Shown here piece after piece: positions 1 to 44,710 of a stretch of 44,710 nt of DNA. Every line of letters begins with the position of its first letter. Position 1 is the first letter of the stretch. The stretch spans positions 1-44,710 of IMG/VR virus record IMGVR_UViG_3300027834_000012; one strand, written 5' to 3'. The notes under the pieces were generated by a model. That model was not told the origin of the DNA. It worked only from the letters and a program-made list of their open reading frames with translations, and made no database searches. Origin of the DNA: a virus. Both the position numbers and the translations under genes were made by a program.

Positions 1-3
1 CCG

Positions 4-672
4 CTATCTGCGCCAAGGCTTGAGGTTGCGGCGCTGGATAGCGGGCAGCTTTGGGTCTGCATGCGTGGGCTTAGGCCATGAAATCGGCAGGCCATCACGG
101 CGCGCAATCAAGAACAGCCGCTTACGGATGGTTGGCGCGCCATAATCGCAGGCGCGCAGCAGTCGCCAGTCTACCTGGTAGCCGTGGCGCTTGAGGCAGC
201 TCACGAATCCACGGAAGGTCTGCCCCTTGCGTGCGGGGTCAGGGCGCACCTTGCCGTCTGCGCCTTTGATCAGTGGGCCCCAGTCTTGGAACTCTTCGAC
301 GTTCTCCAGCACGATCACCCGCGGCTTAACCTTGGCTGCCCAGCGAGCGGCTACCCACGCCAGCCCTCGCACGCTTTTAGATACGGGGCGACCGCCCTTG
401 GCCTTGCTGTGGTGGCGGCAGTCAGGGCTAAACCATGCCAGCCCAACGGGCATGCCGTTGGTGGCTTGCTCGGGGTCTACGTCCCATACGTCCGCGACTG
501 AATGCTCGCTGCCTGGGTGGTTAGCGGTGTGCACGGCGATGGCGGTGGAATCGTGGTTGATGGCCAAGTCAACCGAGCGGCCTAGCGCCTGCTCGATGCC
601 TTCGCTGGCGCCACCCCCGCCGGCGAAATTATCAACGACGAGCTCATGGCCGAAGAGGTTTAGGTTGCTCAT
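4..672 (-). pseudogene. C5 cytosine DNA methyltransferase, probably frameshifted
   Basis: The protein carries the expected motifs of a cytosine-5 DNA methyltransferase: motif I (DNFAGGGGASEG, about residues 14-25), the catalytic cysteine in the variant motif SPDCRHHSKAKGG (Cys85), motif VI ENV (123-125) and the GAPTIRKRLF motif VIII region near residue 180. It would methylate cytosine in a specific sequence, protecting phage DNA or altering host restriction. Family members are usually about twice this length; here a stop follows LKPWRR only 4 bases from the window start. Adding one C near position 11 would restore LKPWRQIA, a common continuation in this family from recall, so a one-base deletion (or a sequence error) is likely. 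It is the last visible gene of the leftward operon and overlaps its upstream neighbour by ATGA. Confidence 0.82.
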
Positions 673-962
673 AACGCCATGCCCTCCTGAATCGCTACCC
701 GCGGCTCTGGACGGTTGATAACGTCAAAGCACTTGATGTGTGGTTCTGGCGCGTGGGCGTTGCAGATCTGAGTGGCGAAGACTTGCACACCGTGGCGGCT
801 GCATTGACCGTAGGGCGTGCGGCTAGGCTTGACCTGCAAGCTGGATTGACGCTGAAAAGGGCAGTGCTTGTCTTCATCAAAGCCCTGGTGTTCGTAGCTC
901 TGGCAGCTAACGCATGCTTTGGGCGAGTGCATGAAGGGCTCTACGCCGGTTTGATTGCTCAC
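669..962 (-). CDS. Small Cys-rich hypothetical phage protein
   Basis: A 97-residue protein with an N-terminal CVSCQSY knuckle and further Cys/His residues (CPF, CSRHG, CNAH), suggesting a small metal-binding fold. It starts at GTG (960-962), overlapping the stop of the gene upstream as GTGA, and its own stop overlaps the methyltransferase start as ATGA. This chained coupling supports the start choice. I do not recognise the family. The spacing of its cysteines is compatible with a zinc-binding protein, but that is inference. Confidence 0.7.
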   Translation of the reverse strand: MSNQTGVEPFMHSPKACVSCQSYEHQGFDEDKHCPFQRQSSLQVKPSRTPYGQCSRHGVQVFATQICNAHAPEPHIKCFDVINRPEPRVAIQEGMAL

Positions 963-1642
963 TGGCTGGCCTCCACGTCTTCGGCGGTGATGGTGTATTC
1001 CTGCACGTTAGCGATGGTGTAGAAGCCTGGGGAGCAATAGGAGGTTGCCCAGGCGTCGATAAGCGCTTGTAGTATTTCCTCATGCTGTTTTGTGACTTCT
1101 GGGTAGTCTTCGGCAACCTCTCCCGCTTCGTCTTCGGCCTGTAATTGCATGCCCTCAATGACCGATTCATGAAGGTTGGTGGTGTAGTCAGTTGCTTTGT
1201 CCCACCGCTTAACGCCCATATGCACCACATCGCCCGCTACGCGCTCACGATCTGCAATCAGTTCGCTTAGGTCGTCGTACTTATTGCTCTGCCATTCGTC
1301 GTCTGTTGAATAGAGAGTTTCGGGTTCTGGCTCTGGCGCCGCTTCTGCACGTTCAATGCGGTCATATTCAGCAGCTAGCAATGCCATGGCTTTTATGATG
1401 TTGCGCTTGGGGTCGTCGCTGGGTTTCCACCAGCAGTTGCCCCATGGCCATAGCTCATCTAGTAAATCAATCATCAGATCATTATCGCCAAGCGTATCGG
1501 CCGGAAGGATAGAAATTACGTAGCTCGCCGCAGCCGCTGCAATCTCACCATCACGATGCTCATCATCATGTGCCGTATCGAAACCTTCCTCGCTTACCTG
1601 GCGTAGACGCTCTTCCATCGCTTTGATAATGGCTTTAGACAT
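959..1642 (-). CDS. Conserved phage early protein of unknown function
   Basis: About 227 residues, acidic. The N-terminal part reads like a widespread phage early protein with the pattern RLRQVSEEGFDTAHDDEHRDGEI followed by WPWGNCWWKPSDDPKRNI and KAMALLAAEYDRIERA; that family has no assigned biochemical role that I can name. The C-terminal half (about 120-227) is a separate acidic segment. The start at 1642 is preferred over one 36 bases upstream because an excellent ribosome site (GGAGGTGA) sits just before it. The stop overlaps the next GTG start. Confidence 0.75.
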   Translation of the reverse strand: MSKAIIKAMEERLRQVSEEGFDTAHDDEHRDGEIAAAAASYVISILPADTLGDNDLMIDLLDELWPWGNCWWKPSDDPKRNIIKAMALLAAEYDRIERAEAAPEPEPETLYSTDDEWQSNKYDDLSELIADRERVAGDVVHMGVKRWDKATDYTTNLHESVIEGMQLQAEDEAGEVAEDYPEVTKQHEEILQALIDAWATSYCSPGFYTIANVQEYTITAEDVEASQ

Positions 1643-1934
1643 GCTGGTCACCTCCGATAATTTTCCCGGCGTCGGCAATATGGTTGAGCGGGCGAGTCAA
1701 TCCGAGCGCGCTGGCGCTTAAGACGGCTTCGCGGCGTTCAGCGGCAGCTTTGACACGTGCGTTTTGTTCAGCCATGCGCGCCGCTTGGTTGGGCTTTGCG
1801 ACTAGCGATTGGCCGCGCTTACCTTCGCGATAGCGCACTGACAGCGAGGAAACGTGGATACCATGGCGCCGCGCTAGCTCGCTGAGCGTGACGCTCTCAT
1901 TGGTGGCGGGGTCGGTGACGTAGATTGCACTCAT
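1635..1934 (-). CDS. Small HTH-like DNA-binding protein
   Basis: A 99-residue basic protein. Residues about 14-36 (VTLSELARRHGIHVSSLSVR) look like a helix-turn-helix with recognition helix, followed by YREGKRG, typical of small phage proteins that bind DNA. The C-terminus is Ala/Arg-rich and helical. It starts at ATG overlapping the rdgC stop (ATGA) and runs 8 bases into the following gene. A regulatory or DNA-packaging-accessory role is possible, but the exact function is unknown. Confidence 0.65.
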   Translation of the reverse strand: MSAIYVTDPATNESVTLSELARRHGIHVSSLSVRYREGKRGQSLVAKPNQAARMAEQNARVKAAAERREAVLSASALGLTRPLNHIADAGKIIGGDQHV

Positions 1935-2857
1935 GCTGTCGGCTCCCGCTGGGTCTCACCGCCCAGCCATTCAACAAGCCGCTCAACATTGGTGCGCAGG
2001 CTGCCCGCCATTAGTATGAAGTCGGTTTCAAAGCGGGCTAGGGCGTCGTCACCATCGTCGGTGTGGTCGGCTTCCTCAATGAGGGCGTCACCAAAGCGAA
2101 TCGACTTAAGCGCTAGATCGTCATGCAGGATGAAGGAAAGCTGCCCCTCGATACTGAGCGCCAACTTGCTGGCTTGGCGGCCGCTTTCGAGTAGCTGCTG
2201 CATTTCGTCGCTGTCGAGATCCACCTGGCGCCCGCGCACCACGCCGTCATCACCTTTGGCTTTCAGCTCTACGTTGTCGCCCAACTGTAAATCGGCAGGG
2301 CGGCTGGCGGTATCGCCTAGCCACGTGGTCATGGCGCGAATGGGCAGCGTTTGCGTAGATAGCGGCGTGACCTTGAGGCTGCCCAGGGTTTCACGGAGTA
2401 GGTCGAGCACGTCCTCTGCACGGGTTCGGCTGCTGACATTGACGCCAATCAGCTGGCGCTCGGTATCCCACCACAGGTCTATGCGCTGGCTGCGCACGAA
2501 AGCGCGTGGGAGTAGCGCCTCGGTAGCCTGCTCTTTGAGTGCGGTTTTCTCTTTGCGTGTGACCTTGCGGCCCTCGCTGGCTTCGATCTCAGCTACCTGC
2601 TCGTCTACTTCCTCTTTAATGACGGAGGCGGGTAGTAGGCGTTCTTGGCGCAGGGCGCTAATCAAGCGGTGGCCTTGGATCTCGTGGAGTAGCTGGCCAC
2701 CAGCTAGGCGACCTGCTGGCGCTGCCCAGCCAAGGCGGCGTGCGTCTGCATTGCCTAGGGGCTTGGCACGATGCTCGTCAAGAATCAGGGCCATTTGCTC
2801 GGGGCTTAGCAGCTGCTGCTCGTGGATCCGGTAGAGGTGTAGGTGTTTGAACCACAT
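1931..2857 (-). CDS. rdgC: Recombination-associated protein RdgC
   Basis: A 308-residue protein, the usual RdgC length, beginning MWFKHLHLYRI with the conserved region GWAAPAGR at about 43-50, HEIQGHRLI, and LLPASVIKEEVDEQVAEIE in the first third. RdgC forms a ring-shaped dimer that encircles double-stranded DNA and restrains RecA-promoted strand exchange. In a phage early operon it may modulate recombination of phage DNA or shield DNA ends. An AAGGACG site precedes the start. It is co-transcribed with the other leftward early genes. RdgC is usually a chromosomal housekeeping gene, so its presence here is a recruited or phage-adapted copy; it appears intact. Confidence 0.93.
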   Translation of the reverse strand: MWFKHLHLYRIHEQQLLSPEQMALILDEHRAKPLGNADARRLGWAAPAGRLAGGQLLHEIQGHRLISALRQERLLPASVIKEEVDEQVAEIEASEGRKVTRKEKTALKEQATEALLPRAFVRSQRIDLWWDTERQLIGVNVSSRTRAEDVLDLLRETLGSLKVTPLSTQTLPIRAMTTWLGDTASRPADLQLGDNVELKAKGDDGVVRGRQVDLDSDEMQQLLESGRQASKLALSIEGQLSFILHDDLALKSIRFGDALIEEADHTDDGDDALARFETDFILMAGSLRTNVERLVEWLGGETQREPTA

Positions 2858-2858
2858 C

Positions 2859-2942
2859 TTAGGCGTCCTTTTGCTGGTTCTGGTCAGTGCCCTTAGCTGG
2901 CGCTGGCTTAAAGATTAGGTCGAAGGCGGCTTGGTCGATCAT
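2859..2942 (-). CDS. 27-residue coupled micro-ORF upstream of rdgC
   Basis: A short reading frame encoding MIDQAAFDLIFKPAP followed by a polar tail (AKGTDQNQQKDA). Its ATG overlaps the stop of the preceding gene as ATGA, like almost all joins in this operon, and it fills exactly the gap before rdgC, with the rdgC ribosome site lying inside its last codons. It lacks a clear ribosome site of its own, so it would be translated by coupling. It may be a real micro-protein or a leader that carries ribosomes to rdgC. Confidence 0.45.
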   Translation of the reverse strand: MIDQAAFDLIFKPAPAKGTDQNQQKDA

Positions 2943-3151
2943 GTGCGGCTATCCAGTTCCGCCAGCGCATCACCGCAGCTAATGGCCGTGACTTCGCAAT
3001 CGGGCGCGTGGCTGGGGCTCTCAAATAGCGGGAAGGCTTCGACTGCTTGCTTGATGGCTGAGTCGGGGCTTTCGCTTTTCACGGCCACGATCACGGTTAA
3101 GTAGCGCGTGTTTTGCTGGCCGGTAAACGGGTGGAATTCGCTGGGTGTCAT
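2939..3151 (-). CDS. Small hypothetical phage protein
   Basis: A 70-residue protein starting MTPSEFHPFTGQQNTRYLTVIVAV. The start at 3151 is chosen because GGCAGGAG lies at proper distance and the ATG overlaps the stop of the preceding gene (ATGA); an earlier in-frame start at 3169 would lie deeper in the neighbour. A short beta-strand (YLTVIVAVKS) then a helix with a SPDSAIKQAVEAFP pattern suggest a small alpha/beta fold. Family not recognised. Confidence 0.68.
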   Translation of the reverse strand: MTPSEFHPFTGQQNTRYLTVIVAVKSESPDSAIKQAVEAFPLFESPSHAPDCEVTAISCGDALAELDSRT

Positions 3152-3468
3152 TGGGTGTACTCCTGCCAAACGGTTTGGGTAACGGGCTTATTGCGCTTCA
3201 TGACCTGCACCTTTTTCGGGAACATGATGCGAAGGTCTCGCGCCCGCCCTGACCGCTTCGCGATCTCTATAAATTGCTTGGCGTACTGGGGCGCATCGAA
3301 CGGCGCACTTAATGGCACCTTGCGCTTGCTCTCCATGATTACGTTGAAGCGCTCCAATACCCGCTCCTCGTACTCGCTCACCGACTCCCCGGCTTGGGGG
3401 GGGGTAGAGGCCCGGGCTAGCTGCAGGGCTTTGCATTCGGTCATGCCGTATACGCGGAAGGTGCTCAT
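3148..3468 (-). CDS. Hypothetical phage early protein
   Basis: A 106-residue basic protein (MSTFRVYGMTECKALQLARA...). It is predicted mainly helical with a Lys/Arg-rich second half (IAKRSGRARDLRIMFPKKVQVMKRNKP), compatible with nucleic-acid binding. It overlaps both neighbours by 4 bases. Function unknown. Confidence 0.68.
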   Translation of the reverse strand: MSTFRVYGMTECKALQLARASTPPQAGESVSEYEERVLERFNVIMESKRKVPLSAPFDAPQYAKQFIEIAKRSGRARDLRIMFPKKVQVMKRNKPVTQTVWQEYTQ

Positions 3469-4517
3469 GCTGCCTCCTCAAGCGGTACCGCCTTGGTCAG
3501 GTCGTCTTCAATGATGTAGTTACCCAGCTCGGCGCGGGTGTATTTGCCTGCGTCGTTGGCGCTATTGCGGTAACCGCAGAAGTTGGGGGCATACCAAGCC
3601 GAGTGGCCTTTGTGCCAAATCAGGTAAAGGGGCTCGTTTTCGGGGAACAGGACTTCTTTCAGCACCTGGGCGCGCTTGAAATCCATGGCCTTGATGGCTT
3701 TAGCCAACTCGCTCTCTAGGCGTTGGCGGCGTTGGCGCTCATTGCGCTTGACGCGAAGGCAGCCAGGGTTGTTGACGTAGAGGTAAAAGCTCGCTTCGTT
3801 GCTAACTTCGTACTTGCCACTAACCACCCACCACATGTTGTTGATGTTGTAGTAGGCGGTACCAACGCACATGCGGCCTTTGTGATCGGGGTAGTAAACA
3901 CGCTGACCATGCTCAATTAACTGACCATCAGCTGACTTTCGATTGTCGTCACGAATCTGATAGGCACTTGTATCGCCTTGGAAATGCCAGCTAGAAGCCC
4001 AGCAGGCTTCGACATATTCCAAAGCTGTTAAAGCGCCCGGGCCTCGATTTTCACTTCGTCCGTCACGCTTTCCTGATTGGAATTCATACCCGGCAAACAC
4101 GCTACAAAGGTATGCGCGAAGCCGGTTACGAGTGCGCTGCATTTCCAGGCGAAGCAAGTACGGCATGCGCTGCTCTTTATCGAAGTCGTAGCGCCCTCCG
4201 TTTGGGTTTTCACCATTTGCAACGTCTTGCCACATCTCGAATTCAATGTGGCGACCTGACAGATCTAGGAAGCCCTGAAGGTCGCCTTTTTGGCAGTAGC
4301 GGTGATTCTCTGCGAACTTCCGACTGTAGGTTTTAACCATTTCTGCCGGCACTTCAGTGCGCCAGCCAAGACGCCTAAGCTGTTGCGCCATGCGAATAAA
4401 CACATCTTTCTTGAACTGGTGCTCCCAATCACCAAATGCTGGGCCATTAGATTCTTCCCATACATGAAGGCTGGCATCGTGGAAGTGTACGGAACCTGAA
4501 CGGTTAATCTGTGCCAT
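3465..4517 (-). CDS. Large hypothetical phage early protein
   Basis: About 350 residues, soluble, rich in aromatic residues (NNMWWVVSGKYEV, LIWHKGHSAWYAPNFCGYR). The first start at 4688 is rejected because it would overlap the upstream gene by over 150 bases; the start at 4517 has GAGGTGA about 6 bases upstream, with a second ATG at 4523 as alternative. Residues near 300 (ERQRRQRLESELAKAIKAMDFKRAQVLKEVLFP) form a charged helix resembling a UvrB/UvrC-type motif in pattern only. No catalytic motif is clear. Similar long unknown proteins occur in early operons of temperate phages of Pseudomonas-like hosts by recall; function not known. Confidence 0.72.
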   Translation of the reverse strand: MAQINRSGSVHFHDASLHVWEESNGPAFGDWEHQFKKDVFIRMAQQLRRLGWRTEVPAEMVKTYSRKFAENHRYCQKGDLQGFLDLSGRHIEFEMWQDVANGENPNGGRYDFDKEQRMPYLLRLEMQRTRNRLRAYLCSVFAGYEFQSGKRDGRSENRGPGALTALEYVEACWASSWHFQGDTSAYQIRDDNRKSADGQLIEHGQRVYYPDHKGRMCVGTAYYNINNMWWVVSGKYEVSNEASFYLYVNNPGCLRVKRNERQRRQRLESELAKAIKAMDFKRAQVLKEVLFPENEPLYLIWHKGHSAWYAPNFCGYRNSANDAGKYTRAELGNYIIEDDLTKAVPLEEAA

Positions 4518-4527
4518 CGTCATCACC

Positions 4528-4854
4528 TCAAAACTGAACAAACTGGTTGAAAGGCACGGTTTCGGGCATGGCCAGCCGTGCGGGGGAAACGTCAGTGGGT
4601 AGCGCTGGGCCTGCTGGGCGCATGCCTGGGCATTGCTCGGGTACGTTGATGCTGTCGTCCCAATCGCGGTGGCCCACGCGCTGCTCAAGCGGTACGCCGC
4701 GCGCCTTCTCTGCCTCGAATACCGCTACGCCTTCGCAGTAGGCGAGCACATCACGCTCTTGGTCTTCGGCTTCGCCCTCGGCCAGCATTCCCATGGCGGC
4801 GACGACCGCAAGCAAGGCTATTGCCCATTTGGTGTTGGTGCGTTGAGCGCTCAT
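4528..4854 (-). CDS. Small membrane-anchored or secreted hypothetical protein
   Basis: 108 residues with an N-terminal hydrophobic segment (about 10-25, WAIALLAVVAAMGMLA) after a basic start, then a soluble acidic/proline-rich tail with two cysteines. This is the form of an inner-membrane anchor or signal peptide. Its start overlaps the upstream stop (ATGA). An envelope protein expressed from the early-left operon could act on the host surface or division, but no family is recognised. Confidence 0.62.
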   Translation of the reverse strand: MSAQRTNTKWAIALLAVVAAMGMLAEGEAEDQERDVLAYCEGVAVFEAEKARGVPLEQRVGHRDWDDSINVPEQCPGMRPAGPALPTDVSPARLAMPETVPFNQFVQF

Positions 4855-5156
4855 GCGGCTAGCTCCTGTGTTGGGCCATCGGTTTCCAGTGGGTGGCGCT
4901 GTAGGTTGATGCGCTGTTCTACGTGAGCGCCCCAGAGCACATCGCGCAGTGCGTTACGGGCGGCTAGCTCAGTGGGTAGCGGGGCGTTCGTTCGTACGAT
5001 GATCTTGGTGCCTTCCTTGCCAACGAACGCGGGCAGGTAGCCGCCACCCAAGACGGACTCGGCATAAATCACGGTGCCGTGCAGGGTGTAGCCGTCTTGC
5101 ATGGCGAACAGGCGCCAGTGATTGATCACGAACTTGAGGCTGATGACGTGGTTCAT
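4851..5156 (-). CDS. Hypothetical phage early protein
   Basis: 101 residues with alternating beta-type segments (YTLHGTVIYAESVLGGGYLP, GTKIIVRTNA) followed by a helical region with ELAARNALRDVLWG. The start is fixed by ATGA overlap with the preceding gene and its end by overlap with the next. Not recognised. Confidence 0.66.
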   Translation of the reverse strand: MNHVISLKFVINHWRLFAMQDGYTLHGTVIYAESVLGGGYLPAFVGKEGTKIIVRTNAPLPTELAARNALRDVLWGAHVEQRINLQRHPLETDGPTQELAA

Positions 5157-5470
5157 TGGGCACCGCCTGTGCTGTCGATCAGCAATGATTCAAGGTGATG
5201 AACAATGGTGCTGAGATCTGCATAGGCGGTTTCGCTGATCAGGTAAAAGCAATCAAAGCGGCGATGACTTTCGTGCTGTGCGTTACGTGCAGCCAGCCAT
5301 GTTTCGCAGAATATTCCCTGAGGAGTGGTCTCCAGCTGTACGGCATGCTTGCCTTGCAGATTGATGGCCAGTGCCAGCTCGTTTGCTTGGCCGAGTTTCA
5401 TCAGAAACACAGTAGTGATGCCGTGTGTTTGATAGCCCTGACTGAGGGTTTGGTATATTTCGTGGCTCAT
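5153..5470 (-). CDS. Hypothetical phage early protein
   Basis: 105 residues, mixed alpha/beta, start MSHEIYQTLSQGYQTHG and segment KHAVQLETTPQGIFCETWLAA. It is coupled to both neighbours by 4-base overlaps. No motif allows a function to be named. Confidence 0.66.
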   Translation of the reverse strand: MSHEIYQTLSQGYQTHGITTVFLMKLGQANELALAINLQGKHAVQLETTPQGIFCETWLAARNAQHESHRRFDCFYLISETAYADLSTIVHHLESLLIDSTGGAQ

Positions 5471-5898
5471 GCAAACAGGCTCCCACTCAGGCGCTGACTG
5501 ATCCGCGCGGTGACGCTGCTATGGGTGCGGGTACGTGTTGGCTGGCGGTGGCGCATTGCGTCCATGTCGGGGTTGATGCCGCTAAAAATCAGCGTTGAAA
5601 CCAGCGGTGCAATAACTGCCCAGCAGCGGACTTTTTCGATCCAATCTTTTTCTAGCGCTTTTGCCACCGCTTCTGCGGCACGGTGTGCGTTGAGGTAGTA
5701 GAGGATGGCGGCAGAGGTGGCACTAACCGTGCGAGGCGAGCAGCCGCGCAGCTTGGCAATCTCTTTATGGGTCATGCCCGCTGCGATGCAGGCAATCACT
5801 TGGGCTTGCGTGCGGCTGGGCCACTGGCTGTTGCGCGGGCCAAAGCGGCACTTGAAGCCTTGGCATTCGAATTCGGTGGGTTCGGTTGTGATTTGCAT
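5467..5898 (-). CDS. LuxR-type helix-turn-helix protein, first gene of the leftward operon
   Basis: 143 residues. Residues about 29-66 (TQAQVIACIAAGMTHKEIA through KLRGCSPRTVSATSAAI) match the pattern of a LuxR/GerE-type DNA-binding domain: turn after helix 2 (AGMTHKEIA) and recognition helix SPRTVSATS. The C-terminal third has a hydrophobic stretch (CWAVIAPLVSTLIFSGI) that could pack as a helix or touch the membrane. It is the promoter-proximal gene, the position of N or other early regulators in lambdoid phages, so it may tune the leftward operon. The regulatory target is unknown. Confidence 0.75.
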   Translation of the reverse strand: MQITTEPTEFECQGFKCRFGPRNSQWPSRTQAQVIACIAAGMTHKEIAKLRGCSPRTVSATSAAILYYLNAHRAAEAVAKALEKDWIEKVRCWAVIAPLVSTLIFSGINPDMDAMRHRQPTRTRTHSSVTARISQRLSGSLFA

Positions 5899-5931
5899 GG
5901 TGTTTGCCCTCGCTTGAAAATCTCTAAAGTG

Positions 5932-5960
5932 ATTAAAGCAATCTTTAAAGAATCAATCAA
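5932..5960 (-). promoter_or_regulatory. Leftward early promoter (PL-like)
   Basis: On the minus strand, TTGATT (5960-5955) and TTTAAT (5937-5932) are separated by 17 bases, a good sigma70 match placed directly upstream of the leftward operon. It overlaps the operator cluster, as expected for repression by CI. Confidence 0.6.
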
Positions 5961-5991
5961 GCAAGCTTTAGTATTTTTTTAGCCATGCTTT
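5936..5991. promoter_or_regulatory. OL-like operator cluster, three 12-bp sites
   Basis: Three related 12-mers lie exactly 22 bases apart: AAAGCAATCTTT (5936), CAAGCAAGCTTT (5958) and TAGCCATGCTTT (5980). They resemble the perfect palindrome CAAGCATGCTTG on the other side of the repressor gene. The cluster covers the leftward promoter. Confidence 0.6.
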
Positions 5992-6003
5992 AATTTAGGC
6001 CGT

Positions 6004-6027
6004 AAAAAAGCCCGCTCAATGGCGGGC
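6004..6027 (-). terminator. Terminator of the repressor gene
   Basis: On the minus strand GCCCGC (6027-6022) pairs with GCGGGC (6015-6010) and is followed by six T, just beyond the repressor stop. Confidence 0.8.
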
Positions 6028-6052
6028 CTGTATTGGCATTTTGGTGCGGGGG

Positions 6053-6700
6053 TTAGCGCTGCCGCATTCGCATGTCTGCGATCACTACTCCAATGATTTG
6101 GCAGTTACCGTTAATTTCTAGGTAGGGATTGTTCCATGCGGGATTGAGAGCTTTGAGCATACGCGGACTACCTGGCTCTTCGATGAGGCGCTTGAATGTT
6201 GCTTCGTTGCTTTCAGTCATTACTGCAACTACATCATCATTTGGCAGCGGCACTTGCTCGGGGTCAACGAAGATCAGCCGCCCCGGCGGATAGTCCGGCA
6301 CCATGCTTTCACCCACCACGCGTAGCACGAACGTTTGCTCGCTTGCGCCCGGTGGACGCGGGTACCAATTGGTGGTCTCTGGGTCTGTGTTGATGTCACA
6401 TACCTCAGCCCAATGTCCCGCCTGAACCCAGCTTATCTCTGGGCAATACCCAGTCAAGTTTGGCGCAGTATCGACGTTAGTTTCGGGCTTAAGCATTTGC
6501 CCCTTACCTGTAGTCAGCCATTCAAATCTACATCCCGTTGCCTCCGCTATCTTCAGCATATTTTCAGCTTTCGGTGCTTTGGTGTCTTGGCTAATCCATT
6601 GACCAACGGCAGCCGCACTCACGCCGCATTTTCTGGCTAGTGCAGATTTGGTAAGCCCTTTGTTCCGCATTGCAGCGGCAATTCTCTCTGACTGATTCAT
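6053..6700 (-). CDS. CI-like prophage repressor (HTH plus S24 autoprotease)
   Basis: 215 residues. The N-terminal XRE-type helix-turn-helix is at about 16-38 (LTKSALARKCGVSAAAVGQW). The C-terminal half is a LexA-like S24 domain with the cleavage bond Ala94-Gly95 (WVQAGHW), catalytic Ser132 (GESM) and Lys170 (ATFKRL). It should maintain lysogeny by binding the two operator clusters and be inactivated through RecA-stimulated self-cleavage on DNA damage. All catalytic residues are present, so the prophage looks SOS-inducible. It is divergent from the Cro-like gene; an antirepressor elsewhere in the prophage could also inactivate it or a related repressor. Confidence 0.94.
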   Translation of the reverse strand: MNQSERIAAAMRNKGLTKSALARKCGVSAAAVGQWISQDTKAPKAENMLKIAEATGCRFEWLTTGKGQMLKPETNVDTAPNLTGYCPEISWVQAGHWAEVCDINTDPETTNWYPRPPGASEQTFVLRVVGESMVPDYPPGRLIFVDPEQVPLPNDDVVAVMTESNEATFKRLIEEPGSPRMLKALNPAWNNPYLEINGNCQIIGVVIADMRMRQR

Positions 6701-6760
6701 AAAGCTAGCTTACTTATAGCCTAGGCAAGCATGCTTGTTGATACTTTAAAAGCATGCTTT
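6701..6760. promoter_or_regulatory. OR-like operator cluster, three 12-bp sites
   Basis: Sites AAAGCTAGCTTA (6701-6712), CAAGCATGCTTG (6726-6737, perfect palindrome) and AAAGCATGCTTT (6749-6760, perfect palindrome) fill the space between the repressor and Cro-like genes with 25- and 23-base spacing. This is the layout of lambda OR1-3. The repressor start lies at the edge of the first site. Confidence 0.68.
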
Positions 6761-6763
6761 AAT
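6735..6763 (+). promoter_or_regulatory. Rightward early promoter (PR-like)
   Basis: TTGTTG (6735-6740) and TTTAAT (6758-6763) are 17 bases apart and overlap two palindromic operators; the same -10 and spacing occur in the leftward promoter. An alternative -35 is TTGATA at 6738. Confidence 0.5.
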
Positions 6764-6792
6764 CTATGGATGCACAAAAGGAGACCCCAGGC

Positions 6793-7005
6793 ATGCAGAC
6801 TCGCAAAGCCATCGAGCATTTTGGTAGCACTCGCAAGCTTGCCGAGGCGCTAGGTATTACTCCCCAAGCAATCAACCAGTGGGGGGATGCTGTTCCTATG
6901 CTTCGCCAGTACGAGCTAGAGCGTGTGACTGCAGGAAAGCTCAAAGCTGACCTTGCAAAGCATAGCGCTAACACCCCGCTAGCCGCATCGGTACCGCAGC
7001 CGTGA
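6793..7005 (+). CDS. Cro-like repressor
   Basis: A 70-residue protein with a Cro-type helix-turn-helix: FGSTRKLAEALGITPQAINQ places helix 2 at about 12-19 and the recognition helix at TPQAINQW. The Cro signature continues with a short helix and YELERVTAGKL. The start at 6793 is chosen for the AAAGGAGA ribosome site 9 bases upstream; an ATG at 6766 would also be in frame but has no site. Cro should compete at the shared operators and favour lytic growth. Confidence 0.88.
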   Translation: MQTRKAIEHFGSTRKLAEALGITPQAINQWGDAVPMLRQYELERVTAGKLKADLAKHSANTPLAASVPQP

Positions 7006-7036
7006 TTTTCTATACAGGTATTTGTGAGGTGAGGGT

Positions 7037-7330
7037 ATGAGCTTAATTGAAGAGTCACTTCGGCTGGCGCGTACGCTTCGCAATGTCGAGGAGTGGGCTG
7101 GAAACGAGCATTACATAACGCACGCCGCCACTGATTTTAGTTTGTGGATCGGCAATGGTTTTCTCGGGCTGTGTGTGTATTGCCCCAACGCCAGCGCTAA
7201 GCAGGAAACGCGCGTGTACAGATACGGTTTTCTTTGCTCCTTGATCATTTGGTTTGGTGGTGCGCGCTCCTGGTACAAGGCAATTCGAGAAGTCCAGAAG
7301 CGGCGCACCAGCTTCAAGGGTGGCGTTTAA
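7037..7330 (+). CDS. Hypothetical early-right protein
   Basis: 97 residues starting MSLIEESLRLARTLRNVEEW, mostly helical, with an aromatic middle part (FSLWIGNGFLGLCVYCPNAS) and a basic C-terminus. A short GTGAGGG ribosome site lies upstream. It follows the Cro gene on the same transcript. No family recognised. Confidence 0.58.
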   Translation: MSLIEESLRLARTLRNVEEWAGNEHYITHAATDFSLWIGNGFLGLCVYCPNASAKQETRVYRYGFLCSLIIWFGGARSWYKAIREVQKRRTSFKGGV

Positions 7331-7596
7331 TGATTTTCCTCGTCCATCTTCAAGATCAAGTGAGCGATGGCATCGCTCAACTGAACCCCTGTGTGGCTTC
7401 CCATCAGGGATTCAACTTCGGCCAGGACTTCAACTCTGGTATCAACCTTGGCGCCCGAAACAATGCCCAGGCGCTCTTGCATTTTGTTGTCCATAGCGTT
7501 GCCGCTTCGCTTTTCGAGCTTATCCAGCCTGCCAAGTATTTCAGCCTGAAGCACCAGCACGGCTTTCAGCATTTTCTGTGTGTCGTTTTCAGCCAC
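7327..7596 (-). CDS. Opposite-strand small coiled-coil protein in the early-right operon
   Basis: 89 residues starting from GTG (7596) behind a good AAAAGGA ribosome site. The sequence is typical of a real helical protein: MAENDTQKMLKAVLVLQAEI, then GRLDKLEKRSG and a second amphipathic helix. It lies antisense to the rightward transcript. The plus strand carries a competing frame from 7330 to 7683 that touches both neighbours by TAATG and ATGA, but its composition (many His, Phe, Gln) looks non-coding. I favour the minus-strand gene; function unknown. Confidence 0.5.
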   Translation of the reverse strand: MAENDTQKMLKAVLVLQAEILGRLDKLEKRSGNAMDNKMQERLGIVSGAKVDTRVEVLAEVESLMGSHTGVQLSDAIAHLILKMDEENH

Positions 7597-7679
7597 GTCG
7601 TTTTCCTTTTATGGGTGGGTGGTGTCGCAACTGCCACTTTAGCGGGTGGCGGCGTGGCTTTCTATTTCGTGGGTGCGGT

Positions 7680-8693
7680 ATGAGCATGCTCAACCTCCTA
7701 GACAGGCCAATAGCGTTCAACCGCACCTTCGTTGATCTGGGGATCGGCATCACTGGTGCGCTCATGCTATCGCAGTGCGTTTACTGGTCTACCCGAACTA
7801 AGGACAGCGAAGGCTGGTTCTACAAGACGCAGGCTGAATGGACTGACGAAACGGGTATGACGCGTCGAGAGCAAGAGACCGCCCGTAAGAAGTTAGTCAG
7901 CAAGGGATACATCGAGGAGGTGCGCCGTGGCGTGCCTTGCAAAACCTTTTACCGGCTTGATCGTGAGGCGCTGGAAGCCGCCCTTATGCAGGTTGCACAA
8001 AAGCGCCATTCCAGTATGGCGGATTCCGCCAATCTAGAATGTACGAAAGCGCCATCCAGTATGGCGGAAAGCGCCAAACAAGATTGCACGGAAGCGCCTA
8101 ACAGTGATGGCGGAAAGCGCCAAACTATTACAGAGATTACTACAGAGACTACAGCAGAGAGCACTCAGAAAGGCGCACCGGGGGCAAGCCCCGATGCATC
8201 GGAGGGTGATTACCTGGGCGCTGACGAACCCCAAGCGGAAACCTCAGGCGCTCACGAATCGGGGGCTGATCTACTGGCGCGTATCCCTGCCGATATGCCG
8301 GGCACCCGTGACCCGAAAGCAAAGACGTTCAAGCCCTGGGCGAACTACGCCTGTGCTTACCGTGCCCGTTACGGCACCTGGCCGGTATGGAATCAAAAGG
8401 CTGGCGCGAACATGAGCCAGCTGGTCGACCGTGTGGGGGCTGAGCGTGCGCCCGCCGTGGCTGCGTACTACCTGAAACTCAACAGCCAGTTCTACACCTC
8501 ACGCCTGCACCCTGTGGGCTTGCTCCTGCAGGACTGCGAATCCATCGCCACCCAACTCGCCACTGGTCAGCAGATTACCCAGGCCAAAGCCCGCCAAGTG
8601 GACAGCACCCAAACCAACGCGAGCAATGCGGAGGAGGCTAAGCGCTGGCTAGCCGAACGCCGCCAACAGCAGGAGGCCGCATCATGCCGTTAA
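7680..8693 (+). CDS. Phage replication initiator-like protein (O-like)
   Basis: 337 residues from the ATG at 7680. Residues about 1-105 form a winged-helix domain often found at the start of phage replication proteins (FNRTFVDLGIGITGALMLSQ, YWSTRTKDSEGWFYKTQAEW, RREQETARKKLVSKGYIEEV). A low-complexity linker about residues 110-200 contains the repeat SSMAxSAx...CTxAPS; the C-terminal region (about 210-320, TFKPWANYACAYRARYGTWP, QLVDRVGAERAPAVAAYYL) is a second conserved domain. Like lambda O, it probably binds repeated sites inside its own gene and loads the replisome. Its start overlaps an upstream stop by ATGA. Confidence 0.72.
   Translation: MSMLNLLDRPIAFNRTFVDLGIGITGALMLSQCVYWSTRTKDSEGWFYKTQAEWTDETGMTRREQETARKKLVSKGYIEEVRRGVPCKTFYRLDREALEAALMQVAQKRHSSMADSANLECTKAPSSMAESAKQDCTEAPNSDGGKRQTITEITTETTAESTQKGAPGASPDASEGDYLGADEPQAETSGAHESGADLLARIPADMPGTRDPKAKTFKPWANYACAYRARYGTWPVWNQKAGANMSQLVDRVGAERAPAVAAYYLKLNSQFYTSRLHPVGLLLQDCESIATQLATGQQITQAKARQVDSTQTNASNAEEAKRWLAERRQQQEAASCR
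7998..8122 (+). repeat. Iteron-like repeats inside the replication gene (candidate origin)
   Basis: Three copies of a 45-46 bp unit with core ATGGCGGAAAGCGCCAAA (cores begin at 8016, 8061 and 8107; the first core reads ATGGCGGATTCCGCCAA). Each core is an inverted repeat. The spacing 45 then 46 breaks the reading frame between copies 2 and 3, so conservation is at DNA rather than protein level. An A/T-richer stretch (8121-8165) follows. Confidence 0.55.
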
Positions 8694-9421
8694 CCCCTGA
8701 ACAAATGGATCAGGTCGTTGATCTGGTTTACGCCACCGCGGAAGTGCTGGGGCAGGAGATCCGTCACAAGGCTGCTGGGCTGATCGCCGAAGACCTAAGC
8801 GCTTACCCCTATGCCGAGATTGCCCGAGCGCTGGCCCGCTGCCGTGCCGAGCTACACGGCAAGCTGACCCTGGCGGCGATTATTGAGCGCTTACCCAGCG
8901 CGAACGCTCATTTGAGCGGTAACGAAGCGTGGGCGTTGGCGCTGAAAAGCACCGACGAGCAGGAGACGGTGGTTTGGACGCCGGAGATTGCCCGCGCCTT
9001 TGCCGCTGCTCAGCCGGTGCTGAGTGGTGACCGTCCGGACAAGATCGGTGCCCGCATGGCGTTCCTGGCTGCGTATGAGCGTGAGCTCTCCGCCGCGAAA
9101 GCCGAAGCCCGCCAGCCTGAGTGGCAGGTGTCACTAGGCCATGACCCGCAACGCCGCGAGATAGTGCTGAACGATGCCGTGAGTGCCGGCAAGCTTCCCG
9201 CGCCTAAGGTGGCCCACCTGTTACCGCCGCCTGATAAGCCGGTGACGGAGGAGGGCAAGCGCCAGCGTAAGCAGGTGGTCAGCAAGCTGCGCGAGATCAT
9301 CAACCAGCCCGGTGACCAGAAAGCCCAAGAGCGCCGCGAAGCCCGAGAGCGTGAAGAGGCCCGCCGCCGTGAATTACTCGAACAAGCTGGCGTGCCGCTG
9401 GCTGCGATGGGAGGACGTTAA
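8684..9421 (+). CDS. Replication-module protein downstream of the O-like gene
   Basis: 245 residues, helical. The N-terminal 75 residues (DQVVDLVYATAEVLGQEIRH, YPYAEIARALARCRAELHGK, LTLAAIIERLP) resemble the N-terminal domain of phage P-type helicase loaders and associated proteins in layout, while the C-terminus is strongly charged (KAQERREAREREEARRRELL). The gene overlaps the O-like gene by 10 bases, the lambda P position. Loader function is an inference from position; no ATPase motif is visible. Confidence 0.62.
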   Translation: MPLTPEQMDQVVDLVYATAEVLGQEIRHKAAGLIAEDLSAYPYAEIARALARCRAELHGKLTLAAIIERLPSANAHLSGNEAWALALKSTDEQETVVWTPEIARAFAAAQPVLSGDRPDKIGARMAFLAAYERELSAAKAEARQPEWQVSLGHDPQRREIVLNDAVSAGKLPAPKVAHLLPPPDKPVTEEGKRQRKQVVSKLREIINQPGDQKAQERREAREREEARRRELLEQAGVPLAAMGGR

Positions 9422-9423
9422 TC

Positions 9424-9744
9424 ATGAATACCGCATTCCAGCCAAGTGGCAATGAAGTAAAACGGGCTGCATTCAGCGATCACCGCCGTTCAGGCAAGCT
9501 TAGCGCCTCGCGTGGGCTGGTGACTGCCTCGCTGGTGAGCAAGGGCCCCATGACCCGCAACCAGTTGGCAGACGCTACCGGCCTACCTCTGGCCAGCATT
9601 TGCGGCCGCTGCCGTGAGCTGCTTGATCTTGATTATATCGAGGTGGCGGGCATGAGCGCCGATTCTCCAGCGCGCCAGGTGTTGGGGCTGACTGAAAGTG
9701 GTCGGGCGTTGGCGGTTGAAGCGGCTAAGGGGGTGGTGTTGTGA
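9424..9744 (+). CDS. Winged-HTH protein
   Basis: 106 residues. Residues about 44-90 read as a MarR/ArsR-like winged helix: GPMTRNQLADATGLPLASIC (helix-turn-helix), then LLDLDYIEVAG and a wing, LGLTESGRALA. GGGAGGA precedes the start. It probably binds DNA; target unknown. Confidence 0.68.
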   Translation: MNTAFQPSGNEVKRAAFSDHRRSGKLSASRGLVTASLVSKGPMTRNQLADATGLPLASICGRCRELLDLDYIEVAGMSADSPARQVLGLTESGRALAVEAAKGVVL

Positions 9745-10223
9745 GCGCAGTTATTAGCGAGTGCGGACAGTACCGATATTTATTAACTCGCCCAAGCGAG
9801 GTTGAGCATCCGGATCGTGGAACTGCGCTTTTCTTGATGCTGAACCCCAGCACCGCTGACGCCTCGCTTGATGATCCAACGATCAGGCGTTGCCGAGGCT
9901 TTGCAAAGGCTTGGGGGTGCGCTGGCTTAACGGTCGCGAATTTATACGCGCTTCGCGCCACTAATCCGAAAGAGCTTTGGAAGCACGATGCGCCTATTGG
10001 AGACCAAAACAATGCTTGGCTAGTGAAGCTGGCAAAAGAGTACGGCGATATTGTTTGCGCATGGGGTGCTAACGCAAAGCCAGAACGCGTAAACGAAGTT
10101 TCCAAGATTTTGGTTGATGCAGGGGCTCGCCTTTGGTGTCTGGGCACAACTAAATCAGGCGCGCCCAGGCATCCTCTCTATATCAAGGCCGACCAGCCTC
10201 TAGTCGCATGGGAGGCTGCGTAA
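9741..10223 (+). CDS. DUF1643 domain protein
   Basis: 160 residues matching the DUF1643 pattern throughout: RYRYLLTRP-like start, LFLMLNPSTADASLDDPTIR at about 30-49, GFAKAWGCAGLTVANLYALR, ATNPKELW, DIVCAWGANAK and PRHPLYI near the C-terminus. The family is common in phages and bacteria and its biochemical role is not established. It starts at GTG (GTGAGC) overlapping the upstream stop. Confidence 0.88.
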   Translation: MSAVISECGQYRYLLTRPSEVEHPDRGTALFLMLNPSTADASLDDPTIRRCRGFAKAWGCAGLTVANLYALRATNPKELWKHDAPIGDQNNAWLVKLAKEYGDIVCAWGANAKPERVNEVSKILVDAGARLWCLGTTKSGAPRHPLYIKADQPLVAWEAA

Positions 10224-10576
10224 TGTCGCTTAACCCTATTGATCATCAAAACATAGTGCTGCGCTTGCTGGGCATGTCATCCAGTAACCCTGCACACCTC
10301 ACCACGCTGGCGCATGCCTACAAGCTGCCGGTATCGCTGCATGAGATACGCGTTGCTTGTGATGCGTTGGTAGAACAGGAGTTTGTCGAGCGCGCCCCAG
10401 GGTTTGCCTATCGGCTGACTGCGTTTGGCACGGTTGAGCTGCCTGCTGTGCCGCTGCTGGAGAGTTATTACACGATGCCGCGCCAACGCACAGAACCAAA
10501 GGTGGGCGATTCAGCGTGGCGGGCCGCTGAGCAGGCAGGAAAAAAGCTCCCATACGCTGGGTGGGGTGAATCATGA
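10223..10576 (+). CDS. Small winged-HTH-like protein
   Basis: 117 residues from the ATG that overlaps the previous stop (TAATG), with GGGAGG upstream. The segment TTLAHAYKLPVSLHEIRVAC followed by LVEQEFVERAPGFAYRLT has the form of a replication-type or transcriptional winged helix. The earlier in-frame start at 10208 overlaps the neighbour more. Function not known. Confidence 0.65.
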   Translation: MSLNPIDHQNIVLRLLGMSSSNPAHLTTLAHAYKLPVSLHEIRVACDALVEQEFVERAPGFAYRLTAFGTVELPAVPLLESYYTMPRQRTEPKVGDSAWRAAEQAGKKLPYAGWGES

Positions 10577-10731
10577 CACGCAATCCCTACCAGCAGCCCA
10601 AGTGCCCAGAGTGCCAGTACCGGAAGTCGCCTAGCGAGTTTCGCGACCCGGCTACCCATGAGCAATTACCCGCCTGCAAGCACTGCATGCGCAAATCCCA
10701 ACGGGCGGGAGGTCAACGATGGACGGCTTGA
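10573..10731 (+). CDS. 52-residue zinc-ribbon protein
   Basis: A short gene coupled to the previous stop by ATGA and ending 10 bases inside the next gene. It encodes two CxxC knuckles (Cys11/Cys14 in CPECQY, Cys35/Cys38 in CKHCMR), a classic small zinc ribbon, with basic flanks. It is likely a nucleic-acid-binding or adaptor protein of the ninane class found in early-right operons of lambdoid phages; exact role unknown. Confidence 0.7.
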   Translation: MTRNPYQQPKCPECQYRKSPSEFRDPATHEQLPACKHCMRKSQRAGGQRWTA

Positions 10732-11045
10732 GCAAAGAAATGAAAGGCGGCCAAAACGCCCGCCGTGCCGCCATGCTGTGCCAGAACCCGCGCTTTTGGC
10801 TCTACCTGGACCAGCGCTGGCGCGCTAAGCACAAGCTAAGCCCTAGCGAGTTTCCGGACGGCACCCACAACGCCGCTGGCGCTACCCGCTGGCTGCGCAA
10901 GGCGTGCGGTATCCAGAGCCGTGCGGAGCTGGATCATAACGATGCGGCGCGGGCGATGCTGGAGCGCGTTATGGCTGACTACAGCAAATGGGAGCGCCAG
11001 CAGCGTTTGAGTGAGCGTGTGGCAGGGGGGGTATCTAATGTTTGA
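10719..11045 (+). CDS. Hypothetical early protein, paralogue of 11930-12190
   Basis: 108 residues with GGGAGG upstream. The core NPRFWLYLDQRW ... ATRWLRKACGIQSRAEL ... MLERVMADYSKWER shares a clear pattern with the protein encoded at 11930-12190 (DDRFCEWLDAVH ... ARRWIEQQCGVESLGRL ... IARRFAVWDR). The two look like diverged copies of one phage family. Mostly helical; function unknown. Confidence 0.68.
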   Translation: MDGLSKEMKGGQNARRAAMLCQNPRFWLYLDQRWRAKHKLSPSEFPDGTHNAAGATRWLRKACGIQSRAELDHNDAARAMLERVMADYSKWERQQRLSERVAGGVSNV

Positions 11046-11475
11046 GTTATCACGCCGTAGGTTTTTGCAGTTACTTGGCGCCGCCTTCGCGTCAGGTGTC
11101 AGTGTTCCAGCGCTTTCAATGGATCGAGAGCCATACGTTCAGTTAGGCGACATCGTTAGCTATATCGGCCCTCATGGCGAGGGCAGTGCCTCATTCATGG
11201 GCGGCCAGGGAGTAAGAGCAGTGCATGCTTGGGATGGCACCGGTTACCCGGTCGATGTGGATAACAACTGTTTTGGTTCGCATAGAGCTTTAGAGCGTTA
11301 TTACGATTTTGAGCTAAGCGACCTAAGCAAGGAAGTGCCTGTGGGGTTTTGGGCCAGCGGAGAGAATCGCCGTCTCTATAACAACGTTCACACCTACGTC
11401 AGAACCAAGCGCTTTGGCGAGTCGATCAATGAAGCTGTGAAGGCGCTGAATTTGTCCGGAGGTGCGGTGTGCTAA
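11038..11475 (+). CDS. Tat-exported hypothetical protein
   Basis: 145 residues. The N-terminus MFELSRRRFLQLLGAAFASG carries a twin-arginine motif (SRRRFLQ) followed by a hydrophobic core and a likely cleavage region PALSMDR, so it should cross the inner membrane through the Tat pathway. The mature part (YVQLGDIVSYIGPHGEG...) is unrecognised, with a single Cys. A GGGGGG stretch lies upstream as ribosome site. A Tat substrate inside an early phage operon is unusual and suggests an envelope role or lysogenic-conversion cargo. Confidence 0.66.
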   Translation: MFELSRRRFLQLLGAAFASGVSVPALSMDREPYVQLGDIVSYIGPHGEGSASFMGGQGVRAVHAWDGTGYPVDVDNNCFGSHRALERYYDFELSDLSKEVPVGFWASGENRRLYNNVHTYVRTKRFGESINEAVKALNLSGGAVC

Positions 11476-11933
11476 TTGCAACTGATAAGCCAGATACCCC
11501 TGAGCGCAAGCCTATCGTGCCTAACGCCGATATGTGGCGTGAAGCGATTGCCATGCTGTGCGAGCCGTGCCGTCACTTCCCTGGGTGCGATGTTGTTGAG
11601 GGCATGATTGAAATGAAGGAAGGCGGCGAGTGGCCGGAGGGCGGTTGGGTAACTGATCCCGGCGCAGGCATGACCTGCCTAAGCTATCAGCCTATGTCTG
11701 TGCGTACGCTTTCTGACGATGAGCTAATGGGCGCGCTTTCAGACTCGGTTTCTATGTGTGATGGGTGCGCCGCTCGAAAGGGTACCGATGCAAGCAAGGT
11801 GCTTCACACCCAGCGAGATTTTAGTCAGGCGGTTAAAGATCGCGGCAAGTTCATGTGCCACAAGCCCGAGAGCAAGGGTAAGTCGTGTGGTGGGTGGTGC
11901 AGTGCGGTTTTACGCCGGCGGGGTGATGCGTGA
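11469..11933 (+). CDS. Cys-rich hypothetical early protein
   Basis: 154 residues starting at GTG and overlapping both neighbours. Paired cysteines occur as CEPCRHFPGC (about 31-40), CLSY, CDGC and CHK...CGGWC, suggesting metal binding. Not recognised. Confidence 0.62.
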   Translation: MLIATDKPDTPERKPIVPNADMWREAIAMLCEPCRHFPGCDVVEGMIEMKEGGEWPEGGWVTDPGAGMTCLSYQPMSVRTLSDDELMGALSDSVSMCDGCAARKGTDASKVLHTQRDFSQAVKDRGKFMCHKPESKGKSCGGWCSAVLRRRGDA

Positions 11934-12190
11934 GCGAAAACAATCACCCGTTAGAAGATCAGGCGCGAGCACTGGCGGATGACGACCGCTTTTGTGAGTG
12001 GCTGGATGCCGTTCATGCTCTTAGCAGTGGTTGGCCGCATAGCCATTACTCGGCACGCCGATGGATTGAGCAGCAGTGTGGCGTTGAAAGCCTGGGGCGC
12101 TTAGCCATCGATCCGGAAGCCGCTACCTCATTTGATCAAATCGCCCGCCGGTTCGCGGTGTGGGATCGCAACCAGGAGCTTGAGCTATGA
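11930..12190 (+). CDS. Hypothetical early protein, paralogue of 10719-11045
   Basis: 86 residues from GTG (GTGAGC) overlapping the upstream stop. It shares the RFxxWLDxxH ... ARRWIEQQCGV ... FAVWDR pattern with the 10719 gene but is shorter at both ends. Function unknown. Confidence 0.66.
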   Translation: MSENNHPLEDQARALADDDRFCEWLDAVHALSSGWPHSHYSARRWIEQQCGVESLGRLAIDPEAATSFDQIARRFAVWDRNQELEL

Positions 12191-12705
12191 CGACCAGTGG
12201 CCTACCCGCCAGCAAGCGGCGTCCGCGTAAGATCAACGCTAACGGCGCGCCTCGCAAGCGCCCCGTTGACTGGGAAGGGAGCGAGCAAGCGGTGCTGATC
12301 CGTTGGCTGTTGGGGGAGAAGATGCGCGGGGAACCGGTGGGCGCCCTGCATGATGTGACGTTCCATCCACCTAACGGCGGCGTGCGCAGCTACAAGACGG
12401 CCGCAGCGATGAAGCGCCAGGGTGCTAAAGCGGGAGTCAGTGATCTAAAGACCATGAATGCGCGCGGCGGCTGGTTTGGCTTGTGCATTGAGTTTAAGGC
12501 GTCGCCACCACATACGGCTGACCTCGCAGAAAGTCAGCGTGATTGGCTGGCGCTTATGGAGAGTGAGGGCTATTGCGCCGTGCTGGCGGTAGGGCTTGAA
12601 GAAGCCAAGCGAGTGCTTAGGGAATATGCCAGCTGGTTGCACACCTCAGTGCACACAGGCGATCGGATGAAGATGACTAACGGCACCGAGTGGAGAAAGG
12701 GCTAA
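12187..12705 (+). CDS. VRR-NUC domain nuclease
   Basis: 172 residues. The VRR-NUC (PD-(D/E)xK superfamily) pattern is present: EQAVLIRWL at about 34-42, FHPPNGGVRS, MKRQGAKAGVSDL (catalytic Asp of the GVxDL motif) and GLCIEFKA (Glu and Lys of the ExK motif), then QRDWLALMESEGYCAVLAVG. Phage members act as structure-specific or Holliday-junction-type endonucleases during recombination, a common job at this position in place of Rap or RusA. ATGA overlap with the previous gene fixes the start. Confidence 0.85.
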   Translation: MTTSGLPASKRRPRKINANGAPRKRPVDWEGSEQAVLIRWLLGEKMRGEPVGALHDVTFHPPNGGVRSYKTAAAMKRQGAKAGVSDLKTMNARGGWFGLCIEFKASPPHTADLAESQRDWLALMESEGYCAVLAVGLEEAKRVLREYASWLHTSVHTGDRMKMTNGTEWRKG

Positions 12706-12980
12706 TGGGCATGGCATCAAGTGAATCAACATTAACTGGCCCCGCCGACCTCGCACGGAATTGTGAGTGGGTCAGTTGTGCGGAACGTCTACCAGCTTTA
12801 GTGGATTCGGATTGTGATGGTGATGTTTGGGTTTTTATGCCTTACGGGTTTATGGGGCAGCCAAGCAATTTAGTCTTTCGTATCCGTTGGGATACGGCCT
12901 TAAATCGAATTGACCACCTAACCCACTGGATGCCCACAGGCCTTAAGCGACCGGCGGCACCTCAACTGGAGTCCTTTTAA
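12705..12980 (+). CDS. DUF551 domain protein
   Basis: 91 residues. The conserved WVSCAERLP motif (about 22-30) and the ending THWMP (about 75-79) are typical of DUF551, a small family seen in lambdoid early-right regions with unknown biochemical role. The start is the ATG at 12705 overlapping the previous stop (TAATG); GTG at 12690 and ATG at 12711 are alternatives. Confidence 0.78.
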   Translation: MGMASSESTLTGPADLARNCEWVSCAERLPALVDSDCDGDVWVFMPYGFMGQPSNLVFRIRWDTALNRIDHLTHWMPTGLKRPAAPQLESF

Positions 12981-13187
12981 ATGGATGAGGGAAAAGTGGA
13001 ACTTGAGCTGACTTGTGAAGTGAATGGCCTGCAATGGCAGCTTTACGGGTTTAGTTACGAAACACCAGACGGCAAATTTATCGGGTACCTACACGCCACT
13101 TCATCAGAGCATGCCAGCTACATGCTTGAAGAGCTTAAAGCTACAGCTGTGCTTGATGGTCCTATCGTCGCATCCGGCAATTTCTAG
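12981..13187 (+). CDS. Hypothetical small early protein
   Basis: 68 residues beginning directly after the preceding stop. Beta-rich in appearance (LELTCEVNGLQWQLYGFSYE, FIGYLHATSSEH) with a C-terminal helix. No clear family. Confidence 0.55.
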   Translation: MDEGKVELELTCEVNGLQWQLYGFSYETPDGKFIGYLHATSSEHASYMLEELKATAVLDGPIVASGNF

Positions 13188-13212
13188 CAATGACAAAGTG
13201 GAGAAAAATCTA

Positions 13213-13869
13213 ATGGGCATGGCATTGTTGAAAGAGGCTGGAACTATGGCGCGTGACTATCATCGTATGGGCATTCGTGAACTGAGAGAGCATGCGCGCA
13301 GCACACACCCAGAGCATGATCCGGAAGCGGCACGGGCGTTTGTCGATCGCATCCTTGATATGGAGGCGGAGCGCGTAACCTGGCACTGGCACGAGAACCA
13401 GGGCTATCAGCCGTTCAGCTCCGCAGCGAAGATGGGCGAGCAGCCTGGGGGTGGTACGTCTGCCGCTGATCCGCTGGCCATTGCCTATGATCGCGGTATG
13501 CGGGTGCATGCAGGTCATGAGTTCGCTAAACAGTGGCTGGAGGCGGCTCGCTTGCGGCCACGCGCTCGGCTGGCGGTGTTGATCCGTGCCGCTAAGCTCT
13601 ACCCAATGGCAGCGCAGCAGCAGGCGCTATGGGCCAAGAGCTATGATTTCATTGCCCAGCACCTGCCGATCTACTCGCGCATGCTTCAAATGGGGTCGCT
13701 CTCGACTATGGGCGCGATTGCTAGCGTGGTGGTAGAGGAGGATAAAACGGGAAAGCCGCGGCGAACGCCTAACCCTGAGCCTTCTGAGCCGATCTTTAAG
13801 AACGGTATGGCGGTAAAGAATGCCGCCCGGGAAGCTCGCGTGCAGTTGTTGCTCTTAGCTCAAATTTGA
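13213..13869 (+). CDS. Last early-right gene, possible late regulator
   Basis: 218 residues from the ATG at 13213; MARDYHRMGI at 13246 is an alternative start with AGAGG upstream. The conserved-looking core is RLRPRARLAVLIRAAKLYPM then QALWAKSYDFIAQHLPIYSR. It contains no zinc knuckle. It is the last gene before a promoter-terminator arrangement at 13881-13984 that precedes the lysis and morphogenesis genes, which is the place of Q-type antiterminators. I infer a late-gene regulator only from position. Confidence 0.55.
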   Translation: MGMALLKEAGTMARDYHRMGIRELREHARSTHPEHDPEAARAFVDRILDMEAERVTWHWHENQGYQPFSSAAKMGEQPGGGTSAADPLAIAYDRGMRVHAGHEFAKQWLEAARLRPRARLAVLIRAAKLYPMAAQQQALWAKSYDFIAQHLPIYSRMLQMGSLSTMGAIASVVVEEDKTGKPRRTPNPEPSEPIFKNGMAVKNAAREARVQLLLLAQI

Positions 13870-13880
13870 AACACTACATA

Positions 13881-13909
13881 TTGTATTAACAACACGACTG
13901 ATCTACTAT
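13881..13909 (+). promoter_or_regulatory. Possible late promoter
   Basis: TTGTAT (13881-13886) and TACTAT (13904-13909) are 17 bases apart. The match to sigma70 is moderate. A strong terminator follows about 45 bases downstream, as in Q-dependent late promoters. Confidence 0.35.
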
Positions 13910-13952
13910 GTTTCTAGGCTGGCGCTCAATGACACTAGCCGCCACACACCAT

Positions 13953-13984
13953 AAAGCCCTGCCGGTCACCCGGCGGGGCTTTTT
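13953..13984 (+). terminator. Strong terminator ahead of the late genes
   Basis: GCCCTGCCGG pairs with CCGGCGGGGC around a TCAC loop (one mismatch), ending in five T. It closes the early-right transcript and would block the late promoter unless antitermination occurs. Confidence 0.82.
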
Positions 13985-13998
13985 GCGTTCTGCTCTGA

Positions 13999-14427
13999 TT
14001 ATTCAGGTTTCAGTTCTTCATTATTATCGAGATTTGGCTGGTTTCGGAATGAACTTTCTTGGTCATCTAAAGCGTAACGTAAGATTGTTTGCTGAAAACC
14101 CTCGCTAATCCCTGCTTTCATCAAAAGTGAAGGATCTCGAGAAAGTTGTGCAGCAGCTTCGTCAGATAGCGGAGGTGGTGAGCTAGGGTTTTGTAAAACC
14201 TTCACCGCCCATGTGCGAATTGGGTCTGAGTCCTGAAAGAAATCATTCGAAGGCTCTTGAGAAAGAATTGATATAGCAATTTCTGTCATTTTAGCAGCGC
14301 TATCGGCTTCAGTCCTTTCGCTGTTCCACCAAAATATGCTGGCGGCTACTACCGCAGGAATGAAGAACTTCGCAACGATGTTTGCGACGATTTCGCACTT
14401 ATACCAGTTATCTTTTGCTTCTGTCAT
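13999..14427 (-). CDS. Opposite-strand single-TM membrane protein
   Basis: 142 residues from the ATG at 14427, which has GGGGAAG upstream. One transmembrane helix lies at about 20-35 (FFIPAVVAASIFWW); the rest is cytosolic or periplasmic and includes KMTEIAISILSQEP and TWAVKVLQNPSSPPPLSDEA, a pattern I associate with small membrane proteins of unknown role common in prophages. It is transcribed against the late operon, which suggests independent expression in the lysogen (moron). Confidence 0.66.
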   Translation of the reverse strand: MTEAKDNWYKCEIVANIVAKFFIPAVVAASIFWWNSERTEADSAAKMTEIAISILSQEPSNDFFQDSDPIRTWAVKVLQNPSSPPPLSDEAAAQLSRDPSLLMKAGISEGFQQTILRYALDDQESSFRNQPNLDNNEELKPE

Positions 14428-14478
14428 TGCGCTTCCCCATAAGTTCATTGCATTAGACTTTATATGTCAGAGGTCATC

Positions 14479-15009
14479 ATGTCTGCTCACTCGCCTGCCC
14501 ATTGGTATGACGAGGCGGCACTGCTGCGTCTTGAACCAGCACCGCCCAAAGACACGCGAGCGGGTAACGTGGCCGCGTTCCTCGACATGCTGGCCTATGC
14601 AGAGGGTACGCCGCGATACGGCAATCAAGACGGCTACAACGTGATTGTTGGTGGTGGCACCTTTGAAAGCTATGACGATCACCCGCGTCAGTTGGTCTGG
14701 CTACCTGCTTATAACATTAGCTCAAGTGCTGCCGGCCGCTATCAGTTCCTGACTCGCACTTGGGACGACCTGGCTGAACGCTTCAACTTGCCCGACTTCA
14801 CACCAGCCAGCCAAGACCTAGGCGCGATTCACCTTATCCGTCAATGCCAAGCGCTATCCCTGATTCATGACGGCCGCATTCGTGAAGCCATTCATGCATG
14901 TCGGCGCATCTGGGCGAGCCTGCCAGGTGCCGGATATGGTCAGCGTGAATTAGCTACTGATGAGCTGCTGGGCGTGTACGAAACCGTCGGCGGCATTTCC
15001 ATCGACTAA
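14479..15009 (+). CDS. Endolysin, lambda R-type lytic transglycosylase
   Basis: 176 residues strongly resembling lambda R: NVAAFLDMLAYAEGT with catalytic Glu42, YNVIVGGGTFESYDDHPRQL, SSAAGRYQFL, and the C-terminal WASLPGAGYGQ signature. It cleaves the glycan strand of peptidoglycan with anhydro-product formation, releasing the virions. There is no signal peptide, so it needs the holin encoded next. AGAGG before the ATG at 14479 favours this start over one 15 bases upstream. Confidence 0.93.
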   Translation: MSAHSPAHWYDEAALLRLEPAPPKDTRAGNVAAFLDMLAYAEGTPRYGNQDGYNVIVGGGTFESYDDHPRQLVWLPAYNISSSAAGRYQFLTRTWDDLAERFNLPDFTPASQDLGAIHLIRQCQALSLIHDGRIREAIHACRRIWASLPGAGYGQRELATDELLGVYETVGGISID

Positions 15010-15037
15010 CTAACGAGGCCCGCCCGAGAGGTGCGCC

Positions 15038-15400
15038 ATGCACAAACGATCTAAAGAGAAGCCCACCATGCCACATCGTGATCCAAACAATTGGGAGTGG
15101 CTGCTTGATTATCTGTCTATCGCACTTGCCTCCATCCTGACGTTTGCGATGGCCTTCATTCGTGGCGTTCACGAGGGGGGCAGTCTAAAGAAATCCCTGC
15201 TCGGTGCAGTTATGTGCACGCTATTGGCGACGCCGCTGTTCCCCGTGTTCCTGTGGATTGCTGAGTCGCAGGGGTGGCCGCCCATTAGCGCCTTCCCCCC
15301 GTGTGTGTTCCTTGCGTTCCTGGGCACCGATTGGATACGCGCTAAGGCAGACGATCTGTATGAGGTTTTAATTAACTTCGTTAGGAAGTGGCTCAAATGA
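15038..15400 (+). CDS. Holin, lambda S type
   Basis: 120 residues with the lambda S core pattern: SILTFAMAFIRGVHEGGSLK (first TM), KSLLGAVMCTLLATPL (second TM), and CVFLAFLGTDWIRA (third TM). It forms the timed inner-membrane lesion releasing the endolysin. Met1 has a good GAGAGG site; a second Met at residue 11 (15068) follows a weak GAGAAG. The extra N-terminus is basic (HKRSKEK), similar in logic to the lambda S107 antiholin. Confidence 0.9.
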   Translation: MHKRSKEKPTMPHRDPNNWEWLLDYLSIALASILTFAMAFIRGVHEGGSLKKSLLGAVMCTLLATPLFPVFLWIAESQGWPPISAFPPCVFLAFLGTDWIRAKADDLYEVLINFVRKWLK

Positions 15401-15849
15401 TTGCCTCACTTAAGGCGAAAGCTCTTGGCCTGGTGCTGGGTGGTTTGGCGCTGCTGAGTGCCTTTCTCTACTGGCAGCACATCACCACCCAGCGAGACGC
15501 CTACCAAGCCGAAGCAGAGCGCCAGCGCAGCCGCGCCGAGATCCTGCAAGAGCACCAGCAGTGGCAGCGCCAGCAGATCGAAAGCCTAAGCAGCGCCATG
15601 GCTGAGCGTGACCGCACGTTAAGCGCTATCGCTGAAGACATAAGCGCCAGCACAGCCGCGCTTGATCAACTGGGAGAACAGAATGCTGAGATCCGCGCGT
15701 GGCTTGATCGGGATCTTCCTGTTGGCATTGGTGACTGGGTGCGCGAGCTCCAACGTCCGGCCGATGGAGATGCAGTGCAACGTCCCGACAGTACCGGAAC
15801 ACCTTACCAGCGAGCTACCCGCACCAGCGCTGATCCTTCAAAGCCATAA
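15397..15849 (+). CDS. Rz-like inner-membrane spanin
   Basis: 150 residues. A signal-anchor helix at about 7-25 (ALGLVLGGLALLSAFLYW) is followed by a long coiled coil rich in Gln/Glu/Arg (about 30-90) and then the LysB/Rz-type segment NAEIRAWLDRDLPVGIGDWV. It should span the periplasm and, with the o-spanin encoded inside its 3' half, fuse inner and outer membranes. The ATG overlaps the holin stop (ATGA). Confidence 0.86.
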   Translation: MIASLKAKALGLVLGGLALLSAFLYWQHITTQRDAYQAEAERQRSRAEILQEHQQWQRQQIESLSSAMAERDRTLSAIAEDISASTAALDQLGEQNAEIRAWLDRDLPVGIGDWVRELQRPADGDAVQRPDSTGTPYQRATRTSADPSKP

Positions 15850-15958
15850 GGGCTTGATGCTCTTGCTCGCTGAGTATGAGGCGATGCGCCGCCGGTTTAA
15901 TGCAGATCGGGCAGCGGTTGCTGATATTATCCAGCGCGGAGAAAGTGACGATAGCTAA
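15683..15958 (+). CDS. Rz1-like outer-membrane lipoprotein spanin
   Basis: 91 residues in another frame, overlapping the Rz-like gene. The N-terminus MLRSARGLIGIFLLALVTGC is a lipoprotein signal with lipobox LVTGC; the mature part begins CASSNVRP and contains proline-rich segments. Start chosen at 15683 for GGGAGA upstream. It pairs with the i-spanin. The gene extends past the Rz stop, so it is overlapping rather than fully embedded. Confidence 0.85.
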   Translation: MLRSARGLIGIFLLALVTGCASSNVRPMEMQCNVPTVPEHLTSELPAPALILQSHKGLMLLLAEYEAMRRRFNADRAAVADIIQRGESDDS

Positions 15959-15972
15959 GGGCTGTGTAGTGT

Positions 15973-16932
15973 ATGTGCAAAAGACAACCGGCAGGTCAGT
16001 GCCTTGCTTGCGGTGTTGCTCTAAAACAGCCGCTGCTAGGTCGCAAGCGAGTTTATTGCTCCAAGCAATGCCGTGACCTCCAGCGCCAGCAAAGAGATAG
16101 ACAAAAGACATCTGGGATCAAAGGCAGGAAAAAGAAACGTGTTGCTTGGTCATGCCTAGCTTGTGCGAATACATTTAACCTGAGGCCGTTTGAGGCTGCG
16201 ACTAAGAAGTTCTGCAGTGTTGCCTGTGCTTCAGGTTCGCGCACTTCTTCTAAGGGCAGAGGCCCTTACAGTTGTAAGCATTGTGCGAAGACTTACTACA
16301 CCAAGCGGCGGAAAGGCGAGGGCGAATCCTTTTGTAGCAGGGCGTGTTCGGAAAGCTACACGCCTCTTCGAACCGGCCCGCACACACGTATTGAGCTAAT
16401 AGAGTGTGCTCAATGCTCTTCTCAATTTGCATCAAGGCGCGGCGTAAAGCTCTGCTCTAAACGATGTCGTCTTGATGCGGGTAGGGATAGGGCAAAACAG
16501 TCTGAGATTGTTAAGCACCGTCGAAGAAAGCCAATTAGGTGCGCTCACTGTGCCTGCGTTTTCTCAAGGCTGTATGGAAATAAGTCACGGGTATGCTCTG
16601 AAAATTGCGAGCAGGCCGCCGCCCGGGCGCTAAAACGAAAAGAAAAGTCAGCACGAAGAGCAGCAGAACGTTCCGGTCGAATTGCTTATGGCACGCTTGA
16701 TCCCTTTGATGTCTTTGAAAGAGATGGTTGGAGCTGCAATCAGTGTGGCGTGCCAACGCCTGTAGGTTTGCGTGGAACCACGCAAGACAACGCTCCCGAG
16801 CTTGATCATGTCCAACCGTTAAGCAAAGGCGGCGTCCACTCAATCGAGAACGCTCAGCTTTTATGCAGATCTTGCAACATTGCTAAGGCTGATAAGTGGG
16901 ATGGTAGGGCAGCTTATAAGCTCCTGCTCTGA
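15973..16932 (+). CDS. HNH endonuclease with five zinc knuckles
   Basis: 319 residues. Five Cys-rich modules of the form CxxC-x(12-20)-CSxxC occur in tandem (about residues 10-33, 61-85, 101-126, 146-166, 189-210). The C-terminus is an HNH domain: FERDGWSCNQCG, LDHVQPLSKGG, SIENAQLLCRSCNIAKADKW. HNH proteins placed next to terminase help cos cleavage and packaging in many long-tailed phages, and that is the likely role; homing-type activity is the alternative. The multi-knuckle arm is unusual. Confidence 0.85.
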   Translation: MCKRQPAGQCLACGVALKQPLLGRKRVYCSKQCRDLQRQQRDRQKTSGIKGRKKKRVAWSCLACANTFNLRPFEAATKKFCSVACASGSRTSSKGRGPYSCKHCAKTYYTKRRKGEGESFCSRACSESYTPLRTGPHTRIELIECAQCSSQFASRRGVKLCSKRCRLDAGRDRAKQSEIVKHRRRKPIRCAHCACVFSRLYGNKSRVCSENCEQAAARALKRKEKSARRAAERSGRIAYGTLDPFDVFERDGWSCNQCGVPTPVGLRGTTQDNAPELDHVQPLSKGGVHSIENAQLLCRSCNIAKADKWDGRAAYKLLL

Positions 16933-17134
16933 CCTATTTTGGTGCAAAAAAATCGTAGGTTCTTCCTGGCAGTGTGGCGTTGTCCACGGGGGAAAGCAGC
17001 CGCGGAATTCGACAAATTTTCGGCAGTTCATGGTCGTCAGCAGCACCTGGCTTTAATCCGCGTGGTTGCCGTGTTTCGCGGTGCCGATGCTGCCGAAATC
17101 AATAGAGGTACGGTGCCGATAGGATGACAAGCGT
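16933..17134. other. Non-coding stretch before terminase, candidate cos region
   Basis: About 200 bases without a convincing gene, lying between the HNH gene and the small terminase, where cos-type phages keep the packaging site. CGGTGCCGAT occurs twice (17079-17088 and 17111-17120) and may be terminase binding sites. No cohesive-end sequence can be fixed by eye. Confidence 0.35.
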
Positions 17135-17635
17135 GTGGCAGAGATCAATCGCCTTGAAGAGGCCTACAACTGGAACATCACCAGGCTGGCTGATGCGTTT
17201 GGTCTTCACCGCGATACGGTGCGAAAACGCCTAAAAGAAGCTGGCGTTATTCCTGCAGGCGCCCGCAACGGTGCCAACGTTTATGCACTAAAAGATGCTG
17301 GCCCGGCGCTGTTCAGCGAGTCACGGCCAGGGACTGCTACCGACCCTAATGATTATCACCCCAGCGACCGTAAAGATTGGTATGCATCTGAGATCTCACG
17401 CGTAAAGCTTGAGAAGGAAATGCGCCTTCTCGTGCCGGTTGAAGAGGCGCACCGGGAAATGTCGCGATTGGCTAAAGCGGTGGCCAGCGGATTGGATAGC
17501 CTAGCCGATATGCTTGAGCGCGATGCTGGCCTACCTCCAGAAGCTATTGAGCTAGTAGAGAAGACCACCGACGCGCTGCGTGAGCAGATGTACCAGGTAA
17601 TCGTAAGCGACGACGAAGGCGACGATGATGAGTAA
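17135..17635 (+). CDS. Terminase small subunit, DUF1441/Nu1-like
   Basis: 166 residues. The N-terminal winged-HTH (NWNITRLADAFGLHRDTVRK, about 13-32) recognises packaging DNA; WYASEISRVKLEKEMRLLVP is a conserved middle motif of this family, and the C-terminus is acidic (SDDEGDDDE). It starts at GTG with AGGA 10 bases upstream and overlaps the large subunit. It positions the large terminase on cos DNA. Confidence 0.85.
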   Translation: MAEINRLEEAYNWNITRLADAFGLHRDTVRKRLKEAGVIPAGARNGANVYALKDAGPALFSESRPGTATDPNDYHPSDRKDWYASEISRVKLEKEMRLLVPVEEAHREMSRLAKAVASGLDSLADMLERDAGLPPEAIELVEKTTDALREQMYQVIVSDDEGDDDE

Positions 17636-19703
17636 CTTAGCCAGTGCCGCCGCCATTCGACGTGATGTTGCTGAGCTGATAAGGCCCCCGCGCCGCATCC
17701 GCGCAAGCCAGGCCGCAGCCGAGCGCATGAAGGTAGTCGGTGGTGACGGCACGGTTAGAGACTGGTCGCCTGACGCCACCCCGTACATGGTAGAGCCGCT
17801 GGACTGTATGGGCAGTCGTTTATACGACGCCGTGATATTTGCAGGCCCAGCGCGAACCGGCAAAACGAACGCCCTGGTAGATGGTTACGTTGCCTACAAG
17901 ATTGACTGCGACCCCGGCGACGGCTTGATTGTCCAGATCAGTGAGGAAAAGGCCCGCGAGTTCAGCAAGAAGCGCATCGATCGGATGCTGCAAAACTCGC
18001 CGGAATTAGCAAAGCGGCTTAGCCCCCGCGGGCATGACAACAACGTTCACGATAAAACCTTTAGAGCAGGCAACTACCTAGGCATCAAGTGGCCATCAAA
18101 GAACGTGTTGGCCAGCTCTGACTATCAATTCGTATTGATTACCGACTTTGACCGCCTGCCTGAAAACATCGACGGCGAAGGCGATGCTTTCACGCTAGGC
18201 GCTAAGCGTACCCAAACGTTTGGCTCTACCGGCATGACGCTAGCGGAGTCTTCACCCGGGCGCGAAGTGGTAGATGCTGACTGGGAGCGCCCAGCGGACA
18301 GCCCGCATATGGCACCGCCCACCACAGGCATTCTGGATTTGTTCAATCAGGGAGACCGGCGCGTCTGGTACTGGCAGTGCCAGGAGCATTCATGCCGTCA
18401 GTGGTTTACCCCCACAATGGAGAATTTCAACCTAGCTGCGAAGCAAGCCTTTTGCCCGCATTGCGGTACGTTGGTTGAACCCTCGCAAAAACGTGCACTT
18501 AACTTGGCAGGCCGCTGGGTGCCTGAGGGCATGGAGCTAAGCCCTGAAGGTTTGCTATCAGGCCACCGCCGCTCTGTAAGGATCGCTTCGTTTTGGATGG
18601 AGGGCCCCGCCGCCGCGTTTCAAAGCTGGCTCAGTCTCGCTGAAAAGCTAGCGCGGGCAGAAGAAACCTATGCCCAAACGGATAGCCAAGAAACCCTTAA
18701 AACAGTCATTAACACTGACTGGGGTAGACCGTATCTATTCAGGCGTAAAACTACCCAGCGCAGCGGTCAGCGACTACTAGACCGCGCAGAGGAAACCGTA
18801 AAACGCACCGTGCCTCACGGCGTGCGCTTCTTAACGGTGACTATCGACGTTCAGGGCGGCAAGAATCGCCGCTTTGTTGTCCAGGTGCACGGCAACGGCC
18901 CGCACCGTGAAACGTGGGTGGTGGATCGCTTCAATATTTCAGAAGACCGTGGCCCGAATAACGACCAGGAGCCCAGGCCGATCAGCCCAGCGAGCCATCC
19001 CGAAGATTGGGATCTTATTACTCGTGACGTGATACATCGCACCTACAAACTGGCCGATGGCTCAGGTCGCAGAATGCCGATCTTAGCCGTAGCGGTCGAC
19101 ACTGGTGGGGAAGGCGAAGGCGAAGAGTCAGTTACCAACCAGGCCTATGAATGGTACCGCCGCCTAGCAAAAGCAGGCGTCCAAAACCGGGTCTATCTGG
19201 TTAAGGGGGCCAGTAGCAAAACCCCCAACCGCGTACGTAAAACATGGCCCGATAACACTGGCCGTAAAAGCCGAAAGAGCTCAGCGAAAGGCGATGTGCC
19301 GTTATACATGTTAGGCACCGATACGCTGAAAGACGCAGTCGCCTCAATGCTGGATCGTGAAAACCCAGGTATGGGTTACTTGCATACGCCCAGCTGGCTG
19401 GGTCGCTGGTGGCATGATGAGCTGACCTACGAAATACGCGACCCCAAAACCGGCAAGTGGTCGAAACCCGGTAAGAAAGCCAACGAAGCCTTTGACCTCT
19501 GCGTATATAACCTGGCGTTGCTGATCATTCTGAAAGCCGAAAAGATCAACTGGCTGGCGCCGCCTGCATGGGCGGAAAGCTGGGATAGCAACATGCTCAT
19601 TATTCAACCTGATAGCGAAGCCCCTCAAGCCCAGGCCATTGAGGCAGCGAAAGCCAAACAACCCCGCAAGAGACGCGCCCGCGTCGTTAAACCCAAACTT
19701 TAG
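17625..19703 (+). CDS. Terminase large subunit, GpA family
   Basis: 692 residues, near the lambda A length. Walker A GPARTGKT (74-81), Walker B VLITDFDRLP (170-179), a CPHCG zinc knuckle near residue 275 and the C-terminal nuclease region with VAVDTGGEGEGEE and FDLCVYNLALL. It cuts concatemeric DNA at cos and drives ATP-dependent packaging through the portal. It may start at 17625 or at the following ATG 17628. Confidence 0.96.
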   Translation: MMSNLASAAAIRRDVAELIRPPRRIRASQAAAERMKVVGGDGTVRDWSPDATPYMVEPLDCMGSRLYDAVIFAGPARTGKTNALVDGYVAYKIDCDPGDGLIVQISEEKAREFSKKRIDRMLQNSPELAKRLSPRGHDNNVHDKTFRAGNYLGIKWPSKNVLASSDYQFVLITDFDRLPENIDGEGDAFTLGAKRTQTFGSTGMTLAESSPGREVVDADWERPADSPHMAPPTTGILDLFNQGDRRVWYWQCQEHSCRQWFTPTMENFNLAAKQAFCPHCGTLVEPSQKRALNLAGRWVPEGMELSPEGLLSGHRRSVRIASFWMEGPAAAFQSWLSLAEKLARAEETYAQTDSQETLKTVINTDWGRPYLFRRKTTQRSGQRLLDRAEETVKRTVPHGVRFLTVTIDVQGGKNRRFVVQVHGNGPHRETWVVDRFNISEDRGPNNDQEPRPISPASHPEDWDLITRDVIHRTYKLADGSGRRMPILAVAVDTGGEGEGEESVTNQAYEWYRRLAKAGVQNRVYLVKGASSKTPNRVRKTWPDNTGRKSRKSSAKGDVPLYMLGTDTLKDAVASMLDRENPGMGYLHTPSWLGRWWHDELTYEIRDPKTGKWSKPGKKANEAFDLCVYNLALLIILKAEKINWLAPPAWAESWDSNMLIIQPDSEAPQAQAIEAAKAKQPRKRRARVVKPKL

Positions 19704-19711
19704 GAGCGGCC

Positions 19712-19936
19712 ATGGCCTACACACCCGAACAGCTTGCCGAGGTTCGGCAGGCCATAGTAGATCTCGGGCTGGGCAAGCGTGTTGTCTCTGTTACCCATAA
19801 CGGCCGCACAGTTCAATTTGCCCAAACTGACATCGACAAGCTTCGCGATTTAGAGCGAACGATTGCTGGCAGCCTAATACCCGCCAGTCGCCGAAGAACA
19901 CGCACCCGTGGCGTGATGACCTCGAAGGGGCTGTAA
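19712..19936 (+). CDS. Head-tail connector gpW
   Basis: 74 residues, the usual gpW size. MAYTPEQLAEVRQAIVDLGL, then VSVTHNGRTVQFAQTDIDKL match the gpW fold (helix, hairpin, helix). gpW joins the filled head to gpFII. TTTAGGAGC upstream is a good ribosome site. Confidence 0.9.
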   Translation: MAYTPEQLAEVRQAIVDLGLGKRVVSVTHNGRTVQFAQTDIDKLRDLERTIAGSLIPASRRRTRTRGVMTSKGL

Positions 19937-19938
19937 GC

Positions 19939-21417
19939 ATGCTCAAGTTTATTAAGCGCTTTGCCTCAGGATTGACCAGTAAGGCTCAATACGAAGGGGC
20001 AAGCACTAAGCGCCGCATGGCAGGCAAAGGCAACACCGTTAGCGGCCCCAATACGCCGATTGAACGAAGCCTGCCAATGCTGCAAGCCCGCAGTCATAAC
20101 GCCATTCGCAACAACGCCTACGCCGCCAGCGCCAAGGAAAAGTACGTGTCTAACCTAGTGGGTACCGGCATAAAGCCGCAGTGGGGCGACCCCGCTACTC
20201 AAGCGCTCTGGGATCGCTGGGTAGGCGAGTGCGATGCTGATGGTGTCGACAACTTCTACGGCCTGCAAGCGCTGGCGCTGGGCTCGCAGTTTGAGGCCGG
20301 CGAAGCGTTAGGGCGAATCCGGTACCGCCGCGCCTCAGATGGCCTCAGCGTACCCATGCAACTGCAGGTGATCGAGGCAGAGCACCTAGACCCAGCGTTT
20401 AGCCGTGCATTTGGTGGTCGCTTGATTCGTATGGGTATCGAGTTTGATGGCATTGGCCAGCGCACCGCTTACCACTTGTGGCGCTACCACCCGCACGAAC
20501 AACTGACAGCGGCCTACAACGAACGTGTGCCGGTACCCGCGGATAACGTCATTCACATGTACCGACGTACCCGCCCAGGCCAACTACGTGGCGTACCAGA
20601 ACTCACCAGTGTGATTGTGCGGCTGTACGAAATTGACGAAATGCAGGACGCCACGCTGGCGCGGCAAAAGCTCGCCCAGTTGTTTGGTGCCTTCGTTAAG
20701 CGCAAAACCGACCACGACCCAGAAGATGACGGCCCGTTCTTCGGCACCAACGTCACCATGCCGGGGGAAGACGAAGGCTTAACTGAATTCACACCTGGCG
20801 GCATTCATTACCTGGAGGATGACGAAGAGGTCACCTTCTCTACGCCGCCGGATATTCAAAGCCAGTACACCGAATGGCTGCGCACCGAACTGCTAGCAGT
20901 GGCCACCGGTGCAGGTATTACCTACGAACAGCTTACCGGCGACCTCAAAGGCGTTAACTACAGCTCAATACGTGCTGGCCTCTTAGAGTTCCGCCGTCGC
21001 GCCGAAGCGCTTCAAGCCCATTTGATTGTCCACCAGTGGTGTCGCCGTATTGCCGCCAAGTGGCTAGACGTTGCCGTGACCAGCGGGCGCTTACAGATCG
21101 CCAACTACTGGCAGAAACGAGACCAGCTGCTTGCCATTGACTGGATTGCGCCAAAGTGGAGCTGGGTAGACCCGCTTAAAGAAGTCACAGCCGATCTGCT
21201 TGAAGTGCGCTCAGGCTTGGCACCCCGCAGCGAGAAAGCTGGCGAACGGGGCTGGTCGCTGGATCTGCTCGATGCCGAGATTGCGAAAGGCAACACCAGC
21301 GCAGACAAGTACGGATTGGTGCTGGATTCCGACCCCCGAATCACCGCCAAAAACGGCGCGCTGCAGAAGGCGCTCGAAGCACTGGCAGCCAACGAAGATG
21401 AAAACGAGGACGAATAA
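19939..21417 (+). CDS. Portal protein, lambda B family
   Basis: 492 residues. The lambda-type portal signatures are seen: ARSHNAIRNNAYAASAKEKY, LVGTGIKPQ, RTRPGQLRGVPELTSVI (about 212-228) and YEQLTGDLKGVNYSSIRAGL. It forms the dodecameric ring for DNA entry. It follows gpW by 2 bases. Confidence 0.95.
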   Translation: MLKFIKRFASGLTSKAQYEGASTKRRMAGKGNTVSGPNTPIERSLPMLQARSHNAIRNNAYAASAKEKYVSNLVGTGIKPQWGDPATQALWDRWVGECDADGVDNFYGLQALALGSQFEAGEALGRIRYRRASDGLSVPMQLQVIEAEHLDPAFSRAFGGRLIRMGIEFDGIGQRTAYHLWRYHPHEQLTAAYNERVPVPADNVIHMYRRTRPGQLRGVPELTSVIVRLYEIDEMQDATLARQKLAQLFGAFVKRKTDHDPEDDGPFFGTNVTMPGEDEGLTEFTPGGIHYLEDDEEVTFSTPPDIQSQYTEWLRTELLAVATGAGITYEQLTGDLKGVNYSSIRAGLLEFRRRAEALQAHLIVHQWCRRIAAKWLDVAVTSGRLQIANYWQKRDQLLAIDWIAPKWSWVDPLKEVTADLLEVRSGLAPRSEKAGERGWSLDLLDAEIAKGNTSADKYGLVLDSDPRITAKNGALQKALEALAANEDENEDE

Positions 21418-21419
21418 CC

Positions 21420-22586
21420 ATGCCATGGTTCACAGCACAAGCGCTGGCCGATAACGCCCGCAAAGCGATTGTCTCGATTGATAAACCCATCGGTAGCGAT
21501 TGGGCACCGGATTGGATCAGTGACTTCACCGGCGAACAGCCCGCCCGCGATTTCATTGCCGCTGTAGATGCGTTGGGTGAACTTGATGAGATCACCTTAG
21601 AGATCAACAGCCCCGGCGGTGACGTGGCCAGCGGTGTGCGCATCTACAATTACTTGCGCAATCACCAAGCCAAGGTGCATACGCGGGTAACCGGCACCGC
21701 CGCCAGTATTGCCACCATCATCATGATGGCTGGTGACACGCGCTCGATGGCGATTGGCTCCACCATGATGACCCACCGTGCCAGCGGCTTGATGCTGGGC
21801 TTCTACAACGCTCAGGAAATGGAAGAAACCGCCCGCAACCTCAAAACCATTGATGCCTCAATGGTGGATATTTATGCCGCCACCACCGGCAAAGGTAAAG
21901 AAGAGATTGCCGCGCTGCTAGACCAGGGCGACACATTCCTGGGTGCAGATGAAGCCATCGAATGGGGATTTGCCACCGAAGCGGACGCACAGCTAAAAGC
22001 CGTTGCCTGCACTGACCCTAAGCTGTTCATGAAACAGCTTGAGCAGGCTGGCGAGATCGCCAAGCTAAAAGCGCAACTGTCAGGGAGTGGTAACGAAACC
22101 ATGACCGCTGCCGATGCGCTGGCGCTGGCGTTCGATATTACTCCTGAAGAGGCGGAAGCCCAAGCCGCCGATTTAGGCGACCGCATTATTACAATGCGCG
22201 CCCGAGCAGAGCCAAAAGACGATATTCAGGCCTACCAGGCGGTGATGGCAATTAAGGATAGTCACCCTGACGTCATTGCAGGCCTTGAGGCTAAAGCACG
22301 TGATGGTGCGCTAAGTAGTGATGCCGCATTGGAAATCGTGGAAAAAGACCGCCAGCGTGTGACGGCCATTATGAAAGCCTGCCAGACCACCGGCCAAACC
22401 CAATTGATGGAAAAGCTAGTAGCCAACGGCATGGCCGAGAAAGAGGCCAGCGAATACATCTATGACGTAGCCGCGGCTCACGGCAACCGTTTCACCATCC
22501 ATAACAGCCACTCGCCGGAAGGCGGGCACCGTAAGGGTATTGATTACGACAAGATCTATGCCCGCCACCGTCCCAAGCAGGCCTAG
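21420..22586 (+). CDS. ClpP-like head maturation protease with scaffold tail
   Basis: 388 residues. The S49/ClpP-like domain covers about 15-195: INSPGGDVASG (63-73), catalytic Ser96 in GTAASIATI, and His119 in MMTHRASG. The C-terminal half, helical and acidic, resembles the scaffold part of lambda C/Nu3. It processes capsid proteins and is part of the prohead. Confidence 0.93.
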   Translation: MPWFTAQALADNARKAIVSIDKPIGSDWAPDWISDFTGEQPARDFIAAVDALGELDEITLEINSPGGDVASGVRIYNYLRNHQAKVHTRVTGTAASIATIIMMAGDTRSMAIGSTMMTHRASGLMLGFYNAQEMEETARNLKTIDASMVDIYAATTGKGKEEIAALLDQGDTFLGADEAIEWGFATEADAQLKAVACTDPKLFMKQLEQAGEIAKLKAQLSGSGNETMTAADALALAFDITPEEAEAQAADLGDRIITMRARAEPKDDIQAYQAVMAIKDSHPDVIAGLEAKARDGALSSDAALEIVEKDRQRVTAIMKACQTTGQTQLMEKLVANGMAEKEASEYIYDVAAAHGNRFTIHNSHSPEGGHRKGIDYDKIYARHRPKQA

Positions 22587-22621
22587 CCTGTTCTCATTAA
22601 CTCGATAGAAGAGGCAGTGTC

Positions 22622-22990
22622 ATGCCAAGCAAAACGTACACCGAAGGCACCCATACCGCCGAGCACTTGCTGGAAGAAGCGAATCCGAAGCGCTCACGCG
22701 AGCAAGGCACGCTAGCCAGTGGCAACCATGTGCCAGGCACAGTGCTGGCGCTAAACGGCGATGGAGATTATGTGCAGCTAGCCCCCGCCGCTACTGACGG
22801 CACCGAAACAGCCGTGGCGGTGCTTTACGCCGCCGTGGATGCCAGCACAGCACCTCAGCCTTGTGTAGTCCATGCCCGTGACTGCACCGTTCATGGCGCA
22901 ATGCTCACCTGGCCAGCTGCAGCAACAGACCCGCAGATTGCCACTGGCATTGAAGACCTCGCCGCGCTGCACATCATCACCCGCGACTAA
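22622..22990 (+). CDS. Head decoration protein, gpD-like
   Basis: 122 residues matching the lambda D trimer protein: ANPKRSREQGTLASGNHVPG, AAVDASTAPQPCVVHARDCT and the end LAALHIITRD. It stabilises the expanded capsid. GAAGAGG lies upstream. Confidence 0.92.
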   Translation: MPSKTYTEGTHTAEHLLEEANPKRSREQGTLASGNHVPGTVLALNGDGDYVQLAPAATDGTETAVAVLYAAVDASTAPQPCVVHARDCTVHGAMLTWPAAATDPQIATGIEDLAALHIITRD

Positions 22991-23056
22991 GCCCCGCTGA
23001 CTGCCCAGGCAGGGCAGCATCACCCTTACCGATCACCGAAAAGAGAGAGACTGACC

Positions 23057-24040
23057 ATGCCTGGTCCCTTTGATTCCGATATTTTTGAAATGGTGTCGCT
23101 GACCGCCGCCATTAACGAAGTTGATTACACCCCTAACCAGATCGGCTCCCTAGGCCTGTTTGAACCCGAAGGCGTCAGCACCACGAGTGTGCTGATTGAG
23201 AAAGATGGCGAAAATCTCGGGTTGGTAGAAAACAAACCGCGTGGAGCGCCTGGCCAAGTGATTGGTGGCGACAAGCGCAAGGGTATTACCTTCACAACGG
23301 CCCACTTGCCAACCACGGCGACCATTCTCGCGGATGAAGTACAGAACGTCCGTCAGTTCGCTAGCGAAGATCAAATGCAAGCCGTGCAAACCGTTGTGAA
23401 TCGTCGCTTGGCGAAGATGGCCCGCTTTATCGACATTACCCACGAGTACCACCGCATTGGTGCGATTCAGGGCAAGGTGCTGGATTCTGATGGTACTACC
23501 GCTATCTACGATCTATACCAGATTTTTGGTATTGAAGAAAAAACGGTAGGGATGGTGCTTGGTACCGCAGGCACGCCAATGCAAGAAAAGTGTCTCGACA
23601 TTCTTGAACACATCGAAACAGCGCTAGGCGGGCTTTCCTTCACTGGAGCGACGGCGATGTGCGGCAAGAGTTTCTGGCGCAAATTCATTAGCCATAGCAA
23701 AGTGAAAGAAGCCTACGAGCGCTGGCAGAATGGCGAACGCTTGCGAGCGGATCCACGTGATGCCTTTTATTTTGGCGGTATTTACTGGGAGCGCTACCGG
23801 GGTGGCGGTGCGGTCAAGATCCCAGACGATCAAGCACGCGTGGTGCCGCTAGGCGTGATGGATCTCTTCATTACCCGTTTTGCACCGGCGGATTATAACG
23901 ACACTGTCAACACAATGGGGCTGCCGTACTACGCATCAAGTGAAACGCTGCGTCACAACAAAGGCGTAGAGCTTGAGGCGCAGTCCAACCCGGCCCACCT
24001 CTGCACCCGGCCTCAGGCGTGCATCAAACTCACTGAGTAG
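23057..24040 (+). CDS. Major capsid protein, gpE family
   Basis: 327 residues. Lambda E-like throughout: DIFEMVSLTAAINEVDYTPN, LPTTATILADEVQNVRQF, RFIDITHEYHRIGAIQGKVL, and near the end NTMGLPYYASSETLRHNKGV. HK97-fold coat protein. AAAGAGAGAG precedes the start. Confidence 0.96.
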   Translation: MPGPFDSDIFEMVSLTAAINEVDYTPNQIGSLGLFEPEGVSTTSVLIEKDGENLGLVENKPRGAPGQVIGGDKRKGITFTTAHLPTTATILADEVQNVRQFASEDQMQAVQTVVNRRLAKMARFIDITHEYHRIGAIQGKVLDSDGTTAIYDLYQIFGIEEKTVGMVLGTAGTPMQEKCLDILEHIETALGGLSFTGATAMCGKSFWRKFISHSKVKEAYERWQNGERLRADPRDAFYFGGIYWERYRGGGAVKIPDDQARVVPLGVMDLFITRFAPADYNDTVNTMGLPYYASSETLRHNKGVELEAQSNPAHLCTRPQACIKLTE

Positions 24041-24046
24041 GACGCC

Positions 24047-24346
24047 ATGTTTGGTGACCACCTAAGCCGCCTCAATGAGGCGGTTGTCACTCACCTCTGT
24101 GACGGCCTTTGTTCTTACGTACCCTCCATCGGTGGGCCTCTACTAGATGTGCCTTATCAGCTTGATCTCAGCTATGAGGTCTACGACCAAGATCAAGTGG
24201 CCATGAAAGTAGCAACGGTACTGGTGCCGGTTGAGAGCGTTGCGGTCTCAAAGCGTGGCGATACGATCACGCTGCCCAACCGGACGTGGACGGTACAGCA
24301 AACTCTCGAGGACGATGGTGAATGGCGCCGCCTCTGGGTGTCGTAA
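24047..24346 (+). CDS. Putative head-tail joining protein (FII position)
   Basis: 99 residues, beta-rich (YQLDLSYEVYDQDQVAMKVA, DTITLPNRTWTVQQTL). It stands directly after the major capsid, where lambda FI/FII lie, and its size fits gpFII-like stoppers. No diagnostic motif is seen, so the call rests on position and fold appearance. Confidence 0.65.
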   Translation: MFGDHLSRLNEAVVTHLCDGLCSYVPSIGGPLLDVPYQLDLSYEVYDQDQVAMKVATVLVPVESVAVSKRGDTITLPNRTWTVQQTLEDDGEWRRLWVS

Positions 24347-24361
24347 CGCCAAGGGGGAAGC

Positions 24362-24964
24362 ATGCCCAACCTACAATTTGATGTGCGAGATCTGCAACAG
24401 CTAAAGCAGCAGTTCGACCCCAAAGACGTAGAAAAGGCGCTGAGCTGGTCGGTGAATGCTACGGCCAAAAAAGCCGCCACGCTGCTCAGCAAAGAAACCC
24501 GCCAGCGTTACGACATAAGCGCGGGCGATATACGTAAGCGCCTGACCATTCAGCGTATCGACCGTGATGCGGGTAGAGCGGTGCTGTATACCGGCCGGCG
24601 CTTGCCGCTGGTGCAGTTTAAGCCTCGTGAGCGCTGGGTGTCGGTGAGTTCTAATCGTCGCGTTCAAAGCGGGCCACGCAAGGGCAGTATGGCGCGCCGC
24701 CGTGGCGTTACCGTTCGGGTGCGTAAAGACAAGGGCCGCCAGATAGTGAAGGGTGGTTGGCTGGCGAAGAGCCAGATATTCCGCCGTGAAGATCGCAGCG
24801 ACAATCAGAGCGCCCCGGTGATGCGCTTTGGCCCTTCGGTACCGGAAATGGTGGGCAATCCCCAGGTGATCGAAGCGGCTCAAGACATGGTGCGGCAAGA
24901 CTTGCCACAGCAGTTTAACGACCGCTTGAACTACATCCTCAACAAAAAGGCAGGCTTGTTATGA
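24362..24964 (+). CDS. Minor tail protein Z-like
   Basis: 200 residues. The pattern KALSWSVNATAKKAATLLSK, RQRYDISAGDIRKRLTIQRI and the ending FNDRLNYILNKKAG match prophage minor tail Z proteins. Basic. It takes part in tail completion and tail-head joining. Confidence 0.85.
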   Translation: MPNLQFDVRDLQQLKQQFDPKDVEKALSWSVNATAKKAATLLSKETRQRYDISAGDIRKRLTIQRIDRDAGRAVLYTGRRLPLVQFKPRERWVSVSSNRRVQSGPRKGSMARRRGVTVRVRKDKGRQIVKGGWLAKSQIFRREDRSDNQSAPVMRFGPSVPEMVGNPQVIEAAQDMVRQDLPQQFNDRLNYILNKKAGLL

Positions 24965-25359
24965 ATGACCCGGACATCATTGACGACCTGTTGGCACTGC
25001 TGCAGGAAAAATGCCCGGGCATGGCGACGATAGACAATGCGCCTTTTGCCGAGCCTATCGATAACTTCGACCTACAAACGCCCGCCGCGCTCGCCTACTT
25101 TGCCGAAGACACCGCCAAAGGCGATGCCGAAACCACCCGACCCGTGCAAGCGGTGCGGCTAACGTATGGCATTTGGCTGGTGTGCAAGCGGGCCGAGTTT
25201 AAAGCCCAGCGTCAAGCGCTGAGAGAAGCACTTATGGGGCATGGCTTTAGTGAGATGCACAACCCCATGCAGTACCGCGGTGGGCAAACTACCGACATAC
25301 GTGGCGAGCTGATTTGGTGGCGGGAGTTCTGGATCACTGACACCTGGCTGCGTAACTAG
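24961..25359 (+). CDS. Tail terminator/completion protein (gpU position)
   Basis: 132 residues, coupled to the Z gene by ATGA. It lies before the tail tube gene, as lambda U does, and shows an alternating alpha/beta arrangement (VRLTYGIWLVCKRAEFKAQR, GELIWWREFWITDTWLR). A hexameric terminator that stops tube growth is the likely role, from position. Confidence 0.72.
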   Translation: MNDPDIIDDLLALLQEKCPGMATIDNAPFAEPIDNFDLQTPAALAYFAEDTAKGDAETTRPVQAVRLTYGIWLVCKRAEFKAQRQALREALMGHGFSEMHNPMQYRGGQTTDIRGELIWWREFWITDTWLRN

Positions 25360-25381
25360 CCCTAACCAACCACCACCCCAC

Positions 25382-25407
25382 AAACCCCGCCGCGTGCGGG
25401 TTTTTTT
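25382..25407 (+). terminator. Intrinsic-type terminator before the tail-tube genes
   Basis: AACCCCGC...GCGGGTT followed by seven T and then ATGCCTGG. The same T-run plus ATGCCYGG ending recurs at the cargo terminators around 29175 and 30663. Confidence 0.55.
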
Positions 25408-25426
25408 ATGCCTGGAGGAAACCCCC

Positions 25427-25621
25427 ATGCCGAATGCAGGAGGCCGTTACGTGATCCGTGACGGCAAGCGCGAGCTAGTGCACCGCACCCAGCCCACGCC
25501 AACAAAGAAGCCCGCGAAAGCGGCCGAATCGAAACCCGCCGCGGCCCTGGTAAAAACCGACACCGCAGCAACCAAGCCCGTCAAGGCGGCGGCCAAGCAA
25601 GAGGTAACCGGCAATGAGTGA
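25427..25621 (+). CDS. Small Lys/Ala/Pro-rich tail-region protein
   Basis: 64 residues from the ATG behind a perfect GGAGGA site. MPNAGGRYVIRDGKRELVHR then a repetitive tail (KPAKAAESKPAAA, KPVKAAAKQ). Such small basic proteins commonly precede the tail tube gene in related phages by recall; role unknown. Overlaps the next gene by 8 bases. Confidence 0.68.
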   Translation: MPNAGGRYVIRDGKRELVHRTQPTPTKKPAKAAESKPAAALVKTDTAATKPVKAAAKQEVTGNE

Positions 25622-26570
25622 AGGCAAACTATGGCGCCGCCTAATTGTCGCGGTAGTAGTGGAAGCAGAGTACGGCGTAACGCCTACTGATCTCTCCACC
25701 GCCACGCTGATTGAGGTGGTAACCCGTGAGGCAGCGGGCTTCTATGAAGGCGATACCGCCGAGCGTGAACGCGTTCGCCAAGGCTTTGGTGCGTTTGAGC
25801 AAACCAATACTGCGCCGTACACCTCACGCCAGATCCGCGTACCGTATGCAGGCTCGGGCACCAAAGGCGTGCCTCCCTCATTTAGCCTGCTGCTACGTTG
25901 CTGCGCGATGAGCGAAACCATCGACGAAACCGTGGGCGAAGAGAAAGTAATCTATGACCCGGTATCCACCGGCATGGAGTCGGTATCACTGCTGTGGTGG
26001 TCAGACGGTGAGCTGCAAGTAATGCCCGGTGTGCGTGGCACCTGGACACGTTCCAGCGATGTGAAGGCCTTCCCCTACATCCAGTTCAATGTAATGGGGC
26101 TGTATCAACGGCCAACCACCGCCCCGGCAACCACGGGCACGCTCGCGCCACAAGCCAAAGAAGTGCCAGTCAACAAGATGAACAGCTCGTTCCAGATGGA
26201 CAGCTTCATGGCGCGCATGCAGTCGTGTTCGTTTGATATTGGCAATACGGTCGTGCATCGACACTTGGTCGGCTACGAAGGCATTCACGTGACGGATCGC
26301 CGTGCCAGTGGCCAGCTCAACATCGAAGCGCCGCGGATCGATGACTACGACATTTTCCCGAAGATCGAATCTCACGAGATTATCGAGCTTTCGGAGATCT
26401 CATTCGTACACGGCACCGAAGAGGGCAACATCGTCGAAATGACCTTCCCGCGGGCGCAGTTGTCCGCCCCGCAGGAAAGCGACTCCGACGGCATTACCCA
26501 TTACCAAATGGATATGCGCCTGCTGCCCAACGGGAATGATGACGGCGATTTCTCGCTGATCTTCCGCTAA
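25614..26570 (+). CDS. Major tail tube protein
   Basis: 318 residues. It lies just upstream of the tail chaperones, is beta-rich (ESVSLLWWSDGELQVMPGVR, QMDSFMARMQSCSFDIGN, EIIELSEISFVHGTEEGN), and has the length of the larger siphovirus tube proteins. It polymerises around the tape measure. Family identification is by pattern and context. Confidence 0.82.
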   Translation: MSEGKLWRRLIVAVVVEAEYGVTPTDLSTATLIEVVTREAAGFYEGDTAERERVRQGFGAFEQTNTAPYTSRQIRVPYAGSGTKGVPPSFSLLLRCCAMSETIDETVGEEKVIYDPVSTGMESVSLLWWSDGELQVMPGVRGTWTRSSDVKAFPYIQFNVMGLYQRPTTAPATTGTLAPQAKEVPVNKMNSSFQMDSFMARMQSCSFDIGNTVVHRHLVGYEGIHVTDRRASGQLNIEAPRIDDYDIFPKIESHEIIELSEISFVHGTEEGNIVEMTFPRAQLSAPQESDSDGITHYQMDMRLLPNGNDDGDFSLIFR

Positions 26571-26644
26571 TCACTTAACCAGCCACAACATCACGCCGCC
26601 CACAGGGCGGCGTGCTTATTTGCGACACTCAAAAGGAAAGCACC

Positions 26645-26986
26645 ATGTCTCTTATTCTAAAGAAAATCGAAACCACCACTGTCGACGTACCCGTGCAAGT
26701 GCCGGGCGAAAAGAAGACAGCTACCATTCAAGCGGAATGGAAGCTTCATAAATGGGATGACTACCGAGCCATTGTGGATGCCCAGCAAGCAGGTAAGAAA
26801 AAAGACGAAGACTTACTGGAAGACCTGGTGAACGTCAGCGGTATCAAAGGCGAAGACAAAAAGGACTTGCCGTTTGATAAAGGCTTGGTTGAGCAACTAA
26901 TGCAAGAAACCTACATCCGCCGCCCATTGATCATGAGCTGGTTCGCCGCCCAAGAAGGCCGTAGCCAGGCCGCCGCAAAAAACTAA
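26645..26986 (+). CDS. Tail assembly chaperone G-like
   Basis: 113 residues beginning MSLILKKIETTTVDVPVQVP with AAAAGGAAAG upstream. It ends in a slippery run GCA AAA AAC just before TAA. Like lambda gpG it should coat the tape measure during tail assembly. A fraction of ribosomes shift -1 at 26977-26983 to make the longer GT form. Confidence 0.9.
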   Translation: MSLILKKIETTTVDVPVQVPGEKKTATIQAEWKLHKWDDYRAIVDAQQAGKKKDEDLLEDLVNVSGIKGEDKKDLPFDKGLVEQLMQETYIRRPLIMSWFAAQEGRSQAAAKN

Positions 26987-27013
26987 GCGGCGCTGGCCAG
27001 TGGTGGGCCAGCG
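26977..27013 (+). promoter_or_regulatory. Programmed -1 frameshift signal
   Basis: Slippery heptamer A AAA AAC (26977-26983) in the zero frame, directly before the TAA stop, followed after a 7-base spacer by a perfect 8-bp hairpin CGCTGGCC (26991-26998) / GGCCAGCG (27006-27013) with a 7-base loop. This is a textbook -1 frameshift element. Confidence 0.9.
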
Positions 27014-27477
27014 GCCCAGCCCCCAGCGACCAGCGCAAACAGGATGCGGAATGCTGGGGGTTAGAAGAGTTCGAGGCCAACGAAGCCCCCAAGCACTACG
27101 AGGTGTGGGAAGAACACTGGCCAGCGCTGGAACTGTTTCTCGCCATGCGCACCCAGTGGCGCACGGCCATAGGCATGTCGGGCGGGCAACGCCTGGGGAT
27201 CGACTACACCTCGCTCTATGGCCACCCCAAATTTGCCCGCTTGGATTATGACGAGCAAGACAAGCTGCTAGGCCAGATCCAGCACATCGAAGCGGGCGCG
27301 CTCGCTGCGATGAACGAACAAAGCCACCTAGCCGAGCAGGAAGCCGAGCAGCAAGCGCAGGTAACGGAGAGCATCCAGTACCGCAATAGGCAGCAATACC
27401 TAGTGCGTGTAAAGGAGATCATGAATCACATGGGCCTAACGCCAGAAATAGAACCCGATGCGGGGTTTGTGGCGTAG
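26983..27477 (+). CDS. T extension of the GT tail chaperone (by -1 frameshift)
   Basis: Reading in the -1 frame from C26983 gives 164 codons without stop: LSGAGQWWASGPAPSDQ, then CWGLEEFEANEAPKHYEVWE and a helical C-terminus. It has no good independent start (the GTG at 27103 is internal), so it is made as a G-T fusion of about 277 residues. gpT domains bridge the tape measure-G complex to the tube protein. Confidence 0.88.
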   Translation, partial: LSGAGQWWASGPAPSDQRKQDAECWGLEEFEANEAPKHYEVWEEHWPALELFLAMRTQWRTAIGMSGGQRLGIDYTSLYGHPKFARLDYDEQDKLLGQIQHIEAGALAAMNEQSHLAEQEAEQQAQVTESIQYRNRQQYLVRVKEIMNHMGLTPEIEPDAGFVA

Positions 27478-27785
27478 GGGTGGAGCAAGAGAATAATGGA
27501 ACACTTAGCCGATGTGGTATGAAAATAAAGCAGATAATGGGCTGGCACTCTTAGCAGAGCGTGGGTGTAAGCAGGTTTCTTAAGAGAAGCAGGCTCGTGC
27601 TGATCTCAGCTTGAGGGGGCACGTTACCAGTCATTGCCTATGCGGCTAAGATGTAAAAAACGAACCCCCGCCGAGGGGCAACTCGGCGGGGGTTCTGATC
27701 AATTCCCCATGAATGAGCATGGAGACGATGTATGGATAATTATAGGCGTAGTGGCGCGAAAACGCGACTGCGTGTAGGAGGTAAT
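27478..27785. other. Mostly non-coding start of the cargo region
   Basis: No convincing gene between the GT stop and the small membrane-peptide gene except a possible N-terminal extension of the latter from 27732. The stretch contains the strong hairpin at 27655-27695. No clear plus-strand promoter is visible. Confidence 0.5.
27655..27695 (-). terminator. Very strong hairpin with minus-strand T-run
   Basis: GAACCCCCGCCGAG (27662-27675) and CTCGGCGGGGGTTC (27682-27695) form a perfect 14-bp stem. The T-run exists only on the minus strand (AAAAAA at 27655-27660), so it would end transcription coming from the right on that strand. Confidence 0.6.
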
Positions 27786-27899
27786 ATGTCAGAGAAAGGA
27801 GCTGATCGCGCGGGGCTGCTCTTATCTGTAGCTGCCAATATCGCCGCATTATTGATAGGGACAGCTGCCTTAATCGGTGCCCTGGGTTGGGCTATTTGA
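27786..27899 (+). CDS. 37-residue single-TM peptide
   Basis: Starts behind a near-perfect AGGAGG. MSEKGADRAGLLLSVAANIA then a hydrophobic helix through ALLIGTAALIGALGWAI gives a one-TM peptide with a short charged N-terminus. An in-frame ATG at 27732 (GGAG upstream) would add 18 residues (MDNYRRSGAKTRLRVGGN). Such peptides can be superinfection-exclusion or type I toxin-like, but nothing here decides that. Confidence 0.6.
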   Translation: MSEKGADRAGLLLSVAANIAALLIGTAALIGALGWAI

Positions 27900-28117
27900 A
27901 AATGTTGGAGACGTTAAGCAAGCATCATTTCGCAAAGTTAAAATTGGTAGTATGCACGACCGCTGCTATGGTAAATGTAATCATAATGAATGTGCACTCA
28001 GTGTAATTTGGTGTAGGATGACATTCCTGAAGGAGAAAACTCCTGAGCTATCACTTCATATTTTTACTTAAATTACTGATATTAATAGGAATATTACCTC
28101 TTTGAGAGGGCCGAGAA

Positions 28118-28654
28118 ATGAAAACGATCCAGAAAACTAGTATTGGTTTTGCTATTAGCATGCTTACTAGCCTAGCTAGCGGAGTTGGATCCGCTTCTAC
28201 AACAGCAACTGATCTCAATACCTCGAGAACAGCTGTTGTGCATCAGTGTTCTTCTGCTGCGAAAACAAGGCGCATCTCTGAGTTTTGTGTGTCAGTAAGA
28301 CGTAGTGCTCACAAGGCTCATAGGCTAGCTCAGCTTTTCGAAGCAGATGCATATCGGTTATCTCAGCTGGAAGGTGATGTAATCGTTGATAGCGAACCAT
28401 ACACCGGCATGGTTGATTCTTTGCGTGATGTAGAAGATCAGATCAAAGAAATTTTACAAAATGTAGATGATGACTTTGCTAAAGAAGCTGGTCTGAAAGA
28501 ATTGCGCAGAAACTTAGCACTAGCCCGTTCAAATGCAGTTACTGCTGAGCGCATGGCTTGGCAGACATCAGCGTCACCCGAAATTTCAGAGGGTGCTACC
28601 CCTGGGGAAGCTTTTGCTGTAGCAGCTGAGTACATGACAAATAGAATTGGTTAA
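28118..28654 (+). CDS. Secreted hypothetical protein upstream of YafO-like toxin
   Basis: 178 residues. N-terminal signal peptide (MKTIQKTSIGFAISMLTSLA, cleavage near GSAS|TT at 27-28), then a helical mature domain with two cysteines (Cys44, Cys57) and EDQIKEILQNVDDDFAKEAG. The coding sequence is AT-richer than the tail genes. It ends 11 bases before the YafO-family gene, so the two are likely co-transcribed. It does not resemble YafN antitoxins. Function unknown. Confidence 0.68.
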   Translation: MKTIQKTSIGFAISMLTSLASGVGSASTTATDLNTSRTAVVHQCSSAAKTRRISEFCVSVRRSAHKAHRLAQLFEADAYRLSQLEGDVIVDSEPYTGMVDSLRDVEDQIKEILQNVDDDFAKEAGLKELRRNLALARSNAVTAERMAWQTSASPEISEGATPGEAFAVAAEYMTNRIG

Positions 28655-28665
28655 GCAGGTGGTTA

Positions 28666-29130
28666 ATGAGGTCCAGGAAAAAAGCACCGTTGGATGTTTC
28701 GTTTCATCCAGATACAGCATATTTGTTTGAGAATTTTTCCAAAGATTTTCCTGGCCTAATGGCAAACCTTGAGTCCGATTTTACTGAGTACATGCATTAT
28801 TTTCTTGGTGATTCAGAGACTATCCCCGCTAGGTTTGGGAAAGATTCCCCATATACTAAGCCGGGTATCATTGCATCAGCTGGATTAATGCATATTCACA
28901 TTTGCGTGCCACCACGTGTAGGGTTCTCCTCAAAGCGGCTTGACAAGCGAGTGTGCTTGGTAAGCGAGCCTGAAAGAGACGCAGCTCTTGTATACACCCA
29001 GCATCTATATGATGAAGAAAGATACTGTATTTTAGCACTTCTATATCCATACGCTCATAAACTAGCAGATGAAAAAGGCAGTTTAATTCAATATTTAGCG
29101 AACCTTTCACGCCAATTTAGGGAAAGCTAG
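28666..29130 (+). CDS. YafO-family toxin-like protein
   Basis: 154 residues. The C-terminal two thirds follow E. coli YafO in order: DFTEYMHYFLGDSETIPARF (YafO DFISYKRDGVLPDIF), FGKDSPY, GLMHIHIC (RVAHIHL), ERDAALVYTQHLYDEERYCI (EAHLVYCQGAFDEQAWLLI) and PYAHKLADEKG (PEPHKLARDNN), ending SRQFRES. YafO is a ribosome-dependent mRNA interferase. A good AGGTGG site lies upstream. Its partner antitoxin is not evident: the upstream gene encodes a secreted protein. About 30 extra N-terminal residues (KKAPLDVSFHPDTAYLFENF) distinguish it. Confidence 0.8.
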   Translation: MRSRKKAPLDVSFHPDTAYLFENFSKDFPGLMANLESDFTEYMHYFLGDSETIPARFGKDSPYTKPGIIASAGLMHIHICVPPRVGFSSKRLDKRVCLVSEPERDAALVYTQHLYDEERYCILALLYPYAHKLADEKGSLIQYLANLSRQFRES

Positions 29131-29149
29131 ATTAGTTGGATTTACTATT

Positions 29150-29175
29150 AAAACCCCGCCCCAGCGGGGTTTTTT
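29150..29175 (+). terminator. Terminator of the secreted protein/YafO cassette
   Basis: AAAACCCCGC, loop CCCA, GCGGGGTTTT plus T-run. Confidence 0.85.
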
Positions 29176-29276
29176 ATGCCCGGTCACTAAACCCTGTAAT
29201 TCCAAACAGGCCAACCGACCCCCTTTAGAAGCAACCGCAACGCCACCATAATGAACAGTCAGCTTGACGGCTGCGC
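29152..29276 (+). repeat. Terminator-promoter repeat, copy A
   Basis: About 125 bases closely matching copy B at 30641-30766 (offset about 1490); 48 bases are identical (29192-29239). It includes the terminator, an inverted repeat CCTGT...ACAGG (29193-29210) and a promoter-like pair TTTAGA (29224) / CATAAT (29247) with 17-base spacing. Confidence 0.85.
29224..29252 (+). promoter_or_regulatory. Promoter-like pair in repeat copy A
   Basis: TTTAGA, 17 bases, CATAAT. Both boxes and the spacing are conserved in copy B. Points into the TPR/HEPN cassette. Confidence 0.45.
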
Positions 29277-29483
29277 AAGCGGCAAACAGAAATGGGCGTT
29301 CACAGGCATGTTGGTGCTATCAAGCTGTTTTATTAAGAGCAGTACTTGCCTGCTGGTTATGGGGATGGGGCGTTTGTGGCTTAGAAAAAATGGGAGGTGT
29401 AGCTATTCAAGCCTTTTAATTTTGACGCGGCTTAGCAGATAGACGAACATAAGCAAAACTCATCAAGGCACGTTTCATCACTC

Positions 29484-30287
29484 ATGCCAAAGCCAGTCAC
29501 TGTCGCACATGCTGTTCAAGACGCTTTTCAGCTGTCGGGATGGCTTGAAGATAATCGCCCTGAGATCACAGATTTTCAGATTCGGCGGCTAAAGCGCATG
29601 CTGTTCGACAAGCAGGACAACCGCTTTCTGTCATTAATTAGGTCGGCTCTGGTAGCAGAGATTGAGCGTGATTTTCCTGCGTTTGACGAAGCGTTAAGCA
29701 CCTTAAAAGACCAAGTTGACACGCCGCTACTCTTGAACCTTTCCTCGATAGCATTATTCGCCAATAACCCGGTGCTTGCACGAGACCTTTCCAAGCGTGC
29801 CATGGCAATAAATCCAGGAAGCGAGAAAGTGCTCAACTTTGTTGTTCAAGCGCTTTGGTTCTCGGGTGATGTTAAAGCGGTAGCAGATCTACGAAATAGA
29901 ATTGAAAACTTGGGTGGGGAAATGGAATCAATTACTGACGACGCTGAAGTTTCAGCAATCCTCGCCGAAGCGAATATATCGGTCGAGCACTACACCCAAT
30001 ACGTTGACAATATTCATGGCGTCATACGCCAGCATTTGGCGCACCAACGCAACGTGAGGCTTGAACTGCTCATCGACACAGCTGAGCACGAGGATGGCTC
30101 CAAAAACATTGTCTTTGAAGTAATGACCGATGAAGACGAAGAACGTCTGGATAAACTTGATGACATGATGCTTGAAATGTCTATCGACGATGACAAGATG
30201 AATCCAGACCTTCGGCGTGTTATGACGTGCTTAGTCAGGGATATACGTCAGTTCCCGGCAACTCATGACCCGATTGAGGCTTTTTGA
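29484..30287 (+). CDS. TPR-like helical protein of a two-gene cassette
   Basis: 267 residues, all helical in appearance. The region about 70-140 (TPLLLNLSSIALFANNPVLA, RDLSKRAMAINPGSEKVLNF, VVQALWFSGDVKAVADLRNR) reads as two to three tetratricopeptide-like units. The C-terminus is acidic (MTDEDEERLDKLDDMMLEMS). It lacks a strong ribosome site. It ends 1 base before the HEPN gene start, so the two form an operon. It could be a sensor or antitoxin-like regulator of the HEPN partner; this is inference. Confidence 0.65.
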   Translation: MPKPVTVAHAVQDAFQLSGWLEDNRPEITDFQIRRLKRMLFDKQDNRFLSLIRSALVAEIERDFPAFDEALSTLKDQVDTPLLLNLSSIALFANNPVLARDLSKRAMAINPGSEKVLNFVVQALWFSGDVKAVADLRNRIENLGGEMESITDDAEVSAILAEANISVEHYTQYVDNIHGVIRQHLAHQRNVRLELLIDTAEHEDGSKNIVFEVMTDEDEERLDKLDDMMLEMSIDDDKMNPDLRRVMTCLVRDIRQFPATHDPIEAF

Positions 30288-30288
30288 T

Positions 30289-30642
30289 ATGCCTCATCGG
30301 TTAATTGAAATTGCTTCCTACATCAGCGATATGACTGTAACGCCTGCGGATGAGATATACCCACACCAACTTAGAAGCATGATTAACCGCGCTTATTATG
30401 CTGCTCACCTTACGGCAAAGCAGGCATGTGATGACCATGGCTTGGTCGGTATAGGCAAATCACATGAGCGGGTAGTAGATGCGCTCGGGAAAAAGTGGAA
30501 GCCTGAAAGTAAGAAGCTTGATCAGCTAAGGGTTCTGCGCAACGATGCAGACTACAAGTGGGATAGGCCTATTACGTGGCAGGATGCTAGAAAGTCACTC
30601 AAGAAAAGCCGAGAAATTATAGAAGTGCTCCATAACCACTAA
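30289..30642 (+). CDS. HEPN-domain protein
   Basis: 117 residues from the ATG at 30289 (GAGG 9 bases upstream; an earlier ATG at 30265 overlaps the neighbour). The HEPN pattern is visible: RSMINRAYYAAHLTAKQACD (helix with YYAAxH), SHERVVDALG, LDQLRVLRNDADYKWDRPIT with the R-N-x-A-D-Y motif, and a last helix ARKSLKKSREIIEVL. Many HEPN proteins are RNases in toxin-antitoxin or abortive-infection systems. The canonical RxxxxH is replaced here by RNDADY, so catalytic activity is uncertain. Confidence 0.75.
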   Translation: MPHRLIEIASYISDMTVTPADEIYPHQLRSMINRAYYAAHLTAKQACDDHGLVGIGKSHERVVDALGKKWKPESKKLDQLRVLRNDADYKWDRPITWQDARKSLKKSREIIEVLHNH

Positions 30643-30663
30643 CCCCGCCCAAGCGGGGTTTTT
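30641..30663 (+). terminator. Terminator of the TPR/HEPN cassette
   Basis: AACCCCGC, loop CCAA, GCGGGGTT plus T-run; first part of repeat copy B. Confidence 0.85.
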
Positions 30664-30713
30664 AATGCCTGGCCGACAAACCCCTGTAATTCCAAACAGG
30701 CCAACCGACCCCC

Positions 30714-30742
30714 TTTAGAAGCAACCGCAGCGCCACCATAAT
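30714..30742 (+). promoter_or_regulatory. Promoter-like pair in repeat copy B
   Basis: TTTAGA, 17 bases, CATAAT; points to the C4-like RNA and antirepressor. Confidence 0.45.
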
Positions 30743-30804
30743 AAACAGGCAGCTTGACGCCTGCGCCTACTTGGGCCAACATTCCCTTACCGCTGCAAAA
30801 TCAG

Positions 30805-30875
30805 TGGTTCGGGCGTAGGAACCCGATAGATGCAGGCGCACCGCGCCTAAGGGCGCTTTTTTTGCGCCCGTTATG
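30805..30875 (+). ncRNA. C4-type antisense RNA of an antirepressor operon
   Basis: A hairpin TCGGG (30809-30813) / CCCGA (30822-30826) exposes the loop CGTAGGAA, whose GTAGGAA is complementary to TTCCTAC at 30929-30935 in the downstream leader. The leader TTCCTAC can otherwise pair with GTAGGAA at 30961-30967. A GGGCGC-T7-GCGCCC hairpin (30851-30869) follows. Phage P1/P22-type c4 RNAs act this way, sequestering the ant leader and blocking antirepressor synthesis. Ends are approximate. Confidence 0.68.
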
Positions 30876-31010
30876 GCGGGCCGTGCGTGGGACACCTTCG
30901 GGTGTGCCGGGTTCCTGTATCTCCGGTCTTCCTACCCCGCGTACGGTTCGCCTCCCAACTGTAGGAAGGTTGTTGGCGAACTCCGACTTAAGATACGGGA
31001 GTTCCAAGAC
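30873..31010 (+). other. Antirepressor leader with in-frame leader peptide
   Basis: An ATG at 30873 opens a frame (MAGRAWDTFGCAGFLYLRSS...) continuous with the antirepressor, like the icd/ant arrangement of P1-type immI regions. The leader folds: GTTCGCC (30946-30952) pairs with GGCGAAC (30975-30981), enclosing the GTAGGAAGG segment. Confidence 0.5.
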
Positions 31011-31907
31011 ATGACAGCTATTGCCGCAACACATATTTCTAGCCAGCCAGAAGCCTTTATCCATGCCGTACAGGGCGCACTTAAAACCACTTCATTGAAA
31101 GTGGCAGAGGCGTTTGGAAAGCGCCATCGTGATGTGCTTCGCAAGATCGATAACCTTGATTGCCCGCAAGAATTTACATGCGCGCATTTTTGCGCTGATG
31201 TTCAAACCGTTAATTTAGGGCAGGGTGCCAAACGCGAATCTCGGGTTATCGAAATGGATAAAGACGGTTTCATGTTTCTGGTAATGGGTTTCACAGGTCA
31301 AAAGGCAGCTCAAATTAAAGTTGCCTATATAAACGCCTTTAACTGGATGGCGCAGAAGCTAAGCCGAACCGCCACACCCGACGAGCGCGCAGGCCTACGA
31401 GCAGCCGTGACTATGCTCACCACCAAGCGTGGCTTAATGCACAGCGCCGCCTACTGTCTGGTGCACCACCGGTTCAACGTCGATCACATTGACGAGCTAA
31501 GCCCCGAGCAACTGCCGGAGGCGGTCGAATACATTCACCGCATGACGCTAGAAGGCGAGTACCTAGGCAAGCAAACACTGCCCGCCCCCGTAGCGGAAAC
31601 CATCGACTACCCGCTAGCGCGGAAGTGGCAGGATTGGCAAGAGCATCAACTGGTGGGCATGGACGCCATGTACCACTCGGACATTCGCCGTCTACTAACG
31701 CAACTGGCCGAAGCCTCGCGCACCGGTGCCACTATCAAGGTGGGCAGCATCGCCAACGTGCAGGAAGAATTTAAAGCGCTAACGCACCTTTGCTCGATGA
31801 ACGGGATTAACAAGATCGGGGCCCAGGAAAAGCTGGCGCACCTAGAAAGCCTGGTCGCCTCACTCGCCAAAACCACTGGCTGCCTGCAAAACACGCTGGC
31901 GCGTTGA
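31011..31907 (+). CDS. Rha/P22AR-type antirepressor
   Basis: 298 residues from the ATG at 31011 (ACGGGAG upstream). N-terminal Rha domain (about 15-105: TTSLKVAEAFGKRHRDVLRK, NLDCPQEFTCAHF, SRVIEMDKDGFMFLVMGFTG, KAAQIKVAYINAFN). The C-terminal part, from AGLRAAVTMLTTKRGLMHSA to VDHIDELSPEQLPEAVEYIH, matches P22 antirepressor C-terminal domains. It should bind and inactivate a CI-type repressor and so trigger induction; expression is probably held down by the C4-type RNA upstream. Confidence 0.85.
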   Translation: MTAIAATHISSQPEAFIHAVQGALKTTSLKVAEAFGKRHRDVLRKIDNLDCPQEFTCAHFCADVQTVNLGQGAKRESRVIEMDKDGFMFLVMGFTGQKAAQIKVAYINAFNWMAQKLSRTATPDERAGLRAAVTMLTTKRGLMHSAAYCLVHHRFNVDHIDELSPEQLPEAVEYIHRMTLEGEYLGKQTLPAPVAETIDYPLARKWQDWQEHQLVGMDAMYHSDIRRLLTQLAEASRTGATIKVGSIANVQEEFKALTHLCSMNGINKIGAQEKLAHLESLVASLAKTTGCLQNTLAR

Positions 31908-31925
31908 GCGTTAAGTAATTCACAA

Positions 31926-31942
31926 GGCCCGCCAAGCGGGCC
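31926..31942 (+). terminator. Hairpin after the antirepressor
   Basis: GGCCCGC, loop CAA, GCGGGCC. The following sequence GTTAAAT is a poor T-run, so the terminator is weak or needs a factor. Confidence 0.45.
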
Positions 31943-32057
31943 GTTAAATCACTGGGCCAACGCTGTCCAGGCATAGCCCGTGGGCGGTAATAAAAATTAG
32001 AAAATACGCCGCTGCTCGTTTATGGTTCCTTGCGGGAACTATAAAAAGGGGAAGGGG

Positions 32058-33452
32058 ATGGATTGGTCACTCTATGAGGATGAAGCAGGGTTTTTTAAGC
32101 CCAAAAGGCTATCGATCACCAAGGGGCCTATCAAGGTTAAAGACGAAACAGACCTTCAGGATATGCGGGAGGATTTGAAAGGCCTGCCCATGGAAAAGGC
32201 TAAGCCGCATTTTGAGAAGTTTTTCAACGATGAATATACCTATGAGCTTGAGGTTGAAGACGTAGAAAGTGCCTTCAATCGGGCGCCAAAAGCTATGCTT
32301 GGTGAGCTTTATTGTTTTAAAGGTTATTTCTCAGCATTAGACGAACTGCTAGATATGCAGCCAGGTATCAAATCTATTCCGTTGCCATTATCTGAAGCTC
32401 AGACACACCAGGCGTTAAAATCCGACCTGATAAAGCGGTGGGTGCCAAGCAGTCAGGAGGACTGGGAAGCTATTCTATTTCATGGCTTTAAGGTGAATGA
32501 GCTTAAAGCATTGATGCAAGAGAATGGGCTAGAGCCGAAGGGAAGGAAAGCTGATTTGGCGAAAGATCTAGCCAGCTTCGCCCAACAAAATCCTGAAAAA
32601 TTACCGCCCTGCCACGAGTTTTTGCCTGCTCCCAATCTACTGCCCGCGCTGAAAGCGCTGGTGGATAGGATGGTGTCTGGTCTTGCGGATGCCATTCAGA
32701 CCTACCCTTATTACTACCAATACAACGCATGGCAAGAGCTAATGAGGGAATGGCCTGCTTATGAATGGCCTTGGTTAGCGGACATAGTAAAGAGTAAAGG
32801 CGGTGCGCCTGGTGCGGCGGCGATCAAAGAGATAAAGCAGCCAGAAAAAGCAAGCAGCCATAGTTCGTATGACGACGATGAATGGACAGGTTACGGCAAA
32901 TCAACGGCCAGCCTAGAGGTGGGCATTGCGCCGCGACCAAGCAAGCCAAAATCCACCCCTCCACCAGAAAAGCCCGTGCCGCCAGTCAATGCCAAAAGCC
33001 CATCAAAAGGCGAGCCTGCATGGGCATCAAACGATTTTGAAAAGCCTGTTGAGGTGCGATTTAAGTACCAAGGGGAGCGAGACCAAACACCCAAAGAGCG
33101 GCATGTTCAAATAGAGCGGGTTTCGTCCAAAGGTGGCAGGATTTTCCTTAAAGGCATGTGCCTAGAGAGCATGGGCATGAAAATGTTTATGGTTGACCGC
33201 ATGGTGGGCGAGATCGTCAGCCCCGTTACAGGTGAGCTGCTTAATCCTCGTGAACACACGAAAGTGGATGATTTAAGGCAAGCGATTGCTTTATTAGGCC
33301 GTAGGCCTGAGAAGAACGCCCTTGAACCACCCGTTTGTGAAGGAAGCTTAGAATCGACTCCCTCGGTGAAGTCGGAGAAAGTCACAAAAAATATCGAAAC
33401 TGAAAAGCAAGGATTCGTTCGTCGTATTCTCAGCATGCTAGGTTTTAAGTAA
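32058..33452 (+). CDS. SAP-motif and WYL-like domain protein
   Basis: 464 residues from the ATG with GGGGAAGGGG upstream. About residues 150-180 (FHGFKVNELKALMQENGLEP, KGRKADLAKDLA) match a SAP DNA-binding motif. A proline-rich linker (about 285-325) joins to a C-terminal region about 337-410 (VEVRFKYQGERDQTPKERHV, GGRIFLKGMCLESMGMKMFM, VDRMVGEIV) that resembles a WYL-type ligand-sensing fold. WYL proteins often control defence or stress genes. No enzyme motif is visible. It forms a pair with the membrane protein downstream. Confidence 0.68.
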   Translation: MDWSLYEDEAGFFKPKRLSITKGPIKVKDETDLQDMREDLKGLPMEKAKPHFEKFFNDEYTYELEVEDVESAFNRAPKAMLGELYCFKGYFSALDELLDMQPGIKSIPLPLSEAQTHQALKSDLIKRWVPSSQEDWEAILFHGFKVNELKALMQENGLEPKGRKADLAKDLASFAQQNPEKLPPCHEFLPAPNLLPALKALVDRMVSGLADAIQTYPYYYQYNAWQELMREWPAYEWPWLADIVKSKGGAPGAAAIKEIKQPEKASSHSSYDDDEWTGYGKSTASLEVGIAPRPSKPKSTPPPEKPVPPVNAKSPSKGEPAWASNDFEKPVEVRFKYQGERDQTPKERHVQIERVSSKGGRIFLKGMCLESMGMKMFMVDRMVGEIVSPVTGELLNPREHTKVDDLRQAIALLGRRPEKNALEPPVCEGSLESTPSVKSEKVTKNIETEKQGFVRRILSMLGFK

Positions 33453-33496
33453 TAAAGCTTAGATTGAGATTTCTTGGTTACGTAAAGGGTGATGAG

Positions 33497-34090
33497 ATGA
33501 GTAAAATGCAAGATAGAGATCGGTGGTCAGGGTGGGTAAACTTTGCGTGGCTATTAGCAATACTTGCCTGTATTGGAGGCGTTGCCGTTATTGCCATGGC
33601 TGGATTTATCGAGGTTCCGCGCGAAAATAGATTTGGTCGGATCGAGACAGTAAGAGAAGCAAACCTCTTTATTTGGTCGTTGGGTATTGGTCAAGCTGTT
33701 AGTGCCCTGCTACTTGCGGCATTATTTAGCATGGTTAATGACATTTATAAGAACTCCTGTTCATTGCTAGGTGTGCAACCCCATAACGTAGACTCGGATA
33801 CAAATGTTGTGAGCAACGGTTCATGGCCTGAATCGCATAAAGGATTGCAGGGCCATACTGGGCCTAAGGTGGTGAAAATTTCCGACAAATCACCGCTATT
33901 TGATAAAGTCTATGCTGACTGGTCACTAGCAGAAATAAATGGAAGGATCATATCTGCCAGCAATGATATAAAAAAGGTTATTAGGCCAGGTGAAAACAAC
34001 TTCACCTTTACTAAGCCCGATGGTGAACAAGTATCTATTATTGCGAAAGTTGCTTCAGACTTACGGCTACATATGACGCTTAGTAGATAA
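33497..34090 (+). CDS. Two-TM membrane protein with PDZ-like C-terminus
   Basis: 197 residues. Transmembrane helices at about 13-36 (FAWLLAILACIGGVAVIAMA) and 58-80 (SLGIGQAVSALLLAALFSMV). The C-terminal part (about 135-190: YADWSLAEINGRIISASNDI, KKVIRPGENNFTFTKPDGEQ) has the strand-loop-helix order of a PDZ-like peptide-binding module. AAGGGTGATG precedes the start. It is 44 bases from the SAP/WYL-like gene and shares its terminator. Confidence 0.66.
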   Translation: MSKMQDRDRWSGWVNFAWLLAILACIGGVAVIAMAGFIEVPRENRFGRIETVREANLFIWSLGIGQAVSALLLAALFSMVNDIYKNSCSLLGVQPHNVDSDTNVVSNGSWPESHKGLQGHTGPKVVKISDKSPLFDKVYADWSLAEINGRIISASNDIKKVIRPGENNFTFTKPDGEQVSIIAKVASDLRLHMTLSR

Positions 34091-34105
34091 TATGTAATCT
34101 ATAAG

Positions 34106-34131
34106 AACCCGCCAATGTGAGCGGGTTTTTT
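34106..34131 (+). terminator. First of two tandem terminators
   Basis: AACCCGC (34106-34112), 8-base loop, GCGGGTT (34121-34127) and T-run. Confidence 0.8.
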
Positions 34132-34145
34132 AATGCCCAAAATTT

Positions 34146-34173
34146 AAAAAGCCCGCCAAGTGCGGGCTTTTTT
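34146..34173 (+). terminator. Second of two tandem terminators
   Basis: GCCCGC (34151-34156), loop CAAGT, GCGGGC (34162-34167), six T. Directly upstream of the tape measure, so late transcripts must read through it. Confidence 0.82.
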
Positions 34174-34200
34174 GTGCCCGCAATGTGAGGTGTGCCACCC

Positions 34201-37200
34201 ATGGCTAAGCAATACAAAACCGGCATCATTATTACTGGAGATGCTAGCGGTGGCATCAGGGCCATTAGGGCCACGGATGAGCAGCTGGCGCGGCTGAACC
34301 AGGGCTTTGACCAGGGTTCACGCCGCAGCCGCCAGTTTAATGATGATGTGAATGATACCAGCGAAGGCCTGAACACGCTGCGTGCAAGCGCGGGCGGTGT
34401 GGCGGCTGCCTTAGCGGGGGCGTTCGGAGCGGGCAGTATTATTAACCAAGCGAAGATTATTGCCGATACGGATTCGCTCGCTAAAAGCATCGGTATGGCC
34501 ACGGGAAACTTACAGGCGTGGGACTACGCCGCCCAGCAAGCAGGGCTGGCTGGCGGCCAAATGGGCGATATTCTCAAAGATATTACCGAACGTATCGGTG
34601 AATTTACCGCTGAAGGCACGGGCGAAGCGGCTGCGCTGTTTGAGAACCTTAATCTCAATATCAGCGAGATGAAGCGATTAGCGCCCGATCAGCAGCTGCT
34701 ACGCATTGCGGATGCCATTAGTACGCTGGAAACCCGTGGCGAGCAGATCAGTTATCTAGAGCGCCTGGGTAGCGATGCCACTTTGCTGCTACCGCTGCTG
34801 GACAATAACGCCGCGAAGCTGCGGGAGTTTACCAACGAGGCGCAAATGCTGGGCGTCGCAATGTCGCAAATGGACATTGAAAGCGCCATTGAAGCTAATC
34901 GCGCCATGAATCAGCTCACGGGCACTATGGACGGTTTTACTAACCAGCTGGTGGCCGATCTTGGGCCTGGGTTAGCCACTGCCGTAGGCGGGTTGACGGA
35001 TCTCATTCAGGGGGCGGGTGGCGCTGCCAGCATTCTGAATGAAGTGAAAGATGTTGCCATGCTGACAGCTGCAGTTATGGCGGGCCGTTACGCGGCATCA
35101 ATGGTGGCATCTACCCGTAAGATGATTGAGAGAAACGCCGCCAGTGCCGCGGCCGCGGCTGCTGATGAGCGCTCCATGCAAATGGCGGTACGCCGTTCAG
35201 CCGCTGAAGCCACCGCCGCTAAGCGACTATTAGGCCGTGCGATTGCAGAGGCGCGAGCGACCAAAGGAACGGATGCTCACACCGCCGCTTTGGCGCGCCT
35301 GGGTGTAGCTCGCCAACAGGCCATAGCGGCCACGGCACAACACACTGTTGCCGTGAATGCCAACGCGGCGGCGACTCAAAGGGCTACAGTCGTGGCTCGG
35401 GCAGCATCCGGCGCTTACGCCCTGATCGGTGGCCCCTTGGGAGTGGCAACACTGGCCGCTACTGCGTTCTTTATGTTCCGTGATAGCAGCGATGAAGTTG
35501 CGAGTTCGCTGGTCAACATGGATGAGCCGCTTGATAGCGTTATTGAAGACTTCAAAACGCTATCCACTGAAAGCCAACGCGCCGCGTTGATTAAATGGGG
35601 AGATCGTCAGGAAGAAGAAGCGGACAAGGCCCGCCAGGCACTGGCTAAAATTCGGGAAGAGGTGCTTAGCCTAGGCTTTGAAGACAGCACCGGCACCCAG
35701 GCGCGTGCGTTTTTTGAAGAAATTAACGCTGGCTTTGATGACGTAGAAAGTGGCGCTAAAAGCCTGGATGCCATGCTAACGGGCTTGCAAGATCAGTTAG
35801 GAATACCAGATAACGTGATGCGCGACTTGCGCATCCTTGCATCTGAATACAGCGCTGGGCGTGTGTCTGCTGATGAGCTGGGAGTCCGCTTAGCAGCCCT
35901 GACCAATACGTTTAATGACGTAAGTGACGGTGCCGCTAATGCGGGCAGCTCGGTGAATAGCAATGCTCCTAGCGCCGAAGCCCTAGATCAGTGGGAAAAA
36001 TATAACCAAAAGCTTCGCGACAGCATAGCGGCACTTCGTGATCCTTCGGCGCTAGGAGCGGTTACTCGCGACCTGGATTCGATGGGGATAACCGGCCCAT
36101 TCCGCCGCTCATTGACGCTCATTGATGCAATGGAATTAGAGCGCCTTGAGCAGCAAAAAGAGAATCAAGCCGCAGCCGCCGAAGCTGCAAAACAGGCAGC
36201 GAGTGAAGCTACCCGGGCTTATGAGCAGCAAGCCCGCGCCGCTGAACAGTCAGCGAAACAGCAGGCTGACGCTCTGCGGAGCATTCAGCACGAAATGGAT
36301 CCGCTGACAGCGGAGCATGATAAATACGTCGAACGCCTGGGGATACTGGAACAGGCGCTATCAGACAACACCCTGACAGAAGAAGAGTACGGCGAGGCGG
36401 TGCGCTGGAATGCTGAGCAGTTCACGCGCGCAGCAACCGGTGCCGATGATTACGAAAAGCAAACCGAGTCGCTGATTAACACCTACGACCGCCACAACCA
36501 ACGTGCCCACCAGCTACGCGATGCGTTAGAGCAAATCAATCAGCGTTACCGCGCCGGTGAAATTAATGGCGACCAGTACGCTCGTATGGTCGGCGGCATC
36601 CGCGATGAAATGCAGCAGTTGGCCCTCGAAGCCGACCCTATTTCTAAAGAGCTTGCGCGCTCGTGGGAAGAAGCCGCAAACCGTATCAATGAAACGTTTG
36701 GCGATGCGTTTACCGGTGCCTATGACGAGTTTGAGGATTTCGGCGACAGGCTGATGGACGGCGTTAAGCGCTTACTCGGTGAGATTGCCTACCAAGCGAC
36801 GCTTGAGCCCATCGTGATTGGTTTCACTACTGATATGCGCGGGGGGCTGGGTATCCCTGGAGCGGATGCTCAATCAAATGGTGGATTTGATTTTAGCAAC
36901 ACGTTAAGCGCTGGCCGCAATCTATGGAAGACCGGTAGTTCACTGTTTGGCGGCGGCGCTGCCGCTTCTAGCTCACTAGCCATGCCAACCGGTTTGTCTT
37001 CCGCTGCGTTAGCAAGCGCGAGCCAAGTCGCTGGCGGTGCCGCCTATAGCGGGGCGTTGGGCAGTGCGGCGTCTGGTGCCGCGCTGGGGAATGTTGCTAG
37101 CACTGGACTAATGAGCAGCATCACTTCTGGCATTAGCGCCGCTATGCCCTGGCTGGCGGGCGGTTTCGCCATCGATAACATTTTGGGCTTGGGCATCACT

Positions 37201-39681
37201 GACGGCATCACCAAGGCGTTGAGCGGACTGTTCGGATCTGACCGTAAATCTTATGGACAAATCGGCTCGCAAATCGGTGGTGACACTAACGCTGGCGATG
37301 GCGTTTACCGCTACGACCGCAACGACCGCTCAATGGGCTGGGCTCAAGATTCCGCGCTTGGCACTATCGGCGTCACGAAAAAGCAGAAAACTGACGACGA
37401 TGCACTGATTGAAATGGTCGGCGCGTTTGTCGAGATCGACAACACGCTAGCCAGCGTGATGACTGCCGCGCAATTGGAGCAAACCCGCACAGCGTTGGAC
37501 GGCTGGGAATCTAGTCGCACTGAAAACATCGGCGGCATTGTAGATGAGCGTTTAAGCGCCGTTCTGGATGCGACTAATAGTGCTTTTGAAGATGCGTTGA
37601 GTCAGTTCGAAGGCGAATCGTTGGTTCAAGGGCTGGTGGGTGGCCTGCAGATTGAGAACGTCGGCGGCGAAATGGCCGCCGCGGTTGCCGCGGATATGAA
37701 CGCTGAGTTCCGCGAGGCGCTGGGCAGTGGATCAGATATTCAAGCCGCTACGCAGTCGATCCTATCCAGCGCCCAGGCCGTGCAAACGCTGGGCGGTGCT
37801 GTTGACCGGCTCAATCTGCAATTCGACGCCACGGCAGCGGGCGCGCTGGATGCCGCCGGTAACCTCGCCTCACTAGTGGGCGGCACCGACAGCCTGAACA
37901 GCCTGCTATCAGGCTATTACGACGCCTTCTACACCGAGCAGGAGAAATTCGACAACCTGGCTAGCGACTTATCGGGCATGTTTGCCGACATGGGCCGCGA
38001 GCTGCCGACGACCCGCGAGGGTGTGCGGGAGCTAGTTGAGGGGCTGCAGCTGATGGGTACGGCGGGGCAAGAGCAGCTAGCGACCGTTATACAGCTCAAT
38101 CCACCGCTTTCTCAGTACATCGCGGCGATGGAAGAGCAGCGGCAAGCGACGCTTGCCGCGACCACCGCAGAGAATGAGCTGGCAGCAGCGCGAGTCGCTG
38201 AGCGAGTTGATCTACTAAACCGCACAAGCCTCTACAGCAGCGGCATTGTAGGCGGCGTTGATGATGCGTTGGATGCCTATAACGAGCAGATGGCGCTGGC
38301 CAGCGAAGTGGCGCGGCAGCGTGAACAGCAGCTGCGTGACGAGCTGAATGCTATCCAGCAGCTGGGTAATTTGCTGGATTCGCTGGCGCTATCGGATCAA
38401 TCGATTTTAGACCCTGCACAGCGGCTGCAGGAGGCGCAACGCCAATTTGCTGAGCTGCAAGTGCGTGCAGAGAACGGCGATACCGAGGCTGCCAGCCAAC
38501 TGCAGGGCGCGTCCAACGCGTACCTCACGGAAGCGGCTAACTACTACGGTCAGTCGTCTAGCCAGTACGCAGAGATTTACGACGATGTGACCAGTTCGGT
38601 TCGCAGCCTGGAGGACATTTTCGGCGAATCGGTAGCGACGCTGGGCACGATTGAGAGCATTGAGCGGCAGATGCTGCGCGAGCAGCAGCGGGCCCGTGAA
38701 ATGTTGTCATCGTCGCTCAGTGAAGAGGTTCGGCAGAGTGATTTATTGGGCTCTATCGCGGATCTTATCGATCTGCTGCCCAGCTCGCTAGCATCCGCGA
38801 TTAGCTCGATTTTGCCGGAGTTCGCCGACAATAGTGGTGGGGGTGGCTTTGATGAAGCGGCGTATCTAGCTAACAAAACTGCACAGGTCAACGAGACCGG
38901 CCAGGATGGGCGCACAGACTGGACGCAGCAGCAGGTGTTAGACGCGATTATCCGCGACTATGGCTCTATACAAGCGCACTACGCCGCCGTAGGGCGGGGC
39001 GAGGGAATCCAGCCCTACTACGATGCGGACACGGCCCCGGCGAGTGTGGGCGGTTCCAGTGGCGGCGGTGGGTCTGGTAGCACGGCGTTTGACCAAGCCG
39101 CGTACCTGGCTAACAAAACCAGCCAGGTCAACGCCAATGGCCAGGGCGGTAGCTCTAGCTGGACACAACAGCAGGTGTTAGACGCCATCATCCGCGATTA
39201 CGGATCAGTTGAAGCTCACTATAACGCTATCGGTAAAAACGAGGGCGTGACGCCCTACGCCACCGGGGCGTGGTCTATTCCCGGTGACCAGCTGGCAATG
39301 ATCCACGACCGTGAAATGGTGGTGCCATCGCGTGAGGGTATCGCTGATGAATTCCGCGCCTATGCCGCCGGTGACTATCAGCGTGAGCTAATGGGCGAGC
39401 TGGGCAACATTCAGCGCGCCCTGCCCATGCCGAACATGCCCCCCATGCCCATTCAATCCCAAACCAACCCCCAGGCCGATAACAACGCCGCGCTGTTGCG
39501 TGCGTTTGCGGGTATGCGCGACGACAACGCGCGGCTGTTAGAGCGCGTGGGGCAGCTGGAAAACCAGTTAGCGGCGATTGCCGGTAACACGGGCGCCCTG
39601 GTCGATCCCTCCCGCCGCACCGCCACGGCAGCGGAAGAAACAGAGCGCAATAGCCGTTTGAAAATAAGGAACCCCGCATGA
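34201..39681 (+). CDS. Tail tape measure protein
   Basis: 1826 residues, the longest gene. N-terminal SDSLAKSIGMATGNLQAWDY-type motif (near 97-115), long helical and Ala/Gln/Glu-rich coiled coils (about 640-800), a hydrophobic Gly/Ala stretch (about 900-1010, GFAIDNILGLGITDGITKAL), and a C-terminal tandem repeat. It determines tail length and is threaded into the host envelope. The start at 34201 (MAKQYKTGII) is preferred over GTG at 34192. In lambda this gene directly follows G/GT; here it is separated by cargo. Confidence 0.96.
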   Translation: MAKQYKTGIIITGDASGGIRAIRATDEQLARLNQGFDQGSRRSRQFNDDVNDTSEGLNTLRASAGGVAAALAGAFGAGSIINQAKIIADTDSLAKSIGMATGNLQAWDYAAQQAGLAGGQMGDILKDITERIGEFTAEGTGEAAALFENLNLNISEMKRLAPDQQLLRIADAISTLETRGEQISYLERLGSDATLLLPLLDNNAAKLREFTNEAQMLGVAMSQMDIESAIEANRAMNQLTGTMDGFTNQLVADLGPGLATAVGGLTDLIQGAGGAASILNEVKDVAMLTAAVMAGRYAASMVASTRKMIERNAASAAAAAADERSMQMAVRRSAAEATAAKRLLGRAIAEARATKGTDAHTAALARLGVARQQAIAATAQHTVAVNANAAATQRATVVARAASGAYALIGGPLGVATLAATAFFMFRDSSDEVASSLVNMDEPLDSVIEDFKTLSTESQRAALIKWGDRQEEEADKARQALAKIREEVLSLGFEDSTGTQARAFFEEINAGFDDVESGAKSLDAMLTGLQDQLGIPDNVMRDLRILASEYSAGRVSADELGVRLAALTNTFNDVSDGAANAGSSVNSNAPSAEALDQWEKYNQKLRDSIAALRDPSALGAVTRDLDSMGITGPFRRSLTLIDAMELERLEQQKENQAAAAEAAKQAASEATRAYEQQARAAEQSAKQQADALRSIQHEMDPLTAEHDKYVERLGILEQALSDNTLTEEEYGEAVRWNAEQFTRAATGADDYEKQTESLINTYDRHNQRAHQLRDALEQINQRYRAGEINGDQYARMVGGIRDEMQQLALEADPISKELARSWEEAANRINETFGDAFTGAYDEFEDFGDRLMDGVKRLLGEIAYQATLEPIVIGFTTDMRGGLGIPGADAQSNGGFDFSNTLSAGRNLWKTGSSLFGGGAAASSSLAMPTGLSSAALASASQVAGGAAYSGALGSAASGAALGNVASTGLMSSITSGISAAMPWLAGGFAIDNILGLGITDGITKALSGLFGSDRKSYGQIGSQIGGDTNAGDGVYRYDRNDRSMGWAQDSALGTIGVTKKQKTDDDALIEMVGAFVEIDNTLASVMTAAQLEQTRTALDGWESSRTENIGGIVDERLSAVLDATNSAFEDALSQFEGESLVQGLVGGLQIENVGGEMAAAVAADMNAEFREALGSGSDIQAATQSILSSAQAVQTLGGAVDRLNLQFDATAAGALDAAGNLASLVGGTDSLNSLLSGYYDAFYTEQEKFDNLASDLSGMFADMGRELPTTREGVRELVEGLQLMGTAGQEQLATVIQLNPPLSQYIAAMEEQRQATLAATTAENELAAARVAERVDLLNRTSLYSSGIVGGVDDALDAYNEQMALASEVARQREQQLRDELNAIQQLGNLLDSLALSDQSILDPAQRLQEAQRQFAELQVRAENGDTEAASQLQGASNAYLTEAANYYGQSSSQYAEIYDDVTSSVRSLEDIFGESVATLGTIESIERQMLREQQRAREMLSSSLSEEVRQSDLLGSIADLIDLLPSSLASAISSILPEFADNSGGGGFDEAAYLANKTAQVNETGQDGRTDWTQQQVLDAIIRDYGSIQAHYAAVGRGEGIQPYYDADTAPASVGGSSGGGGSGSTAFDQAAYLANKTSQVNANGQGGSSSWTQQQVLDAIIRDYGSVEAHYNAIGKNEGVTPYATGAWSIPGDQLAMIHDREMVVPSREGIADEFRAYAAGDYQRELMGELGNIQRALPMPNMPPMPIQSQTNPQADNNAALLRAFAGMRDDNARLLERVGQLENQLAAIAGNTGALVDPSRRTATAAEETERNSRLKIRNPA
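38851..39258 (+). repeat. Tandem 56-residue repeat in the tape measure C-terminus
   Basis: Two units (38851-39018 and 39091-39258) share AYLANKTxQVN, GQ-G, WTQQQVLDAIIRDYG and AHY-x-G-x-x-G, separated by a Gly/Ser linker. The module may be a small helical peptidoglycan- or hub-contact domain. Confidence 0.85.
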
Positions 39682-41057
39682 TCAGTGATGCACAATTCAA
39701 GCGCTGGTTAGAAAGCCCCAATGAAAACCGCGTGATGCTGGCGGAGCTGGAACACGCGGGCGGCACGGTGCAGGTAGCCGACAAACCCTACGTTGCCCCG
39801 GCGTTTGAAGCGCTGGCGAACCCGGTCTGGAATGACCTGTTGATTAGCGCGTCGGGGATCTCTACGCGGGTCGATGGGTTAATCGAGATTGGCAAAATCC
39901 AGCTGCGCAACGATGGGCGAATTACCGAGTGGCTGGATTACCAGTGGCGCGGGTGGCCGGTGCGGTTGTTTTTGGGGGATCAGTCGTGGCCACGGGCGGA
40001 TTTTCGGCCCATTGCGGTGGCCACCAACGGCGGGCTGGAGTCGTACAAAACCGGCGAGATTACGCTCAGCGTGATTGATTCCAGCGAACAGCTAAACGAA
40101 CCGATCGACACCGGGCAACTACCCAACGACGGCGGCCCGGTGCCGCTGCTGCTGGGGCAGCGCTTCAACGTGCCCGCGTTTCGCACTGACACCGCAACGC
40201 TGCGTTACCGGGTAAGCTTTCTGCCGCTGTTGAGCGTTACCCCGCGTGATATTGGCAATGATGCGCCCCATACGGCACACCTAACCGATGGTGCCTTTAC
40301 GCTGGACAACGGCCCCGGTAGCGGTAGCGAGATTACCGCCGCTGCCCATGAGCAGCACGATACCCCCATGGCCATGGTGCAGTGGGTTGCGGATTACTAC
40401 GGCAAAACGGTTTCCCCCAACACCGTATTGCCTGATGTGACGGTGGGGTTTTACAGCAGTGCGGAAACCAACGGCGCCCAGGTGCTGGACGCGCTATGTG
40501 AATCGTTGGGGGCTGGCTGGCACATTGACGCATTCGACCGGCTCGATGTGCGCGTGTTTGAAGGCGTTAGCGATGACCCCGGTGTCACGCCGGATATAAC
40601 GCTCAGCGCTGACAACGTGCAGGAAAACAGCCTGCAGCTAGCTAGCGTAGAGCCGCCGTGGTCGGGCCTAACGTTTCGCTGGGGGCGCAATGATGCCCCG
40701 CTGCGCAGCGTTGCCGGGGTGATCGATGATACCGACCCCACCCTGGCGGCGCGGTTTAAGCAAGAGTGGCGTGAAAGCACGGCAGAGCAGGCGCTACCGA
40801 ATCACCCCCTGGCTACCCCTGAGAACGTTAATTCGTTAATACAGCTAAGCGCCGACGCGGTAGCCGAGCGCGACCGGCGCTTGGGCTATCACGCGGTACG
40901 CCGGGAGCGTTGGCGGCTGATTACCTACCTGCCCACCGTTCAGATTTACCAAACCATTACCGTGAACGTGCCGCCCATTGCAGGGCGGGTCGGGCGCGTC
41001 TCTGCCGTGCGGTTGGAAAAAGTGGGCGGTAAAGCGGAGCTGGAGATCATTCTGTGA
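39678..41057 (+). CDS. Tail-tip/baseplate-type structural protein 1
   Basis: 459 residues coupled to the tape measure by ATGA. Beta-rich; features include RDGRITEWLDYQWRGWPVRL-type strands, YKTGEITLSVIDSSEQLNEP and LPDVTVGFYSSAETNGAQVL. It stands where lambda has M-L-K-I-J but is unrelated in appearance. Distal-tail/hub proteins of other long-tailed phages have this kind of size and position; assignment by context. Confidence 0.7.
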   Translation: MISDAQFKRWLESPNENRVMLAELEHAGGTVQVADKPYVAPAFEALANPVWNDLLISASGISTRVDGLIEIGKIQLRNDGRITEWLDYQWRGWPVRLFLGDQSWPRADFRPIAVATNGGLESYKTGEITLSVIDSSEQLNEPIDTGQLPNDGGPVPLLLGQRFNVPAFRTDTATLRYRVSFLPLLSVTPRDIGNDAPHTAHLTDGAFTLDNGPGSGSEITAAAHEQHDTPMAMVQWVADYYGKTVSPNTVLPDVTVGFYSSAETNGAQVLDALCESLGAGWHIDAFDRLDVRVFEGVSDDPGVTPDITLSADNVQENSLQLASVEPPWSGLTFRWGRNDAPLRSVAGVIDDTDPTLAARFKQEWRESTAEQALPNHPLATPENVNSLIQLSADAVAERDRRLGYHAVRRERWRLITYLPTVQIYQTITVNVPPIAGRVGRVSAVRLEKVGGKAELEIIL

Positions 41058-41887
41058 GCAAAACCAAAAACCTACGGCTAGTGCTCTACAACGAACACGA
41101 CGCCGCGACACTCACGGCCAGTAGCGCGGCTAGTGGTACGCCGATTGAAAACACTCAGATTAACGACCGCGCCGAAATATTCCGCAGCGCGGATCTAAAC
41201 GAGCTAGTGATAGTAGGCACGCTGCCCGCTGGTGCGTTTGTCGATAGCCTCAACTTGATACGCCACAACCTCAGCGCCTCGGGCACGGTACGGTTAACCC
41301 TGCTAGAGGGGGCGAACGAGCCCTGGGACAGCGGCGAACAGTCCACCGGTGAGATTATCCCCGCTGGGGTATGGCGGGCGGGCATCGACCCGTGGGGCGC
41401 GACCTATAACGACCAGCTTCGAAACCCAGCGACGATGTTTCGGTTTCCGATTACGCCCATCACGGGTTACCGCATCACGATAAACGACCCCGGTAACAGT
41501 GACGGCGCGATTGAGATAGGGCGCATTGTGTTGGGTCAAGATTGGGTGCCTGAGTTTAACGCGAGCTATGACCTGCCCATTGCCAACCAAGACAGGGCCC
41601 AACACGAATATAGCGCCGGGCAGACGCTGCGTACGATCAACGGCGGCAACACCCGCCGCACCGCCACCATCGAGCTGAATTGGCTGGTTGAGGCTGACCG
41701 TTCGCGGTTAGTGGTGGAACTGGGGCAGCGCGGCATGATTGCCGATGTGTTTGTGGATCTCTACCCCGAAAGCACCGGCATCGAACGCCTGAACGGCGCG
41801 TTCCTGGCGCGCATGACGGAGGGCTACGGCGACAGTCATTACATACCCCTGCACCGCAAAACCAAATTATCGTTTATTGAGGTATAG
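41054..41887 (+). CDS. Tail-tip/baseplate-type structural protein 2
   Basis: 277 residues, GTG start overlapping the previous stop. Beta-sandwich-like (ELVIVGTLPAGAFVDSLNLI, GYRITINDPGNSDGAIEIGR) resembling discoidin/carbohydrate-binding folds used in tail tips. It sits between the hub-like protein and the fibre; a host-binding or structural role is inferred. Confidence 0.66.
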   Translation: MSKTKNLRLVLYNEHDAATLTASSAASGTPIENTQINDRAEIFRSADLNELVIVGTLPAGAFVDSLNLIRHNLSASGTVRLTLLEGANEPWDSGEQSTGEIIPAGVWRAGIDPWGATYNDQLRNPATMFRFPITPITGYRITINDPGNSDGAIEIGRIVLGQDWVPEFNASYDLPIANQDRAQHEYSAGQTLRTINGGNTRRTATIELNWLVEADRSRLVVELGQRGMIADVFVDLYPESTGIERLNGAFLARMTEGYGDSHYIPLHRKTKLSFIEV

Positions 41888-41890
41888 CCC

Positions 41891-42925
41891 ATGGCCATGT
41901 CCACGCCTGACCAAATCAATTTAACGCTCTACCGCATTAATACCGGTGACCAGCGCGAGTTTATTACCAAGTTCACCAGCACCCAAACGGCGTTAGAAAC
42001 GTTCAGTGCCCAACTGAACCCGATGGTGTCCAGCATTGCACAGGCGCTTGATGATGCCCTGCAAGCCGCTGAGGATACCCGGCAGCAGGCCATCACTGAC
42101 ACCAACGCGATCAAGACGCAAACGGCAGGCATTCGTGATGCGACGGATCAGATTAGGACGGATACGGCGCAGATCCAGACCGCAACGCAGTCGATTTATG
42201 ACAACGAAGTAATTCCGGCGCGTAATGCAACGCAGGAGTACAGAGACGAAGCGGCGACCATTCGCGATCAAACCCAGGCTATCAGTGAATCGGGGCTTCC
42301 GTCTCAGGCGGGTAATGCTGGAAAATCCTTAATAACAGACGGCTCATCGACTCGATGGGATTCGCCGCTGCCCGATAAAGTCGGTAACGAAAATAAAGCG
42401 TTGTTTGTTAGCGCTGATGGCACGCAAGAAGAGTGGCGAACTATTGAAGATCCTGATATACCTCAGCCTGCCTTCGAGTCTGCACTGCTGTATATTGTTG
42501 ATGAGAAGCCGCCAGGATCTAGTGGAGGGGGTTCTGCTAGCGGCGATTATAAAGCGCGAAGTCTTAATACAGTAAAAATAAATAAAATAACAGGTTCTTC
42601 ACTATCATCAGGAAGAATTACGTTGCCTCTTGGCATTTATTATTTTGAAGCGTCGGCACCTGCAGTTTATGCAAATAGCCACCGTTTAGCGCTTTATAAT
42701 TATACTGACGGATTTTACCAAGTTTTTGGTACATCTGAGTATTGTGGAGGATCAGACAATGTGCATTCAAGGTCTTTTTTGTTCGGTCAAGTTGCAATAG
42801 CATCAAGTAAAGAGTTTGAATTTAGACACTACACGCAAGTTTTTGGGTCGAACGGCTTTGGATTATCAGTGCCAGACGGAAATGAAAATACATTTCTGCA
42901 AGTTAAAATATGGAAGGTAGCATAA
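41891..42925 (+). CDS. Tail fibre protein
   Basis: 344 residues. N-terminal attachment part, then a helical shaft (about 50-135: DDALQAAEDTRQQAITDTNA, IRTDTAQIQTATQSIYD). The collagen-like hint AGNAGKSLITDG is followed by a receptor-binding C-terminus from about residue 215, rich in Tyr, Ser, Asn. The last part is encoded by AT-rich DNA (from about 42540), unlike the first part, a sign of module exchange. Confidence 0.85.
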   Translation: MAMSTPDQINLTLYRINTGDQREFITKFTSTQTALETFSAQLNPMVSSIAQALDDALQAAEDTRQQAITDTNAIKTQTAGIRDATDQIRTDTAQIQTATQSIYDNEVIPARNATQEYRDEAATIRDQTQAISESGLPSQAGNAGKSLITDGSSTRWDSPLPDKVGNENKALFVSADGTQEEWRTIEDPDIPQPAFESALLYIVDEKPPGSSGGGSASGDYKARSLNTVKINKITGSSLSSGRITLPLGIYYFEASAPAVYANSHRLALYNYTDGFYQVFGTSEYCGGSDNVHSRSFLFGQVAIASSKEFEFRHYTQVFGSNGFGLSVPDGNENTFLQVKIWKVA

Positions 42926-43318
42926 ATGGCTTACGTACTTATACAGAGCGGTGTTGTTGTTCAAAAGCAATATTACCCAGCAGAGGGATTTATTGAGGTT
43001 ACTGATAATGTAGTTTGTGGGATGCTGTTTGAAAACGGCGAGTTTGTTAATCCACCACCTCCCGCCCCACAGGTGCCCCAAGCAGTACCCGCACTGGAAG
43101 CCCTGCTAGCACTCGATGCCGCTGGGCTCTCAGCTGATTATGAAGCGTGGGCCAACGACCCGGCCCGCACGTTTGCCGAGCGGGCGTTTATCGACAAAGC
43201 GCAGAACTGGCGGCGGGATGATCCTACGCTGCAGGCCGCGGCGGAGGCGCTGGAGCTGAGTAGCGAGCAGGTAGACCAGTTGTTTATTGCAGCGGATCAA
43301 GCGTTGGCGGCTGTTTAG
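42926..43318 (+). CDS. Tail fibre assembly-type protein
   Basis: 130 residues directly after the fibre with GGAAGG upstream. The first 45 residues are beta-rich and AT-rich in DNA, matching the swapped fibre tip; then a proline hinge (NPPPPAPQVPQAVP) and a GC-rich helical part (ALEALLALDAAGLSADYEAW). The arrangement suggests a fibre chaperone that travels partly with the tip. Confidence 0.66.
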   Translation: MAYVLIQSGVVVQKQYYPAEGFIEVTDNVVCGMLFENGEFVNPPPPAPQVPQAVPALEALLALDAAGLSADYEAWANDPARTFAERAFIDKAQNWRRDDPTLQAAAEALELSSEQVDQLFIAADQALAAV

Positions 43319-43345
43319 CAGGGTCGCTATTCGCAAACAGCACAT

Positions 43346-43366
43346 CGCCGCGTAAGCGGTTTTTTT
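43346..43366 (+). terminator. Terminator of the late operon
   Basis: CCGC, loop GTAA, GCGG and seven T, after the last tail gene. Confidence 0.75.
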
Positions 43367-43371
43367 GTGCC

Positions 43372-43419
43372 TTTTGTAAGAGATCACTGACAGTTTTTGT
43401 AAGAGATCTCTTACATAAT
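43372..43419. promoter_or_regulatory. Direct repeat plus 16-bp palindrome, operator-like
   Basis: TTTTGTAAGAGATC occurs twice (43372 and 43395); the second copy extends into the perfect palindrome GTAAGAGATCTCTTAC (43399-43414), followed by CATAAT (43414-43419). It looks like an operator overlapping a -10 box, but no gene with a good ribosome site follows on the plus strand. Confidence 0.45.
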
Positions 43420-43502
43420 GAGCGCGGAAACACTGCTATTGTGAGCGTGTGACGCCAGGAACGCCGCTTATAGCACGTCGGATGCGTCACGACAGGGATG
43501 TT

Positions 43503-43811
43503 TTATGTGTATGCAGAAGGGATTCGGTATTGCCAGGGACGGCATACCCTGCCCATTTCCCCCGTTTTGTTTTTAGCCCGCCGCCACACGCCTTCCGTTA
43601 TCAGATCAGTTCTTCTCAGCAGATATTCAGTAGTCCCAGCAACAAGCATATCCTCGCCATTCAGCTCAGCGGCATTGCACCGCCCGCTATAAAGGTGCCC
43701 GCGATAAATGACGTGGTATTCAATCATGCCGTGGGCGGGCGCTCTACGTCTTAGGCTTATCCAGCCTTTGCGCTCAAGGCGCTTCCGCCACTGAGTAGCT
43801 GCGTAGCTCAC
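43503..43811 (-). CDS. Hypothetical protein, second gene of the SOS-type operon
   Basis: 102 residues, basic (MSYAATQWRKRLERKGWISL). It overlaps the upstream DUF1654-like gene by 1 base (start and stop share a base) and is likely co-transcribed. The N-terminal wHTH-like appearance (TQWRKRLERKGWISLRRRAP, YHVIYRGHLY) is only suggestive. Function unknown. Confidence 0.6.
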   Translation of the reverse strand: MSYAATQWRKRLERKGWISLRRRAPAHGMIEYHVIYRGHLYSGRCNAAELNGEDMLVAGTTEYLLRRTDLITEGVWRRAKNKTGEMGRVCRPWQYRIPSAYT

Positions 43812-44035
43812 TACATCCCCGCTTCAGGATTCCAGCGAATACGAACGTGCTCTGCGCTGTCATCAAGCGGTATCAAATCAACATTCTCGACCGTGCCGAG
43901 GTCGCTTAGCATGCGCGCCCAGTCGTCGGTATTGTCGTCGGGCTGGCGCTGGAGTTCGGCGCATTTCTCAGTCTGTGCCTTGGGGCTATTGATGGTTTTC
44001 TGCACTCGCTGGCATAGCGCATCGTAGCTGTTCAT
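43811..44035 (-). CDS. DUF1654-like protein under a LexA box
   Basis: 74 residues. MNSYDALCQRVQKTINSPKA, then ELQRQPDDNTDDWARMLSDL and a short beta end match the DUF1654 pattern I recall from Pseudomonas and relatives. AAAGGTGATCC is a good ribosome site. A LexA box sits directly upstream, so it should rise with the SOS response and prophage induction. Role unknown. Confidence 0.75.
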   Translation of the reverse strand: MNSYDALCQRVQKTINSPKAQTEKCAELQRQPDDNTDDWARMLSDLGTVENVDLIPLDDSAEHVRIRWNPEAGM

Positions 44036-44045
44036 GGATCACCTT

Positions 44046-44065
44046 TACTGTTTGTTTATACAGTT
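44046..44065 (-). promoter_or_regulatory. LexA (SOS) box
   Basis: TACTGTTTGTTTATACAGTT: CTGT, 8 bases, ACAG, with flanking T/A matching the E. coli-type consensus. On the minus strand a TATAAA -10 candidate lies inside it. Confidence 0.85.
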
Positions 44066-44132
44066 ATTGAGCCATGACAATAAGCCAGGTGGCTAGTGCC
44101 TGCAAGCTGTGAGAATAGGGGAGTGGTCGCAG

Positions 44133-44159
44133 TTTGGTCGCAGAATCAGCGCGACCAAT
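44133..44159. repeat. Short TGGTCGCAG repeats near attR
   Basis: TGGTCGCAG occurs twice in direct order and its core returns inverted (GCGCGACCA) within about 35 bases. These could be arm-type integrase or excisionase sites. Confidence 0.35.
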
Positions 44160-44244
44160 GTGCTGTATGTAAATATAGTAAAGCGGTAAGCTGCTGTTTT
44201 CTCTATAAAGCCTTGTGCAAGCGCGGCCTTAAAAGTGTAGCTGC

Positions 44245-44304
44245 GCGGATTCAAAATCCGCCGCCTTTACGGGTGTGCCAGTTCGAGTCTGGCCACCGGC
44301 ACCA
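44245..44304 (+). other. attR: 3' fragment of tRNA-Leu(CAA)
   Basis: From the anticodon stem GCGGA, loop TTCAAAA (anticodon CAA at 44252-44254), TCCGC, through the variable region, T-arm GCCAG-TTCGAGT-CTGGC (44277-44293), the acceptor strand CACCGGC, discriminator A and CCA (44302-44304). No matching 5' half (GCCGGTG and D-arm) lies upstream, so this is the duplicated att core left by integration into a tRNA-Leu gene. Confidence 0.85.
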
Positions 44305-44316
44305 ACTTTAAAATCA

Positions 44317-44337
44317 GGCACTTAGGTGCCTTTTTTT
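44317..44337 (+). terminator. Host terminator behind the tRNA fragment
   Basis: GGCAC, loop TTAG, GTGCC, seven T: the original tRNA gene terminator. Confidence 0.82.
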
Positions 44338-44411
44338 GTGTCTGCGATTTGAGTTTTTCCCTTCCTAAGTCCCTGATTGTGTCCACAAAGTGTCAACGGA
44401 GAGTTCGGCGC

Positions 44412-44710
44412 TTACTTTTTCTTCTTAACCAAACTTTCAACCACAAGCTTTCGATAAAGAGCAACCAGCTCGGCACTTTTGGAATCTTCGTGCCAGCTAG
44501 CGGCGTAGGTGTGGGCGCGTTCGGTTAGCTGTTGGCGCAGGGTTTCAGCATTTAGCAGGTGGTTGACCTTGGCGGCGAAGTCGTCATGGTTATCCTCGGC
44601 GATCAGGCAGCCTTCTCCTTCTTTTAATACATCCAGCGTGCCCATCATGGCGGTGGAAACCACCGGTGTGCCTAGCGCCATCGCTTCCAGCAGCACTAGC
44701 CCCTGGGTTT
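44412..44710 (-). CDS. Glycosyltransferase group 1 C-terminus (host, cut by window edge)
   Basis: The visible C-terminal part reads TQGLVLLEAMALGTPVVSTA, the GT-B donor-binding ExxxLxxxEAMAxGxPVV pattern of family-4 glycosyltransferases, then a helical end and a KKKK tail. The gene continues beyond 44710. It is host chromosome, probably for lipopolysaccharide or capsule sugar transfer. Confidence 0.85.
   Translation of the reverse strand, partial: TQGLVLLEAMALGTPVVSTAMMGTLDVLKEGEGCLIAEDNHDDFAAKVNHLLNAETLRQQLTERAHTYAASWHEDSKSAELVALYRKLVVESLVKKKK

What the first reader, a model, noticed from the sequence alone, without database searches (positions are those of the whole stretch)
29484..30642. 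TPR-like plus HEPN pair as a candidate two-gene defence or toxin system
A helical TPR-like protein and a small HEPN protein are one base apart and bracketed by a duplicated terminator-promoter block. HEPN proteins are frequent RNase effectors in abortive infection and toxin-antitoxin pairs. The RNDADY motif in place of RxxxxH and the partner with no known antitoxin resemblance suggest an unnamed type.
Basis: partly seen in the sequence, partly recalled or inferred. Interest (0 to 1): 0.82.

Follow-up and report, generated by a model that had tools for sequence, protein, structure and literature searches.

The report
Phage-borne TPR–HEPN two-gene cassette
Many temperate phages carry the same unnamed pair of adjacent genes, a helical-repeat protein followed by a small HEPN ribonuclease-type protein, which probably works as a locked RNA-cutting toxin that stops an infected cell before other phages can multiply.

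Summary
Gene A (29484-30287, 267 aa) is followed after one base by gene B (30289-30642, 117 aa). A duplicated terminator/promoter-like block brackets the pair. B has the HEPN fold (Pfam PF05168 just above cut-off; AlphaFold pLDDT 95; Foldseek 2hsb TM 0.82). A has TPR-like helices plus a C-terminal alpha-beta-beta-alpha-beta domain (pLDDT 90). The pair is conserved: I collected 41 non-redundant A-B pairs from Pseudomonas, Acinetobacter, Vibrio, Klebsiella and uncultured phages and from bacterial genomes, with A upstream, touching or overlapping B. In 392 genomes of one order, all six full-length A genes sat beside B. No Pfam, NCBIfam, PHROGs or PADLOC family names A or the pair. The motif argument fails: "RNDADY" is a described HEPN-T variant whose histidine lies elsewhere. 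Here that is invariant H59, aligning with catalytic H64 of the type IX retron HEPN; the Tyr pair aligns too. Best explanation: a moron-type toxin-antitoxin or abortive-infection module in which A restrains, and probably triggers, ribonuclease B. Activity, toxicity and defence are untested. Novelty: new variant of a known kind.

The parts
29484..30287 (+). Gene A: TPR-like helices (res. 7-142) plus C-terminal alpha-beta-beta-alpha-beta domain (res. ~153-253); putative regulator/antitoxin/sensor
   Evidence: ORF; AF2 pLDDT 89.8, pTM 0.87; family HMM leave-one-out E=1.6e-13
30289..30642 (+). Gene B: HEPN-T (PF05168) protein with R29, Y36, Y37, H59, R84, D88, Y89; putative RNase effector
   Evidence: Pfam 22.4 bits; phrog_5176 E=4e-10; AF2 pLDDT 95; Foldseek 2hsb TM 0.82
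29152..29276 (+). Upstream copy of the repeated block: terminator hairpin of the preceding gene, palindrome CCTGTAATTCCAAACAGG, promoter-like site
30641..30766 (+). Downstream copy of the block: starts at the B stop codon and leads into the C4 RNA / antirepressor
   Evidence: the single copy in relative L003 lies at this place
29224..29252 (+). Promoter-like TTTAGA-17-CATAAT in block 1, candidate promoter of the pair
   Evidence: not above chance as a scan; conserved in both copies and in L002, L003
30714..30742 (+). Same promoter-like site in block 2, candidate promoter of C4 RNA/antirepressor
29158..29170 (+). Intrinsic-terminator-like hairpin before the pair
30643..30662 (+). Terminator-like CCCCGCCCAAGCGGGGTTTTT just after B
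   Evidence: sequence; repeat D2

Best explanation
A-B is a phage-cargo (moron) toxin-antitoxin-like abortive-infection module. B is a homodimeric HEPN ribonuclease using a non-canonical site (H59 with R84, RNA held by Y36/Y37). A, made first from the same transcript, holds B inactive, most likely through its C-terminal alpha/beta domain, since some bacterial B genes have an upstream partner with only that domain. The N-terminal TPR array is then the sensor: an incoming phage component binds it, B is released or switched on, RNA (tRNA or mRNA) is cut and the lysogen arrests. Shown here: both folds (predicted), the conserved pairing and order, and invariant residues that correspond to validated catalytic residues of a related HEPN. 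Inferred: binding of A to B, inhibition, the trigger, RNase activity and defence.
For: HEPN fold. Seven residues invariant in 38 B sequences: R29, Y36, Y37, H59, R84, D88, Y89; in 41 non-redundant pairs D88 is D in 40. Type IX retron HEPN H64, R122 and Y40-42 are required for T5 defence (PMC13405049); in the profile alignment to 36ht_I, retron Y41/Y42/H64 fall on Y36/Y37/H59. Conserved A-before-B order with small gap or overlap in phages and bacteria. Six of six full-length A genes in 392 genomes lie beside B. A-B distance matrices r=0.71, 0 of 2000 permutations. C-terminal-domain-only partners in three genomes match the A profile (E 2e-4 to 4e-3, best shuffle 0.29). Cargo character: GC 46-48% against 55% for the window and 56-58% for tail genes; varied insertion places. 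Precedent: Tha, a prophage HEPN defence activated by tail proteins (PMC11087260).
Against: No activity, toxicity, binding or plaque data exist for this family. Sequence similarity of A is low (about 10-27% to the window A). The equivalence R84 = retron R122 lies outside the aligned stretch and is inferred. No known trigger, and no A-B complex was modelled. Yersinia phage YP3 has B without an A and one contig (L132) has an upstream protein that no A profile matches. Distance correlation is also expected from plain co-inheritance.
Confidence: 0.6

Rival explanations
1. Plain addiction (toxin-antitoxin) module that stabilises the prophage; the TPR region only serves to bind B or to be degraded, and no phage component is sensed.
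For: Order and coupling are those of type II/VII TA operons; a YafO-like toxin gene lies just upstream in the same slot; short partners without TPR exist.
Against: The TPR array is kept in nearly all phage copies; B is related to a retron defence effector.
Confidence: 0.2
2. B acts during the phage's own lytic cycle (host RNA shut-off or RNA processing), with A timing it.
For: The window pair sits among late tail genes, as in PG1 and Vieuvirus.
Against: In other phages it sits beside integrase, antirepressor or replication genes; in the window it has its own terminator/promoter-like block and lower GC.
Confidence: 0.1
3. B is catalytically dead and the pair is a binding complex, for example anti-defence or a structural accessory.
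For: Canonical Rx4-6H is missing.
Against: H59, R84, Y36, Y37 and Y89 never vary in 41 non-redundant sequences, as expected of an active site; an equivalent retron site is active.
Confidence: 0.1

Closest known systems
HEPN-T / UPF0332 (PF05168), AF0298-like (PDB 2hsb)
   Same: Fold, RxxxDY in place of Rx4-6H, alternative upstream His
   Different: 2hsb was solved as a single protein; here B comes with partner A
Type IX retron HEPN (retron-Kva2, PDB 36ht)
   Same: Aligned Tyr pair and His, non-canonical HEPN site
   Different: Partners are RT, ncRNA/msDNA and a winged-helix protein; none here
HEPN-MNT (HepT/MntA, type VII TA)
   Same: HEPN effector in a two-gene operon; HepT structures are among the top Foldseek hits
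   Different: Partner is TPR + alpha/beta, no nucleotidyltransferase; no Rx4HxY
Tha (S. aureus prophage HEPN defence)
   Same: Prophage-borne HEPN RNase defence
   Different: Single 301-aa protein with RNSIMH; inhibited by antisense-encoded Ith
LA2681 HEPN with TPR gene; AbiU2 with Sel1 gene (Anantharaman 2013)
   Same: HEPN in operon with a helical-repeat protein
   Different: Other HEPN families with conserved Rx4-6H

Membership tests
HEPN-T (PF05168) | Family profile and HEPN fold | tested here: met
   22.4 bits against cut-off 22; TM 0.82 to 2hsb
HEPN-T (PF05168) | Alternative conserved His when Rx4-6H is lost | tested here: met
   H59 invariant in 41 non-redundant sequences; described in PMC3710099
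HEPN-T (PF05168) | Homodimeric RNase activity | not testable with these tools
   needs biochemistry
HEPN-MNT (type VII TA) | MNT nucleotidyltransferase partner | tested here: not met
   A has no NTase hit; TPR + alpha/beta model
HEPN-MNT (type VII TA) | Rx4HxY motif, Tyr AMPylation | tested here: not met
   RNDADY in its place
Type IX retron | Catalytic His and RNA-binding Tyr of the HEPN | tested here: met
   H59, Y36, Y37 align with H64, Y41, Y42; Arg equivalence inferred
Type IX retron | RT, ncRNA and winged-helix protein in the operon | tested here: not met
   No RT or winged-helix hit among the neighbouring genes; no retron RNA in the Rfam scan of the window
Tha | C-terminal HEPN with RNSIMH in a ~300-aa protein | tested here: not met
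   117-aa HEPN without that motif
LA2681 HEPN + TPR | TPR gene in operon | tested here: met
LA2681 HEPN + TPR | HEPN of the LA2681 family with Rx4-6H | tested here: not met
   only PF05168 hit; no Rx4-6H
PADLOC candidate PDC-M05 | Both component models match | tested here: not met
   M05B weak with B (E=8e-4); no model hit for the window A
Type II TA | Antitoxin-first order with touching or overlapping genes | tested here: met
Type II TA | Toxicity of B and neutralisation by A | not testable with these tools
   needs expression tests

The most novel reading that the evidence does not exclude
A new family of modular immune switches: a minimal inhibitory alpha/beta domain that restrains a non-canonical HEPN RNase, onto which phages have grafted a fast-diverging TPR sensor for proteins of competing phages; found in temperate phages of several gammaproteobacteria, with simpler forms in bacteria.
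Probability: 0.35. Interest if true: 0.78.

Novelty: new variant of a known kind. Interest (0 to 1): 0.62.

Why it matters
If right, it adds an unnamed, widely spread prophage defence/TA family that PADLOC-DB 2.0.0, NCBIfam and PHROGs do not name, ties phage HEPN-T proteins to the retron-type active site, and offers a simple two-protein system for asking how a TPR sensor unleashes a HEPN RNase.

Tried and rejected
Single-protein searches for A in phages, plasmids, viral contigs and genome contigs found nothing; for B in plasmids and viral contigs likewise. Relatives came only through phage PG1's B. BLAST of window A against PG1 A is not significant; homology rests on the family HMM. Foldseek of A against PDB gave only generic TPR/PPR matches with E above 0.04; the C-terminal domain has no identified solved relative. 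An A profile scan at E 1e-6 mostly catches generic TPR proteins; only hits above 200 bits were counted. Short partners in planctomycetes, Geodermatophilus and others (L012, L025, L028, L029, L031, L046) resemble the C-terminal domain in size and layout only; profile comparison is not significant. I did not try to model an A-B fusion. A cited 2026 Nature paper on a prophage abortive-infection protein is not held, so overlap with it could not be checked. PDB 9xbc/9xbd (closest HEPN by sequence) have no paper that I could find.

Full report
Observation. The window is an IMG/VR virus record with phage tail genes. Gene A (29484-30287) and gene B (30289-30642) lie between the tail genes upstream and a Rha-type antirepressor gene, with the tape-measure gene further on. 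A repeated block of about 125 nt brackets them. The relative L003, whose tail genes match closely, has a single copy of the block, directly before its own C4-like/antirepressor region, and other cargo genes upstream. So pair plus one block copy looks like a 1490-nt insertion unit (inference). The pair is 46-48% GC, the window 55%, tail genes 56-58%.

What the proteins are. B reaches the PF05168 cut-off and phrog_5176, and is modelled as a five-helix HEPN at pLDDT 95; best solved relative 2hsb/AF0298 (TM 0.82, rmsd 1.6), then MntA-HepT. A is modelled at pLDDT 89.8 and pTM 0.87 as helix pairs 7-142 followed by alpha 153-162, alpha 167-185, beta 193-201, beta 207-215, alpha 219-234, beta 247-253. 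The A-family profile matches consensus TPR proteins over positions ~48-151 (CTPR3 4.5e-14).

The motif. RNDADY replaces Rx4-6H, but this is not a new departure: Anantharaman et al. 2013 (PMC3710099) list D for H in several HEPN-T proteins, with another conserved His before it. Here H59 is that His: it is invariant, with R29, Y36, Y37, R84 and Y89, in 41 non-redundant sequences. The profile alignment to the type IX retron HEPN puts retron R34, R39, Y41, Y42 and H64 on R29, R34, Y36, Y37 and H59. In that retron H64, R122 and Y40-42 are needed for T5 defence and tRNA cleavage is reported (PMC13405049, a preprint). R84 = R122 is my inference. Of the two PDB entries closest in sequence, 9xbd and 9xbc, the second carries F where the DY tyrosine stands.

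Conservation of the pair. Phage PG1 has a 266-aa protein two bases before a HEPN. The same arrangement is in Pseudomonas phage YMC11/02/R656, Acinetobacter Vieuvirus phages, a Vibrio phage, Klebsiella phage Chronis and a fecal phage. Viral contigs gave 49 loci: an A or A remnant precedes B in 48 (L018 keeps only the last 54 codons of A; L120 and L124 are cut by contig ends; L112 needs the larger HMM), many of them near-identical copies. The exception is L132. Genome scans found B-profile hits in 13 of 369 genomes of a class and 10 of 392 of an order, part of the weak hits being true MNT-HEPN pairs (L047, L050, L051, L063). In the order scan all six A hits above 200 bits are beside B (the next hit has 55 bits). 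Leave-one-out HMMs place the window A (E=1.6e-13) and B (3.3e-19) in these families against 2000 shuffles. A and B distances correlate (r=0.71; 0 of 2000 permutations). The nearest relatives are L056 and L095 (A 26%, B 37%).

Partners without TPR. In L043, L044 and L024 the partner is only 98-123 aa and matches the C-terminal part of the A model (for L043/L044 hhalign probability 74%). Other short partners are similar in layout only. This suggests, without proving, that the C-terminal domain is the part that handles B and the TPR region is an added sensor.

Setting. Neighbouring genes differ between phages: tail genes, integrases, antirepressors, head protease. This fits cargo rather than a structural part. 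Tha shows that prophages do carry HEPN RNase defence triggered by tail proteins. The Gifsy-1 prophage too has a predicted HEPN protein that was taken as a candidate RNase (PMC9879122).

Naming. No Pfam, NCBIfam, PHROGs or PADLOC model matches the window A significantly, and no system model matches both genes. Literature searches found no description of this pair, within an open-access library only.

Verdict. A real, conserved, unnamed two-gene family; function inferred. New variant of a known kind (HEPN effector plus regulator), not a new category.

Noticed in passing
window 30869-30958 (+): C4 antisense RNA (RF01695, 74.1 bits, gathering 45) directly before the Rha/antirepressor gene (ORF 30873-31907; the coding start is probably ~31011); classic C4-ant immunity arrangement.
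   Followed up: partly
window 28666-29130 (+): YafO-like toxin (PF13957, 50 bits) just before the first block, with no recognisable YafN antitoxin beside it; GC 42%.
   Followed up: partly
window 28118-28654 (+): 178-aa protein with a signal-peptide-like N-terminus, similar to phrog_22162 (unknown), low GC; more cargo in the same slot.
   Followed up: no
window 32022-33452 (+): 476-aa protein with SAP-like and WYL domain hits, between the antirepressor and tape-measure genes.
   Followed up: no
window 29193-29210 and 30683-30700: Imperfect palindrome CCTGTAATTCCAAACAGG inside both block copies, possible operator.
   Followed up: no
L071 (G691:C58): C-terminal domain of A alone (138 aa, E=3.5e-12) in a phage tail gene cluster without B nearby: decayed copy or orphan antitoxin.
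   Followed up: partly
L018 4544-5066: Intact B with only the last 54 codons of A left: natural loss of most of A while B stays open.
   Followed up: partly
L010 (Yersinia phage YP3) 2889-3866: B gene without A, behind two near-identical copies of a small phage protein gene.
   Followed up: no
L042 569-1197: Phd-like / PIN-like toxin-antitoxin pair on the opposite strand right beside an A-B pair in a bacterial genome.
   Followed up: no
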